Below, piece by piece: positions 1-64,000 of a DNA stretch of 64,000 nucleotides. The DNA comes from Cytophaga aurantiaca DSM 3654 (lineage in GTDB: Bacteria; Bacteroidota; Bacteroidia; Cytophagales; Cytophagaceae): contig NZ_KB903665.1 of the NCBI RefSeq assembly GCF_000379725.1, positions 14,328 through 78,327 of the forward strand, written 5' to 3'. The translations under genes were made by a program, and so were the position numbers. Within the stretch, counting starts at the first letter, position 1; the number at the start of each line of letters is the position of its first letter. The notes beneath the pieces are model-generated. The model worked only from the letters and a program-made list of their open reading frames with translations. It was not told the DNA's origin and did no database searches.

Positions 1-348
1 GCAAAGTCCCCTTTAGGGGATTTAGGTTTTTTTGCTGTTGTTGGTGTTTCTGCTTGAACAAATGAAACGATAGAGGTAGCGCAATTACGCAGACCACCAA
101 CAACCATAGTCTACAACTAACAAGAGCAATGAGTTGTTGGTAGCCCGCGTTGTTCTCGGTTTATTAAAGATACAGTAGAACTGGCGGGAATACCAACAAC
201 AGCGTAAGTGGTCAGTGGTCAGTAAACAGTGGTCAGTAAAGTTCTTCTTAAGAATTTTATATTTATCATACTCTCAAAAATTACTTCACAATAAATTGTT
301 GAGCAAAGTCCCCTTTAGGGGATTTAGGGGTAAGCGAATGTTTACTGA
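1..348. repeat. Gene-free repeat-rich region with a 26-bp direct repeat
   Basis: No gene is seen here. An identical 26-bp sequence (core AAGTCCCCTTTAGGGGATTT, itself a small hairpin) occurs at 1-26 and 303-328. Between the copies lie GTTGTTGGT/ACCAACAAC segments in both orientations (about 90-105, 131-146 and 184-202), able to pair into an imperfect hairpin, and a run of GTCAGT-type units at 208-240. A further GTCAGT-type block at 341-360 forms the 3' end of the neighbouring minus-strand gene. The region looks like accumulated small intergenic repeats and no transposase is present. Confidence 0.7.
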
Positions 349-1830
349 TTACTGACCACTATTCTTCAACACCTTTACCAATTCAATCAAGGGATGACTT
401 TCACCTGCAAATTTAATTTTAATATTTCCTGTTAGTTGATTGTTCTCTTTTTTTACATGAAGCAGGATTGAAGAAATCTGTTTATACTTTTCAACTGCTT
501 GAAACAAGTCGGCATTTTTTATTTGGGAATCAGCTAATCCTTTCAGTGAAGCAGGATTGACTGTTACCAGCAGGGCTGCATCGAGTGGGTGCGGACCGGG
601 AGTTCTGGCCCATTCAGACGTGTGTTTGTTGTGTACGGTCAACGTATTAGTTGAATTCAGGCTCAGCTCGCTATCAAAGTTTCCATATATAACCGCAAAC
701 GGTTGTTTCCCTTTTGACACCAGACCTTCTTTTTGCAGATAGCTTAGAAAATTCTGTGCTGCTGTTTTGTTTTTTTGTTCCAGCGAAATTTTGAAGATGG
801 GTTCAACAATACTTGAATCTTTTTTTTGTAAAACGGTTTCAAACTCATCATTCAATACGGAAGCATAGTAGCTGCTTTTTATTTTTTTCCAACCGTTGAA
901 TTCAAGCGTAAGATTGTTCTTATCAACTGCCGTAAGAAAAGGAGCAATGGTTTCTTTTTCTTTTAAATAGGATTGCTGCAAGTCAGGAATTTTGTTGAGG
1001 AGTTGCTGTAAACCCGTAGCATTAAAATTACCTGCGCAGAAAAGCGCTGCTTCATTGTTCTGATGTGTAATAGAAGATTGATTGAGTACTGCCGCTAAAA
1101 AGCCTTTGTAGGTCCAGTTGATATCCAGCAGATCATCATTGCTCATTACATTGAACGATACCAATGCAGAATCCAATAATGGAGATTTAACAGCAGAGGG
1201 TAAAAATAATGTATTGATGTTACCGGATATCAGAATTGTTTGATCGGAAGCGAATTCTAATGTGTCTACATTCGCATCAGATGGAGCAGTAGGTAATGTA
1301 TCCTTTACAGTAAAAAATCTGCAGGCTGCAAGTGAATCCGATCGACCGGAAACAAATAATAAATTTATTGAATCGTACAGCCAGATTCCTTCATTGCTTC
1401 GGAAGGAATAGATTTTTTTCTGATTGACCGTGAAGCTATCGCTTTTAAACGATCGTTTTAATGCGAGATCATTTTCTATTGAAAAGAGCAAGCCTTTATA
1501 GAATGTACTGTCTTTGCATACGGAGAAATATTGAATGTTGTCTTGCGCATTAATAGAATACGTATTAGGCGAGCGTACTATTTTAAGTAAGGTATTGCTA
1601 TTGGTATCTGTTTTGAAAATTTTATTAAAATCTCCATTCAACAGAGCAGACCAGGCTATGTCTTTTTTTATCTGCTGCAGATTGATTGAACCGTAGATCC
1701 AGCTGGAATCAGGGATAGCTACACGATGCATAGGGCTTATAACAGACGTATCTCTTTTACACGAACGGTAAAAGAGATACGATAGAGCAAACGTTATAAG
1801 GAGTCCCGCAAAAATGAATCCTTTACGCAT
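349..1830 (-). CDS. Membrane-anchored protein of unknown function
   Basis: A protein of 493 residues that I cannot assign to a named family. Residues 6-22 form one hydrophobic segment followed by a Cys-containing basic stretch, so it is probably an inner-membrane-anchored or exported protein with a large periplasmic part. The body is rich in Ser, Thr, Asn and Leu with no recognisable catalytic motif. It follows the 691-residue protein on the same strand by 2 nt, so the two are probably co-transcribed. The last codons, Ser-Gly-Gln-stop, are encoded by an AGTGGTCAGTAA intergenic-type repeat, so the C-terminus was probably created or altered by that repeat. Coding is well supported by length and spacing. 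Confidence 0.75.
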   Translation of the reverse strand: MRKGFIFAGLLITFALSYLFYRSCKRDTSVISPMHRVAIPDSSWIYGSINLQQIKKDIAWSALLNGDFNKIFKTDTNSNTLLKIVRSPNTYSINAQDNIQYFSVCKDSTFYKGLLFSIENDLALKRSFKSDSFTVNQKKIYSFRSNEGIWLYDSINLLFVSGRSDSLAACRFFTVKDTLPTAPSDANVDTLEFASDQTILISGNINTLFLPSAVKSPLLDSALVSFNVMSNDDLLDINWTYKGFLAAVLNQSSITHQNNEAALFCAGNFNATGLQQLLNKIPDLQQSYLKEKETIAPFLTAVDKNNLTLEFNGWKKIKSSYYASVLNDEFETVLQKKDSSIVEPIFKISLEQKNKTAAQNFLSYLQKEGLVSKGKQPFAVIYGNFDSELSLNSTNTLTVHNKHTSEWARTPGPHPLDAALLVTVNPASLKGLADSQIKNADLFQAVEKYKQISSILLHVKKENNQLTGNIKIKFAGESHPLIELVKVLKNSGQ

Positions 1831-1832
1831 GA

Positions 1833-3908
1833 TTATTTTTTAGTAAAATGAACATAGATCTCGTCCATCATCTGCGCCAAAATGTTGATACTGTTCTTTT
1901 TGTCGTCGTTAAACAGAATCTCTGATTTGGTATGTACATTTGTATTTTCATCAAAATCTGTAGAATAAATAGTTTCATCAAAATACTTAGCAAGTATTTC
2001 CAATACTTCAGCCGTTTCTTTGTCTTCTACAAATTGCACCGATGATGCCAGTATTTTTCCTACTTCAATATACGCTCCGGATTGGTGCGTTGTTATGCGG
2101 TTGAAGTTTTCTATTTCATACCCACTTTTAGAACCTGTACCATGTTTGGTAGGATTAAAGTTGTTGTCATTGGTAAGAATACATACCGATTTATCTACCC
2201 AGATGTATTGATTCATATCGCCAAGTACAACCAGATAACGGTTTTTTTCTTTTTGAATAAATCCTTTCTGGATCATAATAGCCAGATATTTATTGAACAA
2301 GGAATCATTGTTGATTGTTGCCGCAAACGAATACAAAGGCATTGGAATGGTATTCGATTTTTCAACTTCAACATAATTGTATTCTTCATCCATTTCGTAG
2401 ACTTTCGATTTCTTCTCTACACTGGTCATGGCATGATACAGGAATATAAATTCGCCATTAAAGATGCTCCATAGTTCGTCGCCTTTAATGCCTAAGCGTT
2501 TATATGTTTGAAACGCAAGGGTGTCTTTGCGATCCCCGATCATAGTATATAAGCTGTCTTGTCTAAGCTCTAATGAATCGAGTTGATACCAGTTTAATGT
2601 TTCATGTTCGTATTTGGCATCAGAAGAATTATACTCATACGCGTAGGCGTTTGCATCATAGGTGCCGTTATCCTGATACACTGTTCCTGAATCTGTTATG
2701 GTAGAGTTTTCTTCACCATAGGGATTGCTTTCTTCATCCGGTCCATTTACCATATAGTCGATCGTATCAATCTCTTTTCTATAAGCCCGTACTAATGTAT
2801 CGGTTTCAAAGACATCGCTCTGTTGCTCTCTCAATGCTTTAATAAGCAAGGTATCCATATTGTAGTTGAATGTTTTGTCTACAAATTTTTGTACTTCCAC
2901 AAAACTGAATGCGTAACTGATATAACTTGTAACAGGTGTTTGATATACAATGCTGGCCAGCTTCGCAGAAGGTTTTAAATTGAATATGGGATTTAAAATA
3001 TCTGCTAATTTTTTTCCGTAGAATTGATTTCCTGTAAAAGTTATTTTTCCATTATCGAAACTTGCGTAGCTGAAACTGAAATTGTCTGTAAACAGACCTG
3101 CATTGATAACCGTCGTATCTTTGATGTATTCACTTTTATTGATCTCATCAAATAACCACGGGGTCTGCATGAACGCATTTGAATTGAATGCATAGGATAC
3201 GTCCGCATCAACTCCAAGACCATTCAGTAAACGTGTATTGTTTAAGACACTGTTAGATGCGAGAGGTGTTGTAACCAGTGCAACGATCTTTTTTATTTCG
3301 GCTTTTGTATAATCGTTTTTGTAACCACGGTATGGAAGTTTGCATAAAAATACTTTATCTGATTTCCATACGATCAGTGAAGTACTGCTTTGTATATAGG
3401 AAATTCCTTTACCTGCTTTGGAGATCTTCGCTTTGTTGCGGTACCAAAGATCTTTTATAAAGGAGGCAAATTTGGTGCTGTTTAAAAGCGGAATGGCTAC
3501 AATATTGATTGGTTCTTCATACGTAGAATAAGTATCATATTCATAGTCGTAATCATAATCATAATCGTCATTCTTTTTCTTTTTAGAAACGTTAGGTTTT
3601 TTAACAGTAATGTCTTTGATCGTATAATAATACATATCTGTTTTAATATTTAATCCTGTTTCATCGGGTGTTTCAAACAAGGTTGTAATCGCTCTTTCTT
3701 CAGCTGTTTTATTGTTCAGCATTTTGAAAAGAAAATCTTTATACATTTCTGTTGCCCGCAATTCGTCGAAATTGACATTCTTATTTATGCGTGCTCCGTT
3801 TATTTTAATAATATATGTTGAGCTTTCAGGAATATAATTTTTAAGATCCTGTGCATTCAAAAATATAGAAGAAGATGCGATGGTAAGAAAAAGGAATATT
3901 TTTTTCAT
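1833..3908 (-). CDS. Secreted protein, resembles DUF4836-type Bacteroidota proteins
   Basis: The start at 3908 gives a 691-residue protein beginning with a clean signal peptide (MKKIFLFLTIASSSIFLNAQ); an upstream Met at 3923 would add five residues. The N-terminal region, 'YIPESSTYIIKINGARI', resembles the opening of DUF4836-type exported proteins of Bacteroidota, which have no established function; this is a resemblance only. Around residues 115-130 there is an unusual Asp/Tyr alternating tract, and a second acidic Tyr/Asn-rich stretch lies in the middle. It sits between a lipoprotein gene and a membrane protein gene on the same strand, with a 2-nt gap downstream, suggesting an envelope-related operon. 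Confidence 0.75.
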   Translation of the reverse strand: MKKIFLFLTIASSSIFLNAQDLKNYIPESSTYIIKINGARINKNVNFDELRATEMYKDFLFKMLNNKTAEERAITTLFETPDETGLNIKTDMYYYTIKDITVKKPNVSKKKKNDDYDYDYDYEYDTYSTYEEPINIVAIPLLNSTKFASFIKDLWYRNKAKISKAGKGISYIQSSTSLIVWKSDKVFLCKLPYRGYKNDYTKAEIKKIVALVTTPLASNSVLNNTRLLNGLGVDADVSYAFNSNAFMQTPWLFDEINKSEYIKDTTVINAGLFTDNFSFSYASFDNGKITFTGNQFYGKKLADILNPIFNLKPSAKLASIVYQTPVTSYISYAFSFVEVQKFVDKTFNYNMDTLLIKALREQQSDVFETDTLVRAYRKEIDTIDYMVNGPDEESNPYGEENSTITDSGTVYQDNGTYDANAYAYEYNSSDAKYEHETLNWYQLDSLELRQDSLYTMIGDRKDTLAFQTYKRLGIKGDELWSIFNGEFIFLYHAMTSVEKKSKVYEMDEEYNYVEVEKSNTIPMPLYSFAATINNDSLFNKYLAIMIQKGFIQKEKNRYLVVLGDMNQYIWVDKSVCILTNDNNFNPTKHGTGSKSGYEIENFNRITTHQSGAYIEVGKILASSVQFVEDKETAEVLEILAKYFDETIYSTDFDENTNVHTKSEILFNDDKKNSINILAQMMDEIYVHFTKK

Positions 3909-3947
3909 AAGAGTATAATACAAGATATACGTATGCAGATTAAAAGA

Positions 3948-4613
3948 TTATTGACCAACCGTAATGACATTGTTTGATATGCCTTTGTCCGCAATGGTTG
4001 ACCATACATCTTTTTTATAAAGCGTTGCTTTTTTGCTTGGAGATAAAGAGTAATTCATTGAATTACCCACACTGATTGTGGTGTCAAATCTACAGATAAC
4101 GGTATAGTTTGCTTTTTGTAATAAATCGCGTTCCTGAGAGCCTGCTAACTGTGTCACATGTTCCAGTTCAGAACTGTTTGTGTTGCGTTTGAAAACACCG
4201 TTTTCGTAGGAATATAAGTTAAACGTTGCAGGCGCTTTTTTATCGTAGGTTTTCCAGAGATTCAGAATCGCATTATTCAGCGAAGCTACATTTTTGAAGT
4301 CACAGCTTAAATGATAAATGTAATTTGTGTGATCCTGCGTTATCACAACATTGCTGATGCCATCAATGGTTTTTAATTTATTTTTTACTTCCGTGATTTT
4401 AGCATCGGCCATTTCTATTGTAGGCACTTTAAAATGCAGGATACTGTCTTGTGTACGGATCTTATCTATTTGATTTTTACTTTGACTCAGGTTCACGATG
4501 AATTTGTATGTGCCGCTGCCGTTCTTATGAACGGTTACGTCTTCAATAACTTCAAAGCAGGAAGCCATTGTTATTGTTATAAGAAGTAGGATGGTGTGTA
4601 AGGTGTATTTCAT
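3948..4613 (-). CDS. Lipoprotein of unknown function
   Basis: The 221-residue product starts with a hydrophobic signal ending in a lipobox-like 'ITMASC' (Cys19), so it is predicted to be a lipid-anchored envelope protein. The mature part begins 'FEVIEDVTVHKNGSGTYKFIVNLS', a beta-rich sequence seen at the start of some Bacteroidota lipoproteins. I cannot assign a family beyond that. It is first in a three-gene minus-strand group, 39 nt ahead of the 691-residue protein. Its upstream region carries GTCAGT-type repeat DNA and a long inverted repeat, so its promoter is not obvious. Confidence 0.7.
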   Translation of the reverse strand: MKYTLHTILLLITITMASCFEVIEDVTVHKNGSGTYKFIVNLSQSKNQIDKIRTQDSILHFKVPTIEMADAKITEVKNKLKTIDGISNVVITQDHTNYIYHLSCDFKNVASLNNAILNLWKTYDKKAPATFNLYSYENGVFKRNTNSSELEHVTQLAGSQERDLLQKANYTVICRFDTTISVGNSMNYSLSPSKKATLYKKDVWSTIADKGISNNVITVGQ

Positions 4614-4667
4614 AATTAAGTGGACAGTTGTCAGTAATCAGTTGACGGTAATTTTGCTTCTGTAGTT

Positions 4668-4740
4668 TGCCGTGGTTGTGTCTTTTCGACCAACCACTTG
4701 CAGGAGACAGGTGGTTGGTCGAAAAGACACAACCACGGCG
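4668..4740. repeat. Long near-perfect inverted repeat (33-bp arms)
   Basis: Arms at 4668-4700 and 4708-4740 are complementary over 33 bp with two mismatches (one at the outer end) around a 7-nt loop. The core reads GTGGTTGTGTCTTTTCGACC and its complement. No T-run follows on either side, so it is not a standard terminator. Degenerate copies of the arm occur at 60045-60078 and 60116-60147, which marks it as a member of a dispersed repeat family. Confidence 0.85.
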
Positions 4741-4853
4741 AAGATAATCAGAATTATATGTAGTCAATTTTTAAAGAAAAGACATTTTAATGACCACTGA
4801 TAACTATTTTTCAATATAATTGATTTATACGTTAAAAGCGGACAGATGTTAAA

Positions 4854-4886
4854 AAATAAAGTCACGCTTTTGGCGTGACTTTATTT
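4854..4886. terminator. Terminator hairpin downstream of ettA
   Basis: A 14-bp perfect stem (4854-4867 with 4873-4886) around TTTTG, with A/T flanks giving a U-tract on the minus strand. It lies 6 nt after the ettA stop codon. Confidence 0.85.
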
Positions 4887-4891
4887 AGGCA

Positions 4892-6562
4892 TTATTTAAC
4901 TAATTTTTTATATCGGATACGTTGCGGGCCAACATCACCCAGACGTTTCTTTTTATTCTCTTCGTAATCGGAGTAATTCCCTTCGAACCAGTATACTTGA
5001 GAGTCGCCTTCAAAGGCAAGAATGTGTGTAGCCACACGATCCAGGAACCAACGGTCGTGGGAAATAATTACCGCACAACCACCAAAGTTTTCCAGAGCTT
5101 CTTCCAATGCACGAAGTGTATTTACATCCAGGTCATTGGTAGGCTCATCCAGAAGCAATAAGTTAGCACCTGTTTTAAGCGTCATAGCTAAATGCACACG
5201 GTTGCGTTCACCACCGGATAATACACCTACTTTTTTCTCCTGATCTGAACCGCCAAAGTTGAAACGGCTTACATATGCACGGGAGTTTACTTGTTTATTA
5301 CCAAGCATCAAATGTTCTGTTCCGCCGGATATGGTTTCAAATACAGACTTTTCAGGATCCAAGCCGGAGTGTTCCTGATCGTAGTAACCGATATCTACCG
5401 TTTCTCCGACACCAAACGAACCGGAGTCTGGCTGTGCCTGACCCGTGATTAATTTGAATAGGGTAGTCTTACCTGCACCATTGGGTCCGATAATTCCGAC
5501 AATACCACCTTGCGGCAGGTTGAAGCTCAGATCATCGAATAATAATTTATCGCCAAATGCTTTAGATACATTTTGTACTTCAATGACTTTGTTACCCAAA
5601 CGGCGACCCGCAGGAATAAACATTTCCAGTCTGTCTTCTTTCTCTTTTGTTTCTTCGCCCAATAACTTATCGTATGCACTAATACGTGCTTTAGACTTCG
5701 CCTGACGAGCCTTAGGAGACATGCGAACCCATTCCAACTCGCGTTGTAAGGTCTTCTGACGTTTTGATTCGGTCTTTTCTTCCTGAGATAAACGTGTTTG
5801 TTTCTGATCCAACCAGGAAGAATAATTTCCTTTCCATGGAATACCTTCGCCACGGTCAAGTTCTAAGATCCAGCCTGCAACGTTGTCTAAGAAGTATCTA
5901 TCGTGGGTTACAGCGATTACTGTTCCAGGATATTGTTGTAAGTGTTGTTCAAGCCAGTCTACAGACTCAGCATCCAAGTGGTTGGTAGGTTCATCCAGTA
6001 ACAATACATCCGGCTGCTGTAATAACAAGCGACATAAAGCTACACGTCTTTTTTCACCACCTGACAAATGTTCGATCTTAGCATCGCCTGGCGGACAGCG
6101 TAATGCATCCATTGCGCGTTCCAGTTTGGTATCCAGTTCCCATGCATTGTGCTGATCCAATAATTCCTGAATGCGGCCTTGCTCTTCAATAAGCTTTGTC
6201 ATTTGATCGTCCGTCATTTCTTCGCCGAACTTCAAATTGATCTCTTCAAATTGTTTTAACAGGTTCACCACTTCCTGAACACCTTCTTCAACAATTTCTT
6301 TAACTGTTTTAGTAGGGTCCAGTTTAGGTTCCTGCTCCAACATACCAACGGTGTAACCCGGACTGAAAGCCACATCGCCAATGAATTCTTTATCAATACC
6401 CGCAATGATCTTAAGCAGGGTAGACTTACCCGAACCGTTCAAACCTAAGACACCGATTTTAGCGCCATAGAAAAACGATAGATATATGTTTTTAATGATT
6501 TGTCTTTTAGGTGGTATGATCTTACTCACACCAGCCATAGAGAATATAATTTGTTCGCTCAT
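4892..6562 (-). CDS. Energy-dependent translational throttle protein EttA (ABC-F ATPase)
   Basis: A 556-residue soluble protein with two ABC ATPase domains and no membrane segments, the usual EttA length. Walker A motifs are GLNGSGKST (residues 40-48) and GPNGAGKTT; signatures are LSGGEKRR and LSGGERNR; Walker B motifs are [11 protein letters not shown] and [11 protein letters not shown]. The linker between the domains holds the basic, Lys/Arg-rich ABC-F region. EttA binds the ribosomal E site and gates the first elongation step according to ATP/ADP (family knowledge). It is transcribed alone, with a strong terminator downstream and CTAG-rich repeat DNA upstream. Confidence 0.95.
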
Positions 6563-6598
6563 AGTACTGTTTGATTCTGATGGTAAATATCGGAAAAA

Positions 6599-6692
6599 AG
6601 TTGCTAGTTTCTAGCTTCTAGTTGCTAGACTAAAAGCTTATAGGTTATTTTTGTTATTACTCGTCTAGAAACTAACTACTGGTACCTAGTAA
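6599..6692. repeat. CTAG-rich intergenic repeat pair
   Basis: Two blocks, about 6600-6632 and 6661-6692, carry six CTAG tetranucleotides in short units of the form CTAGTTTCTAG or TTGCTAG. The second block is roughly the reverse complement of the first, so they could pair. The same unit type recurs at 16895-16920 and 21024-21052. Confidence 0.7.
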
Positions 6693-6722
6693 CTATTTCT
6701 TATCCACATTTTCGAAAAATAG

Positions 6723-6752
6723 TTTGTAATACTAATTAATATTTTATTTTTG
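6723..6752 (+). promoter_or_regulatory. Bacteroidota-type promoter for the DUF2795 gene
   Basis: A TTTG at 6723-6726 and a TATTTTTG box at 6745-6752 are separated by 18 nt, matching the Bacteroidota vegetative promoter (TTTG, spacer, TAnnTTTG). The gene starts at 6781, leaving a leader of about 20 nt. Confidence 0.7.
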
Positions 6753-6780
6753 CACGGAAGTTCAAAACGAGGAACAAATT

Positions 6781-7002
6781 ATGTATTGGACACTAGAATT
6801 AGCTTCCTACTTGGAAGATGCCCCTTGGCCGGCTACAAAAGACGAATTGATTGATTTCTCTGTACGCTCTGGAACACCGCTTGAAGTGATTGAAAACTTG
6901 CAAGAACTGGAAGACGATGGTCAACCTTATGAAAGCATCGAAGAAATCTGGCCGGATTATCCGTCTAAAGACGACTTCTTCTTTAATGAGGACGAATATT
7001 AA
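6781..7002 (+). CDS. DUF2795-family small acidic protein
   Basis: A 73-residue, strongly acidic protein (beginning MYWTLELASYLEDAPWPATK) matching the DUF2795 pattern of 'A..L..aPWPATKdELI.yA' followed by a compact helical repeat. The family is widespread in Bacteroidota and its function is unknown. It ends in a run of Asp, Glu and Phe. A good promoter lies upstream and a terminator directly downstream, so it appears to be monocistronic and probably well expressed. Confidence 0.9.
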   Translation: MYWTLELASYLEDAPWPATKDELIDFSVRSGTPLEVIENLQELEDDGQPYESIEEIWPDYPSKDDFFFNEDEY

Positions 7003-7005
7003 TCG

Positions 7006-7036
7006 AAAACCGGGTAGTATGCCCGGTTTTTTATTT
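7006..7036 (+). terminator. Rho-independent terminator after the DUF2795 gene
   Basis: The stem AACCGGG/CCCGGTT closes a 7-nt loop (7015-7021) and is followed by a T-run. It ends only about 9 nt before the TTG start of the next gene. Confidence 0.85.
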
Positions 7037-7044
7037 TATATCAA

Positions 7045-7689
7045 TTGAATATACTAGAAATCAAAGATTTATCTGTTGATATTCAAGGGCGTTCCATTGT
7101 AAACGCGTTTAATTTAACAGCCAAACCGGGTGATGTAGTCTTTATTACCGGAGACAATGGATCGGGTAAATCGACTGTGCTCAAAACAATCGCCGGATAC
7201 ATTCCTTCTTCAAAAGGTAGTATACATTTTTCAGGGAAACAATCGGCTGAGTATTCTCTTTTGCAATGGCACCAGGTGGTGCATTACCTTCCGCAGCATA
7301 ATTCTTTGGCTTTTCCTATTAAAGTGAAAGACCTGCTGATAATGGCTTTCTACAGAGATAAGAAATGGTTTGAAGAATATTCTTCTCTGTACCATCAGGC
7401 AGTAACGGAATTGGCTCAACGTTTTGGCATTACCCATTTACTGGATCGCAATGCAAAGGAACTTTCAGGTGGTGAGCTGCAATTATGCTGGCTTGTACAA
7501 TCTTTTTTAGCCCGTCCGGAGGTTCTTTTACTGGATGAACCTACACAATACCTGGATGCTAAAAACAGAACCTTATTTTTTAGTTTATTAAATGAGATGC
7601 AAGCGCTCAATCCCTTTATTTGCTTGTGTGTAACGCACGATCTACCTTTCAAAAAAGAAGCCTACGGCACAATTCTCACCCTTTCTTAA
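7045..7689 (+). CDS. Stand-alone ABC transporter ATP-binding protein
   Basis: A 214-residue single ABC domain starting at a TTG codon. Walker A is GDNGSGKST (about residue 36), the signature is LSGGELQ, Walker B is VLLLDEPTQ, and the H-loop is 'CVTHD'. The Q-loop region 'HYLPQHNSLAFPIKVKDLL' resembles the siderophore/haem (FecE/HmuV-like) subgroup, but no permease or binding protein is adjacent, so the substrate is unknown. The start lies just beyond the preceding terminator. It may be transcribed by read-through or from a promoter overlapping the hairpin. A later start is possible, since no ribosome binding site is visible. Confidence 0.85.
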   Translation: MNILEIKDLSVDIQGRSIVNAFNLTAKPGDVVFITGDNGSGKSTVLKTIAGYIPSSKGSIHFSGKQSAEYSLLQWHQVVHYLPQHNSLAFPIKVKDLLIMAFYRDKKWFEEYSSLYHQAVTELAQRFGITHLLDRNAKELSGGELQLCWLVQSFLARPEVLLLDEPTQYLDAKNRTLFFSLLNEMQALNPFICLCVTHDLPFKKEAYGTILTLS

Positions 7690-7756
7690 ATCTTCAATTT
7701 ATCTTATTAATGGCACATAATCCTCATATAATTCTAAATTATATGTAAATTATGCT

Positions 7757-9415
7757 ATGATAAAAAAACAAGTGATGCATTCAAAATTGATTGTGGCTTT
7801 AGCAATACTTCTTATCGGAACAATGAGTTGTCATAAAAAGCACGATGAGCCGACCGGAAATACTCATGCATTCATACATACAAGTGGTACCGATATTTTA
7901 GATGCTAACGGAAATAAAATCTATTTGCGTGGTGTAGCATTTGGCAACGAGGTATGGTCCAATGTTGAAGTTCCTACAACACATCATTCAGAAGCAGACT
8001 ATGGTCGTGTGCATGATATGGGAATGAATGCGGTGCGTTTTTATATGAATTACAAAACGTTTGAAGATGATGCTAACCCCTATGTATACAAGAAGACAGG
8101 CTGGGATTGGATTGATCTGAATATTGCCTGGGCAAAGGCACACAATGTATATTTAATTTTAAACATGCACGTTCCGCAAGGGGGCTTTCAATCAAATGGC
8201 AACGGCGGTGCGTTGTGGAACGATCAGGCAAATCAGGATCGTTTGAAAGCATTGTGGTTTAATATTGCTAAACGTTATGCGAATGAACCTACCATTGCAG
8301 CATTTGATCTATTAAATGAACCGGTGGTTACCACTTCGATTTCTCAATGGTCAACTTTAGCACAGGATATTGTGGATACCATTCGTACCGTGAATGCAAA
8401 TCAGATGATCATTGTAGAGCGCGTAAATGCTGTGGGTTCAGATTGGTCGAATAATTCGGACATGAACTTTTTTGATCTGAAAGGAGACAACATTGCGTAC
8501 GAATTCCATTTTTATCAACCAATGGAATTTACACATCAGGGTGCAAGCTGGATTTCACCGGTACCTGCAATCGGACAAACATATCCAGATCCAAGTCGGA
8601 TTTACATTACAGGAAGTTCCGGTTTTTATACGGCATCGTTCTCTAATCCAACGCTTGCTGCAGGTACGTATGATTGGACACAATATGTTGAATCCCCTAA
8701 GTTTACAGTAAATGATCCGCTGATAAAATTGGCAAAGCCTACTTTTGTAAATCGTGAGAATACAGGTAAAGTCTGGATAGATGATATTGTTGTAAAAGAA
8801 TACGATGCTACTGGTGCTTATGTACAAACGATTCTGTCCATTGATGTTACATCTTTTGATGGTTGGTACTATTGGAGTCAGGATCTCCTGGGTACTGCTG
8901 GTACAGATAATACAACTGGACATTCCAATTCCAATTCCATCTATGTGGAAGGTTCAACAAGCGATGCAAATTTGAGTAATTCAAAATATTATTTTATACC
9001 GAAACAAGGCTATTCGTATACTGTAGGTGGTTGGGTGAAAGGCGAAGCAGTTACTTCAGGCTCCAAAGCAATGTTCCGTTTGGATTTTGAAAAGCTCAGC
9101 ACAGGTGGAAGTGCATATGCTTTAAACAAAGATTATTTAGCTGCTCAGGTAGATCAATATTATAATTGGACACAAACGAAAAACAGACCTTTATTTTTAG
9201 GCGAGTTTGGTGCCATTCAGTTTGCATACGACAATGATCTTGGTGGTGTGCAATGGACAGGCGATATGATCGATATCCTCAAAGCACGTAATGCACACTT
9301 TACCTATCATTGCTATCACGAAGATAACTTTGGTATTTATAGAGGTAGTGGAACAATCGATCCTTCGAATTGCAATCAACCTTTAATTGATTTGTTTAAA
9401 TCAAAATTGCCATAA
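7757..9415 (+). CDS. Lipoprotein GH5 glycoside hydrolase (cellulase-like) with inserted beta-sandwich
   Basis: A 552-residue secreted glycosidase. The signal ends in a lipobox (GTMSC, Cys25), so it is probably lipid-anchored. The GH5 barrel runs from about residue 38: 'NGNKIYLRGVAFGNE', the acid/base in FDLLNEP (Glu188), His251/Tyr253 in 'EFHFYQP', and the nucleophile in LFLGEFG (Glu483). About 200 residues (265-460) are inserted between the His/Tyr strand and the nucleophile strand. That stretch, with 'SIYVEGSTSDAN' and 'YTVGGWVKGEA', resembles a CBM4/9-type sugar-binding sandwich. GH5 enzymes cleave beta-1,4-glucans or mannans; a cellulase role fits the organism, but substrate cannot be read from sequence. 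The gene stands alone with its own terminator. Confidence 0.9.
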   Translation: MIKKQVMHSKLIVALAILLIGTMSCHKKHDEPTGNTHAFIHTSGTDILDANGNKIYLRGVAFGNEVWSNVEVPTTHHSEADYGRVHDMGMNAVRFYMNYKTFEDDANPYVYKKTGWDWIDLNIAWAKAHNVYLILNMHVPQGGFQSNGNGGALWNDQANQDRLKALWFNIAKRYANEPTIAAFDLLNEPVVTTSISQWSTLAQDIVDTIRTVNANQMIIVERVNAVGSDWSNNSDMNFFDLKGDNIAYEFHFYQPMEFTHQGASWISPVPAIGQTYPDPSRIYITGSSGFYTASFSNPTLAAGTYDWTQYVESPKFTVNDPLIKLAKPTFVNRENTGKVWIDDIVVKEYDATGAYVQTILSIDVTSFDGWYYWSQDLLGTAGTDNTTGHSNSNSIYVEGSTSDANLSNSKYYFIPKQGYSYTVGGWVKGEAVTSGSKAMFRLDFEKLSTGGSAYALNKDYLAAQVDQYYNWTQTKNRPLFLGEFGAIQFAYDNDLGGVQWTGDMIDILKARNAHFTYHCYHEDNFGIYRGSGTIDPSNCNQPLIDLFKSKLP

Positions 9416-9436
9416 TGCAATTGGTGAAAAAAATAA

Positions 9437-9482
9437 AAGGTCTGTATGATAGCGTTATCATGCAGACCTTTTATTTTATGGA
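9437..9482 (+). terminator. Terminator hairpin after the GH5 gene
   Basis: A 13-bp stem with one mismatch (9439-9451 with 9466-9478), GGTCTG...CAGACC at its base, flanked by A-rich and T-rich runs. Confidence 0.85.
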
Positions 9483-9648
9483 AGGATACGATTTTTTTAT
9501 TGTAGAAAAACAGGATGTTGTTAAGTTTTTATTTTTTAAAAAACGAGCTATTAATAAAATGTGTATCTTCAATACTTAAATTAGTTGAAGATATTTCACA
9601 ATCTGATTTGTGAAGCAGTGATGTAAAGCCTCGTGTTGACTAACGTTT

Positions 9649-11116
9649 ATGTTAAATCTTGAAGAATTATTATTAGGTCTCTCCACACTTATTTTAGCGA
9701 GCATTTTTATTGCACGCATAAGTAATAATTTGGGCGTACCGGTACTATTACTTTTTTTAGGAGTAGGGATGCTGGCAGGTTCTCAGGGACCCGGAGGCAT
9801 TGCCTTTGAAGATTATGCTCTTGCGCAATCCATTGGTATTACTGCGTTGGTATTCATCTTATTTTCCGGAGGACTCTCTACGCATTGGAAAATTGTAAAA
9901 CCTGTATTGCTGCCATCATTGAGTCTGGCAACCGTCGGTGTTTTGATAACAGCTGTTTCCATAGCATTGTTCATTGTTTGCGCATTATGTATTTCATGTA
10001 TCCTTATTGATCAGTTTACTATTGGGATCTATTGTGGCTTCAACAGACGCGGCAGCAGTGTTCTCTATTATCGGTGCACGCAACATAAAGATCAAAGGCA
10101 ATATAACGCCTTTACTTGAGCTTGAATCAGGTAGCAATGATCCTATGGCAGTCTTTCTTACCATTACACTCATTCATTTGATCAAAGCAACGGAAACTTC
10201 TTATGCGTTGCTGGCTCTGCAGTTTGTATGGGAGATGGGTGTCGGTCTGGCAATGGGATTATTATTGGGTAAGGCAATCGTATTTGTTATTAACAGATTG
10301 AAAATACCGATTGAAGGGTTGTATCAGGTATTTGTTTTTGCATCGGCATTCTTTGTGTATGCATCTACCAATATGATCCATGGCAGTGGGTTCCTTGCAG
10401 TATATGTTGCAGGTATGGTTGTTGGAAATAACAACATTGTACATAAGAAAAACGTGTTCCGGTTTTTTGATGGGATGGCATGGATCGCACAGATCATAAT
10501 GTTCCTTACCTTAGGTTTACTGGTATTTCCAAGTCATATTCTTACGGCATTCAAAACGGAATTATCGATTTCGTTGGTCCTTATTTTTCTGGCCCGACCT
10601 CTAGGAGTTTTCATTTCCTTAATACCTTTTAATTTTAGTATTAAAGAAAAGGTATTTATTTCATGGGTTGGTTTGCGTGGTGCTGTTCCGATTATTCTGG
10701 CTACATTCCCTTTGCTTGCAGGTGTTGCAGAGGCGCAGTGGATCTTCAATGTAGTATTTTTTATTGTGATCACTTCTGCATTATTACAAGGCTGGTCCAT
10801 ACCATTTGTATTAAACATGTTGAAATTGAAAGACGATCATACTCCGTTTATCACTTCGCCAACAGAATTTAATCATTTGGATGAAGTAGACAGAGTTCGG
10901 ATCAATATGGTTGTTCCGGATAGTGATGTATTCAATAACCAGTCTATTGTTTCGATAAAAGCATTGCAGGGCTGTTTGATCATCACCGTGAAGCGTGGGG
11001 ATACCTATTTTGTTCCAAGCGGAGGGACGATCTTAAAAAGCGGAGATTATCTGCAGGCACTGGTGAGTAAATCAAAAGTAGAAGAACTGGAATATATTTT
11101 AGTAGTCTCTCAATAG
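9649..11116 (+). pseudogene. NhaP2/CvrA-type cation/H+ antiporter, broken by a 7-bp duplication
   Basis: The gene encodes a CPA1-type cation/proton antiporter with a C-terminal TrkA-C (RCK_C) domain, but in two frames. Frame 1 from 9649 gives the N-terminal helices (to 'VLITAVSIALF'); frame 2 from about 9974 gives the rest, including 'LLGSIVASTDAAAVFS', 'ELESGSNDPMAVFLT' and a regulatory tail 'SIKALQGCLIITVKRGD'. The break is a perfect tandem duplication CATTGTT-CATTGTT at 9965-9978. Removing one copy restores a continuous 486-codon frame through 'IALFAHYVFH'. As written, frame 1 would end at 10119 as a 156-residue fragment. The second part could restart only at TTG 9974. It may be a recent slippage mutation, a reversible switch or a sequencing error. 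Confidence 0.9.
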
Positions 11117-11185
11117 ATTTATAATACTCTCTTAAAAGAATCAGATTTTGAAAAGAAATACCCGAGCAATCTGTAGTTGAAAAAA

Positions 11186-11854
11186 TTACAGGCAGTCTTC
11201 TTTTTTTAATTTTTTATAATCACCCGGTTTTAAATCACCTAATACTACATATGTAATACGAATGCGCTTCAGCATCGTAACATTCAAGTCTAGCTTATAA
11301 CACATTCTGCGGATCTGTCTGTTTAAGCCTTGTGTGAGAATAATCTGAAAAGAATGAGATGAGATTCTTACAACATGAGCCGGACGGGTTTTTTGTCCCA
11401 TGATCACAATGCCTTCAGCTAATTTTGAAATTGCTTCATCAGTTAGTTCAGCGTCTACTTCAACAACATATTCTTTTTCTTTGAAATTTTCTGAAAATGC
11501 AATGTCTTTGTAGAGCTTTCCATCATTGGTTAAAAGGAGTAAACCTTCAGATTCTTTATCTAACCTGCCAATCGGATACAGATGCTCTTCAAATGGAAGC
11601 AAGGCCAGCAAATTATTTTCAATAGTGGCATTTAATGTACATTCAATGCCACGTGGTTTGTAGAATGCATAGTATTGATGTTCTACACCTTCCTGAAGTA
11701 TATCTCCATCCAATTCAACGGAATCTGTTTTCAATACATCTTGTCGTTGAAGAGCTTTTTGTTTATTGATAAACACACGATTTTCGTTAAGCATGCTGCT
11801 TGCCTTTTCTTTCGAAATATGGAAGCGCTTCACAAGAAATTCGTTTATGTTCAT
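11186..11854 (-). CDS. RsuA/RluB/E/F-family rRNA pseudouridine synthase
   Basis: A 222-residue protein with an N-terminal S4 RNA-binding domain (residues 1-45: 'INEFLVKRFHISKEKASSML') and a pseudouridine synthase domain. The catalytic Asp is in 'PIGRLDKESEGLLLLTNDG', and the family motif 'LTQGLNRQIRRMCYKLD' is complete. Members isomerise specific uridines in 16S or 23S rRNA. The short form with 'GLNRQIRRMC' most resembles RluF-type enzymes (23S U2604), but the exact target is inference. It is convergent with the antiporter gene. Confidence 0.92.
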   Translation of the reverse strand: MNINEFLVKRFHISKEKASSMLNENRVFINKQKALQRQDVLKTDSVELDGDILQEGVEHQYYAFYKPRGIECTLNATIENNLLALLPFEEHLYPIGRLDKESEGLLLLTNDGKLYKDIAFSENFKEKEYVVEVDAELTDEAISKLAEGIVIMGQKTRPAHVVRISSHSFQIILTQGLNRQIRRMCYKLDLNVTMLKRIRITYVVLGDLKPGDYKKLKKEDCL

Positions 11855-11991
11855 TTAATTGAATCGTTGTGGTTATTTGTTTGTAAGGTATAACAATCAA
11901 AGTTCTATTTAAAAAAGAACTTTCACAAACATGGACTTATATAATCAGTCTGGCTCTGTAGACGTCTTTTTTACTATCACTCATTTATTTG

Positions 11992-11999
11992 TACCTTTG
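11992..11999 (+). promoter_or_regulatory. TAnnTTTG promoter box upstream of ttcA
   Basis: TACCTTTG at 11992-11999 matches the Bacteroidota -7 box. Transcription would begin about 20 nt before the ttcA start. A clear -33 TTTG is not visible. Confidence 0.55.
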
Positions 12000-12025
12000 T
12001 AAACAATCCAAATCAATCCGAAATC

Positions 12026-12856
12026 ATGCCTTTGCCAAGTCCCGAAGAGAAGAATACAAACCGTTTGCGTAAATGCTTTTGGGAAGCAATCGACGAGTTT
12101 ACATTGATCGAACCCGGCGACAAAATTATGGTATGTTTGTCTGGCGGAAAGGATAGTTATACCATGCTTGATCTGTTTTTGCATGTGCAAAGTGTGCGCA
12201 AGAATTTTGAGATTATTGCTGTTAATTTAGATCAGAAGCAACCAGATTATCCTGAGCATATTTTACCTGAATACTTAACAAAATTAGGAGTCAATTTTAA
12301 AATTGTTGAAAAGGATACGTATAGCATTGTTATTGATAAAACACCTGTTGGAAAAACAATGTGCAGTCTTTGCTCGCGTTTGCGCAGAGGCAATCTGTAT
12401 GCAACAGCAGAGGAGATCGGTGCTACAAAGATCGCATTGGGGCATCATCGGGAAGATGTGCTGGAAACATTTTTCCTGAATTTATTTTTTAGCGGAAAGA
12501 TGGAAGCTATGCCAGCAAAATATAGAACAGATGATGGCAAACATGTGGTGATCCGTCCGATGGTATATTGCAAGGAAAATGAAATTGCAGCATATGCGGT
12601 TCAAAAAAACTTTCCGATCATACCATGTAATCTCTGCGGCTCGCAGGAAAACATGCAGCGCAAGTTAACGAAGAAAATGCTGTCGGATTGGGAAGTGCAG
12701 TATCCGGATCGAAAAGAAGTTATTTATAACGCATTAAAAAATATAAGTCCATCACATTTGTTTGACACGGACTTATACGATTTTAAAAATCTTGAGCATC
12801 GGGTAGATGAACTGAATCAAAAAGACTCTCCTAAAGCAGAGGAGTATATACCATAA
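12026..12856 (+). CDS. tRNA 2-thiocytidine biosynthesis protein TtcA
   Basis: A 276-residue PP-loop ATPase. The adenylation motif is SGGKDS (residues 39-44). Conserved cysteines are Cys113 and Cys116 (CSLC) and Cys201 (CNLC), which together ligate the Fe-S cluster used to insert sulfur at C32 of tRNAs. '[18 protein letters not shown]' is also typical of the TtcA/TtuA group. The length is slightly short of the E. coli protein (311) but all key residues are present. It is a single gene with a Bacteroidota promoter box upstream and a terminator downstream. Confidence 0.93.
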
Positions 12857-12879
12857 AATGCTTGATATGCGATAAAAAG

Positions 12880-12915
12880 AAGAAGCTCATGGGTTAAATC
12901 ATGAGCTTCTTTTTT
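12880..12915. terminator. Bidirectional terminator between ttcA and a convergent gene
   Basis: AGAAGCTCATG and CATGAGCTTCT form an 11-bp stem flanked by A-rich and T-rich runs. It serves ttcA and probably the convergent minus-strand gene. Confidence 0.85.
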
Positions 12916-12931
12916 ATCGGATTGACTCTGT

Positions 12932-13399
12932 TTATTCAACGTCTTCGGGTGTCAGATCGCCTTCTTTCGGTTTAGTACCTGCGGCTCTGTTCTTTTGATA
13001 TTCTGCTTTTTTCTGTTTTTTAATTTCATCCCATTTGGTTTTTTGATCTGCAGTCAGAATCGCGTTCAAGCTGGTATTGTAACTATCGCGCACAGATTTA
13101 GCTTCTGTTTTGGCAGCTTCCATATTGCCTTTATTCTTTGTACGGATGCTGTCGAGCTGTTTTGCTTTTGATGTATTAAGGGCCGCAACTTTTGTTTGCT
13201 GGTCACTTGTTAAATTTAAATTAGTGGTCATGTACTGAGTCAGTTTTGTTGCCTTTTGTTCAGCAGTCATTTTTTGTCCCTCCGGGTGCTGACCGCCACC
13301 TGGATGTTGACCGCCTCCGCCTTGGTGGCCATTTTGCTGTGCTAACGATGCGAATATTACGCCCGAAAGGAAAACGATTGAGAAAATGAATTTTTTCAT
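12932..13399 (-). CDS. Small secreted LTXXQ/Spy-like protein
   Basis: The start at 13399 gives 155 residues with a signal peptide (MKKFIFSIVFLSGVIFASLAQ). The open frame extends further upstream, but that extension lacks a signal and is unlikely. After a Gly/His/Gln-rich linker (GGGGQHPGGGQHPEG) there are two helical segments with 'LTxDQ' motifs: 'LNLTSDQQTKVAAL' and 'ILTADQKTKWDEI'. This pattern is shared with Spy/CpxP-like periplasmic chaperones and many Bacteroidota DUF4890-type proteins. A role in envelope stress or metal response is inference. The His-rich linker could bind metal. Confidence 0.8.
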   Translation of the reverse strand: MKKFIFSIVFLSGVIFASLAQQNGHQGGGGQHPGGGQHPEGQKMTAEQKATKLTQYMTTNLNLTSDQQTKVAALNTSKAKQLDSIRTKNKGNMEAAKTEAKSVRDSYNTSLNAILTADQKTKWDEIKKQKKAEYQKNRAAGTKPKEGDLTPEDVE

Positions 13400-13618
13400 A
13401 GAATTTAGATGGTTAATGGTTAAAACTGCCTGTCTTATACTTAGACGCCATTTGAATCTAAATCCTTCGTTTTTTCTGAAATAATTTTCAGGGTCAAAAT
13501 AAAATTCCAAAAATGGAATGCCATATATTTTTATAATTAAAAGCAATAGAATATACCTTTCATTCAGTAACTTGTTGACACTATTTTGAAGAATGCTAAA
13601 ATTACATTCGACCCTGGA

Positions 13619-16600
13619 ATGATGTGGAATAAAAATATTCGTAAGTGGCTTTTTATTTTTTTAGGTACTGTTTCAGTGCTGCTGATTGCTCCATTTATTG
13701 TTGTTCAGCTTTATAAAGACGAGATCAAAACAGAGATCGAAAAGACCATCGATGAAAATATTGAAGGTACTGTTACGTTTGAAAAAATAAATTATTCCTT
13801 CTTTTTTCATTTTCCTCATTTAACATTGGCAATGAACAATGTGGATGTAGTAGGGATTAAAGAATTCGACAAAGACACACTTGCGCATGTTGAACGGATC
13901 GATTTAAAGTTAAGCTGGTTAAAAATTATCTTCTTTAATAAAATTGAAGTCGACCGCATCGTATTGAACAGACCAAAAGTTCACATGCACATTTTGCCCG
14001 ATGGGTGTATGAATTACAATATTTTAAAAAAAGATACCTTAGCCAGTTCGGATGAAAAATTTGCTTCTATTTCGCTGGATGAATTTTCGATACGGGATGG
14101 AGTTGTTCAATATTTAGATCAGACAACAAACCGATGGCTTGAGTTGCATGGACTGGATCACGATGGAAGAATTAAAATTGTAGGGGATACGGTTGAATAT
14201 TTAACAGCCACTACCATTGAACACGTTTCTGCTTCTGATCGGGATATTCATTATATGCAAGATAAAAAACTTGTATTGAAAATGGATATTCAATACGATA
14301 TGCGTTCAAATATCTGTTTGATCAATGAGAATAGCATTCAATTGAATAAATTAATTTTGGGTTTGGATGGAACGATCGGTTTTTTGCCATCCGGTTATGA
14401 TTTTGATATTACCGTTGATTCAAAACAGGCATCCTTCAGCGATATTCTGTCTTTAATACCTGCTTTATACAAGCATGGATTCAAGGATATTAAAACCGAG
14501 GGCTTGTTAACGTGTTCAGGTATCATCAAAGGAAAATATTTTGATACAAGCGATGTACTTCCCGCTTTTCATCTTGATTTCAATATTTCGGATGCAATGC
14601 TGCAGATGCCGGAATTTCCTTCAAAAATAAAAGATATAGAATTCGATCTTGTTATCAAAAACGATTACGGAATTATTGATAGTACCATACTTGATCTGCA
14701 GCGTGTGAATATGGACTTCGGTGGACATCCCATCAAAGGCAGGTTCAAGATGCAGGGGTTTCATCAAATTTATATTGATACCGAAATTCTTGCAGAACTG
14801 GAATTTGAAAACATTGAAAAAGTTTTCCCTATTGAACATTTTGATGTCAAGGGAAAATTGAATTTTGATTTAAAAGCAAAAGGGATTTATAAGCGTGAGA
14901 CAACAAAGAATAAATCACACATTACCAGTATTCCTCAATTTGATCTGAATCTCTCTGTTAGTGATGGAACACTTAAATATGATAGTGCGGCTGCAATGTT
15001 TCACGGCATTCAGTTCTTTTTAAAGAGCAGTAATTCCGATGGTATACCGAATCATACAAACATTGATCTCAAAGCACTGCAGATGCATTTAGGCGACAAT
15101 ACGCTTTCAGGAAATGTATTGTTAAAAGGACTAAATCCATACTATATAAAATCAGATCTGAAAGCCTCAATGGATTTGGCTGATATCGAAAAACTCTACC
15201 CGGCAACCAATAATGTGATAAAAGGATTATTTCAGACAGATGTTTCTATTGATGGAGTATACGACGAAGAAAAGAAATTATTTCCTGCTGTGAATGCTTT
15301 GGTAAAACTTACAAACGGTTATTTGAAAAATTCGGATTATGCAGATCCGCTTGAAAATATAGAGATCATTGCCAAGGCTGTTAATCCGGATGGGAAAGCA
15401 GAAAATACGCGTGTTGATTTTGATCAAATCAATTTTCTAATGGAAGGAAATCCTTTTTCTGCTAAAGGATATATTGAAGATTTTGTCAAGATGAATTACG
15501 ACTTTACAATAAAGGGATTATTGGATCTTGATAAACTTACAAAAGTATTTCCAATTGAAGGAGTAGCTATGTCTGGTACTGTTGATACAGATATTGAAAC
15601 CAAAGGCTCAATAGTTGATCTTGAAAATAAGAATTTTTCGAATATTGCCTGTACAGGAAATATTGTACTTAACAATATCAAATACCGGACAGCTTCTTTC
15701 AGAGCGCCCTTGCATTTGAATAAAGCTTTTTTAAAGTTGACACCTGAAAAAATAATCATGACCCAATGTAATGGAAGAGTAGGAAGAACGAATTTTTCTA
15801 TGACGGGTGATCTAATCAATTACATGTATTTCCTCACATCCAATAACGATATGATCACCGGAGATCTCAAGCTTACCAGCGATACCTTAGACTTAACTCC
15901 GTGGATAGATAAAACATATACAGGGAAAAGAAAAAATCTTCCTACTGTAGAACCGGCCCCGGCTCCAATAGTTGAACAGACTGCCTGGGAAGTTCCTAAA
16001 AATGTAAACTTTGTTTTTGATTCAGAAATCAAACATGTGTTTTATCAGGATCTTCACATTACAGACTTGAAAGGTGAGATCGTGATACGAAATGGTATCT
16101 TAACCTTGAATGAGACGGGATTTAATTCTATGAATGCTTTTTTTTCAGTAGAAGGAATGTATAATACTACAGATATAAAACATCCTGCATTTGATGTGCA
16201 TCTGGTTGTGAAAGAATTGGATGTAAACAAAGCATATAAAGAGATTGCACTGGTTCGGAAACTGGCTCCAGCAGCAGGAGATACCTATGGAAGAGTATCG
16301 ATCAATTATAAACTGGCAGGCCTTTTAACACGAAAAGGCAACATAAAATTGGAATCATTGGTTGGTGGCGGAAATATTTCTATTACCAATGCAAAGATCA
16401 ATGGGATGAAAATGTTTGATGAAATTAGTCGTACTGCAAAAAAACAGGATATAAAAGATCCGGAATTAAAAAACCTTTCAATGGATTCAGAGATCCATGA
16501 TAATAAAATATTTGTTAAACCATTTTCATTAAAAGTAAATGGTTTGAATGCAGATATCGAAGGATCAAACGATATTACCGGAGGCAATTTAAATTATCTT

Positions 16601-16708
16601 ATAAAGATTGAATTGCTGCCGATCGATAAAATGAAAATTCCGTTTCACGTTACCGGCACCTATGATGATCCGAAGGTGGCGATGGGTAAAGGGAAGAAGG
16701 AAGGTTAG
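13619..16708 (+). CDS. AsmA-family protein
   Basis: A long envelope protein of about 1029 residues. The frame opens at TTG 13586, but ATG at 13619 or 13622 is a better start because it directly precedes the membrane anchor ('IRKWLFIFLGTVSVLLIAPFIVV'). A large periplasmic beta-rich body follows, with repeated 'L.L...I.LGDN..SG...L.GL' strands. It ends in the AsmA C-terminal domain ('SITNAKINGMKMFDEISR' to 'LNYLIKIELLP'). AsmA-like proteins form bridge-like grooves and are implicated in lipid traffic between the two membranes (family knowledge). The stop codon TAG is part of a GTCAGT-type repeat that continues downstream. Confidence 0.88.
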   Translation: MMWNKNIRKWLFIFLGTVSVLLIAPFIVVQLYKDEIKTEIEKTIDENIEGTVTFEKINYSFFFHFPHLTLAMNNVDVVGIKEFDKDTLAHVERIDLKLSWLKIIFFNKIEVDRIVLNRPKVHMHILPDGCMNYNILKKDTLASSDEKFASISLDEFSIRDGVVQYLDQTTNRWLELHGLDHDGRIKIVGDTVEYLTATTIEHVSASDRDIHYMQDKKLVLKMDIQYDMRSNICLINENSIQLNKLILGLDGTIGFLPSGYDFDITVDSKQASFSDILSLIPALYKHGFKDIKTEGLLTCSGIIKGKYFDTSDVLPAFHLDFNISDAMLQMPEFPSKIKDIEFDLVIKNDYGIIDSTILDLQRVNMDFGGHPIKGRFKMQGFHQIYIDTEILAELEFENIEKVFPIEHFDVKGKLNFDLKAKGIYKRETTKNKSHITSIPQFDLNLSVSDGTLKYDSAAAMFHGIQFFLKSSNSDGIPNHTNIDLKALQMHLGDNTLSGNVLLKGLNPYYIKSDLKASMDLADIEKLYPATNNVIKGLFQTDVSIDGVYDEEKKLFPAVNALVKLTNGYLKNSDYADPLENIEIIAKAVNPDGKAENTRVDFDQINFLMEGNPFSAKGYIEDFVKMNYDFTIKGLLDLDKLTKVFPIEGVAMSGTVDTDIETKGSIVDLENKNFSNIACTGNIVLNNIKYRTASFRAPLHLNKAFLKLTPEKIIMTQCNGRVGRTNFSMTGDLINYMYFLTSNNDMITGDLKLTSDTLDLTPWIDKTYTGKRKNLPTVEPAPAPIVEQTAWEVPKNVNFVFDSEIKHVFYQDLHITDLKGEIVIRNGILTLNETGFNSMNAFFSVEGMYNTTDIKHPAFDVHLVVKELDVNKAYKEIALVRKLAPAAGDTYGRVSINYKLAGLLTRKGNIKLESLVGGGNISITNAKINGMKMFDEISRTAKKQDIKDPELKNLSMDSEIHDNKIFVKPFSLKVNGLNADIEGSNDITGGNLNYLIKIELLPIDKMKIPFHVTGTYDDPKVAMGKGKKEG

Positions 16709-16950
16709 TGGTCAGTAGACAGTAGTCAGTGAGCAAAATGAGTATTGAGTACTCTGACGTCGATTTAATAAAGGATAGTAAATGAAATAAGAGTCTTCGA
16801 TTTGTTTAAGAAAGATTAATTTAACCGTAATGGTCGCAAAGGAGAGACGCAAGGGACGCAAAAAAAACGTCACAACGTACTATACTTCTCTAGTCTAGGA
16901 GCTAGTACCTAGCAACTGGAAACAGTTCTACTTACCACTGTTTACCACTA
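16703..16950. repeat. Mosaic of five intergenic repeat families between two convergent genes
   Basis: This 240-bp gap has no gene but holds, in order: a GTCAGT-type run beginning at the stop codon of the AsmA-like gene (16706-16732); a TGAGTATTGAGTACT unit (about 16740-16753); AAGGATAGTAAATGAAATAAG (16771-16790), matching the 21095-21114 copy; a CGCAAAGG/ACGCAAGG/ACGCAAA triplet (about 16832-16863); a CTAG-rich block (about 16893-16920); and TACCACTG/TTACCACTA (16931-16950), which includes the stop of the convergent HAD gene. Confidence 0.7.
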
Positions 16951-17547
16951 ATAAACAGGAGCATGAAACTTCGTTACATCAATCCATTCCATTCCTCCAG
17001 CTTCAGCAGCTTTAAAACCATTTACTGCATCTTCAAATACCAGACACTGCTCTGGTGCAATATTCATACGTTTCGCACATTCTAAAAACGTATCCGGAAA
17101 GGGTTTGTGTTTGGTAACATCTTCAGCACTTACTAAGATGTCGATGTATTTATCTACTCCGATCTGTTTAATGTTCGGTATGGCAATTTCAAGTGTGCCA
17201 CCCGTACCCATTGACATCGGTATTTGTCCAACGTATTTTTTTACGATGTTCATTGTATACGATATCGGCAGGATAGAAGGAACTTCCTCTAAATAATATT
17301 TCTCTTTTAAGGCTGAAGCATCTTCCGATGAGATATGTGATTTGCCTTGCAGCTTTAACAACTCTCTGAAAACATCCGTTGTAGGGATGCCCGCCATTTT
17401 TATAAAGTAATCCAAAGGAAATTCGAAGCCAAATTCTTTTGCAACGCGAACGCTTGCACGGTAATGAGCAGGCATGGTATCGGCTAAGGTGCCGTCGATA
17501 TCAAAGATAAGCCCCTTGATGTGATCGGGAAGAACGAAGGAACTCAT
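16948..17547 (-). CDS. HAD-superfamily phosphatase, beta-phosphoglucomutase/YqaB-like
   Basis: A 199-residue HAD hydrolase with motif I 'FDIDGTLADT' (nucleophile and acid Asp), a small helical cap, motif II in 'MSMGTGG', the motif III Lys in 'VTKHKPFPDTF', and motif IV in 'CLVFEDAVNGFKAAEAGG'. The substrate is probably a sugar phosphate or flavin-type phosphate (family knowledge); sequence does not decide. The stop TAG overlaps the repeat TAGTGGTAAACAGTGG. The upstream gene on the same strand (17584-17955) is 36 nt away, so the two may form an operon. Confidence 0.9.
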   Translation of the reverse strand: MSSFVLPDHIKGLIFDIDGTLADTMPAHYRASVRVAKEFGFEFPLDYFIKMAGIPTTDVFRELLKLQGKSHISSEDASALKEKYYLEEVPSILPISYTMNIVKKYVGQIPMSMGTGGTLEIAIPNIKQIGVDKYIDILVSAEDVTKHKPFPDTFLECAKRMNIAPEQCLVFEDAVNGFKAAEAGGMEWIDVTKFHAPVY

Positions 17548-17583
17548 GTAACGGAATTAAGAGAAGAAAGAAGGAGATAGGTA

Positions 17584-17955
17584 TTATTTTAAGTTGTTGA
17601 TCACTTTTCGGATGAAACGGAACATGATCCAGGCAGGGTTGTTCTCATCATCTTCGCCGGAAATATGACTTAATTGTGTGATTACTTTTTCGCGGATAGC
17701 AGGTGTGCGTAAAAATTGTGCGGCATTTTGAGAGATGAAATCCATGCGTTCCTCTTCAGAATGCAATAGAAATTCATTGTATACAACTTCCTGTAAAAGC
17801 TTTAGTCTATTGGCATCTACGCAGTTGAACATTTCTGTTGTGATGCGCTGTGTGTCTTCTTTGGTAACGATACAATCCGTATCGGCAATACATAAACTTA
17901 AATAATAGAGATAATGTTCGAATACCCAATTCAGTGTTGAAACAGAATGCACCAT
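17584..17955 (-). CDS. Conserved-looking alpha-helical protein of unknown function
   Basis: A 123-residue, predominantly helical, acidic protein without signal or membrane segment. I do not recognise a family. It contains several Cys and a string of amphipathic helices ('TQRITTEMFNCVDANRLKLLQEVVYNEFLL', shown in part). It precedes the HAD gene by 36 nt on the same strand. Coding is supported by a plausible start, even amino acid use and fit between neighbours. Confidence 0.65.
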   Translation of the reverse strand: MVHSVSTLNWVFEHYLYYLSLCIADTDCIVTKEDTQRITTEMFNCVDANRLKLLQEVVYNEFLLHSEEERMDFISQNAAQFLRTPAIREKVITQLSHISGEDDENNPAWIMFRFIRKVINNLK

Positions 17956-18072
17956 GTTTTGTTCTGATGTTTAGTACGGTAAATAACTAAATTTTAAACG
18001 GATTATATATAACTATAAGTAGGTATTCTTGTGATTATGAGTACAATTTACACATCTGTTTGGAATAAAAAC

Positions 18073-18108
18073 AAAAAAACTCCCCTGAATTACAGAGGAG
18101 TTTTTTTA
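18073..18108. terminator. Terminator downstream of groEL
   Basis: ACTCCCCTG and CAGAGGAGT form a stem with one bulge around AATTA. T-runs flank it on both strands. Confidence 0.85.
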
Positions 18109-18132
18109 AAAGAATCGATTTTATTACATGAA

Positions 18133-19776
<1,644 letters not shown>

Positions 19777-19815
19777 TTAATATGGTTTGTTAATAGGAAG
19801 GAAGTTCTTTAAAAA

Positions 19816-20094
19816 TTAAAGAACAGCGTAGATTTCAGATTCCTTCATGATCAGGTAATCTTTTCCATCTATAGAAATTTCAGTGCTGGAATATTTTCCA
19901 TAAAGTACTGAATCTCCAACTTTAACCGTCATTGGTTCATCTTTTTTACCTGATCCAACTGCTACTACGATACCTTTAAGAGGTTTTTCTTTCGCTGTAT
20001 CCGGAATAATAATGCCAGATGCTGTCTTTGATTCTGCTACTGCAGGCTCAATCACAACTCTGTCTGCTAATGGTTTGATGTTTACGTTACTCAT
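19816..20094 (-). CDS. Co-chaperonin GroES
   Basis: A 92-residue GroES starting [18 protein letters not shown], with the mobile loop around '[18 protein letters not shown]' and the C-terminal '[13 protein letters not shown]'. It caps GroEL. It is first of the groES-groEL pair; the next gene upstream is divergent, so the promoter must lie in 20095-20255. Confidence 0.98.
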
Positions 20095-20177
20095 AATCTA
20101 TTTTGAACTTAAAAGATTTATTTTCTTCTGCCTCTCTGTCTACTATCGTGCCAAAGAAGGAAAGCGAAATTATGACA

Positions 20178-20185
20178 CAAAAATA
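20178..20185 (-). promoter_or_regulatory. Possible -7 box of the groESL promoter
   Basis: On the minus strand this reads TATTTTTG, fitting TAnnTTTG, about 85 nt before the groES start. No well-spaced -33 TTTG accompanies it. Confidence 0.35.
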
Positions 20186-20255
20186 GGCTTTAAACTGACA
20201 ATATTTTATTATATTTTGGTCGATACGACATTTTGTTGAAAGAAAGACTAACAAA

Positions 20256-21026
20256 ATGACAGTATTGAGCGTTAAGTATATAGACACCAAACCCGCATAC
20301 GTTATGAAACAACTAGATTCGGATTGGCTTACCAAAGGATTAATCGACTTTGAATACAAGAAATATCTACTTTTGGGGTATTTAAATTCGGTTCACGACG
20401 ATTTTAGCGCTCGTAGATTATATCCACCTTTATCGGAATTGTATGGGCACTATCAAAGCCTGGTTTCGATACGAAAGAACAAACAATTTTTGAAGGAAAG
20501 TTTCCCGAAGGAGATCATTGCAGCAGACCCCGATAAGGTTGAGTTTATGTATCGGGAATTGATTGAAGATGATCGATTGATGAACGAAATCGAAGAGATT
20601 CTTGCATTCGCTATTCCTGCTATGGGTAAGGGCTTGAATGAAGGCCGTGAGATTTATGAAAACGTTGAACAGAGTTTGCAGATCGAACCGATTGGATTGG
20701 AACCGCTGTATACAGATGCAGGCTATATTCTGCTGAATCAGCCGCCCGATAAAGAAACGCACGTGTATCAATACGACATTACGATCTTTCACCATGCAGA
20801 TGAGAAGTATCGAGGCATTCACACAAAAAAAATTGATTCGTTTACGCAGTCGATCAGCAATACAGTAAATTCAATGAAGCTGGGTTTGATCCGCAAATAT
20901 CCGGAACTGCCAAATCCGGCAACCTATCTGATTCAGACACCAATCGGGTATCCGGAAAAAGAAACGGTGATGCCGGTGGCACAACTGGCATTGGTACGCT
21001 ATCTGGCATCAAAGGCAATTAATTAG
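20256..21026 (+). CDS. Protein of unknown function
   Basis: A 256-residue soluble protein, no signal or membrane helix. I do not recognise a named domain. The N-terminal half is helical ('DWLTKGLIDFEYKKYLLLGYL') and the C-terminal half is mixed, with 'ITIFHHADEKYRGIHTKKI'. It is divergent from groES, sharing a 160-bp regulatory region, so it may respond to similar conditions (inference). The stop TAG is the first triplet of a CTAG-rich repeat that continues downstream (TAGTTGCTGTTTCTAGG). Confidence 0.75.
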   Translation: MTVLSVKYIDTKPAYVMKQLDSDWLTKGLIDFEYKKYLLLGYLNSVHDDFSARRLYPPLSELYGHYQSLVSIRKNKQFLKESFPKEIIAADPDKVEFMYRELIEDDRLMNEIEEILAFAIPAMGKGLNEGREIYENVEQSLQIEPIGLEPLYTDAGYILLNQPPDKETHVYQYDITIFHHADEKYRGIHTKKIDSFTQSISNTVNSMKLGLIRKYPELPNPATYLIQTPIGYPEKETVMPVAQLALVRYLASKAIN

Positions 21027-21069
21027 TTGCTGTTTCTAGGTTCTAGTTGCGAGACGAAATCTACTGCCT

Positions 21070-21196
21070 ATCCTTAGAGTTAGCGAAGCGATCTAAGGAT
21101 CAGTAAATGAAATAGAGTCTTTGCTCGTAATTAATAGCACGAGTCAAAGACTCTCAATAATTATTCATCCGTAGAGCCCTACGGAACTCTACGGAT
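21070..21196. repeat. Cluster of three hairpin-forming intergenic repeats
   Basis: Three consecutive stem-loops: ATCCTTAGA/TCTAAGGAT (21070-21100), AGAGTCTTTG-CTCGT with its complement (21114-21154), and a perfect 10-bp ATCCGTAGAG/CTCTACGGAT (21167-21196). Parts recur elsewhere: 21080-21100 matches, inverted, 31707-31727 with 2 differences in 21, and 21095-21121 resembles 16771-16797. None is followed by a strong T-run. Confidence 0.75.
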
Positions 21197-21223
21197 AGAG
21201 TATGCATAGCGTGCTATAAAAAT

Positions 21224-21259
21224 AAAAAGTCTTCATGCATATTTGCATGAAGACTTTTT
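21224..21259. terminator. Terminator downstream of secG
   Basis: A 15-16 bp perfect stem AAAAAGTCTTCATGCA/TGCATGAAGACTTTTT around a tiny loop, 22 nt after the secG stop codon. Confidence 0.85.
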
Positions 21260-21281
21260 ATCTTAAAATAAGTTCGGCTTA

Positions 21282-21596
21282 TTACTTAGCTGTATCTTCT
21301 GTTTCAGCATCAACGTCTTCTGCTTCAGCATCCGTAGTTTCTTCAGTAGTTTGTTCGTCTTCCGCATCGTTTTCAGAAGGTTTTGCAACATAATTAAATG
21401 CTAAACAGATAACCAATATTGTGATTGCTAAACCGATAGAAAGATTGCTTAAAAAATCACCCGTTCTTTTAGCACCAATTACTTGAGTTGAACTGCTAAA
21501 TCCATCTGCTACGCCACCTTTAGAGTTTTGAGCCAATACCACTATCACCAATAAAACGGCACATAGAATTAACAAAATAGATAATGTAATAATCAT
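21282..21596 (-). CDS. Preprotein translocase subunit SecG
   Basis: A 104-residue protein with two transmembrane helices (residues 1-22 and about 45-66) separated by the conserved 'VVLAQNSKGGVADGFSSS' loop. It ends with a long Glu/Asp/Thr-rich cytoplasmic tail typical of Bacteroidota SecG. It assists the SecYEG channel. It is last in the minus-strand block miaB, sigma-54 activator, lptE, TPR, secG. Confidence 0.95.
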   Translation of the reverse strand: MIITLSILLILCAVLLVIVVLAQNSKGGVADGFSSSTQVIGAKRTGDFLSNLSIGLAITILVICLAFNYVAKPSENDAEDEQTTEETTDAEAEDVDAETEDTAK

Positions 21597-21602
21597 TGTA
21601 TG

Positions 21603-22967
21603 TTATAGTTTCTTTTTTAATTCTTGAATTCGAGTTGCAAAGTAAGAATTTTTTTCGGGATTTTTCAAAATCAATTCTTCGTATATGGCAATTGCCTTTT
21701 CAATTTTACCTTGTTTTTCAAGCATTTTAGCAAATGTCTCTGAAACAAAGGTTGGTTTTGCTTGACTTTGAGTTGGTTCTGAATTTGGATCGTCTTCTTC
21801 TTTGCTTGCTTGTGTATAAGATAATGGCGAAATAATTGGGTCTTTTTCTATGAAACGGGAAATGATGGATTTTTCACGCTTTTTATCCGGTTTATTCTTT
21901 TTGTTTTTTTGCTCGCGCAGATAATCCAGATAATTCAATAATAAACTCTCACTATTGGCTTCACCTTGTTCTTCCAGTCTGCTTTCTTCTAATTTCCAGT
22001 CGTTGTTGTTGAAAGGAATAACAAATGCAGCAGAAGGAGAATCTGAAGGCGTATGATCTTTGGTTGGATCATCTTCAGATGATTTCTCTTTTGATGCATA
22101 TTCATTGATGTCAAAATAATCTTTAACCCGATTATCAAAACTTAATATCAAATCTAATACATCGTTTCGCTGCACCGTATCTTTTTTCGGTACCTCTGCA
22201 TCGATCAATGCCGAGAAAGATTTTTTAGGTTTTTCAACCGGTACTTCAGACACAGGTTCAATTGTTGCTGCAACTTGCTGAATGGTTTCTGTCGGTTCTG
22301 TTTTGGCAACCGATTCAATTACATCTGTTGTTTGAGTAATAGGAGAGATTGAATTCTCCGTGGTAACCTCAGGTTTTATTTTTTCAACTTCTGTTGTTTT
22401 CGGAGTAGGTTTTAAAATTCCTGCAGCGCGTGCCTTAGCTTCTTTTAGCGCTTGAAGGTTTGCTTCGAGCTCACTTAAGAAATTTGTTGCCTGCTTGTCG
22501 GCTTCATGCTTGACATTGAATGTTGGTTGTATGTCAACAATCGGATCAAGTGCAGGCTCTTGTGTCTTAGCAACAACAGGTATTTCTGTTTTAACTTCAG
22601 AAACATCTGTTGCTGGTATTTCAGTTTTTTTAATTTCTTCTGTTTGCTCTGTCGTAGAAGCAAGTGAAATTATTTTTTCCTGCAATAGTAATTTTGACGT
22701 TGCCTGTGCTTCCAACGCATCCGCAGAAACAATCTCTTGAGGTTCTACAAGTTTTTTTAGTTTCGCACGATCAGAAGTATATAGTGCAGCTTTACGCGTA
22801 AGCTTTGCCGCATGCATACTACCGCTTTCTGTTTGAATCTTAGCCAGCAATATATGCGCATTCTGACAATAAGGAAATTGTTCGATCAATTCCTCAATGT
22901 CGGGTATGTCTGCCTTGGTTATTACCGAAGGATCTTTTAAAAGCGCTATGTACCGTTGCTTATTCAA
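21603..22967 (-). CDS. TPR-like protein with long disordered centre
   Basis: A 454-residue protein. The N-terminus ('[25 protein letters not shown]') is a conserved TPR-like helical unit found next to lptE/secG in this phylum. The middle (about residues 80-300) is low-complexity, rich in Thr, Glu, Val, Pro and Lys. The C-terminus holds another TPR-like unit ('[23 protein letters not shown]'). No signal peptide is seen, so it is probably cytoplasmic or membrane-associated via partners. It is coupled to lptE upstream with no gap and to secG downstream by 6 nt. A link with LPS or protein export is inference from context. Confidence 0.8.
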
Positions 22968-23483
22968 TTACCAGTTGGATGTAGTTTCACTAAATACCAT
23001 TAATACAAGCTGATCTAAAATCGTATTTACTAATTCTGTTTCTACTTGTGATAAAGACTGCGTTTGTGCAAAATCTGCATAGAACGAAAAATCCTTTTTA
23101 AATTCTCTGTTATTCAATTCATCTATAAACGAAGCATTGATGGTAATGGTTAACCTGGTTTGTCCGGCCGTTTGATTTGCTTGCGGAGCAATCGGTTGGA
23201 CATAATACTTGGTTATCATTCCTTCTAATTTCCAATCACCGTTATCTTTAACAATCAATAGCTTTGTATTGTTTTGATAAAAGGATTTGAACTTCTCTGT
23301 CAATTGGAGACTCATAGAAGGAGGCCCATTGCCGGATTGGTTATAGAATGATTGTATTGAAATGGTTTTAATATTCGGAGGAATACTGCCACCAGTAAAG
23401 TTATAAGAAACACAACCGCCTGCAAGAATATATATCAAACATGCCAACACGATATTAAGAGAAAGAAAATGTTTGTTACCCAT
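22968..23483 (-). CDS. LPS-assembly lipoprotein LptE
   Basis: Starting at ATG 23483 (an earlier Met at 23501 overlaps the upstream gene more deeply), the protein is about 171 residues. The signal ends in 'ILAGGC' (lipobox) followed by 'VSYNFTGGSIPPNIKTISI', the typical opening of Bacteroidota LptE. LptE sits with LptD in the outer membrane and inserts lipopolysaccharide. The start overlaps the end of the sigma-54 activator gene by 8 nt, implying translational coupling. Confidence 0.9.
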   Translation of the reverse strand: MGNKHFLSLNIVLACLIYILAGGCVSYNFTGGSIPPNIKTISIQSFYNQSGNGPPSMSLQLTEKFKSFYQNNTKLLIVKDNGDWKLEGMITKYYVQPIAPQANQTAGQTRLTITINASFIDELNNREFKKDFSFYADFAQTQSLSQVETELVNTILDQLVLMVFSETTSNW

Positions 23484-24744
23484 TGCTTTCGTTTTCGTCA
23501 ATTTGATACAACTTTAATTTACGGTATAAGGTGCGTTCAGAAATACCGAGATCCTGTGCCGCATATTTTCGCTTGTTGTGATTCTTTTTCAATGCTTTTA
23601 AAATCATTTCTTTTTCTTTTTCATCTAAAGAAAGTGATTCATTTATATCATCTGTGCTGTGATCAATATCTTCAACAACTTCAATGTCTTCGTCTTCATC
23701 ACGGGCATTCTTATGGATCACAAAGGCTGGTTTGTTTGCAGCCGCTTCGTCTACTGGTCCGATGCTGTGAAACAGATCACTGTGCTTATTGATGATCTGA
23801 CTGCCGTATGATTCATTTTGTAATGAATCATAAACCAATTTCTTTAGATCATTCATATCCTTTTTCATATCAAAAAGGATTTTATACAGAATGTCACGCT
23901 CAGAGAAATCATCGCCTTTCTTACCGTTGCTTGTTAAAGCTGGTAAATTGCTCTCGCTTGGTAAATACTTTTTTAATTGCTCTGCAGTTATTTCACGGTC
24001 AGTCTCCAATACAGACATTTGTTCCGCAAAATTCCGTAACTGACGGATGTTTCCCGGGAAACGATATTTGATCAACAATCCTTTCGCTTCATCATCTAAA
24101 CGAACAGGTGGTGTTTTATATTTTTCAGAAAAATCGGAAGCGAATTTTCTGAAAATTAATTCAATATCTGCGCCACGTTCTCTTAAAGGCGGTACATAGA
24201 TAGGCACCGTATTTAAACGGTAATACAGATCTTCTCTGAACTTACCTTTTTGAACCGCTTCATATAGATTTACATTGGTTGCTGTCACAACCCGAACGTC
24301 TGTCTTTTGCACTTTAGAAGAACCTACGCGGATAAACTCGCCGTTTTCCAACACACGTAATAAGCGTGCTTGTGTACCTAAAGGCATATCACCGATTTCA
24401 TCTAAAAAAATAGTACCGCCGTTTGTAACTTCGAAGTAGCCTTTACGCGCATCCTGCGCACCGGTAAAGGAGCCTTTTTCGTGACCGAATAATTCAGAAT
24501 CAATTGTGCCTTCCGGTATACCACCACAGTTGATAGCAATGAACTGTCCGTGCTTGCGTGTGCTTAAATGATGTATGATCTTGGAAAACGATTCTTTACC
24601 GCTGCCGCTTTCACCTGTGATTAACACAGTCATGTCGGTAGGAGCAACCTGAATCGCAATCTGTATGGCATGATTCAAAGCAGGAGCGTTGCCTATAATG
24701 CCAAACCGTTGTTTTACGCTTTGTATTTCCTGGTTGAGAGTCAT
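23476..24744 (-). CDS. Sigma-54-dependent transcriptional activator without receiver domain
   Basis: A 422-residue bacterial enhancer-binding protein. The AAA+ domain (residues 15-245) has Walker A GESGSGKE, the sigma-54 contact loop GSFTGA and Walker B 'GGTIFLDEIGDM', plus the arginine-finger region 'LYYRLNTVPIYVPPLRER'. A linker of about 100 residues follows. The C-terminus is a Fis-type helix-turn-helix ('ILKALKKNHNKRKYAAQDLG'). No N-terminal sensory domain exists, so activity is probably controlled by level or partner. The usual GAFTGA is GSFTGA here, a tolerated variant. It lies between miaB and lptE, an arrangement common in Bacteroidota. Confidence 0.92.
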   Translation of the reverse strand: MTLNQEIQSVKQRFGIIGNAPALNHAIQIAIQVAPTDMTVLITGESGSGKESFSKIIHHLSTRKHGQFIAINCGGIPEGTIDSELFGHEKGSFTGAQDARKGYFEVTNGGTIFLDEIGDMPLGTQARLLRVLENGEFIRVGSSKVQKTDVRVVTATNVNLYEAVQKGKFREDLYYRLNTVPIYVPPLRERGADIELIFRKFASDFSEKYKTPPVRLDDEAKGLLIKYRFPGNIRQLRNFAEQMSVLETDREITAEQLKKYLPSESNLPALTSNGKKGDDFSERDILYKILFDMKKDMNDLKKLVYDSLQNESYGSQIINKHSDLFHSIGPVDEAAANKPAFVIHKNARDEDEDIEVVEDIDHSTDDINESLSLDEKEKEMILKALKKNHNKRKYAAQDLGISERTLYRKLKLYQIDENESNG

Positions 24745-24769
24745 TGGGTAAGTAATAGGTTTAATGTTT

Positions 24770-24846
24770 TAAGTAATAAGTACTAAGTATAGAGTACTGA
24801 GTACAAAGTATAAAATACTATATACTCAGTACTCCGTACTTTATAC
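24770..24846. repeat. AGTACT-type repeat forming an imperfect hairpin at the miaB 3' end
   Basis: Units such as AAGTATAGAGTACTGAGTAC (from about 24777) are followed by the inverted series TATACTCAGTACTCCGTACT (24821-24840). The inverted half runs into the miaB stop codon, TAA. A related array follows the stop of the gene at 60453. Confidence 0.7.
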
Positions 24847-26301
24847 TTTCTCAACGATTTCTCCGAACAATGTACCGCCCGAACAGCCTGTGATTAACAC
24901 ATCTACATACTGTCCTTTGGTATAATTTTTCTTCGGGAAGATGGCCATCATGTTGCGACTGTTTCTTCCTTTCAGATCGTTCTCTGATTTTTTAGAAACG
25001 CCTTCAATCAATATTTTTTGAATCGTTCCTATTTGAGCTTGATTGTGTTCCAGTGATAATTGTCTTTGTACCGTGATGATCTCTGATAAGCGACGCTGCT
25101 TCACATCTTCAGGGATATCGTCTGCAAGCTTCTTTGCTGCAGGTGTTCCAGGACGCTCGCTATAAACAAACTGATAACCGAAATCAAATCGTGCAAACTG
25201 AATTAACGATAAGGTGTCCTGATGTTCCTCTTCTGTTTCAGAACAAAAACCTGCAATGGTATCGGAAGAAATTCCGCAATCATCACCCAGGATCTCACGG
25301 ATCTTTGTGATGCGTTCCATATACCACTCGCGTGTGTAGGTACGGTTCATCAATTCAAGGATACGGGTGTTTCCGCTTTGTGCGGGCAAGTGTATGGAGT
25401 TACAGATGTTGTCGTACTTTTTCATCGTATACAACACTTCGTCTGTAATGTCTTTCGGGTGTGAAGTTGAAAAACGTACACGCAAGGTAGTATCTACCAG
25501 AGCTACCCGTTCCAATAATTGTGCAAAGTTTACATGTTCGCCTGCATCTTCAGCCGACCATTTGTAAGAGTCTACATTCTGACCAAGCAACGTTACTTCT
25601 TTGTAGCCATTTGCAACAAGTTCTTTTACTTCATTCAGTATAGAATGTACATCACGACTACGCTCTCTGCCACGTGTATAAGGCACCACACAGAAGGAAC
25701 ACATATTATCGCAGCCGCGCATAATGGAAACAAAAGCTGAAACACCATCGCCGCTTAAGCGCAGCGGATTTATGTCTGCATAGGTTTCTTCGCGTGAAAG
25801 AAATACATTCACTGCTTTATGCCCACTGTCAACTTCTTGTATAAGATTAGGCAGGTCTCTATATGCATCCGGACCTACAACCATATCAACAATTTTTTCT
25901 TCTTCTAATAGTTGTGCTTTCAGACGCTCTGCCATACAGCCAAGCATACCAACAATCATTGAAGGTTTATTTCTTTTCAGACCTTTAAAATGAACCAGAC
26001 GGTGACGCACTTTCTGTTCTGCATTGTCACGAATAGAGCAGGTGTTTAAAAGAATTACATCTGCATTGTCAGGTGTGGATGTGGTGTCAAATCCTTCTTG
26101 TGTAAGAATAGACATTACAATCTCACTATCAGAAAAATTCATCTGACAGCCATAGCTTTCAATATATAATTTACGCTGTTTTCCGGTATTACGCTCTTCA
26201 GTAATCCGGGGTAAGTCGCAGGCTGCTTTTTCCTCTGCTGTTGGGGCAGAAGGAAGTATGTCTAAGTCGTGAACAACTTGTTTCATGTATTGGAAAGGCA
26301 A
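24841..26301 (-). CDS. tRNA-2-methylthio-N6-dimethylallyladenosine synthase MiaB
   Basis: A 486-residue radical-SAM methylthiotransferase. It has the N-terminal MTTase domain with '[14 protein letters not shown]' (first cluster Cys) and '[14 protein letters not shown]', the radical SAM motif CDNMCSFC (CxxxCxxC) and a C-terminal TRAM domain. It converts i6A37 to ms2i6A37 in tRNAs. It heads the minus-strand block with the sigma-54 activator, lptE and secG. The stop codon lies in an AGTACT-type repeat. The N-terminal 40 residues before 'RKLYIESYG' are an extension seen in this phylum. Confidence 0.96.
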
Positions 26302-26414
26302 TAAAGAGGATTGGTTGATTCCTTATAGCTGTATTAGACGTAAATATAATAAAAATATGCTAAATCTGACAGAATGGCAGAAAGAAATACTTCTTTTTAG
26401 TAATTGGTTTTTTG

Positions 26415-26489
26415 TTTCATTAAATATGAAATAAGTTTAATTATTTCATTATATTTGAAATAATATATAAAATTTCAATAAAAATGAAA
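26415..26489. promoter_or_regulatory. Three phased palindromic operators TTTCA-N7-TGAAA
   Basis: Copies at 26415-26431, 26444-26460 and 26473-26489 have identical arms and begin exactly 29 bp apart. The third overlaps the start codon (ATG at 26484) of the SatD-like gene. The placement suggests repression by a regulator, possibly the encoded protein itself. Confidence 0.75.
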
Positions 26490-27113
26490 CATTATATTTT
26501 GATGGCTGATATTATTGAGAGTGGGAAAAAGGACTCCAAGCAGCTTATGAAAGATTTTAAAGAACTTGTTGACGAGGTAAATAGCACTTATGTACATGGT
26601 GTATTATCGCCGTTGACCATTACATTAGGAGATGAATTTCAATGTGTTTTGAAAGACTTACCTTCATCTATAGATATTATACTTTATTTAGAAGAATTGA
26701 AAATTCATAGAAAGAAGAATTTTCAGTTACGATATGTATTGAATCAGGGAAATATCGAAACACCTATAAACAAAGAGGTAGCTTACGGTATGCTGGGTAC
26801 AGGCTTAACAGAAGCCAGAGAAAAACTCTCTGAGTATAAAAGCACAAGGCATCGGTTTTTAATTTCGATTGAAAATAAAGTGTTGCAGGAGATGCTGATG
26901 AACGCATTTATAATTCTTGAAAATATAATTGATAAATGGGATATTGAAAAAGATTATGAAGTAGTTTCTAATTTCATCACATTAAAAGATTATAAATTGG
27001 TTTCGGAAGCGGTACATAAAACACGGTCTCAGTTATGGAAACGTGAAAAGACATTAAATATTGAATCGTATAATTCCATAAAAAACATTATTGAGCTTAG
27101 CATTAAAAAATAA
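26484..27113 (+). CDS. SatD-family protein with C-terminal helix-turn-helix
   Basis: A 209-residue protein starting 'MKHYILMADIIESGKKDSKQ', matching the SatD pattern ('A.IaDivgSr'), followed by 'LTITLGDEFQCVL', a core motif of the family. The C-terminal segment ('YKLVSEAVHKTRSQLWKREK') looks like a degenerate winged helix-turn-helix as used in SatD proteins. SatD was named from an acid-tolerance locus of streptococci; biochemical function is unsettled. It forms a two-gene unit with the membrane protein 5 nt downstream, under three evenly spaced palindromes, so autoregulation is a reasonable inference. Confidence 0.8.
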   Translation: MKHYILMADIIESGKKDSKQLMKDFKELVDEVNSTYVHGVLSPLTITLGDEFQCVLKDLPSSIDIILYLEELKIHRKKNFQLRYVLNQGNIETPINKEVAYGMLGTGLTEAREKLSEYKSTRHRFLISIENKVLQEMLMNAFIILENIIDKWDIEKDYEVVSNFITLKDYKLVSEAVHKTRSQLWKREKTLNIESYNSIKNIIELSIKK

Positions 27114-27118
27114 TCAAC

Positions 27119-27478
27119 ATGAACGTATTTTATTTTTTACTTTCGATTTGTATGGTTGAAGCAGCCTTGGGATTTTTTTATTATTTAATCACTCCCAAGT
27201 CGATGCGGGTTATAGGTAAGGTAGATTACAAGTCTTTAGCTAAAGGAAGTCTGGAACGGATGTTCCTTATGATTTCCTTGATCAATGGCTATCCGCATGC
27301 ATTAACATTGTTTGGTACGTTGAAATTGGCAACGCGTTTAAAACGGGATTCGGAAGGGGATAAAAAGAAAGAATCTTTGTATAATGATTTTTATTTACTG
27401 GGGAATTTCGTGTCGATTATCTGCTCATTTTTTTATGTGTACCTATATGATATGTTAATTATAGCAACGATTAAATAA
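27119..27478 (+). CDS. Small membrane protein paired with the SatD-like gene
   Basis: A 119-residue protein with hydrophobic segments at residues 1-22 and about 95-118 and two weaker ones between ('FLMISLINGYPHALTLFGTL'). Polar loops are basic. I do not recognise a family; DUF3307-type and other small membrane proteins accompany SatD in other bacteria, so this is probably the functional partner. It starts 5 nt after satD and is followed by a terminator. Confidence 0.75.
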   Translation: MNVFYFLLSICMVEAALGFFYYLITPKSMRVIGKVDYKSLAKGSLERMFLMISLINGYPHALTLFGTLKLATRLKRDSEGDKKKESLYNDFYLLGNFVSIICSFFYVYLYDMLIIATIK

Positions 27479-27488
27479 ATGAGGCAAT

Positions 27489-27532
27489 AAAAAATCCCTT
27501 ATAAAGCAATCAACTTTATAAGGGATTTTTTA
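27489..27532. terminator. Terminator after the SatD-like operon
   Basis: AAAATCCCTTATAAAG and CTTTATAAGGGATTTT form a perfect 16-bp stem around CAATCAA. It also faces the convergent lipoprotein gene. Confidence 0.88.
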
Positions 27533-27547
27533 TTCAGCAGAGTTTGA

Positions 27548-28363
27548 TTATTGTGTTAATATACTGAAGTAGTATGTTTTTGTTGCTTGTCCGGTAGGGG
27601 TATTGCTCATAATCAAATTGCCATTGGCCGTAAAACTAATCGTACTTGGATCTCCAGAACAATCCGGTGCTACATCCGTTGAGCTGCCACATATTTTGGT
27701 ATTTGTATTGTCAGACCATTTCCATTGACCGCTAACTATCGCGACGGTTGTACCAGGTCCATTATATGTTTCAGTCCAATATGTCCCACCCTCAGTAAGT
27801 ACAAAATGTGCATACATTGTATTCGGGATAGCAGTAGTCGTGGAGCCTTGTCTAAGACTATCCATTTTCCATGCTTTTGCTAATTTAGCTGTTGTATTAA
27901 CAGAATTGCTTGAAGAACCCCCAACAGAAGTAGTAACAGCGGTAGTGCTGATAGCAATTGGAGTGACAGTCGCATTTAATGTTAATTTGAAAATAAATTG
28001 TGTTGCTGAGATACTATTAATCTTTAGCGTGCCGTATTGACTTGTTGTAGAGCTGCCGTTAAATAAAGTAACAATACTATCTGCCGTATTCAGTGTGAAC
28101 GTTCCGGATAGCAGAGATTTATCTGCTTTGATGATATAATAATTTCCGGCTGCATTAAATTCAAAAGATGCAAAATCGCTTGCTGCGGCATCCGTTGATA
28201 TTCTTGATGTAGCAGCGCTTGTAGACCATTTCTTATTTAACTCGGTTGAGATGTTTGTTGTTCCGTTATTGTTTGTAGGAGCAGGTGTATCTGTGTTTTT
28301 TTTGCATGAAGTAATAAATGTCATACAAAAGGATAAAAGCATTAGATAAAATAATTTTTTCAT
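27548..28363 (-). CDS. Lipoprotein with two lipocalin-like repeats
   Basis: A 271-residue lipoprotein: signal peptide ending 'FITSC' (lipobox Cys), then a Thr/Asn/Pro-rich linker. Two tandem domains follow, each starting 'LxKxW' ('ELNKKWSTS' and 'KLAKAWKMDS') and containing a 'F....GNYY' or 'F.L.EGGTYW' strand and a closing 'ISF/TLKI' strand. This is the pattern of Bacteroidota lipocalin-like repeat lipoproteins. Ligand unknown. It is transcribed alone, toward a shared terminator. Confidence 0.75.
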   Translation of the reverse strand: MKKLFYLMLLSFCMTFITSCKKNTDTPAPTNNNGTTNISTELNKKWSTSAATSRISTDAAASDFASFEFNAAGNYYIIKADKSLLSGTFTLNTADSIVTLFNGSSTTSQYGTLKINSISATQFIFKLTLNATVTPIAISTTAVTTSVGGSSSNSVNTTAKLAKAWKMDSLRQGSTTTAIPNTMYAHFVLTEGGTYWTETYNGPGTTVAIVSGQWKWSDNTNTKICGSSTDVAPDCSGDPSTISFTANGNLIMSNTPTGQATKTYYFSILTQ

Positions 28364-28436
28364 TTTAATTGGGTGGTTTAAAAAGTAGTATAAAATATTT
28401 TCGAGGTGAATTTAATACAAAAAAGAATAAAAATAG

Positions 28437-28478
28437 GATGTTCGTTATGAAATAAATTCAGATTTCATAACGAACATC
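28437..28478. terminator. Perfect 16-bp hairpin after the permease gene
   Basis: GATGTTCGTTATGAAA and its exact complement pair around 10 nt, 9 nt beyond the permease stop. The minus strand continues into a U-rich stretch. Confidence 0.8.
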
Positions 28479-28486
28479 ATTTCTCT

Positions 28487-30091
28487 TTAAGCCTTCAGCT
28501 TTTGACCTAAAACAGAATGCTTTCTTCCATACCCTAAATACACCACCAGACCTATAATAAGCCACACCACAAAACGGATCCAGTTTTCGTGGTGCATAGT
28601 GGATAACAGCAATAAATTCAGGCAAACCCCAATACCGGGAATTAAAGAAAGTTTTTTGATACTTCCATACAGGATTGCCAGGATCATTGCAAAGATGCAT
28701 GCATAAAGCGGAAGTTGTGCCCATGAAAATATACGTTCTTCCAAGATGGTATGTAGATATAAATATAAAATGGGAATCATGATCAATGGCAATAAATATT
28801 GGCCATTGATAAAAGGCACAGTAAAAGATTCTGTTTTTGTGCGATCTTTTTTCAGCCAGATACCTGCACATACAATTAAAAACGCAAACAAGGTGCCAAT
28901 ACTTGTTAGATCAACTACTTCTTTTAGATCAAGAAACAACAAAGGTAAAATGATGCTGACGCCTGTTAATATGGTAGCTACAGAAGGTGTTTTGTATATC
29001 GGATGAATCCTGGAAAGTACCTTCGGCAATAAGCCATCGCGACTCATATTCATCCATATGCGTGGTTGTCCAATTTGAAATACAAGCAATACACCTGTCA
29101 TGGATACAATAGCACTGAATGAAAGTAGGCCGGCAAATTTATGCAAACCTGTTTTCTCAAGTGCATAGGCGAGTGGATCGCCAACATTTAAATCGTGATA
29201 GGAAACCATTCCCGTAATAACCAAAGCAATTGCAATGTAGATGATGGTAGAGATCAATAATGAAGAGAAAATTGCGCGTGGCAGGTCTCGTTTGGGATTC
29301 ACGCATTCTTCTGTGGTTGTAGATATCGCATCGAAACCAATATAGGCGAAGAATACAGCTGCAGTTCCTTTGAAAATTCCCGACCAACCATTGGGAATAA
29401 ACGGCGACCAGTTTGTTGTATTCACAGTAGTAAAACCTACAACAATAAATAAAAGAAGCACTACGATTTTAAAAATCACCAATACGTTATTGGTGCGTTT
29501 GGATTCCTGTATACCGATATAGACAAGGATGGTAATGAGTACTGTAATTAAAATCGCCGGAAAATCGAATATGATCGGATAGCCAAATAGTTTGGGAGCT
29601 TGATCATATGCTTGCTGTGCAATGGTGGATTCCTGTTGGATGGCTGTAAAAAAATCCATACTTAACCACAAGGGGAATTCAATATGCAATCCTTTTAAAA
29701 ATGCGGTGAAATAATCCGACCAGGAAATAGCAACGGCCATATTTCCCACCGCATATTCCATAAACAGATCCCAGCCAATGATCCAGGCGATCAATTCACC
29801 AAAACTGATATAGGCATAGGTATAAGCGCTTCCTGAAATAGGAGTAGAGGATGCAAATTCTGCATAACAAAAAGCCGAAAACAAACAGCCAACAGAAGTA
29901 ATGATGAAGAGAAATATAATGCCCGGTCCTCCGTCGTAGGCAGCTTGTCCAATGGTACCAAAGATGCCCGCACCAATTACCGCTGCTATGCCCAGCGCCG
30001 TAAGATCTTTGAAAGTAAGCGTTCTTTTTAATGCAGTAACTTCAGTATGAAGTTCATTGGGATTTTTTGTACGAAAGAATTCTGACCACAT
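28487..30091 (-). CDS. APC-family amino acid permease (cationic amino acid transporter-like)
   Basis: A 534-residue integral membrane protein with about 12-14 helices. The first helix has the APC motif 'GIAAVIGAGIFGTIGQAA'; 'SGSAYTYAY' and 'FFAYIGFDAISTTTEE' (helix 6) are characteristic of the CAT/YfnA subgroup, as is the C-terminal pair of extra helices ending 'WLIIGLVVYLGYGRKHS'. It probably imports basic or neutral amino acids with protons (family inference). Transcribed alone, with a perfect hairpin terminator. Confidence 0.92.
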   Translation of the reverse strand: MWSEFFRTKNPNELHTEVTALKRTLTFKDLTALGIAAVIGAGIFGTIGQAAYDGGPGIIFLFIITSVGCLFSAFCYAEFASSTPISGSAYTYAYISFGELIAWIIGWDLFMEYAVGNMAVAISWSDYFTAFLKGLHIEFPLWLSMDFFTAIQQESTIAQQAYDQAPKLFGYPIIFDFPAILITVLITILVYIGIQESKRTNNVLVIFKIVVLLLFIVVGFTTVNTTNWSPFIPNGWSGIFKGTAAVFFAYIGFDAISTTTEECVNPKRDLPRAIFSSLLISTIIYIAIALVITGMVSYHDLNVGDPLAYALEKTGLHKFAGLLSFSAIVSMTGVLLVFQIGQPRIWMNMSRDGLLPKVLSRIHPIYKTPSVATILTGVSIILPLLFLDLKEVVDLTSIGTLFAFLIVCAGIWLKKDRTKTESFTVPFINGQYLLPLIMIPILYLYLHTILEERIFSWAQLPLYACIFAMILAILYGSIKKLSLIPGIGVCLNLLLLSTMHHENWIRFVVWLIIGLVVYLGYGRKHSVLGQKLKA

Positions 30092-30354
30092 AATTTGAAA
30101 AGTAACGCAGGCTCAAGTAACGAAAAAAGGTGGGGGAATGCAATGTTGAATGTTTAATTATTCATCGAATACAGTAACTTCTGAATAGGTTCAATTTTTA
30201 TTTCCTTACATGTTTTATGAAATATTTACTACATTCAACTATAAGTGTTTTCTAATAAATGATTTTTAAATAAAATCTTATAAGGTCACGTCAATAAATT
30301 ACCTAATTGTTGCAATTGGAATGTATTAAAAGAGTAAAATAATAACTGTTCACG

Positions 30355-31626
30355 ATGAAAATAAATTTAAATATTATTCACTTCTTTATTTTGTTATTTT
30401 TCTTTTTTTCTTGTGTTAATAAAGATAGAGAAGTTAAACTAACTAATAATCTCGATTCGCTAGATATCGTTTTAAAGAAGTTCGGATTAAAGGTATTTTT
30501 GAATAAGGATGAAATATCTAAGGTTGATAAAAATTATAATTCTTTAGTTGAAAGATACTCCTATTCTTATGCATACCTTACAGATTCTCTTTTTTTAAAA
30601 GATAAAGGAGATCTTTTTTATAGCTTAGTACCTGAAGGTGCAGTTTTTGATTTTAATAATGATTATTTAGTATTTCATGATAGATCTAGGGGACCCAAAA
30701 ATTTAATTTACATTTATAATAGAACAACAAAACACCTGTCAAAATATCCTTTTAAAAGGGATATTTTTGTTGTTTTAAATTTATTAATAATTGGGGAATC
30801 CGTTGTTGTATCTGAGGACGATGGAAATCATATATTTAATTTAAAAACTCATAAGTATATTTTTTTTCCGCATGGTGGCTTTTCACTTGATTCGGATTCA
30901 AATCAGTTTATAGGAGGGGTAGGCAATAGTGATGATATAATTTATCCATACAAGGGTAATTTATTTTTTAAAAGCAACTATTCTTTTACTAGAAATATTA
31001 ATCAGAAGGATCAAAATTGGTATCATGATTATTATTTGTCAATTCTGGATCTTCAAAATATGAAAATTAGAAATTTAGATTCTTCTGATTTGATTTATAA
31101 AAATGCTGGTATTTCAAAGTCATTTACTATTGATTATTATAATGATTCAATTGGACTGTTGTATCATACAGATTATAATTCACCCCAGTCCTCATGTCCA
31201 TGCGACACGTTCTATAGATTTGATGTTGAAGAAGGGGAGTATTTATGGAAGATCCCAATTTGTCAAAAGGATAGACAATTGTATGTAAGTATGCCATATT
31301 TATATTATGCCAAATTTGATTCTCCTAATACTGAATTTCGATTAGATATTTATGACGTTAGTAAAACAAATTTATTTAAAACGTATACTTTTTTAAGAAA
31401 GGATCAAAATGGAATACAATTTTCTAACTTACTTTTTTTTAAAAATATTTTGATCGTATCGTACATTAATAGAAAATCAAAGAATGGATATTATTCTGTA
31501 ATTAATATCCTTACAGGTGAAAAAATAAATATTAATGACATTTATGATAACTTAGAAGTTATAAGATTTACTGATAAAAAGGGTAAAGATTATTGTTACA
31601 TTCCTAATTTAGGCGTTTATGAATGA
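30355..31626 (+). CDS. AT-rich lipoprotein, DUF4221-like
   Basis: A 423-residue lipoprotein: strongly hydrophobic signal rich in Phe/Leu ending 'FFFFSC' (Cys lipobox at about 21). The mature part is beta-rich with repeating aromatic/Asp strands ('FDFNNDYLVFHDRSRGP', 'NLIYIYNRTTKHLSKYPF'), reminiscent of DUF4221 beta-propeller proteins of Bacteroidota; assignment is tentative. Codon use is visibly more AT-rich than its neighbours (AAA, AAT, TTT and TAT dominate), which suggests recent acquisition. It is flanked by 263 bp and about 170 bp of AT-rich DNA with no recognised partner genes. Confidence 0.7.
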   Translation: MKINLNIIHFFILLFFFFSCVNKDREVKLTNNLDSLDIVLKKFGLKVFLNKDEISKVDKNYNSLVERYSYSYAYLTDSLFLKDKGDLFYSLVPEGAVFDFNNDYLVFHDRSRGPKNLIYIYNRTTKHLSKYPFKRDIFVVLNLLIIGESVVVSEDDGNHIFNLKTHKYIFFPHGGFSLDSDSNQFIGGVGNSDDIIYPYKGNLFFKSNYSFTRNINQKDQNWYHDYYLSILDLQNMKIRNLDSSDLIYKNAGISKSFTIDYYNDSIGLLYHTDYNSPQSSCPCDTFYRFDVEEGEYLWKIPICQKDRQLYVSMPYLYYAKFDSPNTEFRLDIYDVSKTNLFKTYTFLRKDQNGIQFSNLLFFKNILIVSYINRKSKNGYYSVINILTGEKININDIYDNLEVIRFTDKKGKDYCYIPNLGVYE

Positions 31627-31706
31627 TTTTTTATTTTTTTATCATTAGGCCTCAAATGTTTATAATTTCATTGAGTATTTTATTTGTACAAAGGGGTAGG
31701 ACATAT

Positions 31707-31727
31707 ATCCTTAGAGCGCTGCGCTAA
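31707..31727. repeat. Partial copy of the 21080-21100 repeat
   Basis: Twenty-one bases match the reverse complement of 21080-21100 with two differences. It lies between the AT-rich lipoprotein and the helicase gene. Confidence 0.6.
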
Positions 31728-31787
31728 CTGTAAATATCGAGTACGGACAGAGATTGATGTTTAGTCCAATATCTGATTGTTTTTCCG

Positions 31788-31795
31788 TACCTTTA
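31788..31795 (+). promoter_or_regulatory. Promoter box directly before the helicase start
   Basis: TACCTTTA, one base from TAnnTTTG, ends 5 nt before ATG 31801. If it is used, the mRNA would be leaderless or nearly so. Confidence 0.45.
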
Positions 31796-31800
31796 CAGCA

Positions 31801-33042
31801 ATGAAATTTGAAAATTACGATCTTGCTCCGGCAATCAAGAAAAGCTTGGCAGAAGCTGGCTTTAATCGTCCTACTGATATACAGTTTAAATCGATACCAC
31901 CTATTTTAGATGGGGAAGATGTATTGGCTATTGCACAAACAGGTACAGGTAAAACAGCAGCCTTTGTTATTCCTGTATTGAATAAATTAATTAACGTTCA
32001 GAAGTCTGAACACACCGATATATCTTGTCTGGTAATGGCACCTACACGGGAACTTGCTATTCAGATCTCAGACGTATTTAAAAAGATTGGAGAGCATACA
32101 CGTTTGCGCACGGTATGTATTACTGGAGGCGTAGATCAGGAGGCACAGATCAAAGCGGCAGATTATGGTTTTGACATATTGGTTGCAACACCCGGACGAA
32201 TGTTCGATCTCATCTATCAGAAACATATCAAAATCACAAAGGTTAAAATACTGGTTTTAGATGAAGCCGATCACATGCTTGATCTTGGTTTCATCAAAGA
32301 CATTCAGGATGTGAAGAAATTTTTACCTTCAAAACATCAGACCTTATTTTTCTCTGCAACCATTAATGAAGAGATCAAGAAGCTGGCGTATTCCTTGGTG
32401 AAAAATCCGATCCGTATTCAGATCGCACCTAAAGATCGTGTATCAAAAAATATTACGCATTCAGTTGCTTTTATTGGTATGGACGATAAACGGTTTTTCT
32501 TAGAACGATTATTGAAAGAGCATCCGGAAAGTAAAGTAATTGTGTTTGTTCGGACACAGGTTCGTGCAGACAGAGTGCAGGCTGCAATGGAACGTGTAGG
32601 TATTAAATCTGTTACCATGCATGGTGGTAAAGAACAGGAAGCACGCGAACTTGCGATGGATACGTTCCGAAAGGGAGATGTAAAAGTTTTAATAGCAACA
32701 GATATCAGTGCTAGAGGGATTGATATTCCCGGTGTTGAATATGTGGTCAATTACGATATGCCTGAAGTTGCTGAAAACTATGTGCACAGAGTAGGAAGAA
32801 CTGGTAGAGGTGTTTCTAAAGGAATTGCAATTTCATTTTGCAGCATGGAAGAAAAGCCAGTACTGGATGAAGTAGAAGAATTTTTAGGAAAAGAAATCAA
32901 TGTGATTGAAATTGGAGGCAAAGAATATGATGCTACGCTTGATTTGACAGAAGATGTCAATGATAACTGGAAGGCTCTTTTAAAAGAAGCAGACGCAGAA
33001 GCAAATAAAAAGCCCATTCCAAAGAAGAAAAAGAAGAAATAA
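31801..33042 (+). CDS. DEAD-box RNA helicase, RhlE-like
   Basis: A 413-residue protein from ATG 31801 (a TTG at 31777 would add 8 residues). Motifs in order: Q motif 'FNRPTDIQ', Walker A 'AQTGTGKT', Ia 'PTRELA', Ib 'TPGR', II 'DEAD', III 'SAT', IV-VI 'VIVFVRTQ', 'ATDISARGID' and 'HRVGRTGR'. The tail is short and Lys-rich (KKKKKK), typical of RhlE-type helicases acting in ribosome assembly or RNA decay, and of cold-induced helicases (family knowledge). Monocistronic. Confidence 0.95.
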   Translation: MKFENYDLAPAIKKSLAEAGFNRPTDIQFKSIPPILDGEDVLAIAQTGTGKTAAFVIPVLNKLINVQKSEHTDISCLVMAPTRELAIQISDVFKKIGEHTRLRTVCITGGVDQEAQIKAADYGFDILVATPGRMFDLIYQKHIKITKVKILVLDEADHMLDLGFIKDIQDVKKFLPSKHQTLFFSATINEEIKKLAYSLVKNPIRIQIAPKDRVSKNITHSVAFIGMDDKRFFLERLLKEHPESKVIVFVRTQVRADRVQAAMERVGIKSVTMHGGKEQEARELAMDTFRKGDVKVLIATDISARGIDIPGVEYVVNYDMPEVAENYVHRVGRTGRGVSKGIAISFCSMEEKPVLDEVEEFLGKEINVIEIGGKEYDATLDLTEDVNDNWKALLKEADAEANKKPIPKKKKKK

Positions 33043-33115
33043 AAAAGTAAACAGCTAAATGGGAAGATTGTAACGATTAGACAATTTTCTATAAGAACAT
33101 CGTTCAGGCAGTTTA

Positions 33116-33123
33116 TACATTTG
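33116..33123 (+). promoter_or_regulatory. TAnnTTTG promoter box of the first outer-membrane paralogue
   Basis: TACATTTG lies in the context CAGTTTATACATTTGCATA, which is repeated before the second paralogue (34138-34145). The shared promoter suggests co-regulation after duplication. Confidence 0.6.
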
Positions 33124-33164
33124 CATAGAAACAAATCGTTTTGCAAATCTTAAACTTAATGAAC

Positions 33165-33866
33165 ATGAAAAGATTATTTACGAGCATCGTTGTTGTATGC
33201 TCACTATTAACCGGCAGTACAGCATTTGCCCAATTAAATAAAAATGCCGGTCAGGATGCCGGCACAAATGAAGGCGATGTACTTTTTGATATCGGGGTTG
33301 GCTTTGGCGGAGGTGCTTATGATGGTTTCGATTATTATAATTACAGTGATGGTAACGGTTATGGCAATCATTGGAACTCCGGTTATACAAATCAGATTCA
33401 AATTCCTACATTATCTTTAACGTTACAAAAAGCAGTATGGGCAGATATTACAATAGGTGGACAAATTGCTTTTAATACGTTTGGTGCAGAACGCGATTAT
33501 CATCAAAACGATGACTACTATCAGCATTCAAAATTTTTTCAAACAAATAGTTTTTTATTAGGACGTGGAGAATTTCATTTCAACCGTTTAATTGGTTGGG
33601 ATAGAAAATTTGATTTATATGCTGGTCTGGTTGCAGGTGTTCGAATCAGCACAGAAAAACAAAGTGAGGTGTATGAAGGCTGGGGAACACAAGGACAGTC
33701 TGGCAGCTGGAGAAACGATTATCCGGATAGAACATATACGAATATAGGACCCACTGCAGGGCCATTCGGTGGTTTCCGTTTTTATTGGAGCAACAGTATG
33801 GGCGTATTTGCAGAAGTGGGCTGGGTGGCAACGAATTTGCGCACAGGCTTGGTTTGGAGATTATAA
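33165..33866 (+). CDS. Outer-membrane beta-barrel-type protein, paralogue 1
   Basis: The start at 33165 yields 233 residues with a signal peptide (MKRLFTSIVVVCSLLTGSTA, cut after AFAQ). Mature protein: 'GQDAGTNEGDVLFDIGVGFG', then alternating aromatic strands ending 'VFAEVGWVATNLRTGLVWRL', a C-terminal beta strand typical of outer-membrane barrels of about 8 strands. It is clearly a paralogue of the next gene. Tyr/Asn/Gly-rich loops differ most between the two. Function unknown. Confidence 0.8.
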   Translation: MKRLFTSIVVVCSLLTGSTAFAQLNKNAGQDAGTNEGDVLFDIGVGFGGGAYDGFDYYNYSDGNGYGNHWNSGYTNQIQIPTLSLTLQKAVWADITIGGQIAFNTFGAERDYHQNDDYYQHSKFFQTNSFLLGRGEFHFNRLIGWDRKFDLYAGLVAGVRISTEKQSEVYEGWGTQGQSGSWRNDYPDRTYTNIGPTAGPFGGFRFYWSNSMGVFAEVGWVATNLRTGLVWRL

Positions 33867-33871
33867 GTATG

Positions 33872-33944
33872 TTATTCTAATACAAACAAAAAAGCATTCC
33901 TTGTACATGATACAAGGAATGCTTTTTTGTTTGTATTAGAATAA
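33872..33944. terminator. Perfect 34-bp inverted repeat (bidirectional terminator)
   Basis: Arms 33872-33905 and 33911-33944 are exactly complementary around a 5-nt CATGA loop. The inner GCATTCC/GGAATGC with flanking A6/T6 is a standard terminator core; the outer 14 bp extend the identity far beyond what termination needs. It begins 6 nt after the stop codon of paralogue 1. Confidence 0.9.
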
Positions 33945-34137
33945 ATAATAATTTTTCAATGTGAATTTTGAGTTCTATTCTAATGCCGTTTCGTTGTTTC
34001 AGTTAGGATACATTCCTCCTTAATAGTAAGATCGACAACAATTGTGGAAAACAAGAAAATTCCGGAAAGTGCTAAACAAGGCTTAAAATAGAGGGAGTTG
34101 CATCAATATCAGCGGAAAAAAAAGTCGGAACAGTTTA

Positions 34138-34145
34138 TACATTTG
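34138..34145 (+). promoter_or_regulatory. TAnnTTTG promoter box of the second outer-membrane paralogue
   Basis: TACATTTG in the same CAGTTTATACATTTGCATA context as at 33116-33123, about 58 nt before the chosen start. Confidence 0.6.
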
Positions 34146-34202
34146 CATATAATGAAACGTTTGGCTAATTTAAAATCTCTAACCTTAATCGTTAAGAAAA
34201 AA

Positions 34203-34844
34203 ATGAAAAAAATATTTACTTCTGTGGCTATTGTATGCTCATTATTTGCTGGTAGTACTGCATTTGCCCAAGGAACAAAAAATGCTGGACAAGATGCAGC
34301 AACCAATGAAGGTGATTTGATATTTGATATTGGAGTTGGTTTTGGTAGTGGTTATTACAGCCAGAATTCTTATAACAATAATGGGAGTACGAGTAGCAAC
34401 GGAGGGATACCTACCTTTTCTGTTTCTTTGCAAAAAGCGTTTTGGGAAGATATTACTATTGGTGGTGAATTAGCGTTTAATTCTTATCACGAAGAAAGTA
34501 CTCACTATAATGGCAATGGAAGCAAAGCTTCATACAACAAGTATAATCAATCAAATACATTTATATTGGGTAAAGGTGAATATCACTTTAACCGTTTGAT
34601 TGGATTGGATCCTAAATTTGACTTGTATGCAGGTGCAATTGTTGGTCTAAGAATCAGCGGTGCAAAGAGTGAATTTACCGATTACAACGGTAATGGTTCG
34701 AATAATTCAAAAAACAACTATACTGGTTTTGAAACAGGTGCATTTGGTGGCTTTAGATATTATTTTGCTTCAAGTATGGCTGTGTATGCTGAAGTAGGTT
34801 GGGCTATTAATCCAGTACGTGCAGGTTTAGCCTGGAAATTCTAA
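34203..34844 (+). CDS. Outer-membrane beta-barrel-type protein, paralogue 2
   Basis: The start at 34203 gives 213 residues with signal peptide MKKIFTSVAIVCSLFAGSTA. The frame is open further upstream (to 34098; a Met also at 34152) but only the late start begins with a signal. It shares 'GQDAATNEGDLIFDIGVGFG', 'ITIGGELAFNSY', 'YHFNRLIGLDPKFDLYAG' and the closing 'AVYAEVGWAINPVRAGLAWKF' with paralogue 1. Both are probably outer-membrane barrels with variable surface loops. A terminator follows. Confidence 0.8.
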   Translation: MKKIFTSVAIVCSLFAGSTAFAQGTKNAGQDAATNEGDLIFDIGVGFGSGYYSQNSYNNNGSTSSNGGIPTFSVSLQKAFWEDITIGGELAFNSYHEESTHYNGNGSKASYNKYNQSNTFILGKGEYHFNRLIGLDPKFDLYAGAIVGLRISGAKSEFTDYNGNGSNNSKNNYTGFETGAFGGFRYYFASSMAVYAEVGWAINPVRAGLAWKF

Positions 34845-34862
34845 TTAATAAAAATATTATAT

Positions 34863-34901
34863 AAAAAAGCAGCCTTTGTAACCTACAAAGGCTGCTTTTT
34901 T
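34863..34901. terminator. Terminator after the second outer-membrane paralogue
   Basis: An 18-bp perfect stem (AAAAAAGCAGCCTTTGTA and its complement) around ACC, ending in a T-run. Confidence 0.88.
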
Positions 34902-34923
34902 GTTTACACTTAAAGTAATAATA

Positions 34924-35742
34924 ATGAAGGCTGTTAATTATCGTGAGCTGTCAAAACAATATCCCCTGAAACGTGCTCTGATAACTGGCGCGGGCAGTGG
35001 TCTGGGTTTAGAGCTAACGAAGCTGCTGTTGAATGATGGATGGTGCGTTGCTGCTTTGGATATACATGTTCAGGCACTTGAAAAGCAACAATCAGCATTG
35101 TTATTTATTTCAGAGATTGATGTTACCAATAGGGCTTCCTTGCAACAGATCATTGACGCATTTTGTAATCAACAGAATGGAATTGATCTTCTGTTTAATA
35201 ATGCCGGAGTGGGAGAAGGGACGCTGTTTAAAGATTATGCTCTTAAAAACTGGGACTGGATCATTGATATAAATCTCAAAGCAGTTATTGATGCTACGCA
35301 TTTTGTGTTACCATACATGCACAAAGCAAATTCGGGATTGATTGTAAATATGGCAAGTATGGCGGGTATCGCAAATCTTCCTAGAATGAGTCCGTATAAT
35401 GTAACAAAGGCAGCTTTAATATCTTTATCTGAAACATTAAATCATGAACTGTGTGATACAGATATTAGTGTTACCTGTGTAACACCAACATTTTTTCAAT
35501 CTTCTATTATGCAGCACAGTAAAGGAGATCCAGCGATTATTTCATCCGCCAGTAAAATTGTTTCAAGTTCTGCTTTGACGAGTCTGGATGCAGCTAACAT
35601 CATTTTAAAAAATCTTCATAAGAAGAAAGAGTTTGTACGATTCCCTTTATCTGCGCATACTTTTTTTTATTCCAGAAAATTCATCCCATCTCTGTATAAA
35701 AAGATCGTTCGGAAATTTTTATATAAGAGAGCAGATGCATAA
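34924..35742 (+). CDS. Short-chain dehydrogenase/reductase
   Basis: A 272-residue SDR from ATG 34924 (the open frame begins at 34900). Cofactor motif 'ITGAGSGLGLE', Asp in 'ALDIHV' suggesting NAD(H) preference, 'NNAGVGEG', the catalytic Ser in 'VNMASMAG' and YNVTK (Tyr-x-x-x-Lys). Substrate not predictable. The start lies in the T-rich DNA just after the preceding terminator. Confidence 0.9.
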   Translation: MKAVNYRELSKQYPLKRALITGAGSGLGLELTKLLLNDGWCVAALDIHVQALEKQQSALLFISEIDVTNRASLQQIIDAFCNQQNGIDLLFNNAGVGEGTLFKDYALKNWDWIIDINLKAVIDATHFVLPYMHKANSGLIVNMASMAGIANLPRMSPYNVTKAALISLSETLNHELCDTDISVTCVTPTFFQSSIMQHSKGDPAIISSASKIVSSSALTSLDAANIILKNLHKKKEFVRFPLSAHTFFYSRKFIPSLYKKIVRKFLYKRADA

Positions 35743-35806
35743 AGTATTGTGATTGACTGAATATTGTACTAACTTCAATGAAGTAAAATAAATCTCTAGA
35801 CCTTTT

Positions 35807-36751
35807 ATGATTGTTAAATTCAGGTTTGTTCCCAATGAAATATTTGAAGTTTCTAAGTACAATCTCATATATTCATTAACCATTGTTTTTTTTGCCGTTA
35901 TTCTTAAAGTAACAAACTATTATATCGATTGGGGCGTTCCGGTTTCTATTACTGCGGTTTTGGGTACGGCATTATCTATTTTGTTGGGTTTCTCGAACAG
36001 TCAGGCTTACGACCGTTGGTGGGAAGCACGAAAGATCTGGGGAAGCATTGTGAACGACAGCAGATCATTTTCCAAACAGGTGATCTCGTTTATTCAATTC
36101 GAAGACGATCATCATCATCATGCTACAAAAGAAATAAGAAGAAAAATTATTTACAGACATTTGGCTTTTATTAATGCATTGAGAATGCAATTAAGAGAAG
36201 AACAAAATGCTGAAAAATTTACCGCTGTATTAAGTCCATTTTTATCCGAAGAAGAATACAATACGGTTAGAGGTGCAAATAATGTAGCAACCCAGTTGAT
36301 CAAAAATCAAGCGGAAGATATACGTAAAATGTACGATCGAAAATTACTGAATGAATTTATGTTCATTCAACTTGATCAAACATTGAGTAATTTTTATACT
36401 TATCAGGGACAAGCTGAACGGATCAAAAAGACACCTTTTTTACCAACCTATCATTTCTTCTCAAAAGTGTTCTTATATTTCTTTATTACACTATTGCCTT
36501 TTAGTTTACTATCCGGTGTTGATAAAGCTGCAACAACCTGGATACTACTGCCGATCACTGTAGCTATTGGGTGGGTATTTCATATTATTTATTTAAATGG
36601 CCATGTATATGCTACGCCGTTTGACAACACTCCGTTTGATACGCCTATGACTTCAATCTGCAATACGATTGAAATTGATCTGAAAGAAATGTTGGGAGGG
36701 GATGAAGTTATGCCTGCCAAAATGGTTGCTCATAAAGGAATTTTGATGTAA
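35807..36751 (+). CDS. Bestrophin-family anion channel (UPF0187)
   Basis: A 314-residue membrane protein. It has the bestrophin family features 'LGFSNSQAYDRWWEARKIWG' near the first helix pair, an internal helical region, and a second pair of helices around residues 222-265, then 'TPMTSICNTIEIDLKEMLGG' at the C-terminus. Bacterial bestrophins form pentameric ion channels (some cation, some anion selective). It follows the SDR by 64 nt on the same strand, with a terminator downstream, so the two may be co-transcribed. Confidence 0.92.
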   Translation: MIVKFRFVPNEIFEVSKYNLIYSLTIVFFAVILKVTNYYIDWGVPVSITAVLGTALSILLGFSNSQAYDRWWEARKIWGSIVNDSRSFSKQVISFIQFEDDHHHHATKEIRRKIIYRHLAFINALRMQLREEQNAEKFTAVLSPFLSEEEYNTVRGANNVATQLIKNQAEDIRKMYDRKLLNEFMFIQLDQTLSNFYTYQGQAERIKKTPFLPTYHFFSKVFLYFFITLLPFSLLSGVDKAATTWILLPITVAIGWVFHIIYLNGHVYATPFDNTPFDTPMTSICNTIEIDLKEMLGGDEVMPAKMVAHKGILM

Positions 36752-36789
36752 TTCAATCCGACAAATCCGGATTCATACAATAACAAACA

Positions 36790-36830
36790 AAAAAGTCCTC
36801 TTTGATATTTAAATCAAAGAGGACTTTCTA
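36790..36830. terminator. Terminator after the bestrophin gene
   Basis: AAAGTCCTCTTTGAT and ATCAAAGAGGACTTT form a 15-bp perfect stem followed by a T-rich run; it also faces minus-strand sequence. Confidence 0.88.
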
Positions 36831-36853
36831 TTTTATTTTTAATTAAAAAGTGC

Positions 36854-37066
36854 TTAGTACTGCTTCTTTAATACTACACTTTTGTTTACATCAAAACCCG
36901 TATTGTTTAGATTGCTGATGCGTAACTGGTTTGTATTGAATACCTGCGATTCCGGTTCAATACTCTTTGTGATAAATATTGTGATAATAGGATCTATATA
37001 GGTTCTATAAATGGAATTATTAATTATCGTTTTATGATTTTTAAGCTGTACTTTTGGAAAAGCCAA
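36854..37066 (-). other. Doubtful small ORF, possibly a gene remnant
   Basis: A 70-codon frame with TTG start and no RBS. The product, ending 'GFDVNKSVVLKKQY', has regular composition but no recognised domain or signal. It overlaps, in another frame, the end of the 52-codon ORF at 37024-37182, so together they may be one frameshifted gene. It may also be chance. Confidence 0.25.
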
Positions 37067-37182
37067 GTCGGATAAAATACAATTAAGAAAAGAATACCAA
37101 ATAAAATATGTTTATTGTTTAAAATACCATCTAAAAATAATTTTACAATGTTGGGGGGACATTCCCATAAAAATTTCTTCAT
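37024..37182 (-). CDS. Possible small membrane protein
   Basis: ATG at 37182 opens 52 codons. The product starts MKKFLWECPPNIVKLFLDGI and contains one clear membrane helix ('ILFGILFLIVFYPTWLF') flanked by Lys/Arg. It lies in a 567-bp gap otherwise without genes. Plausible as a single-pass small protein or the 5' part of a broken gene continuing in the 36854-37066 frame; no family is recognised. Confidence 0.35.
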   Translation of the reverse strand: MKKFLWECPPNIVKLFLDGILNNKHILFGILFLIVFYPTWLFQKYSLKIIKR

Positions 37183-37258
37183 CCTGAATAATTAAGACAA
37201 GAGCAAAATCATACATCCTGTTTTTTGTTCTTACAATACGTAAAAAATGTTTCATGAA

Positions 37259-37293
37259 AAATCCCGGTACTATATTAGTAACCGGGATTTTTT
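37259..37293. terminator. Terminator downstream of the cvfB-like gene
   Basis: AATCCCGGT/ACCGGGATT stem with A- and T-rich flanks, 26 nt after the stop codon on the minus strand. Confidence 0.85.
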
Positions 37294-37318
37294 AATCTAT
37301 AAATTTATTTTAAGATCA

Positions 37319-38152
37319 TTAAACCAAATAAATTCCATCTTCTTCCAAACGGATCAAGCCCTGTTTGTATAAACCACCGATCGCTTTTTTAAAATTCTTT
37401 TTACTCATCTGTAAACGGAACATGATCTCTTCTGAATCGCTTTTATCGGTAAGCTTTAACACACCGTTCGCAGCTTTTAATTTCGTTAATATCTTTTCTG
37501 AAGAATCTTCTACCTGACCATAGCCAAGCTTCTGAAGTGTAACATCAATCTTACCTTCTTCACGAATGTTTTTAATATAGCCTTCAACTTTATCGCCAAT
37601 AGAAATATGTGTAAAGAGATCGTTGTGATAGATGATTCCTTTGTACGTATTGTTGATGATCACATTTACACCAAGATCACTTGTATAACAAATTAATAAA
37701 TTTACTTTTTCTCCAACTTCAAGTTTTACATGTTCTTTTTCTATGAAGCTCTCTATCTTGCTGGACGCAGCCAGTCTGCCGGTACGTTCATCTAAATACA
37801 AATAGACAGGATAGCGTTTTCCTGCTTCCATCTTTTTACCTTGCTCGCGATAGGGAACAAGCAGATCTTTTTCTAAGCCCCAATCTAAAAATGCACCTAC
37901 AGTGTTTACATCTTTACACATCAAACACGCAAACTCATTTAGTTTTATTTTAGGTTCAAGATTTGTTGCAATGATCCGGTCTTCTGAATCTTTGTATATA
38001 AATACATCAATGTCATCATCCACGTTAAAATCTTCCGGTACATATTTATTTGGCAATAAAACTTCTTCGCCTTCAGCGTTGCCTAAATACATACCAACGC
38101 TTGTCATCCGAAGTGCTCTTAGCACATTGTTTTTTCCTATCTCGATCATCAT
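37319..38152 (-). CDS. S1 RNA-binding protein, CvfB/YitL-like
   Basis: A 277-residue protein with three S1-type OB-fold modules and a C-terminal winged helix: N-terminal 'NNVLRALRMTSVGMYLGNAEG', middle 'LNEFACLMCKDVNTVGAFLDWGLEKDLLVP' (shown in part), third 'FTHISIGDKVEGYIKNI', tail 'MSKKNFKKAIGGLYKQGLIR'. This is the layout of CvfB, an RNA-binding regulator of virulence and stress genes in Firmicutes. The start may be Met 1 or Met 2. A perfect 13-bp AT-rich inverted repeat lies 12 nt upstream. Confidence 0.88.
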   Translation of the reverse strand: MMIEIGKNNVLRALRMTSVGMYLGNAEGEEVLLPNKYVPEDFNVDDDIDVFIYKDSEDRIIATNLEPKIKLNEFACLMCKDVNTVGAFLDWGLEKDLLVPYREQGKKMEAGKRYPVYLYLDERTGRLAASSKIESFIEKEHVKLEVGEKVNLLICYTSDLGVNVIINNTYKGIIYHNDLFTHISIGDKVEGYIKNIREEGKIDVTLQKLGYGQVEDSSEKILTKLKAANGVLKLTDKSDSEEIMFRLQMSKKNFKKAIGGLYKQGLIRLEEDGIYLV

Positions 38153-38164
38153 TTTCTTTATTCG

Positions 38165-38194
38165 AAAGTAAAATTAACGCTTTAATTTTACTTT
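38165..38194. promoter_or_regulatory. Perfect 13-bp inverted repeat upstream of the cvfB-like gene
   Basis: AAAGTAAAATTAA and its exact complement surround CGCT. It lies in the leader or promoter of an RNA-binding protein gene and could be an operator or an RNA stem. Confidence 0.6.
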
Positions 38195-38372
38195 ACTTTG
38201 ATTTATTTGTCCTTTTAAAATACACCTTAATTAGAGTATACATATTCAGTAACATAATCTTCAAAATTCATTCTGTGGATATCTTTATTAATTTTATTTA
38301 TCAGTAAATCAATTGTTTATGATTAATCTCTATTAAATCGATAGAGATACCTGTATTATTAAAAATTATGGC

Positions 38373-38380
38373 TATCTTTA
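38373..38380 (+). promoter_or_regulatory. Possible promoter box ahead of the SAM riboswitch
   Basis: TATCTTTA resembles TAnnTTTG (last base differs). Transcription would start close to 38387, about 20 nt before the P1 helix. Confidence 0.4.
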
Positions 38381-38407
38381 CATTCAGTTAGTGCTAAACA
38401 GCGCAAC

Positions 38408-38508
38408 ATTTATACAGAATAGGGAAGAGAGCAGGCTCAATGATCCTATAGCAACCGACTTAAAAGAACGGTGCTAAACCTGCCCAAAAATAAAAGGGAA
38501 CTATAAAT
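38408..38508 (+). ncRNA. SAM riboswitch, S-box (SAM-I) type of Bacteroidota
   Basis: P1 is formed by ATTTATA (38408-38414) and TATAAAT (38502-38508). P2 is ATAGG/CCTAT. Inside it GAG-CAGG-CTC forms a small hairpin followed by the conserved CAATGAT and then GCAACC. The conserved GGTGCTAA follows, and CCTGCC can pair with the CAGG loop as the family pseudoknot. In flavobacterial S-box RNAs as I recall them, the same positions hold AATG and CATT, so the pairing co-varies. The RNA binds S-adenosylmethionine and switches off sulfur-amino-acid genes. No terminator stem was found, so control may be translational. Confidence 0.85.
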
Positions 38509-38517
38509 TTAACACGT

Positions 38518-38574
38518 ATGAAAAGACCACTTTTACCTTCACTCAAGTTTATTTCAAGCAACATCAGTTGTTGA
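38518..38574 (+). CDS. Candidate 18-residue leader peptide ending in cysteine
   Basis: Nine nucleotides after the riboswitch P1, ATG opens an 18-codon ORF giving MKRPLLPSLKFISSNISC and TGA. It lies between the SAM riboswitch and the PLP-fold gene. A Ser/Cys-rich end in the leader of a sulfur-metabolism gene is suggestive of translation-based sensing, but a chance ORF is not excluded. Confidence 0.4.
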   Translation: MKRPLLPSLKFISSNISC

Positions 38575-38635
38575 AATAACACATCGATCTATTTAGGTCA
38601 TCTCAAAAAAAATAATTATCTAAACGCATTCAATC

Positions 38636-39730
38636 ATGACAGCTATAACAATATCTAACCGCACAAATCAAACCTTTTCTGATATCAATAAAATTGCTCA
38701 TACAATTTCAACTACAGAATATTTACTTGAAGTAGAAAAGCAAGTTGCAATTATTGAAGGAGGCGTAAATGCAGTAGCAAAAAAATCATTTCGTTCTGCA
38801 CGTTTTTCATTGATTAAAAATATTCTTTCTGCCGGAGGGAATGTATTAAGTTTTCAATCAAAACAAGCGTGGGAAAACGACGAGATTATTTATAAAAGAA
38901 AAAACATTAAGATCATTTACACTGAAAACTATTCACAGGATGAATGGGAAAATGTTTTACAAGATAAAAACATTTCTTTAGTGTATGTACCTACGATAAA
39001 TCAGGAAAATTTATCGATTCAAGATTATGGATATATCATCCAGAAAGCACACCAGATCAATGTTCCGGTTGTATTCGATAATACACATGGAGGTTTGGGA
39101 TATATTTATGCTCCGTTAAAAGACGGTGCTGATTTTGTCTTAACAGATCTTTCTTCTTCTGAAATATTTCAAAAACACTTGATCCACTCATTTATTGTTG
39201 AAGGATCGAATGGTATTTTGCATTCAAATACAGATAAAATATTGGGAAGAACAGTATTGGATAATCAAAAATATAATCGTGTATTAAACACAAAGTCTAC
39301 CTATTTTCCTGCAGAACGTGAAGATCACATAGAAAAGACGATTAAGAAAGAAGCTATTAAAAAAGGTGACTATTCTCGCACAGCAAATTATGTTTCCCGT
39401 TGGTTAAATAATCAGGAAGAAATTATGGAAATCACGTACGCTGGTTTGAAATCTTCTGAAAGCCATATACACGCTGAGTTGTACTTCAAAGGTGGGTATG
39501 GGAATATTTTCAAATTCAGCCTTTGGGATAATGAGTACAGCTACTCATTATTAAGGGGATTTTTTAGATCTGGAAAATTCAAGGGTATTAACATTGAGGT
39601 AAATACTAACACCAAAGAGTTCTTTGTTGAAATAGAAACAGAAAACTATATGAACGTGTTGCAATACTTTCAAAAGGTATTTACAATTCTAAAACAAAAT
39701 GTAGAATTCAGACAAAATCTAATCAAATAA
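38636..39730 (+). CDS. Cys/Met-metabolism PLP-fold protein lacking the catalytic lysine (pseudoenzyme)
   Basis: A 364-residue homologue of O-acetylhomoserine sulfhydrylase/cystathionine-synthase-type enzymes (usually 390-430). Aligning by eye: 'VAIIEGGVNAVAKKSFRSAR' replaces the ALEGGxxxxxxxSGxAA phosphate-binding region (Ser51 kept, Gly lost to Phe). The aspartate of 'VVFDNTHGGLGY' (Asp148) is present. The expected SATK of the PLP-binding motif is LSSS (172-175), so the lysine that would bind PLP is Ser174. The tail retains 'EITYAGLKSSESHIHAELYF'. It cannot form the internal aldimine, yet the frame is intact and sits behind a SAM riboswitch. A regulatory or binding role, or early decay, are the options. 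Confidence 0.85.
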   Translation: MTAITISNRTNQTFSDINKIAHTISTTEYLLEVEKQVAIIEGGVNAVAKKSFRSARFSLIKNILSAGGNVLSFQSKQAWENDEIIYKRKNIKIIYTENYSQDEWENVLQDKNISLVYVPTINQENLSIQDYGYIIQKAHQINVPVVFDNTHGGLGYIYAPLKDGADFVLTDLSSSEIFQKHLIHSFIVEGSNGILHSNTDKILGRTVLDNQKYNRVLNTKSTYFPAEREDHIEKTIKKEAIKKGDYSRTANYVSRWLNNQEEIMEITYAGLKSSESHIHAELYFKGGYGNIFKFSLWDNEYSYSLLRGFFRSGKFKGINIEVNTNTKEFFVEIETENYMNVLQYFQKVFTILKQNVEFRQNLIK

Positions 39731-39865
39731 AATAAATTGAAAAGAGTATTTGATTATGAACTGAAACAATTGCTGACTACAAATTCTTATAGAAGAAAAA
39801 ATTAATACTTGAATTTACCTCTATCTGTTTTTTAAAATAATTGGACATTAAAAAAAATGTGAACT

Positions 39866-40027
39866 ATGATATTTAATAACAACAAATATGAAAAGCGTCA
39901 AATTTTCAACTACCATGAAAAAGGTGAAGGTGAGGCAATCATATTCTTACACGGACTGTTTGGAGAGCTTAGTAACTGGAAAGCTACAATTGAGCACTTT
40001 TTAATAGAACGTTGTCAATTTGTCTGA
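39866..40027 (+). pseudogene. Truncated alpha/beta hydrolase (N-terminal remnant)
   Basis: A 53-codon frame starting MIFNNNKYEKRQIFNYHEKG, then 'GEAIIFLHGLFGELSNW', the oxyanion-hole HG motif that opens alpha/beta hydrolases of about 260 residues. It ends abruptly within the stem of a perfect terminator, so the rest of the gene has been deleted. It follows the PLP-fold gene by 135 nt on the same strand and may have been part of the same operon, such as an acyltransferase or hydrolase of methionine metabolism (inference). Confidence 0.75.
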
Positions 40028-40055
40028 CCACTGTAAAAGTGGTCAGACATTTTTT
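40021..40055. terminator. Terminator overlapping the end of the hydrolase remnant
   Basis: A perfect 12-bp stem TGTCTGACCACT/AGTGGTCAGACA around GTAAA, then T6. The stop codon of the truncated hydrolase lies inside the left arm. Confidence 0.88.
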
Positions 40056-40069
40056 ATTCGTTTAGCAAG

Positions 40070-40927
40070 TTATGCTACAACAGGGTTTTGATGGATCATT
40101 GGATCAAGATTGAGTATCAATTTTAAATAATTATATACTTCAGGTTCATTTTTTCGTAACTGAGCAGGTGTTTCAAAAAAGTATTCAATGCTTACAGCAA
40201 AAAACTCTTCTGAGTTACTAAAGGCATAATCACGCATGAAGGATACTCCTTTGAAATTTTTAATACGTTCATTTGCATAACGATGAAAATTATGCAGTGC
40301 TGTTCTATTCATGAAGCAATGTTCCATATCGTGTAAGGTTGCATCTTCGATCTTCAAAGCATGCGCCATCTCGTGATATCCAACATGGATTCCGTCGTTT
40401 TGCACGGCTGCTCCTTCGGTAAATGCTTTCCAGGATAATTTAATAACTCCATTTGCTTGTACTTCGCCCAGATGGTATCTTTGTGTGGATCCTGAAAAGT
40501 ATTTATCCGGATATACAACAATGTGTCTGAAGTGCTCATAAATCGTAGGGAAATGGCCAAAAGCGATTTGCGTAGCAGCAGCTGCTATGAGTAACTTCAT
40601 ATCTTCTGTTACACGACATCCGTCTCTGCCTTCAAATACTTTTTTACTGATAAAATATTTTACATTGCAGGCAAACTTACGTTTGTTTGAAATGCTCAAA
40701 TTTCTATAAAAAGATATTTTATATTCTAACGTTGCTTTTTCCTGAGGTGATAAAGTATATGTTAGAAGTATATACCGGTCAAATAGAAAATTTGAAAGAC
40801 CTGTAGCAATTTTGAAAAAAGAAAATCCCAGTAAGGTGAATGTAAGCCAGAAGGCAAGTATAAAAAGAACGATTCCGGGAAGGATGTAGTCTGAATTTTT
40901 TACCAATTCTTCTAATTCATTTTCCAT
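40070..40927 (-). CDS. M90-family (MtfA-like) zinc metallopeptidase
   Basis: A 285-residue protein. One N-terminal membrane segment (about residues 15-36, 'YILPGIVLFILAFWLTFTLL') precedes a soluble MtfA-like domain. The zinc motif is 'GYHEMAHALKIED' (HExxH plus downstream acidic ligand). In enterobacteria MtfA is cytoplasmic and inhibits the repressor Mlc; Bacteroidota homologues are often membrane-anchored, as here. Transcribed behind pabB with a 7-nt gap, so probably the same operon. Confidence 0.9.
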   Translation of the reverse strand: MENELEELVKNSDYILPGIVLFILAFWLTFTLLGFSFFKIATGLSNFLFDRYILLTYTLSPQEKATLEYKISFYRNLSISNKRKFACNVKYFISKKVFEGRDGCRVTEDMKLLIAAAATQIAFGHFPTIYEHFRHIVVYPDKYFSGSTQRYHLGEVQANGVIKLSWKAFTEGAAVQNDGIHVGYHEMAHALKIEDATLHDMEHCFMNRTALHNFHRYANERIKNFKGVSFMRDYAFSNSEEFFAVSIEYFFETPAQLRKNEPEVYNYLKLILNLDPMIHQNPVVA

Positions 40928-40934
40928 TGAAATA

Positions 40935-42218
40935 TTATTTATTGTGTGATAAAATAGTGATCATAGGGGTGATCTTTAAAATACACTCTTCATATTCTTT
41001 TGCTGCATCTGCATACGAAGTAATTGCACTTCCAGCTTCCATGAATACTTCATCTGTGGTGCTGTTATAAAAGATACTGCGTATTAATACATTGAAATCA
41101 AAATTATCTTCAGGATCCATGTAGCCAACCGTACCCGAGAACGGTCCACGTGCAACAGCTTCAATGTCATCAATTAATTCCATCGCACTTATTTTGGGAG
41201 CTCCGGTCATACTGCCCATCGGGAATGCATACTTGATAACGTCAATAGAAGAATAGCTCGTATCTATTTCAGATACTACGGTTGATATCAGTTGATGTAC
41301 GTTCGGGAATGTATACATGCCGCTTAATTCTGGAACTTGTACACTTCCTGCAACAGCAGTGCGCGATAGATCATTGCGAACCAGATCAACGATCATGGTG
41401 TTTTCAGATTGCTCCTTTTGAGAATTTTGCAATATTTTTTTTAATTCCTGATCTTCCGCATCCGTGTTTCCACGTTTGCTTGTACCTTTAATTGGCTGAG
41501 ATATAATCTTTGCAGCATCTTTTTTTATAAACCGCTCCGGAGATGCAGATAAAATATATTCATTGTGCGATTTATAAAAAACAGAGAACGGCATTGGGGC
41601 AACCGCATTTAATTTTAAATACGCATCTACAGGATTCAATATTCCTTTGCCAATAAACGGAATACAATAATTGATCTCGTACGCATTTCCCTCACAAATG
41701 TATTTCTGTATTTTTGTTACTTGCTCAATGTAATGTGATCTGGATACCACATGTTCTATAGAAATAGTTGCCTGTTCTTTTTTTACTTCCGTGCTGTATG
41801 CGTTGATATTACTGACAATGGAATGGCCAGTACCTTTTAAAATTCGTACTTCATTTGACGTGATTTCCCAAACATGTTCAGGTATACTAAATGTAGCCGT
41901 GCTAAAAGAGATCGCTTGTTCTTTGTTAGAAGTAATTTCTTCAACACTATTTTTTCCTTCATACGAAACAAAAACAAATAGCCAATCTTTGGAATACTTA
42001 TTCCGTATGTCTTTCCAAATATCGAATATGTTTTGATTCAATTCTGCTTGTACAGAAAATTCTGACCCGAATGCAATCAGGTGTCTGAATGGTTTTTGAG
42101 GATAATTGGTATAGTTGTTAGGATTTAAATAGGTGATATGATCGTAGCGTTGTTCAAGCCACGATAACGTTTTTGAAATGAATATATCCGAAGAGCTATC
42201 TAATGCTACAGTATTCAT
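40935..42218 (-). CDS. Aminodeoxychorismate synthase component I (PabB-type)
   Basis: A 427-residue chorismate-binding enzyme. '[10 protein letters not shown]' has the Lys that is characteristic of aminodeoxychorismate synthase rather than the Ala of anthranilate synthase. '[22 protein letters not shown]' (shown in part) and '[20 protein letters not shown]' complete the active site. It converts chorismate with ammonia to 4-amino-4-deoxychorismate for folate. The N-terminal region is divergent. It overlaps the upstream TPR gene by 4 nt (ATGA), indicating translational coupling. No amidotransferase subunit or lyase is adjacent. Confidence 0.9.
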
Positions 42219-43723
42219 TTGATTTCGTTCAATGCAATTTTTGCTTTTTGTTCAATACTGTTCTCATATTCGTGATTTTTATAGGCAATAGCCTGATGAA
42301 AATACGAACGAGCCACGGTATAGTTTTTTAACTGCGTATAAATGTAGCCCAATTGCAATGAAGAGTTTGGGGCATAGTAGAAATTATTTTTAGTTTCAGC
42401 GGATAGTGAAATTACTTTCTTATAATATTGAATACATTCATTTTGACGACCTGTTTTCTGATATAAACGGGCTGCTCTGTAGTAATATTCAATTTTGTCT
42501 TTCTTCGTAGTAAGATCACTTAAGTTAGTAGCATTATATATTTCAAATGCTTGTGTGAAGTTTCCTCCATCCGTAAACAACCGAATTTTGGCTAATTGTT
42601 TATTAGGAAGTTCATTGCTTAACGCAATTTTCTGCGCATACTTGTCGGACTCAAATGTTGATTGTCCAACGGTTTGTATGGATTTCCAATAAGTCATAGC
42701 TGTTGCATCTTCATCCTTCAGCCAATACGATAAAAACAATTTGTATGTAGCGTCTTTAAGTAAATTTTTACCTTTAAATGTGTTGATGTAGCGGTTGAAA
42801 TAAAACCGTGCTGCAACATATTTTCCCTGCTGCATCAATAAATCTCCGTGCAGATAATCTATAAAAGGAAGTGATAGATAATTATCTTCTACAGAAATGG
42901 TTTCGATAATTGTTAATGCATCACTTGAATTTCCGTGCTTGCTGAGAATAGACGCGTAGATGTATCCATATAGAATATTGTTTGGATAGCGGCTGAACAG
43001 CTGCTTCATGGATTCCATATTGGAATCTCTGTTCAGAATGTATTGTTCCGTGATAATTTTAATCAGATACCCTTCTTGTAAGTAAATGGTTTTGCTATCA
43101 ATAACTTCCTGTATCATTTGCATACCTGTAGTTACATTACCTTTGAATCCTAAGGATGATGCGAGCCATGCATGCGAGTTGGGTATGGATCCGATTATAA
43201 TATTTAAAAGCCCCAATGATTTTTTTGTAGGAACAAAAGTGGGGAATGCTTTCAAATTTTCATTTAATAACACTAAGGCCTGTTTTGTTGAAAGCGCGGC
43301 GCTTACTTCGTCATTAAATTTCATTTGGGTAAAGGCCCACTGCAATTTAATTTCTGCCAAACAGAATTTATGATAAGGTGACGAAGGTAAATTATTGGAT
43401 TGAATAAGTTTTAAGTAGGCAGATTCACCGGATTTTAAACGCTCATATTCACTTAGATCTTCTGAGAATAACAGGCCTGTTGTTTCTGCTAACGAACGCA
43501 GATAAATTGCAATGCCATTATGCGGATCACGTACTTGCTCTGTAGCAATACGGGCTTTGGCTTCCGATAATTTAAGCTGAAGAATTTCTTTGTAGGCAGA
43601 TTCAAGTTCGGTATTAAAATAATAACTTGAATAGGAGGGAAAGCTGAAAAAAAGGCAGAATAAAAAAGGGTGTATCCACGAATACACCCTTTTTGTAATT
43701 ACATATTTAGAATAATTCCTCAA
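42215..43723 (-). CDS. Exported TPR-repeat protein
   Basis: A 502-residue protein with an N-terminal signal-like hydrophobic segment (residues 15-33, '[20 protein letters not shown]') followed by about 10-12 TPR-like helical hairpins, for example '[20 protein letters not shown]' and '[20 protein letters not shown]'. Function unknown; probably a periplasmic or outer-membrane-associated scaffold. Coupled to pabB by a 4-nt overlap and 12 nt after the zinc-ribbon gene. Confidence 0.8.
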
Positions 43724-43734
43724 GGAAGGATTAT

Positions 43735-44481
43735 TTATTTTTTTAATGTTTCCATTACAAATTCAACATTCGCTAAAATACGACCACAGTGTTCGCACAC
43801 AATGATTTTTTTTCTCTCACGAATTTCACCTTGACGTTGTGGCGGAACTGTGTTAAAGCAACCACCGCAAGCGTTACGCTTAACAGAAACTACTGCAAGA
43901 CGGTTACGATAATTTTCAACTAATTTTGTATATGAATTCAATAAACGCTCTTCAATTTGCTTAGAAGCTTTTTCGCGTTCTTTATTCAATTTAACTTCTT
44001 CATCCTGACTTTCAGAAACGATTACTTCTAATTCTTCTTTCTTGTTTTCAAGATCTTTGCGACGTTCGCTAAGGTTGAAGTCTGTTTTTTTAATTTCTTC
44101 CTTTTTAAATTCAATCTGCTGTAAAGCTTCTTTAATTTTTTTGTCAGAAACCTGCATTTCTAATTGTTGCAGTTCAACTTCTTTACTGATCGCATCAAAC
44201 TCGCGGTTGTTACGCACGTTTTTTTGTTGCTCTTCGTATTTCTTTATAAGTTTTTCAGACTCTTTAATACCATTCTTAAGGTTTTTAATACCTTCTTCCA
44301 TAGTAGTAATTTCACCTTCATGTTTAGCTAAACGGGTTTCATAACCAGCTAATTCATCTTCAAGATCTCTTACTTCTTCAGGTAGATCTCCTCTTACCTT
44401 GATGATTTCATCTAACTTTGAGTCGATTGATTGAAGCTTGACTAAAGCATCTAATTTTTGAGCGATTGTAGATTGTTCCAT
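43735..44481 (-). CDS. Coiled-coil zinc-ribbon protein (CT398-like family)
   Basis: A 248-residue protein: residues 10-190 form a long coiled coil rich in Glu/Lys, then a zinc ribbon with paired cysteines 'ACGGCFNTVPPQR' and 'VCEHCGRIL'. This matches a widely distributed bacterial family of nucleic-acid- or ribosome-linked zinc-ribbon proteins with unclear role. It follows the Nif3-like gene directly (stop and start abut), so the two are co-translated; this pairing is common in bacteria. Confidence 0.9.
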   Translation of the reverse strand: MEQSTIAQKLDALVKLQSIDSKLDEIIKVRGDLPEEVRDLEDELAGYETRLAKHEGEITTMEEGIKNLKNGIKESEKLIKKYEEQQKNVRNNREFDAISKEVELQQLEMQVSDKKIKEALQQIEFKKEEIKKTDFNLSERRKDLENKKEELEVIVSESQDEEVKLNKEREKASKQIEERLLNSYTKLVENYRNRLAVVSVKRNACGGCFNTVPPQRQGEIRERKKIIVCEHCGRILANVEFVMETLKK

Positions 44482-45585
44482 TTACAGTTTGTAATAACCG
44501 ATTGGGTTTGTATGAATACTCGATAAAACGACTGCAATATTAACGAATTTTTTTGTCAAAACACTCATTAAAAGTTCTTTTGTGTGAATTTCGCTCTCAT
44601 AGTGACCAATGTCACATACCAGTATGCGATCTTCTGCATCAAAAAAATCATGATATTTGAAGTCGGAAGTGATTAAAACGTCTGCTTTTGAGGCAATTGC
44701 ATTTTTCAATAAGAAGCTGCCCGAGCCACCACACAGGGCTACTTTTTTAATTTCTCCTTTAAAAGAAGTTGTAAACCGTACACACGACAAGGATAACTTT
44801 TTAGAGATATAGGCCAAAAAAGCATCCGTTGACATAGCTTCATCTAATTCACCAATAGATCCGCTACCAACATGCATAGTTGCATTTCCAAGAGCAACCA
44901 GATCATAAGCCGGCACTTCATACGGATGGTGTGCATGTAAAGCAGATACCACCTTATTTTCAAGATGATTCGGGTATATAATTTCGATCCTGTTTTCAGA
45001 AACATGTTCAGCAGTATTGGCTTGTCCGATTGACGGATTTGCTTGATCATTTGGCTTGAATGAACCGGTACCGGTAACAGTATAAGAACACTCGCTGTAA
45101 TTGCCTATAGTGCCTGCACCTGTAGCAAAAAGACCTTGCAATAGCTTGTCTGTATCAGCAACCGGAACAAATGTAACGAGCTTAGAAAGAGTACCTTTTT
45201 TAGGCGCCAGGATCTGTGTATTTTTCAATTCTAACTTTTTAGCAAGCATGCCGCTTACACCATCTTCCAAATTATCTAAGTTGGTATGAATGGCATAGAT
45301 AGAGATGTTGTTTTGAATGGCTTTTATAATAATGCGTTCAACATAGTTTGCACCGGTGATTTTTTTTATCCCGGAAAAAATTACCGGATGATGCGCCACA
45401 ATAAGGTTATAACCTTTTGCAATGGCTTCATCTACAACGTCTTCAATTACATCCAAACACACAACTACACCTGTACATTCCTGTTGTTTGTCGCCTACCA
45501 ATAAGCCACAATTATCATAGGATTCCTGATATGCAAGCGGGGCATATTGTTCTAAATAAGAAATAAGATCAAGGATACGTGGCAT
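44482..45585 (-). CDS. Nif3-like dinuclear metal centre protein
   Basis: A 367-residue NIF3/YqfO-type protein. N-terminal motif 'QESYDNCGLLVGD', metal ligands 'IVAHHPVIFSGIK' (HHP) and C-terminal 'CDIGHYESE' (His and Glu ligands) bind the dinuclear site. A middle CutA-like insert domain (about 130-230) is present, as in long forms. Reported roles include GTP cyclohydrolase I-like and repair-type activities, unresolved. It precedes the zinc-ribbon gene. Confidence 0.93.
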   Translation of the reverse strand: MPRILDLISYLEQYAPLAYQESYDNCGLLVGDKQQECTGVVVCLDVIEDVVDEAIAKGYNLIVAHHPVIFSGIKKITGANYVERIIIKAIQNNISIYAIHTNLDNLEDGVSGMLAKKLELKNTQILAPKKGTLSKLVTFVPVADTDKLLQGLFATGAGTIGNYSECSYTVTGTGSFKPNDQANPSIGQANTAEHVSENRIEIIYPNHLENKVVSALHAHHPYEVPAYDLVALGNATMHVGSGSIGELDEAMSTDAFLAYISKKLSLSCVRFTTSFKGEIKKVALCGGSGSFLLKNAIASKADVLITSDFKYHDFFDAEDRILVCDIGHYESEIHTKELLMSVLTKKFVNIAVVLSSIHTNPIGYYKL

Positions 45586-45649
45586 AAGATTTGTGATAAT
45601 GGACCTGACTTTGCAATTTGCTTAAAATTTAACCAGCTATAAATATAAC

Positions 45650-46690
45650 GTGATTTTTCTTAAAATTTTATTGTGGCCGTTTTCAATTCTGTATGGTTGT
45701 ATTGTAACCGGCAGAAATAAATTATATGATTTAGGCTTATTTACAAGTACCGATGTACCTGTTGCGGTTGTTTGTGTAGGCAATCTGAAAGCCGGAGGGA
45801 CCGGTAAAACTCCATTTACACAGTATCTTCTGGATACCTATTCTGAGACCCATAAAACCGCTGTACTAAGCCGTGGTTATGGCAGAAAAACAAGAGGTTT
45901 TGTACTTGCACAGGCTCAATCAACGGCTGTTGAAATAGGTGATGAGCCATTGCAGTTATTTGCTCATGCGCAGGATCGCTATCATGTAGCTGTGTGTGAA
46001 GATCGAATAGAAGGTGTTAAGCGTTTGCTCGAACTAGTGCCGGACTTAAAACTGGTGATTTTAGACGATGGTTTTCAGCATAGAAAGATCAAGCGCGATG
46101 TTAATGTTTTGCTGACAGAATACAACGATCCTTTTTATACAGATATGCTCTTGCCGTCAGGCAGATTGCGTGAATCCAGAATTAGTGCTGCAAGAGCGGA
46201 TGTAATTGTGGTAACAAAAACTCCGCCTGTATATAAACCATTGCCGCATCAGCGATTTATTTCTTATATCAAACCACGTGTACCGGTACATTATACCGGT
46301 ATTATTTATGGAGATATAACACATCAAAAGGGAAAAACAGATCAGGTAAAATCAATTATTCTTGTTACTGGCATTGCAAACACGCAGCCATTAGTAGATT
46401 ATTTAAAGGAAAAACAACTTGATATAATCAAGCATTTTAATTTCTCAGACCATTATTCATTTTCGCTTCAGGATATTGAAAAAATCGAAAACGCACGAAA
46501 TAAGGATGAATCAATTCAGATCGTAACCACTGAGAAAGATTGGGTTAAAATTGTACCTTTGTTGGATCAATTAAATATTACTTCCGGCTGGAACTACTTA
46601 CCGATTAGCTTGGGGGTTTTCAGCAACGAAAAAGTATTACTTGATCTGATACAACAAAAAATCAGTAAAAGACTTTATAGTCTTTCGTAA
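45650..46690 (+). CDS. Tetraacyldisaccharide 4'-kinase LpxK
   Basis: A 346-residue lipid A kinase starting at GTG 45650. One N-terminal membrane segment precedes 'CVGNLKAGGTGKTPFTQYLL' (Walker A). 'AVLSRGYGRKTRGF', 'GDEPLQLF' and 'LVILDDGFQHRKIKRDVNVL' are family motifs. It phosphorylates the lipid A disaccharide at 4'. It begins a plus-strand operon with a porin-type protein 9 nt downstream and a DUF6155 gene. Confidence 0.95.
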   Translation: MIFLKILLWPFSILYGCIVTGRNKLYDLGLFTSTDVPVAVVCVGNLKAGGTGKTPFTQYLLDTYSETHKTAVLSRGYGRKTRGFVLAQAQSTAVEIGDEPLQLFAHAQDRYHVAVCEDRIEGVKRLLELVPDLKLVILDDGFQHRKIKRDVNVLLTEYNDPFYTDMLLPSGRLRESRISAARADVIVVTKTPPVYKPLPHQRFISYIKPRVPVHYTGIIYGDITHQKGKTDQVKSIILVTGIANTQPLVDYLKEKQLDIIKHFNFSDHYSFSLQDIEKIENARNKDESIQIVTTEKDWVKIVPLLDQLNITSGWNYLPISLGVFSNEKVLLDLIQQKISKRLYSLS

Positions 46691-46698
46691 ATTATAGA

Positions 46699-48684
46699 AT
46701 GCTACATACAATACGTTTACACTTCTGCTATCTGTCAGCATTTATCATGTTGGGAATATTTGGTTCTGTTCAGGCCCAAATATTAAATGATACCACACAG
46801 CAATTATACGGATACCATAGCTTGCGTTATGGCACAGAAGCAGATGTGTTTTTAAACAGAGGATTGAAGCGTGAAATAGATAGCAGTCTGGCAAGTATCC
46901 AGCGTTATGGTTTTATCTACAAGAACAGTCAATTTAGCCAGGATCTTGGCAATTGGGCAACTCCGTTGAAGTGTGTGACATCTAATCTTCCCAATCAATT
47001 GGGTGTGCAGACCGGCTTTGGCGTATTTGATGCCTATGAATACAAAGCAGATGATGTAAAGTATTTTGATACCCGTTCGCCATATGCTGAGTTGAAGTAT
47101 TACCAAGGCAGCAGAGGACAACAGAGTCTGGATATAGCTTTTTCGAGAAACATTAATGCGCAATGGAATGTTGGAATTGATCTGCGACGCATTGTTTCAA
47201 AAAAAATTGTAGGATATGTACAGCGTAACGATAGACAAGCAGAAAACTATGCTTTTGACTTTTATGTTTCGCATCATTCCAAAAACAATCGATACTTTTT
47301 ATTGGCAACATTTAATTATTTAGAAGCACATAATTTTGAGACAGGCGGTATTCGTCCGGATTCAACCGATGGTAAAGCGGATGATAAGAATGATTTGTTT
47401 GAGAATCAATTGGAAAAAGTTTGGTTTGCTTATCAAAGTACACGTTCACTTGATAAACGCTATAATTACAGGGTGTATCAGCATTATGGAATACTACCAA
47501 ATCAAAAGCTGCAGGTGTTTTACCGCTTTGATTATTCATACAGAGTAAATCGTTACAATGATAATGCATTGGTTTCGAACGATACGTTTTATACGCGTTT
47601 TGCAGATTATAATACAAAAGGAGTTTACAGCAATACACAGATTTCGGATCGCAGCGATTTTAATCTATTTGATAATCGAATGGGGCTCAAAGGTTCTTCC
47701 GGAAAGCTTTTCTATGCTGCTTATTTAAAGAGCAGATATGTAAAGATGCGTCAGGGCTATGATTACAGAGATTCTATTCCTGTACTTAATAGTTACACAA
47801 CAGAATGGTATTTGGCCGGACAAGTAAGACGGTATTTCGATACAACGAATACAGGATATGTAGAAGCTCTTGGAGAGTATGGTTTCGAAAGTAAAAATAA
47901 TTTAAACCCGGATCCGAAAAATAATTCTATGGCAGCCTTTAATCTGAAGTATAAAGGGTTTTCAGCTGTAGCATCTATGTGGGCAGTATCTCCAACGTTG
48001 CTTCAAAGTGGTTATAGAAGCAATCTGGTATCTTGGGATACGTCGTTCAATTTACAAAAAACAAAGCATCTGTTTGTTCAGTATGCCTTCACCAAAAGAA
48101 AGGTGGATATCATCCCATCCATTGCATATAACTCATACAGTGATCTGATCTACTTCACCGAAGCAGGAACACCAACTCAGTATACAGATGGCGCAATCAT
48201 GCACATACAGCCTAAATTAGGATTACGTTTTAATTTGTGGAAGATTCATATCTATAATGAATTTCAATACAATTATAAGGATAGCAATAAGGGCAATGGA
48301 AAGGATATTTTACAAATGCCGGAATATGTTAATGCAACGCAATTGTTCATAGAAGCCTGGTTGTTTAAACGTGCTACGTTACTACAGACAGGTTTTGATG
48401 TGTTTTATAAAAGCTCATACAGAGCAAATGCATACAATCCATTGTTACAGCAATATTATGTAACCACACAACATGGCAGTGGTGCATCTGATTTTAATTA
48501 CGTGAATGAATATGTAGTGGTAGACTTTTTTGTGAACATGCAGATCCGCACGGCGCGTCTGTTTATTAAAATGTCAAACCTAGCAGCGGGCTTAGGACAA
48601 CCAAAAGGATATTTCACTACGCCATATTATACAGGTATTCCCAGAACAGTTGATTTTGGTATCAGCTGGAGATTCTTTGATTAG
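46699..48684 (+). CDS. Putative outer-membrane porin
   Basis: A 661-residue protein with signal peptide cut after 'GSVQAQ' and a body of alternating aromatic beta strands, ending with 'TVDFGISWRFFD', a barrel-closing strand. It matches the Bacteroidota 'putative porin' family (large barrels of unknown solute). Placed 9 nt after lpxK, so probably co-expressed with outer-membrane biogenesis. Confidence 0.85.
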   Translation: MLHTIRLHFCYLSAFIMLGIFGSVQAQILNDTTQQLYGYHSLRYGTEADVFLNRGLKREIDSSLASIQRYGFIYKNSQFSQDLGNWATPLKCVTSNLPNQLGVQTGFGVFDAYEYKADDVKYFDTRSPYAELKYYQGSRGQQSLDIAFSRNINAQWNVGIDLRRIVSKKIVGYVQRNDRQAENYAFDFYVSHHSKNNRYFLLATFNYLEAHNFETGGIRPDSTDGKADDKNDLFENQLEKVWFAYQSTRSLDKRYNYRVYQHYGILPNQKLQVFYRFDYSYRVNRYNDNALVSNDTFYTRFADYNTKGVYSNTQISDRSDFNLFDNRMGLKGSSGKLFYAAYLKSRYVKMRQGYDYRDSIPVLNSYTTEWYLAGQVRRYFDTTNTGYVEALGEYGFESKNNLNPDPKNNSMAAFNLKYKGFSAVASMWAVSPTLLQSGYRSNLVSWDTSFNLQKTKHLFVQYAFTKRKVDIIPSIAYNSYSDLIYFTEAGTPTQYTDGAIMHIQPKLGLRFNLWKIHIYNEFQYNYKDSNKGNGKDILQMPEYVNATQLFIEAWLFKRATLLQTGFDVFYKSSYRANAYNPLLQQYYVTTQHGSGASDFNYVNEYVVVDFFVNMQIRTARLFIKMSNLAAGLGQPKGYFTTPYYTGIPRTVDFGISWRFFD

Positions 48685-48690
48685 CAGACT

Positions 48691-49167
48691 ATGAAAGCCG
48701 CTACATTAAATGAATTGAAAAAAGAATTAACCGGTTTACCTGCAAAGGAATTGGTTGAGATCTGTTTGCGGCTTGCTAAATACAAAAAGGAAAGCAAGGA
48801 ACTTTTAACTTACCTGATCTTTGAATCGGACAACGAAGCCAATTACATTGCCGCGATAAAAGCCGACATCGACGAACAATTTGAATTGCTTAATACAAGC
48901 AATCTCTATGTAGCTAAAAAAGGACTTCAGAAAATTGTTCGATCCATTTCAAAATACATTAAATACTCGGGCATTAAGCAGACTGAAATTGAAGTACTCA
49001 TCTATTTTTGTCAGATGGTGAAAAAATCAAGGATACGCATCACTCAGAATACCGTGATTGAGAATCTCTACAACAGACAACTAGCTAAAATAGAAAAAGC
49101 ATTGAACAGCCTGCACGAAGATCTACAGTTTGATTATCAGCAGGAGGTTGAAGGGCTTTATTTGTAA
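48691..49167 (+). CDS. DUF6155-family protein
   Basis: A 158-residue, helical, Lys/Glu-rich soluble protein with 'AATLNELKKELTGLPAKELV' at the start and 'KYKKESKELLTYLIFESDNE', the signature segments of DUF6155 as I know it. Function unknown. Lies 7 nt after the porin gene in the same operon. Confidence 0.8.
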   Translation: MKAATLNELKKELTGLPAKELVEICLRLAKYKKESKELLTYLIFESDNEANYIAAIKADIDEQFELLNTSNLYVAKKGLQKIVRSISKYIKYSGIKQTEIEVLIYFCQMVKKSRIRITQNTVIENLYNRQLAKIEKALNSLHEDLQFDYQQEVEGLYL

Positions 49168-49217
49168 AAGAAATCTGTGTTCTTATTACTATGATACAAG
49201 CTTAAATAATTTTCATC

Positions 49218-50144
49218 ATGAAGTTTAATAGTCTAATTGCGTTTATTTTTCTGATCATAATGGCAGGATGTATTGGAGGTAAAAGACTGACCGAAATAGA
49301 AAAGGCAGATGCAGAACGTTATTACATAAAAGCATGGACAATTCTTCAAAACACCACGCAAAATACCTTATCTAGGGCCTCCGCTACCGAAGCATTGGAG
49401 TATATAAATAAAGCCATCAAATTGAATGATTCTGAATCCAAATATTTTCGTGTAAGAGGAACATCTTATTATCATCTTAAAGATTACGATTCGGCACTTA
49501 GTGATTTTAATAAGGCAATATCATTAGATCATACCAATGGACTTGCATGGATGAACCGTGCAATTTTGTATGAGAATACAGCCAGATTTGATCTTGCAGA
49601 AAGAGATTATTTATCTGCATTAAATTATGATATGGAGAAGACAACCGTATATTATAATTTAGGTTTGCTTTATGATAAATGGGGGAAAGATAGTTTGTCA
49701 TTACATGCATATGATGAGGTAATTAAACTGAATCCCGCATATGAAGGAATTTACGTGAATCGGGGTGAAAAGCGCATGCGATGTAGGTTATACGAAGGAG
49801 CAGTTTCGGATTTTAATAGTGCGCTGAAGTATGATTCAACAAATAAGATGGCTTTTAATAACAGAGGTCTTAGCAAGTATTACTTGAAACAATATGAAAG
49901 TGCTATCCCTGATTTTAAAAAGGCATTGTCTATTGGCGCAGATGCAGCTTTTTACGAACACTTTGATACGGATCTATATTCCTATAATAATATGGCCAAT
50001 TGTTATTTTGCTTTAGGGAATATAGAAGAAGCGTGTAAGAACTGGAAAATTGCTATTCAAAAAGGATACAAATATCAAAAAGAATGGAATGAAGAGTATA
50101 ACATAGACGATCCGAATGAACTGATATTAAAATACTGTCATTAA
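49218..50144 (+). CDS. TPR lipoprotein
   Basis: A 308-residue lipoprotein: lipobox 'IMAGC' (Cys18), then about six TPR units, for example 'SKYFRVRGTSYYHLKDYDSA' and 'MAFNNRGLSKYYLKQYESAI'. A periplasmic scaffold by analogy with other TPR lipoproteins. It is transcribed 51 nt after the DUF6155 gene. Confidence 0.85.
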   Translation: MKFNSLIAFIFLIIMAGCIGGKRLTEIEKADAERYYIKAWTILQNTTQNTLSRASATEALEYINKAIKLNDSESKYFRVRGTSYYHLKDYDSALSDFNKAISLDHTNGLAWMNRAILYENTARFDLAERDYLSALNYDMEKTTVYYNLGLLYDKWGKDSLSLHAYDEVIKLNPAYEGIYVNRGEKRMRCRLYEGAVSDFNSALKYDSTNKMAFNNRGLSKYYLKQYESAIPDFKKALSIGADAAFYEHFDTDLYSYNNMANCYFALGNIEEACKNWKIAIQKGYKYQKEWNEEYNIDDPNELILKYCH

Positions 50145-50175
50145 TCTAGTGAATGATAGTATTTATTAAAGTTTG

Positions 50176-50376
50176 CTACAATTCAAACAACTCAAAATCA
50201 TCGCCTTTTCCATAGGCAATAAATTCCTGTAGCTCATATTTTTCAAGGCTCAGCAGATCTTTTATCAAAAAATTATTTTCAGAAATTCGTTTTAATACAA
50301 TAAACTCATGGCGTTCACCATAATTAATTATGTAGTATTTTTTTCCTAGGCGTATTGTATCGATTGAAATGGACAT
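50176..50376 (-). CDS. Small protein of unknown function
   Basis: A 66-residue protein with no signal, starting MSISIDTIRLGKKYYIINYG. Composition and the strand pattern ('RHEFIVLKRISENNFLIKDL') resemble a small SH3-like beta protein, of a type common as hypothetical proteins in this phylum. It lies 20 nt after the channel gene on the same strand. Confidence 0.6.
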   Translation of the reverse strand: MSISIDTIRLGKKYYIINYGERHEFIVLKRISENNFLIKDLLSLEKYELQEFIAYGKGDDFELFEL

Positions 50377-50396
50377 GCTATGTTATACTATAATTA

Positions 50397-51362
50397 TTAA
50401 AAGAATGCAGCCATCGAAACAAAGAATATATTTAATGATATATATATTGAAATCATAACTCGTGAACCGTAATGATTTAAATCGTGCGCTTTTTTAAGCT
50501 TTTTTTGTTCATATAATTTCACACAATAAGCATTTAGAAATATAGTGAAGAAGATGAATAGAAATGTGATTGAATGTAAGGTGTCAACCAATGTATAGTC
50601 GGATGTTTCAGGTAATAAAGAATCAATAATGTATTTATTACCCACTGCAGCAAACAGACCACCTACAGGTAAGGCAAAGCGTGATTCGACTTCTTTCACA
50701 TCAATAAAGAAACTGATACTGCCAATAAAGAATGCAATGTACATCCCCAAAAAGATCTTCATGAACAGCCCCATTGCATCGCGCTCTAAGGTCATTTTGA
50801 TATTAAATGTGTCGTATTCGGATTTAGAATTTTTAACCCGTGGATCGCCAAAAGAAGTATTGTATTCATTGGTGCCACGCATCACATGGAAATCTTTTAT
50901 TTTCCAGCCGTCAACATTCATAGTAGGAGCAAAGCTACTTCCAACCGAATCAACTTGATATACCAGCCAGTTTTTATCGTACATGGTATTTTCGATCGAT
51001 ACAACAATATTCTGTTCATCAAACGGGTAATCATTGACGTTCCATGATTGCTTCATTACAGATTTCATTTTCATCAATACCCACGTTTTTCCATTGATCG
51101 TATCAACCAGTACATCCGGCTTCTCAATGTTTTTTGCATTGGGTACTTCTACCTGATTGGTAAAATCGAAGTTTGGATTATTATGTAAAAACCACAACCA
51201 AAAGCGCATGGTATATTCTTTATCATGAAAATTGATATCATGCAAACTCAAGATGTAACTGCCAACCATTACAGTATCGGGAGTTCTGGGTATTGCCTGC
51301 AATTGAAGTGTTGTAAAAAGCAGGAATAAAAAAAAGAGTATTTTATTTTTAATGAAGCACAT
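50397..51362 (-). CDS. Pentameric ligand-gated ion channel homologue
   Basis: A 321-residue protein with the Cys-loop receptor layout. Signal segment (1-23), a beta-rich ligand-binding-type domain (30-195) with the hallmark loop 'YPFDEQ' (112-117, without flanking cysteines, as in prokaryotic members) and 'DGWKIKDF'. Four membrane segments follow: M1 199-220, M2 226-249 ('SRFALPVGGLFAAVGNKYI'), M3 260-281 and M4 301-321. Prokaryotic members such as GLIC and ELIC are cation channels gated by protons or amines; ligand and selectivity here are unknown. It overlaps the upstream gliding-type gene by 14 nt. Confidence 0.85.
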   Translation of the reverse strand: MCFIKNKILFFLFLLFTTLQLQAIPRTPDTVMVGSYILSLHDINFHDKEYTMRFWLWFLHNNPNFDFTNQVEVPNAKNIEKPDVLVDTINGKTWVLMKMKSVMKQSWNVNDYPFDEQNIVVSIENTMYDKNWLVYQVDSVGSSFAPTMNVDGWKIKDFHVMRGTNEYNTSFGDPRVKNSKSEYDTFNIKMTLERDAMGLFMKIFLGMYIAFFIGSISFFIDVKEVESRFALPVGGLFAAVGNKYIIDSLLPETSDYTLVDTLHSITFLFIFFTIFLNAYCVKLYEQKKLKKAHDLNHYGSRVMISIYISLNIFFVSMAAFF

Positions 51363-53568
51363 GCAGCCAACCTTTAAAGTTCTTTTTATTTTTATGATGT
51401 GTTAAACTGAAATAATAGACGCCATATTCTAATGGATCTGTAGTCCAGTCGTTGTTGTAATTGTCATTTGAATAAACCAATGCTCCCCATGAATTATATA
51501 TTTTTAATGCATAGGTATTTTTTTGCAGATCTTTAATTTCAAAAAAGTCATTCATGCCATCTCCATTGGGAGTAATTAAATTATATACTTCAATGTATAT
51601 AGAGCAATCAATTTCTGTTGAAATTTTATTTATACAGCCTAAACTATCTGTCAATCTAACCCAATACATTCCATCTTCCGTTTTTACGGTTTGCAGATGT
51701 TGATTGAAACTTCCATCAAACCATTCGTATCTGGAGTAGTTTGATGGTGCAATTAAATCAATCTGTGTTGTAGAACAAAATAATTTTTCATCTCCGGGTA
51801 AATGGTTGATGGTACCGTGAGGAAGAGGCAGTATACTGATTTGAACAGAATCTTTAACAGTACATCCATACATATCTGTTGCCGTGATCTTGTAGGTATT
51901 TTGATTGGATACAACAATACTATCCGTGGTAGCGCCGTTAGACCAGTTGAAGTTGCTGAAATCAGGGTATGTTTTTATTGTTAAGCTTGTATTTCTACAA
52001 ATACTGTCGTCGTCGTTTACAATGATCGACCCTGACGGAGGAAAGAATCCAATGTGGATGGTATCTTTAAATGGACAGTTTTCTTTTTTTACAATTACAG
52101 AATAGGTACCGGAATCCTGTGTGAAAATCTTTGCAGTTGTTTCTCCATTAGGTGACCACAAATAACTGTCCTTTTGTATTCCCGCAGAGAGTTCAATAGA
52201 TGAATTGGAACAAATAATTGTATCTGAACCTAGTTTTGTAAAACCAAAATCAGAAAAATATCCATAACGGAATCCGGTCTTATCGGGCAAACCATTCATA
52301 AGTCCTAAATGAAAATATCCGCTTGTGTTTTTTAATAGGTTTGCTTTGAGTGCAGGAATTTGTGTATCAGAATATTCAATGCTTGCAAATAGCCAATTGC
52401 TTGATCCGGGAACAACGCTAAAATCGGTAGCTTTCACAAAGGTTGTACTGCCGTTTAATACAAAACTTCCTTCGGATCCGCTTCGTGTTAAAATATTCAA
52501 TACAAGATTTTCATCGTTCGAGCGGATAAAGCCTACCTCCTTAGATCCTGTACAATTGATCTGCGGTAGAATTGCTTCGGCTAACTCATCACCGAATCCG
52601 GTAACATGCAATACATATATAGGCTTCGAAGATGTAATATACATAGTCTCCAAAATTTCGATCTCCACTTGTGCTCCTTTATTAAGTGTTGTAATTGGAG
52701 TTGGATTTCCTTTTGTAAAAATTTCAGTATTGTCTTCGGTTGCAAGTATGTATGCAAAATCGTTTCCTGTTTGCGTATTCAATATATGTCGTATAACAAT
52801 GTATTCTGTGCCAAGCTGAGAAACGGGAATTAGTTGATCACCTCCCAGATCCCAGTTATTTCCTTTAAACATAGAATCATCTTTTACGGTCACACCAATT
52901 GGTTTGTCTGAGCTGATATGAGAACCGGTAGGTCTATTGATTGCTTCGATGTAAAACGCCTGACAACTCCACGTTTCACCTTTGTTTAACGTAATCGTAA
53001 ATGGTACCAATGGTATATGACCAATGATGGGAGTAGTCGGAGTAATGGTAATGTGTGTATTATCTTCCGTAGCTACAATGTCAAAGGTAGCACGGGCATT
53101 GATACCTGGATAGTTATCAAACCGGGTTTGAAACGGTGTGTAAAATTCTGTTCCCAAAGCATTCCGGCCTTTGAATGCAAACAAATCACTATTTGTTCCA
53201 GGTGCATAGCTGCTGGCTCCATAGACTTCATAGTAAATATATATTTCATTTGTTGAAACAATATGCAAGCCATTGGGTAATGCAACATTGGTTTGCTCGT
53301 TTTCAATTTGATTCAGCCAGGATGAAATATCGAGTGAATAAGCACTATTGGCCGCTAGTTGAATCTGAATAGGAGTAAAGCTGCTCTTTGCAGGAATGTC
53401 AACTGTTATGGTTGCTGCAGCATCGAATGACTGAAAACGAATATAAACAGGCACTCGCCCGTTTGTTGGGTTCACATAAGGAGCAGCAAACCAAAATTCT
53501 TTGTCTATCTGAGCAAAAGATGCGTTTGATAGAAATATAAATAAAATAGCCAGTAGCTGCCTGTACAT
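51349..53568 (-). CDS. Secreted IgGFc-binding-N-domain protein with gliding C-terminal domain
   Basis: About 739 residues from the Met at 53568 (two earlier Met codons exist), with signal MYRQLLAILFIFLSNASFA. Residues about 100-350 match the IgGFc-binding N-terminal domain ('VATEDNTHITITPTTPIIGH', 'LATEDNTEIFTKGN', 'SSDKPIGVTVKDDSM'). Two or three PKD/Ig-like units follow. The end, 'VYNLITPNGDGMNDFFEIKD' through 'YGVYYFSLTHHKNKKNFKGW', is the gliding-motility-associated C-terminal domain of type IX-secreted Bacteroidota proteins. Probably surface-exposed; ligand unknown. Confidence 0.88.
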   Translation of the reverse strand: MYRQLLAILFIFLSNASFAQIDKEFWFAAPYVNPTNGRVPVYIRFQSFDAAATITVDIPAKSSFTPIQIQLAANSAYSLDISSWLNQIENEQTNVALPNGLHIVSTNEIYIYYEVYGASSYAPGTNSDLFAFKGRNALGTEFYTPFQTRFDNYPGINARATFDIVATEDNTHITITPTTPIIGHIPLVPFTITLNKGETWSCQAFYIEAINRPTGSHISSDKPIGVTVKDDSMFKGNNWDLGGDQLIPVSQLGTEYIVIRHILNTQTGNDFAYILATEDNTEIFTKGNPTPITTLNKGAQVEIEILETMYITSSKPIYVLHVTGFGDELAEAILPQINCTGSKEVGFIRSNDENLVLNILTRSGSEGSFVLNGSTTFVKATDFSVVPGSSNWLFASIEYSDTQIPALKANLLKNTSGYFHLGLMNGLPDKTGFRYGYFSDFGFTKLGSDTIICSNSSIELSAGIQKDSYLWSPNGETTAKIFTQDSGTYSVIVKKENCPFKDTIHIGFFPPSGSIIVNDDDSICRNTSLTIKTYPDFSNFNWSNGATTDSIVVSNQNTYKITATDMYGCTVKDSVQISILPLPHGTINHLPGDEKLFCSTTQIDLIAPSNYSRYEWFDGSFNQHLQTVKTEDGMYWVRLTDSLGCINKISTEIDCSIYIEVYNLITPNGDGMNDFFEIKDLQKNTYALKIYNSWGALVYSNDNYNNDWTTDPLEYGVYYFSLTHHKNKKNFKGWLHVLH

Positions 53569-53639
53569 CATAAACAAAAATACTAAGTATTTAATACAAA
53601 TTAAACACCCTGTAGCAATGATGTATTAAATACCTGAAT

Positions 53640-55850
53640 TTAGTGCAGCATGGTTGCTGTACCTGTTTTGTTGAATGTGAGGCCATCAAAAAATTTACCT
53701 TCAACCGTATAGGTATATACGTTATTGGATTGTTTGCCCTCGTTGCTTTTTATATCGCCCGCCCAGCCGGTAGAATTGGCTTCAACAAAAGATGTTGTAT
53801 GGTAGACCAATTGTCCCCATTGATTGTAAATTCTGAAATTGAAACCGTTTTCCTGAATCAATGTGCCATATACCTTTAACTGTTTATTCTCGGGGTTTGT
53901 AGCCTGAGGCGAAAATACATTCGGAATAAATAATGCGTGAAGATCTTCAAGTCTGTGTGTAATATTTACCGTATCACTGTTTGTACATGTGTAAAAATTG
54001 TCTGTTGCAAATGCATACACAGATTCATCAGAAGTAGATGTATACTCTAATCCGTATGCTATGATTGAGTGGGTAAATACCTCGTACCAAACTACCGTTA
54101 CACTGGGCTTATTATGAATGTCTGCTTTTAACACAAGCGGGTTGCCGCCATATCCAATGGTATCAGATCCGGAAGCAATTTGAATATACGGCCGATACCC
54201 AACCAGATTTACTGGTACAGCAGGACTTACACAGCCATCTCCATCTGTGGTACTTACAGATATTAAATAGGTACTGTCTTTTAAAGAAATGTTCAATTGG
54301 TTTCCCGAGATTACTCCTTGTGCCGGAGTGAAATTATATATGTATCCGCCTCCGGATCCCCCGGTTGCAAAAGCTTCTAAAACAATGGGGGTATCTACGC
54401 AGCTTAGCGTATCTGTAAAATTGGTTGTAGTAGTTAATTCAAAAAGGTTTGTCACATTTAACGAATCTTTTAATTTACAACCTCTGCCATCTGTTGCTGT
54501 TACAACGTATTTAAATACACCGGCTGTATTAAGAGTTGCTGTAGGATTTTTGATATTTGCATCACTTAAGCCTGTTATGGGCGACCACTTCCAGGTGTAG
54601 GTGGATGGGTAAGACGGTGTTAAAATAGTTGGGTTTAATTTAGCCGGAGAGTTGAAACAGACTACTGTATCATTTCCCGGATCTAAACCAAAATATGGAT
54701 TTACAAAAGGAGCTAATTGTGTGATTTTAGTTGATACAGAGCTTGCACCTCCACAGCCCATCGGATCTGATACAATAACTGAATAGGTGTTCAAACCTAC
54801 TATTGAAGGGGTCGCAACCGGATTGCTTATATTCGTAGCAGAAAGATCTGAATTGGCTGTCCATGCATAGGTGTATGTACCTGTGCCGTTTGTTACGGTT
54901 GCATTGAGTTGAACAGAAGTACCGTTACAAATAGTAGTGTCTTTGGTAATTTTTACAATCGGAGCAGCATTAAACGCGACTTTTACGGTATCGGATTGTG
55001 GACATTTTGTTCCGCTGTTTGTAACAACAAGCGAATAGGTACCGCTGGTGTTTACAACAATGGATGTAGTGGTTTGACCGGTGTTCCATTTATACGAATA
55101 CAATATACCCGTCGGAGAAGTAGGTGATGAAAGAGATACATTTGTGCCTGAACATTTAACAAGGTCCGGTCCAAGGTTTACTGAAAATGAATTGTCGCGA
55201 CGGAAATTTTTCTGAGCAGTTACCTCACAGCCAAATGAATTTGTTGCTGTAACAAAAAAGGAGGTCGTAGGTTCTGAACTACTTAATAATGCTGTTGTGA
55301 AGACAAGAGAATTTGATGTGCCCACCAGATTTGAAGTACTGTTTTTATACCATTTATAATCTGTATGATTGGGACTTGCTAAAAAGGTGCTGTCCTTCAA
55401 TCCGCATATATAAATGTTCGTAGCTGCAATAGGTACACCGGCTGTTGTCGTGATCTGCAAAGTTGAAGTGGTAGCATACACGAGCTTAACTGTATCCGAT
55501 GCTATTGTCCATGTAGATGTCGAAGTATTGTAATACTTGATGGTTGCGACCCATCTGCCTGCATCTGGAGTATTTATTTGATCTCCGGTTTGTCCACGTA
55601 GTGAATCTAAGTTTTGCCATTCAGTAGGAATATTTATTCCTGTAGGTGGTGTTGGAGAAGTGTTTGAAGCTTGTAAGTTGTAAACAGAGTTAAAACATAC
55701 ATTTACTGTTTTAGAAGGCCCCGGAATGATTGTGACTCCATTTACTTTAATAGACACAACGATTGGAGCTGCTGAATAAGTTGTAAAACTTATTAAAACA
55801 ACAAACAATACTGCTAAAAATACACGCGATATGTGAGTTAAATATCTCAT
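53640..55850 (-). CDS. Secreted Ig/PKD-repeat protein with gliding C-terminal domain
   Basis: A 736-residue secreted protein: signal 'FLAVLFVVLISFTTYSAAP', then Ig/SprB-like and PKD-like repeats, each with a Cys-containing start ('CGLKDSTFLASPNHTDYKWY', 'CSGTNVSLSSPTSPTGILYS') and Thr-rich strands. The end 'HALFIPNVFSPQATNPENKQ' through 'YTYTVEGKFFDGLTF' is the gliding-motility-associated C-terminal domain. It precedes the IgGFc-type gene by 71 nt on the same strand. Likely an adhesin or surface fibre component (inference). Confidence 0.88.
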   Translation of the reverse strand: MRYLTHISRVFLAVLFVVLISFTTYSAAPIVVSIKVNGVTIIPGPSKTVNVCFNSVYNLQASNTSPTPPTGINIPTEWQNLDSLRGQTGDQINTPDAGRWVATIKYYNTSTSTWTIASDTVKLVYATTSTLQITTTAGVPIAATNIYICGLKDSTFLASPNHTDYKWYKNSTSNLVGTSNSLVFTTALLSSSEPTTSFFVTATNSFGCEVTAQKNFRRDNSFSVNLGPDLVKCSGTNVSLSSPTSPTGILYSYKWNTGQTTTSIVVNTSGTYSLVVTNSGTKCPQSDTVKVAFNAAPIVKITKDTTICNGTSVQLNATVTNGTGTYTYAWTANSDLSATNISNPVATPSIVGLNTYSVIVSDPMGCGGASSVSTKITQLAPFVNPYFGLDPGNDTVVCFNSPAKLNPTILTPSYPSTYTWKWSPITGLSDANIKNPTATLNTAGVFKYVVTATDGRGCKLKDSLNVTNLFELTTTTNFTDTLSCVDTPIVLEAFATGGSGGGYIYNFTPAQGVISGNQLNISLKDSTYLISVSTTDGDGCVSPAVPVNLVGYRPYIQIASGSDTIGYGGNPLVLKADIHNKPSVTVVWYEVFTHSIIAYGLEYTSTSDESVYAFATDNFYTCTNSDTVNITHRLEDLHALFIPNVFSPQATNPENKQLKVYGTLIQENGFNFRIYNQWGQLVYHTTSFVEANSTGWAGDIKSNEGKQSNNVYTYTVEGKFFDGLTFNKTGTATMLH

Positions 55851-56151
55851 TAAAGTCGGGAACTTGATCTTACAAGATACGAAAATTTCGTTCTCAGGTT
55901 TTAGATGTGTTTAAAATACACTATTTGGAATTATTCCCCTGTGGATTTTTTTTATACAAAACCATTAAATTGATTGATTTGCAGATATTTTTTTGTATTT
56001 ATGTATGAATTTCAAATTTTGGATACTGTTTTTAAGTGAATTGAGATGCTTTAATATGTAAACCATTATTTGGCATTACGTATACCTAGTAAAAGTTATT
56101 AACATAAATTTAATTATGAATTAATGCTTTTAGAACAGGTTAACTAAATAT
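55851..56151. other. Gene-free AT-rich spacer between divergent surface-protein genes
   Basis: About 300 bp of AT-rich DNA separates the minus-strand gliding-domain gene from the plus-strand PorP/SprF gene. It must hold both promoters, but I see no convincing TAnnTTTG box with spacer, no palindromic operator and no conserved ORF. Confidence 0.6.
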
Positions 56152-57198
56152 ATGATTAAAAAAATTGCATGTAGTGTTTACCTAACTTTTTTCACGTTGA
56201 TTTTTGCAACGGTGGGACAGGACGCTATTTTTTCTCAATATTATGCATCCGGATTATATTTGAATCCTGCCTTAGCTGCCGCTGAACCTACAGTGAGCCT
56301 TGGTTTTAACTCTAGAGTACAATGGAAAAGTATCATTACTCCATATACTACAAATCAAGTATCACTTATCGCTCCTATATACAAGTCTTCAGATAAAAGT
56401 GTTAACCTCGGAGGCATCGGTGTTTCTGTTTTTCAAAACAAAGCAGGCGAGATCGGCTTAGTAAATACTGGAGCGAACATCACGGGTTCCTATGTAATTC
56501 GCCTCGACGAAAAAAATCATATTCTTACAGGTATTCAAATTGGTATATTGCAGAAAACCATTGATTTTACTAAAGGACAGTGGGGGTCTCAGTTTGATGT
56601 TTCCAATGGATACGATTCAAATATTCCTTCGGGGGAATATAATTTCGTATCTTCTAAAACTTATATGGATGTTAATTTTGGCGCCGTGTACTACCACAAT
56701 CCGCGACGAAATATAACGGAAGTAGGTAAGAGTTTTTATGCAGGCTATTCGGCGTATCACTTTAACAGGCCCAACGAATCTGTTATTGGAGATCAAAAAA
56801 GTGCCTTGCCGGTTTTGAATAAATTTATACTTGGCGGTGAATATTCATTCAATTCTTCATGGAATATTTCTCCGAATGCATTGATCGCTATGCAAAACGC
56901 TTCCATGCAGATCAATGTTGGTTTGTACGGTACTTATTCGTTTGGCAATGCCGAAACAAATACGGTTTTACCTACGAAGTTATTTGCAGGTACATGGTAT
57001 CGTGTAAAGGATTCCTTTATAGGTTCAATTGGTTTTGGAAATAAATTTTATACGTTTGGCTTAAGTTATGATTTAAATAGCTCAACCCTCAGACAAACGT
57101 CTACATCCAAAGGCGCGGGTGCATATGAGATTTCAATTAAAATTATGTCACCTAGAATTGAAAAAGTACATCGTGTGTATCAAACTCCAAGGATCTAA
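56152..57198 (+). CDS. PorP/SprF-family type IX secretion protein
   Basis: A 348-residue outer-membrane protein with a signal peptide, 'QDAIFSQYYASGLYLNPALA' at the N-terminus (the family motif 'FSQYm..p...NPA.aG') and about 14 beta strands. PorP/SprF proteins work with T9SS and are needed for surface delivery of gliding adhesins such as SprB. It is followed after 42 nt by the OmpA-type gene, the usual PorP-PorE pairing. Confidence 0.93.
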   Translation: MIKKIACSVYLTFFTLIFATVGQDAIFSQYYASGLYLNPALAAAEPTVSLGFNSRVQWKSIITPYTTNQVSLIAPIYKSSDKSVNLGGIGVSVFQNKAGEIGLVNTGANITGSYVIRLDEKNHILTGIQIGILQKTIDFTKGQWGSQFDVSNGYDSNIPSGEYNFVSSKTYMDVNFGAVYYHNPRRNITEVGKSFYAGYSAYHFNRPNESVIGDQKSALPVLNKFILGGEYSFNSSWNISPNALIAMQNASMQINVGLYGTYSFGNAETNTVLPTKLFAGTWYRVKDSFIGSIGFGNKFYTFGLSYDLNSSTLRQTSTSKGAGAYEISIKIMSPRIEKVHRVYQTPRI

Positions 57199-57240
57199 AG
57201 CAACGTATCGTTGAGTTTGTCCGTTTAATTAAAGCATATC

Positions 57241-59934
57241 ATGAAAAAGGTATTTTCACTCATAGCAATTTTGGTTCTTGCAGCTTGTACTGCAATGCCT
57301 CTATATGCCCAGAAAAAGAAGGGTGCAGGTAAAACGCATGCATCTCAAATTAAAGGGGATGAGCATTTCTCTAGATATGAATATTATCTTGCTGCCCAGG
57401 AATATAAGCTGGTTGTTGATGTAGAACCCAATAACTATTATTGTGTATACAGACTCGCTGAATCGTATCGCGAGTATTTTGATTATGCATCCGCTGAAAA
57501 ATATTATAAAATAATTATTGCCAAAGCTTTACTGGAATACCCGCTGGCTCGTTTTTGGTATGCAATTACCCTAAGGGATAACGGCGATTATGAAGATGCT
57601 CAGGCCCAATTCAAACTGTTCGTTAACGAATATAAAGAAACAACGTTAGCGGCCGAAGAATATAAAGATCGTGCTCGTAAAGCAATTGTCGGTTTGACGT
57701 TGGCTAGAGAAGAAATGAGTAAACCGCAGCGCGATTATACGTTTCATTGCATGCCTGAACCGATCAATACCATTTATTCAGAATATTCTCCGGTTATTGT
57801 TGGACAAACGGATTCCATCATAGCATTAACTTCTTCCAGAGAAGGAGCAACGGGGCACGTAAGTAACAACATGCTTGGTGGAAATTTAAGTGATACCTAT
57901 CGTTTTATTTACGATGGCACCAATTGGGTGCCGTATGTACCGGAAGATAATTTTGTGTTAGCAAACTCTATTTACAATGAGAGTCCAGGTTCATTTACAG
58001 GAGACGGTAAGAAATTTTATTTTACACGTTGCGATGAAAAAATAATCATTGGCAATTACGAAGAATACAACTGTGTTATTTATGTAATGACAAAAGATGC
58101 AGCTGGACAATGGACTGCACCTGTTCGTCTGAACGAAAATATCAATATGAAAGGCCAGTGGAATAGTCAACCTTCTGTTTCTCCGGATGGTAATATTTTG
58201 TTCTTTACGTCTAAACGTCCCGGTGGTATTGGTATGCACGACATCTGGTTCTCTACATGTACTAAAAATGATAACTGGGGACCTGCATCTAACTTAGGAC
58301 AAGGTGTCAATACCATCTTTACAGATATGTCGCCAAGATATTATGCTGAAGATCGTTTGTTGTATTTTGCATCCAATGGACATGAAGGTTTTGGAGGTTT
58401 GGATATTTTTGTTGCGAAAGAAGAAGACAATTTTGAAACGTCTAAAAACATCGGAATGCCCTTTAACTCTCACCGCGATGATTTCTATTTTGTATTGGGA
58501 AATAAATTCGGTTACCTGTCTTCTAACAGACAAGGCGGTGTAGGTAACGATGATATTTATAAATTCAATATTATACCAAAAGAAGAAGCTGTAATAAGTA
58601 AGATCGATGTAGACTCTATTCCGGCAGATGTTAAAAGCATTGCGGTGGTAGGTACCATTGTAAATGACAAAGGAGAGAAGGCTGCTAATGTTGAAGTGGC
58701 TCTAACAGACGAACACGATACACATCTTAAAGTAACGAAAACAAACAGTGAAGGGGTTTTCAGATTTGATAACTTACCTGCTGATAAAAGTTACAAAGTT
58801 GTATTGATCGAAAAGAATTCAAAGGTTACACAACAAATTACATATTCTGTGGATACCGTTATGGTACTGTCATCTACCGTAGCTGCAAACAGAAAATTGT
58901 TTGAAAATATTTATTTTGATTTTAATCAGGCTGAACTCAGACCGGAAGCAACGAAAACACTCGATGATCTGGTAGCTTATGCAAGCCACAATCCTCAGAT
59001 ACAAATTGAATTGAATGCAAATACAGATGGTTTGGGTACAGATACATACAATCGTGTACTATCTGAAAAACGTGGTCAGGCTGCAATTGATTATCTGGTG
59101 AGTCATGGGGTAGACCGTTCTCGTATTGTAATGAACCCATTGGGTAAAGAAAGACCGTTGACTTCGAATGATAATGAGATCGGCAGACAGCTAAACAGAC
59201 GTGTAGAGTTTTATATTCTTGGCGGTGTTGGTTATGAAACGAAGAACATGACCTATGTTGTTGAACCGCAAACTACAATTTACGCGATCGCTAAAAAATT
59301 CAATATGACAGTTGAAGAAATACGTGAAATAAACGCATTAACTTCAGATGATGTCATACCATTTACACCATTAAGAGTGAAACGTAACGTAGGCGATAAC
59401 GACATCATTGCGCAGGTTTCTATGACTGAGTCTATGACCCTGAAAGATGAGAAGAAGAACAAGAAATACTACAACAACCTTGCTGCTAAAAATGCTGCTG
59501 TAGATGAGTCTATGAATAGAAACAACATTGATATCGCTGAGAAGAATGAAATCATAGCAGAGAAGAATGTTGAGATCTCTAAAAATATTGAATTAAAGAA
59601 AAGTCAAAAGGTTTCATTGAAAGAAGGTGAAGATTTGTATAAAGTAGCTCCTAAAAATACCTTATTCTCAATTGGTAAATTGTACCACATGACAGTTGCT
59701 GAAATTAAGACATTGAATAATTTCTCATACGATACTATTTATGTAAACCAATTGGTAAAAGTAAAAATTGGCATCCATCAGCCTACAGCCAATGAATACC
59801 TGGTGAAAGAAGGAGATACCCTTGAGAACATTGCTTATGCGCATGGTATAACGGTTGAACAGATCATGGCATTGAATCCAATTCAGGGATATACATTACA
59901 GCGCAACATGATCCTGAGATTGCGAAAAGATTAA
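57241..59934 (+). CDS. PorE-like OmpA lipoprotein with TPR, PD40, CarboxypepD_reg and three LysM motifs
   Basis: A 897-residue envelope protein. Signal with a possible lipobox 'LVLAAC' (Cys16). Domains in order: TPR hairpins (45-155), WD40/PD40 beta-propeller blades (about 165-440, 'SVSPDGNILFFTSKRPGGIG', 'LLYFASNGHEGFGG'), carboxypeptidase-regulatory-like domain (460-540), OmpA domain (553-660, 'IYFDFNQAELRPEA', 'LNRRVEFYI'). The tail holds three LysM-like units (670-714, 793-840, 850-896). Such proteins anchor the type IX machinery to peptidoglycan. The three extra LysM units, beyond the OmpA domain, are not in the canonical PorE. Confidence 0.92.
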   Translation: MKKVFSLIAILVLAACTAMPLYAQKKKGAGKTHASQIKGDEHFSRYEYYLAAQEYKLVVDVEPNNYYCVYRLAESYREYFDYASAEKYYKIIIAKALLEYPLARFWYAITLRDNGDYEDAQAQFKLFVNEYKETTLAAEEYKDRARKAIVGLTLAREEMSKPQRDYTFHCMPEPINTIYSEYSPVIVGQTDSIIALTSSREGATGHVSNNMLGGNLSDTYRFIYDGTNWVPYVPEDNFVLANSIYNESPGSFTGDGKKFYFTRCDEKIIIGNYEEYNCVIYVMTKDAAGQWTAPVRLNENINMKGQWNSQPSVSPDGNILFFTSKRPGGIGMHDIWFSTCTKNDNWGPASNLGQGVNTIFTDMSPRYYAEDRLLYFASNGHEGFGGLDIFVAKEEDNFETSKNIGMPFNSHRDDFYFVLGNKFGYLSSNRQGGVGNDDIYKFNIIPKEEAVISKIDVDSIPADVKSIAVVGTIVNDKGEKAANVEVALTDEHDTHLKVTKTNSEGVFRFDNLPADKSYKVVLIEKNSKVTQQITYSVDTVMVLSSTVAANRKLFENIYFDFNQAELRPEATKTLDDLVAYASHNPQIQIELNANTDGLGTDTYNRVLSEKRGQAAIDYLVSHGVDRSRIVMNPLGKERPLTSNDNEIGRQLNRRVEFYILGGVGYETKNMTYVVEPQTTIYAIAKKFNMTVEEIREINALTSDDVIPFTPLRVKRNVGDNDIIAQVSMTESMTLKDEKKNKKYYNNLAAKNAAVDESMNRNNIDIAEKNEIIAEKNVEISKNIELKKSQKVSLKEGEDLYKVAPKNTLFSIGKLYHMTVAEIKTLNNFSYDTIYVNQLVKVKIGIHQPTANEYLVKEGDTLENIAYAHGITVEQIMALNPIQGYTLQRNMILRLRKD

Positions 59935-59951
59935 TCAACTTTATGGATAAA

Positions 59952-59985
59952 CAAAAACGGACAGCTTCCACTGTCCGTTTTTTTG
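59952..59985 (+). terminator. Terminator after the PorE-like gene
   Basis: AAAAACGGACAG and CTGTCCGTTTTT form a 12-bp stem around CTTCCA, followed by a T-run. Confidence 0.9.
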
Positions 59986-59989
59986 TTTA

Positions 59990-60380
59990 TATCCGGTTAT
60001 ACGAATGCTAGTGTTTACCTTACTTACCTAACCACTACTCAACCCATTGTTGTGCCATCGGCCAACAACCCGGTACTCTGTGATGTTAAGTTACCTCAGC
60101 TGATAACCTCTGTTCTCGCCGTTGTTGTGCCTTTTCGGCCAACTACTAACTGCTTATTACTCCTTAAAATAACTACTATAATTCTTATAATAGAATAAAA
60201 TATTCTTCACATGCGTGCTTGTTTCCTGACCGAGGCAATATCCATGTTTACAGACTGAGGTTATTATAAAACTTCAACTCACTTTGGGCTAAGACTATTT
60301 TTAAGGGATTTGTAACGAAGCTCTTCTGGATTTGTAATCCAGAAGCCAGATAAAAAGGATTTGTAATCCGATTAAGAAAT
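59990..60380. repeat. Gene-free repeat-bearing region
   Basis: No gene seen in the 518-bp gap. It holds two degenerate relatives of the 4668-4740 repeat arm (60045-60078 and 60116-60147), and three GGATTTGTAA units (60305-60315, 60328-60340 and 60357-60369). The middle one lies within a palindrome (TTCTGGAT/ATCCAGAA). Confidence 0.65.
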
Positions 60381-60383
60381 ATT

Positions 60384-60420
60384 AAAAAGCGAATGCCCAT
60401 TTCTGAACATTCGCTTTTTA
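60384..60420. terminator. Terminator downstream of the small exported protein gene
   Basis: AAAAAGCGAATG and CATTCGCTTTTT form a 12-bp stem around 12 nt with U-tract on the minus strand. AGTACT-type repeat DNA lies between it and the stop codon. Confidence 0.8.
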
Positions 60421-60455
60421 ATACTCTGTACTTAATACTCTATACTCCGTACTTA
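60418..60455. repeat. AGTACT-type repeat that supplies the stop codon of the small exported protein
   Basis: On the minus strand the stop codon TAA opens the array TAAGTACGGAGTATAGAG, continuing TATTAAGTACAGAGTATTA. The same unit occurs at the miaB end (24770-24846). Confidence 0.65.
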
Positions 60456-60818
60456 TTTCTTCAATCTCAAGAATACTTTCGTAATGAAACCTGACTTATC
60501 GCCCAAACCACCAGCAGTAGAAACAACTTCGTATCCTTCGCTATCTAATTTGTTTAATGTTTTTACAAGTAAGTCACCGTTATCATCTATATGATGATCT
60601 TTCATTTCATTTGCATATGGAAAGAATTCAGTTTTTCCATTACCGTAATGTACGTGAAGACCTTTATCTTCGTAAGCAGGCAACTCATAGACATCAATCA
60701 CTACATACTGACCTTTATCTTCTTGTTTTTCATCTTTAGCTCCAGTAAAAGCGGAAACACCTATAAATAAAGAGGCAGCCGAAAGAGCAACGATTGAATA
60801 CTTCATGTATTTATTCAT
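60453..60818 (-). CDS. Small exported protein of unknown function
   Basis: A 121-residue protein with a signal peptide or anchor ('YSIVALSAASLFIGVSAFTG'; Met 5 is an alternative start). Mature region acidic/Lys/His-rich with 'YVVIDVYELPAYEDKGLHVH' and a closing 'LGDKSGFITKVFLRLKK'; no family recognised, though DUF4177-like small proteins are a possibility. Its stop is within an AGTACT repeat. Confidence 0.7.
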   Translation of the reverse strand: MNKYMKYSIVALSAASLFIGVSAFTGAKDEKQEDKGQYVVIDVYELPAYEDKGLHVHYGNGKTEFFPYANEMKDHHIDDNGDLLVKTLNKLDSEGYEVVSTAGGLGDKSGFITKVFLRLKK

Positions 60819-60934
60819 AAAACATGTGATGTTTAAATTGTTAATTAATAAGGCATGAAACTACGTATTTAACCTGAAATATTCAATTTTTTTAGTATTT
60901 GATTCTTTAAATAGCCAAACTCTGATAAATTTTA

Positions 60935-60942
60935 TAGATTTG
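60935..60942 (+). promoter_or_regulatory. TAnnTTTG box directly before the BatA-type gene
   Basis: TAGATTTG ends 6 nt before ATG 60949. If used, the transcript would start at or near the start codon (leaderless). Confidence 0.5.
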
Positions 60943-60948
60943 TCTGTT

Positions 60949-62982
60949 ATGACCTTTCTGAATCCATTCTTTTTATTTGGCCTTTTAGCTATTGCAATAC
61001 CCATCGCTTTGCATCTATTTGATTTGCAGAGGCCCAAGAAGATGATTTTTACCAATGTGGCATTTTTACGAGAAATCATTCAGCAACAATCTTCAGCCCG
61101 CCGCATCAAACATTGGCTTACGTTATTAGCTCGTATTCTATTCATTACATTTCTAGTTCTTGCTTTCGCTCAGCCGATTATTAACGCAACTTCAAATCAA
61201 AAAACACCGGTTGGTTCAAGTGTTCAGGTATATGTAGATAATTCATATAGCATGCAGAATGAGTCGGATCAGCTTGCATTGCTGGATCAGGCTTCAGGCT
61301 TCGCCCAACAGCTTCCAAATGCCTACAGCGCTTCTACAACATATCGTTTATTTACCAATGAATTTTCAGGTAATGACTGGCAATACCACACCCGCGATGG
61401 ATATCAGGATCTGTTAACGGAGCTGGACTATAACGGACAATCAAGAACAGCTAAAGAGATTGAGAGAAGAGTCGTTTCTTCCGCTTCTAAAAATATCAAG
61501 TCGAGTCAGGATGTATTTGTATTCTCAGATTTCCAAAAAAGTTATTGGAATGAATTGCTTGCTTCCAAACCCGACTCTCAAATTAACTGGCATTATATCC
61601 CGATTCAAAGTTCAGAATTATTGAACATTGCGATTGATTCGATCTGGCTTGAAACACCTTTTATACAAGCCGGTAAACCGAATAAATTGTTTATGCGTGC
61701 AAAAGGTTACGGCAAAGGAAAGCGTGAAACGATTTGCAAGCTTCTCATAAACGATGTACAGGTTAGTACTACTGGGATTGAAGTAACGGGCGGACAAGAG
61801 TTAACAGCAGTGTTTGATTTTACGTTGGATCAGCATTCAACTTATAAAGGTGTGATTCGTTTTGATGATTCACCGATTACGTTTGACAATTCTTTTTACT
61901 TTACATTGAATAGTGCGCAGTCGATTAATGTTACAAACCTATATCAATCAGGTGGTAATTACCTGACGAAAGTATACAGCAACGAAAAACTGTTTGTATT
62001 GAATTCATATTCGTACGCTACCATCGATTACTCCAAATTAAACCAGTCGAATCTGGTTGTTGTGGAAGAATATTCGAACACAAATAAAGCACTGGCCCAA
62101 AACTTGAAACAGGTATTAGCCAAAGGAGGCAATGTAGCATTGTTCCCGCCAAATACTACAGATTGGGTGGCTTGGCAGGATTTTATGAAAGAACTCTCTG
62201 TATTGGTTAAACCTACATCGCTTGTAGATTCCACAGCTAAGCAGGCATGGTATGTACAGTTCCCGGATACCGATCAGCCGTTCTTTAAAGATGTGTTTGC
62301 AGATAAAAGAAAGTCATTAACAGAAATGCCATTCAGCATTCCTTTATTCGAAACCGTTTCTCCGGGTACAGTATTGTTGCGCTATCAGCAAGGCGCTCCG
62401 TTTCTTACGCAGATTCCTGCAGGTAAAGGAAACATCTTTGTCTTCAGCGGTTGTCTGAGTGATAAAATGTCGTCGTTACAGCGTCATTCTATTTTTGTAC
62501 CTGTAATGTATACCATTGCCTTTAATGCACTTCCTAAGAGCAATCAGTTGTATTACCGAACAACCGATCAAAGTGTTGTTGTGAAATCTGCATCAACCAA
62601 TCTTTCACAAGTACAGGTTACGAAGGATTCCTTATCGTGGCTTCCCATACAAAATATCCGTGAAGGGGAGATTATTCTGGATCTGCCTGATGAGATCAAG
62701 ACTTCCGGATTCTATTCTATTAAACAAGGGGATAGTACACAAGCTATATTGGCGATTAACTATGGCCGCGGTGAATCAGATTGTACTCCCATATCGAAGG
62801 ATGAATTGTCTGCATGGGCAGAAGGTAAATCAAATGTTCATGTGCTAGATGCTGGAAATCAGATCGATTTTTCTGATGAATTAAAAAGCTTGCGCGATGG
62901 CAAGCCATTGTGGAAATATTGCATTATTTTAGCATTGTTTTTCCTGTTGGCTGAGGTTCTATTATTGAGATTTCTGAAATAA
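60949..62982 (+). CDS. BatA/VWA-domain membrane protein
   Basis: A 677-residue protein (ATG 60949; TTG 60940 is less likely). The N-terminal BatA domain contains 'FLNPFFLFGLLAIAIPIALH' and 'ARRIKHWLTLLARILFITFL' (two membrane helices). A von Willebrand A-type region begins with 'VYVDNSYSMQNESDQLALLD' (MIDAS-like DxSxS). A periplasmic middle and one C-terminal helix ('CIILALFFLLAEVLLLRF') complete it. Bat proteins in Bacteroides contribute to aerotolerance and envelope integrity (family knowledge). It is 6 nt upstream of the dihydroorotase-like gene. Confidence 0.9.
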   Translation: MTFLNPFFLFGLLAIAIPIALHLFDLQRPKKMIFTNVAFLREIIQQQSSARRIKHWLTLLARILFITFLVLAFAQPIINATSNQKTPVGSSVQVYVDNSYSMQNESDQLALLDQASGFAQQLPNAYSASTTYRLFTNEFSGNDWQYHTRDGYQDLLTELDYNGQSRTAKEIERRVVSSASKNIKSSQDVFVFSDFQKSYWNELLASKPDSQINWHYIPIQSSELLNIAIDSIWLETPFIQAGKPNKLFMRAKGYGKGKRETICKLLINDVQVSTTGIEVTGGQELTAVFDFTLDQHSTYKGVIRFDDSPITFDNSFYFTLNSAQSINVTNLYQSGGNYLTKVYSNEKLFVLNSYSYATIDYSKLNQSNLVVVEEYSNTNKALAQNLKQVLAKGGNVALFPPNTTDWVAWQDFMKELSVLVKPTSLVDSTAKQAWYVQFPDTDQPFFKDVFADKRKSLTEMPFSIPLFETVSPGTVLLRYQQGAPFLTQIPAGKGNIFVFSGCLSDKMSSLQRHSIFVPVMYTIAFNALPKSNQLYYRTTDQSVVVKSASTNLSQVQVTKDSLSWLPIQNIREGEIILDLPDEIKTSGFYSIKQGDSTQAILAINYGRGESDCTPISKDELSAWAEGKSNVHVLDAGNQIDFSDELKSLRDGKPLWKYCIILALFFLLAEVLLLRFLK

Positions 62983-62988
62983 AAATAT

Positions 62989-64000
62989 ATGGCTGGTATC
63001 GTAATCCGTTCTGCTGAAATAATCGATTCAACATCTGAGTTGAATGGTAAGGTCCGTTCAATTTTAATTGAAGACGGAATTATCAAAAAGATAAGTGAAA
63101 AAGAATTATCGGCAGATACCATTATAGAAGGAAAAGGGTTGAAAGTGTCGTTGGGATGGATGGATATGCGTGTTACTACAGGCGATCCGGGCCACGAATA
63201 CAAAGAAGATCTACACTCTGCATGCAACGCGGCTATGCAAGGCGGATTTACTGCCATAGCGGTATTGCCAAACACTACACCGCCGATGCAAAGCAAAGAA
63301 TCGGTTGAGTACGTTAAAGGAAAAACAAGAGAGAAATTAGTTGATGTATATCCCATTGCTGCCTTAACGCTAAACAATAAAGGCGAAGAGCTTACAGAGA
63401 TTCTGGATATGAATGCTTCAGGCGCACTGGCATTCACAGATGGTGTAAAACCGATCTGGCATTCGGATTTATTATTACGTGCGTTGTTATATCTGCAACC
63501 GATCAACGGACAATTGATCGAACATGCAGAAGATAAATATTTGAGCCATGGCGGACAAATGAACGAAGGTAAGACCAGTACCATGCTGGGCTTGAAAGGA
63601 ATTCCGAAATTGTCTGAACAGATCATTGTGGAACGCGATCTTTCTATTTTAGAATATACAGGTGGCAAAATTCACTTCGCACATATTTCCAGTCCGAAGT
63701 CATTGGAGTTAATTAAAGAAGCGAAGAAAAAAGGCTTGAATGTAACATGTGATATTGCATCATACCAATTGGCGTTGGATGATACCTTACTGGATTCATT
63801 TGACACCAACTTAAAAGTAAATCCTCCGTTGCGTTCCAAAAGAGATATCGACGTATTCTGGAAATACCTGAACGATGGGACAATTGATGTGATCGTATCG
63901 GATCACATTCCGCAGGATACAGAATGCAAAGACCTTGAATTTGATCAGGCTGATTTTGGAATGATCGGTATGGAAACTTTATTTAGCGTTGTTCACGCCC
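62989..64000 (+). CDS. Dihydroorotase-like amidohydrolase lacking the HxH metal site (partial, 3' end off window)
   Basis: ATG 62989 opens a frame of 337 codons that runs off the window. Sequence matches class I dihydroorotase: 'HEYKEDLHSACNAAMQGGFT', 'PNTTPPMQSKESVEYV', 'IHFAHISSPKSLELI' and 'VIVSDHIPQDTE'. The metal motif expected as DxHVHxR reads DMRVTTG (residues 59-65): both metal-binding His and the substrate Arg are replaced, though the later His and Asp remain. Such forms, known in Bacteroidota and as the inactive PyrC' of pseudomonads, are not expected to catalyse the reaction by the standard mechanism. Start chosen because it follows the BatA-type stop by 6 nt. Confidence 0.9.
   Translation, partial: MAGIVIRSAEIIDSTSELNGKVRSILIEDGIIKKISEKELSADTIIEGKGLKVSLGWMDMRVTTGDPGHEYKEDLHSACNAAMQGGFTAIAVLPNTTPPMQSKESVEYVKGKTREKLVDVYPIAALTLNNKGEELTEILDMNASGALAFTDGVKPIWHSDLLLRALLYLQPINGQLIEHAEDKYLSHGGQMNEGKTSTMLGLKGIPKLSEQIIVERDLSILEYTGGKIHFAHISSPKSLELIKEAKKKGLNVTCDIASYQLALDDTLLDSFDTNLKVNPPLRSKRDIDVFWKYLNDGTIDVIVSDHIPQDTECKDLEFDQADFGMIGMETLFSVVHA

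Follow-up and report, generated by a model that had tools for sequence, protein, structure and literature searches.

What does a SAM riboswitch govern when the gene behind it encodes a PLP-fold protein with no catalytic lysine? This question is raised by a locus in the window, the whole 64,000-nucleotide stretch of Cytophaga aurantiaca DSM 3654 analyzed here, for which an earlier note had offered two answers: a pseudoenzyme acting as a binding or regulatory partner of a real methionine enzyme, or a gene in decay. The window's own genome (G000; 4.42 Mb, 46 contigs) was compared with a complete genome of the same genus (G002; 4,433,218 bases), with a third Cytophaga (G003), and with four Sporocytophaga genomes (G015 to G018; related genus g10). 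Retention and decay both hold, at different levels: the gene is kept in the family and is failing in the window genome. The reading that we favor, and consider moderately probable, is that O-acetylhomoserine sulfhydrylase (MetY) gave rise to a pseudoenzyme that has been retained, made at low SAM and serving as a noncatalytic partner, probably of the hydrolase encoded in its operon, with the window copy newly impaired.

The protein behind the riboswitch

At positions 38407 to 38509 on the forward strand, the window scan found a SAM-I (S-box) riboswitch aptamer matching the complete Rfam model RF00162 (1 to 108; 60.0 bits, the gathering score being 44.4; E 2e-11). The reading frame behind it (38636 to 39730, +; 364 amino acids) matched Pfam PF01053, Cys/Met metabolism (74 bits, cut-off 27, E 1e-20), confirming the earlier proposal that an S-box precedes a Cys/Met-metabolism homolog. 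Its top NCBIfam match was TIGR01326, the O-acetylhomoserine sulfhydrylases, at only 88 bits where the cut-off is 495; these enzymes were its nearest families, and the PDB sequence match was 8ovh (4e-21). The S-box leader is conserved in G002 and Sporocytophaga according to aligned leaders; Rfam places the S-box 5' of the gene in G002, G015, G017, and G018, and the diverged S-box of G016 is visible only by leader alignment. No obvious U-run terminator was found in the window's S-box leader. In other bacteria, abundant SAM generally reduces expression through the S-box, and by this analogy the S-box, perhaps together with a Cys-sensing leader ORF, would switch on the pseudoenzyme, and the pseudoenzyme and hydrolase pair should be produced when SAM is low.

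Alignments with genuine MetY from the Cytophaga/Sporocytophaga family and from other families bore out the residue changes described earlier and added to them. The Schiff-base lysine of the SATK motif is Ser174 in the window protein and is replaced in all orthologs as well, none of which has a lysine at that active-site position; the phosphate-loop SG has become S-F, with Phe52 in place of the glycine, and Asp148 of the DNT motif, which contacts the pyridine nitrogen, is retained. Further losses, beyond those reported before, are two residues of the YTR motif, Tyr and Arg (neighboring-subunit contact), and the C-terminal LLRVS arginine (substrate Arg), and the MetY N-terminal segment is missing. 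K182 (FQKHL), one turn away, was considered as a substitute lysine and rejected, as it is shared with G002 (SKH) only and not with Sporocytophaga. The retained fold claimed earlier agrees with the AlphaFold2 model built from 42 homologs (pLDDT 84.9, pTM 0.83), five close orthologs alone having given a pLDDT of 53.6; the best PDB matches of the model in Foldseek were MetY-type sulfhydrylases (8ovh, E 4.7e-21; 2ctz, TMq 0.71).

Where MetY has the phosphate loop SGQAAQF, the basic motif K-[ST]-x-[RH]-[SA]-A-[RK]-[FY] stands: the window protein reads KSFRSARF, the Sporocytophaga orthologs read KSIRSARY, and a second lysine-less set of MetY homologs has KSLRSARF or KSLHAAKF. Both lysine-less groups have K50 and R56 (or Lys), which MetY does not. 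Because this motif is shared in the former PLP phosphate loop, it suggests a site that was remodeled rather than eroded, and with the site remodeled and the lysine gone, the protein should, judging from its residues, be incapable of MetY chemistry. The ligand of such a pocket is an element that we infer. A catalyst using another residue for lysine would also accord with the basic motif and with the strong constraint described below; however, the active-site Tyr, Arg, Gly, and Lys and the substrate Arg are all gone, and we regard a different chemistry as very improbable.

The second lysine-less set comprises 403-amino-acid proteins (L022, L023, L024, and L034 in Sporocytophaga; L082 in genome G142), with a dN/dS of about 0.06 to 0.1 in Sporocytophaga and no S-box near the one locus searched (L044). 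A further degenerate MetY group (L106, 4298-5491; L107, 7517-8773; L108, 611-1804; L019) adjoins metE and an Lrp-type regulator; it retains a lysine (NTK), but YTR is gone, as are the Gly of the phosphate loop and the C-terminal Arg. The degenerate groups were joined in the tree with support of 100/100, but long branches meet there, and we therefore do not claim a single origin from it.

Orthologs and candidate partners

Orthologs lacking the lysine, for which a search had been proposed, are present in G002 (68% identity; 390 amino acids) and in G015 to G018 (about 39%). These five genomes, one Cytophaga and four Sporocytophaga, retain the S-box, the lysine-less MetY homolog, and a full hydrolase, and the claim of a kept, riboswitch-controlled pseudoenzyme stands at the level of the family. 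G003 has no copy of the gene, and a search across the class yielded no further members at E <= 1e-28; in a scan of GTDB contigs, a single-protein query gave no match, and an alignment query returned two Sporocytophaga records.

The earlier note's span overlooked that the gene is the first of an operon with a hydrolase, here truncated. A 263- to 266-amino-acid alpha/beta hydrolase is encoded behind the pseudoenzyme gene in all five genomes, beginning in Sporocytophaga 2 to 3 nt 3' of it, and keeps GNSLGG, D, and H in the intact relatives. The full-length operon hydrolase is restricted to the five genomes whose ortholog is free of the window's damage; a separate paralog occurs in every genome of the Cytophaga/Sporocytophaga family except G012 (69% complete). 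Because the operon structure is conserved and the two genes co-occur, the hydrolase is the likeliest partner, and the operon points to it rather than to MetY. The pseudoenzyme would then most likely act on the adjacent hydrolase as scaffold or allosteric activator, a role that we infer.

The next candidate role is hetero-oligomer formation with true MetY: the pseudoenzyme would join MetY dimers or tetramers as a regulatory subunit and alter their activity at low SAM. It is derived from MetY, a true metY without an S-box is found in the same genomes, and PLP enzymes with a partner subunit that is lysine-free or dead are known (SPTLC1; TSB-like, PMC12727527). It lacks, however, the N-terminal arm and the YTR residues through which MetY subunits contact their neighbors, and what the operon conserves beside it is a hydrolase gene rather than metY; we consider such a subunit unlikely, while granting it some weight.

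A different partner is brought to mind by the C-terminal 130 residues of the pseudoenzyme, which match stand-alone proteins of 147 to 163 amino acids (hhalign 96.5%, E 1e-9) that gave no Pfam family and, in four genomes from a different bacterial family, lie directly 5' of arginine decarboxylase. These relatives were located at L121 (6901-7392), L122 (6341-6784), L123 (6622-7107), L126 (1501-1986), and L040 (9160-9627), and one of them adjoins metY in genome G001. Polyamine synthesis consumes SAM, and the pseudoenzyme operon of Sporocytophaga adjoins the same speA-argS block, a neighborhood that may hint at polyamine synthesis. It is conceivable that the C-terminal part, and not the MetY-like body, works with arginine decarboxylase, but speA is convergent in Sporocytophaga and not cotranscribed, the Cytophaga locus does not lie beside speA, so that the link is absent there, and the MetY-like body is conserved as well. 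We think this polyamine link distinctly unlikely and keep to the operon hydrolase as the probable partner.

Selection on the family and damage in the window

In Sporocytophaga, the dN/dS of the pseudoenzyme is about 0.05 to 0.06 (0.020/0.388, 0.052/0.829, and 0.052/0.901; NG86), and that of the operon hydrolase is similar or lower. The selection test that had been suggested therefore indicates purifying selection in Sporocytophaga and supports the window copy indirectly, through relative rates. Between the window and G002, the pseudoenzyme has a dN of 0.235 with dS saturated (NG86), so that constraint on the window branch is seen only indirectly; dN for the same pair was 0.19 to 0.31 in three less conserved flanking genes and 0.058 in true metY. 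With Sporocytophaga as the outgroup, 17 changes were unique to the window and 25 to G002, which is no acceleration, and the window lineage has therefore not long been released from constraint. As read from these rates, the catalytic loss is fixed in orthologs under purifying selection, which marks a retained pseudoenzyme, with the window copy included indirectly.

The window's copy is nevertheless not intact, as had been claimed. A premature TAA (39728 to 39730, +), at the codon after residue 364, where G002 has GAA (LIK*NKLKRVF in the window against ITKENKLKQVF in G002), closes the frame early and removes the C-terminal helix, leaving the protein shorter than the G002 ortholog by its last 26 residues. 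The C-terminal remainder is still readable behind this one in-frame TAA: 24 homologous codons stay open (39731 to 39805, +), reading NKLKRVFDYELKQLLTTNSYRRKN to the next stop, in alignment with ENKLKQVFDFELKQLLTANATTYKRRN of G002. The hydrolase behind it (39866 to 40027, +), full-length in G002 and G015 to G018, has 53 codons in the window, the first 46 being 87% identical to G002 and the following 7 unrelated; since it runs into unrelated sequence after 46 codons, the nucleophile is lost, and the acid and His regions are missing too. In blastn comparison, homology to G002 ends at 39999 and is picked up again from 40025, within the spacer before the following gene, placing the deletion junction at 40000 to 40024 (+); relative to the arrangement in G002, about 1.95 kb is absent, comprising the rest of the hydrolase and a fatty-acid hydroxylase gene. 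From the comparison of the two sequences, the window system is recently damaged, with a dead hydrolase and a C-terminally shortened pseudoenzyme.

With the frame prematurely closed, the earlier argument that an open frame suggests a gene still kept is a weak one. Neutral decay, in which a metY duplicate behind the S-box would be a simple pseudogene, draws on the early stop and truncated hydrolase of the window, on the absence of the gene from G003, and on a split frame in G018. Yet the orthologs carrying the same lost residues are under strong purifying selection, S-box and operon are conserved in two genera, and the rate on the window branch is not raised; the G018 frame was rejected as a sign of decay, since the genes around it are split as well and the split is probably an assembly error. 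The suggestion of decay is partly right for the window genome; for the family, dN/dS largely refutes it, and we hold a simple pseudogene to be quite unlikely. The pseudoenzyme is dispensable, as the truncated window copy without its hydrolase and the lack of the gene in G003 indicate, and this, like the saturated dS and the missing U-run terminator, counts against the reading that we favor.

S-box leaders across the Cytophagales and known parallels

An S-box stands directly 5' of a genuine metY in 27 of the 59 Cytophagales genomes sampled, all outside the Cytophaga/Sporocytophaga family (adjacency by coordinates; nine cases checked at the sequence level), and before a typical metY in none of the 11 genomes of that family that have one. 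The genuine metY of the window genome lies on another contig, without an S-box. What S-boxes govern in this family is the pseudoenzyme and also, across four genera, a 77- to 79-amino-acid protein ending in LN, the first 40 residues of which align with MetY residues 2 to 41 (hhalign E 1.1e-5); its score was 39 against MetY and 36 against the N-terminal 95 columns of MetY, compared with a maximum of 18.7 in 200 column shuffles. Its loci are L006 and L043 (G000), L110 (G002), L075 (G003), L070 (G008), L064 (G009), and L066 to L069 (Sporocytophaga), and the gene behind it encodes an HPP-family membrane protein in Sporocytophaga and a PhzF-like protein in Cytophaga (L066 to L069; L109, L110). Because it is present in G008 and G009, where no MetY match was found, it is not just a subunit of MetY. 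In this family, a riboswitch-controlled metY might have been split and repurposed into this N-terminal protein and the lysine-less body without that segment, each behind an S-box of its own, with metY itself moved off the S-box and the pieces forming a SAM- and cysteine-regulated noncatalytic complex that controls a hydrolase or a polyamine branch; we judge this rather improbable and continue to favor a pseudoenzyme acting on its operon hydrolase.

Cysteine enters through the leaders. A short ORF in the window (38518 to 38574, +), 8 nt 3' of the aptamer, could encode a leader peptide, MKRPLLPSLKFISSNISC, with one Cys; its equal-length counterpart in G002, MKKQLLTSLHFSLATACC, has two, and that of Sporocytophaga begins MNKRC. 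A hairpin with no U-run behind it is predicted over the end of the window uORF (38547 to 38582, +; ViennaRNA -14.4 kcal/mol for the segment), and G002 has a predicted hairpin in the corresponding position whose stem differs in sequence (-12.9 kcal/mol). Adjacent Cys codons were found in the first uORF of 7 of 15 S-box leaders in the Cytophaga/Sporocytophaga family (0.18 expected from dinucleotide shuffles) and of 10 of 18 in a separate sample of other Cytophagales families (0.55 expected), in total 17 of 33 against 0.7, counts that overstate the number of independent events through common descent remaining after the leaders were thinned. Several uORFs end in five to seven cysteines, and in a few leaders the Cys codons lie inside hairpin arms of the (AAC)n/(TGT)n type. 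Such uORFs (L147, L148, L150, L151, L154 to L156, L159, L162, L166, and others) often lie within about 10 nt behind the S-box, ahead of metY, metX, or a sulfite-reductase-like gene. Their natural reading suggests a SAM riboswitch in tandem with a cysteine attenuator, which, if confirmed, would sense the sulfur state through two inputs and be testable by reporters. Our literature search found no paper linking SAM riboswitches with polycysteine uORFs. Polycysteine attenuator ORFs are described in mycobacteria (Canestrari 2020, doi 10.1111/mmi.14498, cited in PMC13236596); as far as that citing account goes, they are likewise short ORFs with Cys codons 5' of a sulfur gene, and the Cytophagales ORFs differ in lying directly behind a SAM riboswitch, the window uORF in having a single Cys.

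The locus resembles other SAM-I (RF00162) loci in its full aptamer heading a sulfur-metabolism homolog and differs in that the S-box controls a pseudoenzyme, with a short ORF behind the aptamer and no clear U-run terminator. With MetY (TIGR01326; PDB 2ctz, 8ovh), the window protein has in common the fold, the overall sequence, and the DNT Asp, as well as S-box control, which metY has in other Cytophagales families; it differs in lacking the PLP lysine, SG loop, YTR, and C-terminal Arg, in its shorter N terminus, in its C-terminal loop and helix, and in its score far below the family cut-off. Annotations of the type "S-box plus Cys/Met enzyme" may accordingly be wrong on catalysis. Our literature search found no report of this MetY-like pseudoenzyme.

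SPTLC1/LCB1 is a noncatalytic paralog of a PLP enzyme kept by selection, as the window family is. The same likeness extends to the eudicot TSB-like pseudoenzyme, which has lost its own activity and activates another enzyme, a separate catalytic partner (PMC12727527). It differs in being of another PLP fold type and in having lost its activity mainly through two substitutions; in the window family the partner is putative and the gene is under a riboswitch. By analogy, it may serve as a precedent for the principle of a dead enzyme activating a partner. Pseudoenzymes of PLP enzymes are already known; we found no earlier case of one that occupies the riboswitch slot of its ancestor beside a conserved hydrolase. 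By taking over that slot from the catalytic ancestor, a pseudoenzyme would show how a gene of metabolism can become a regulator with its control unchanged.
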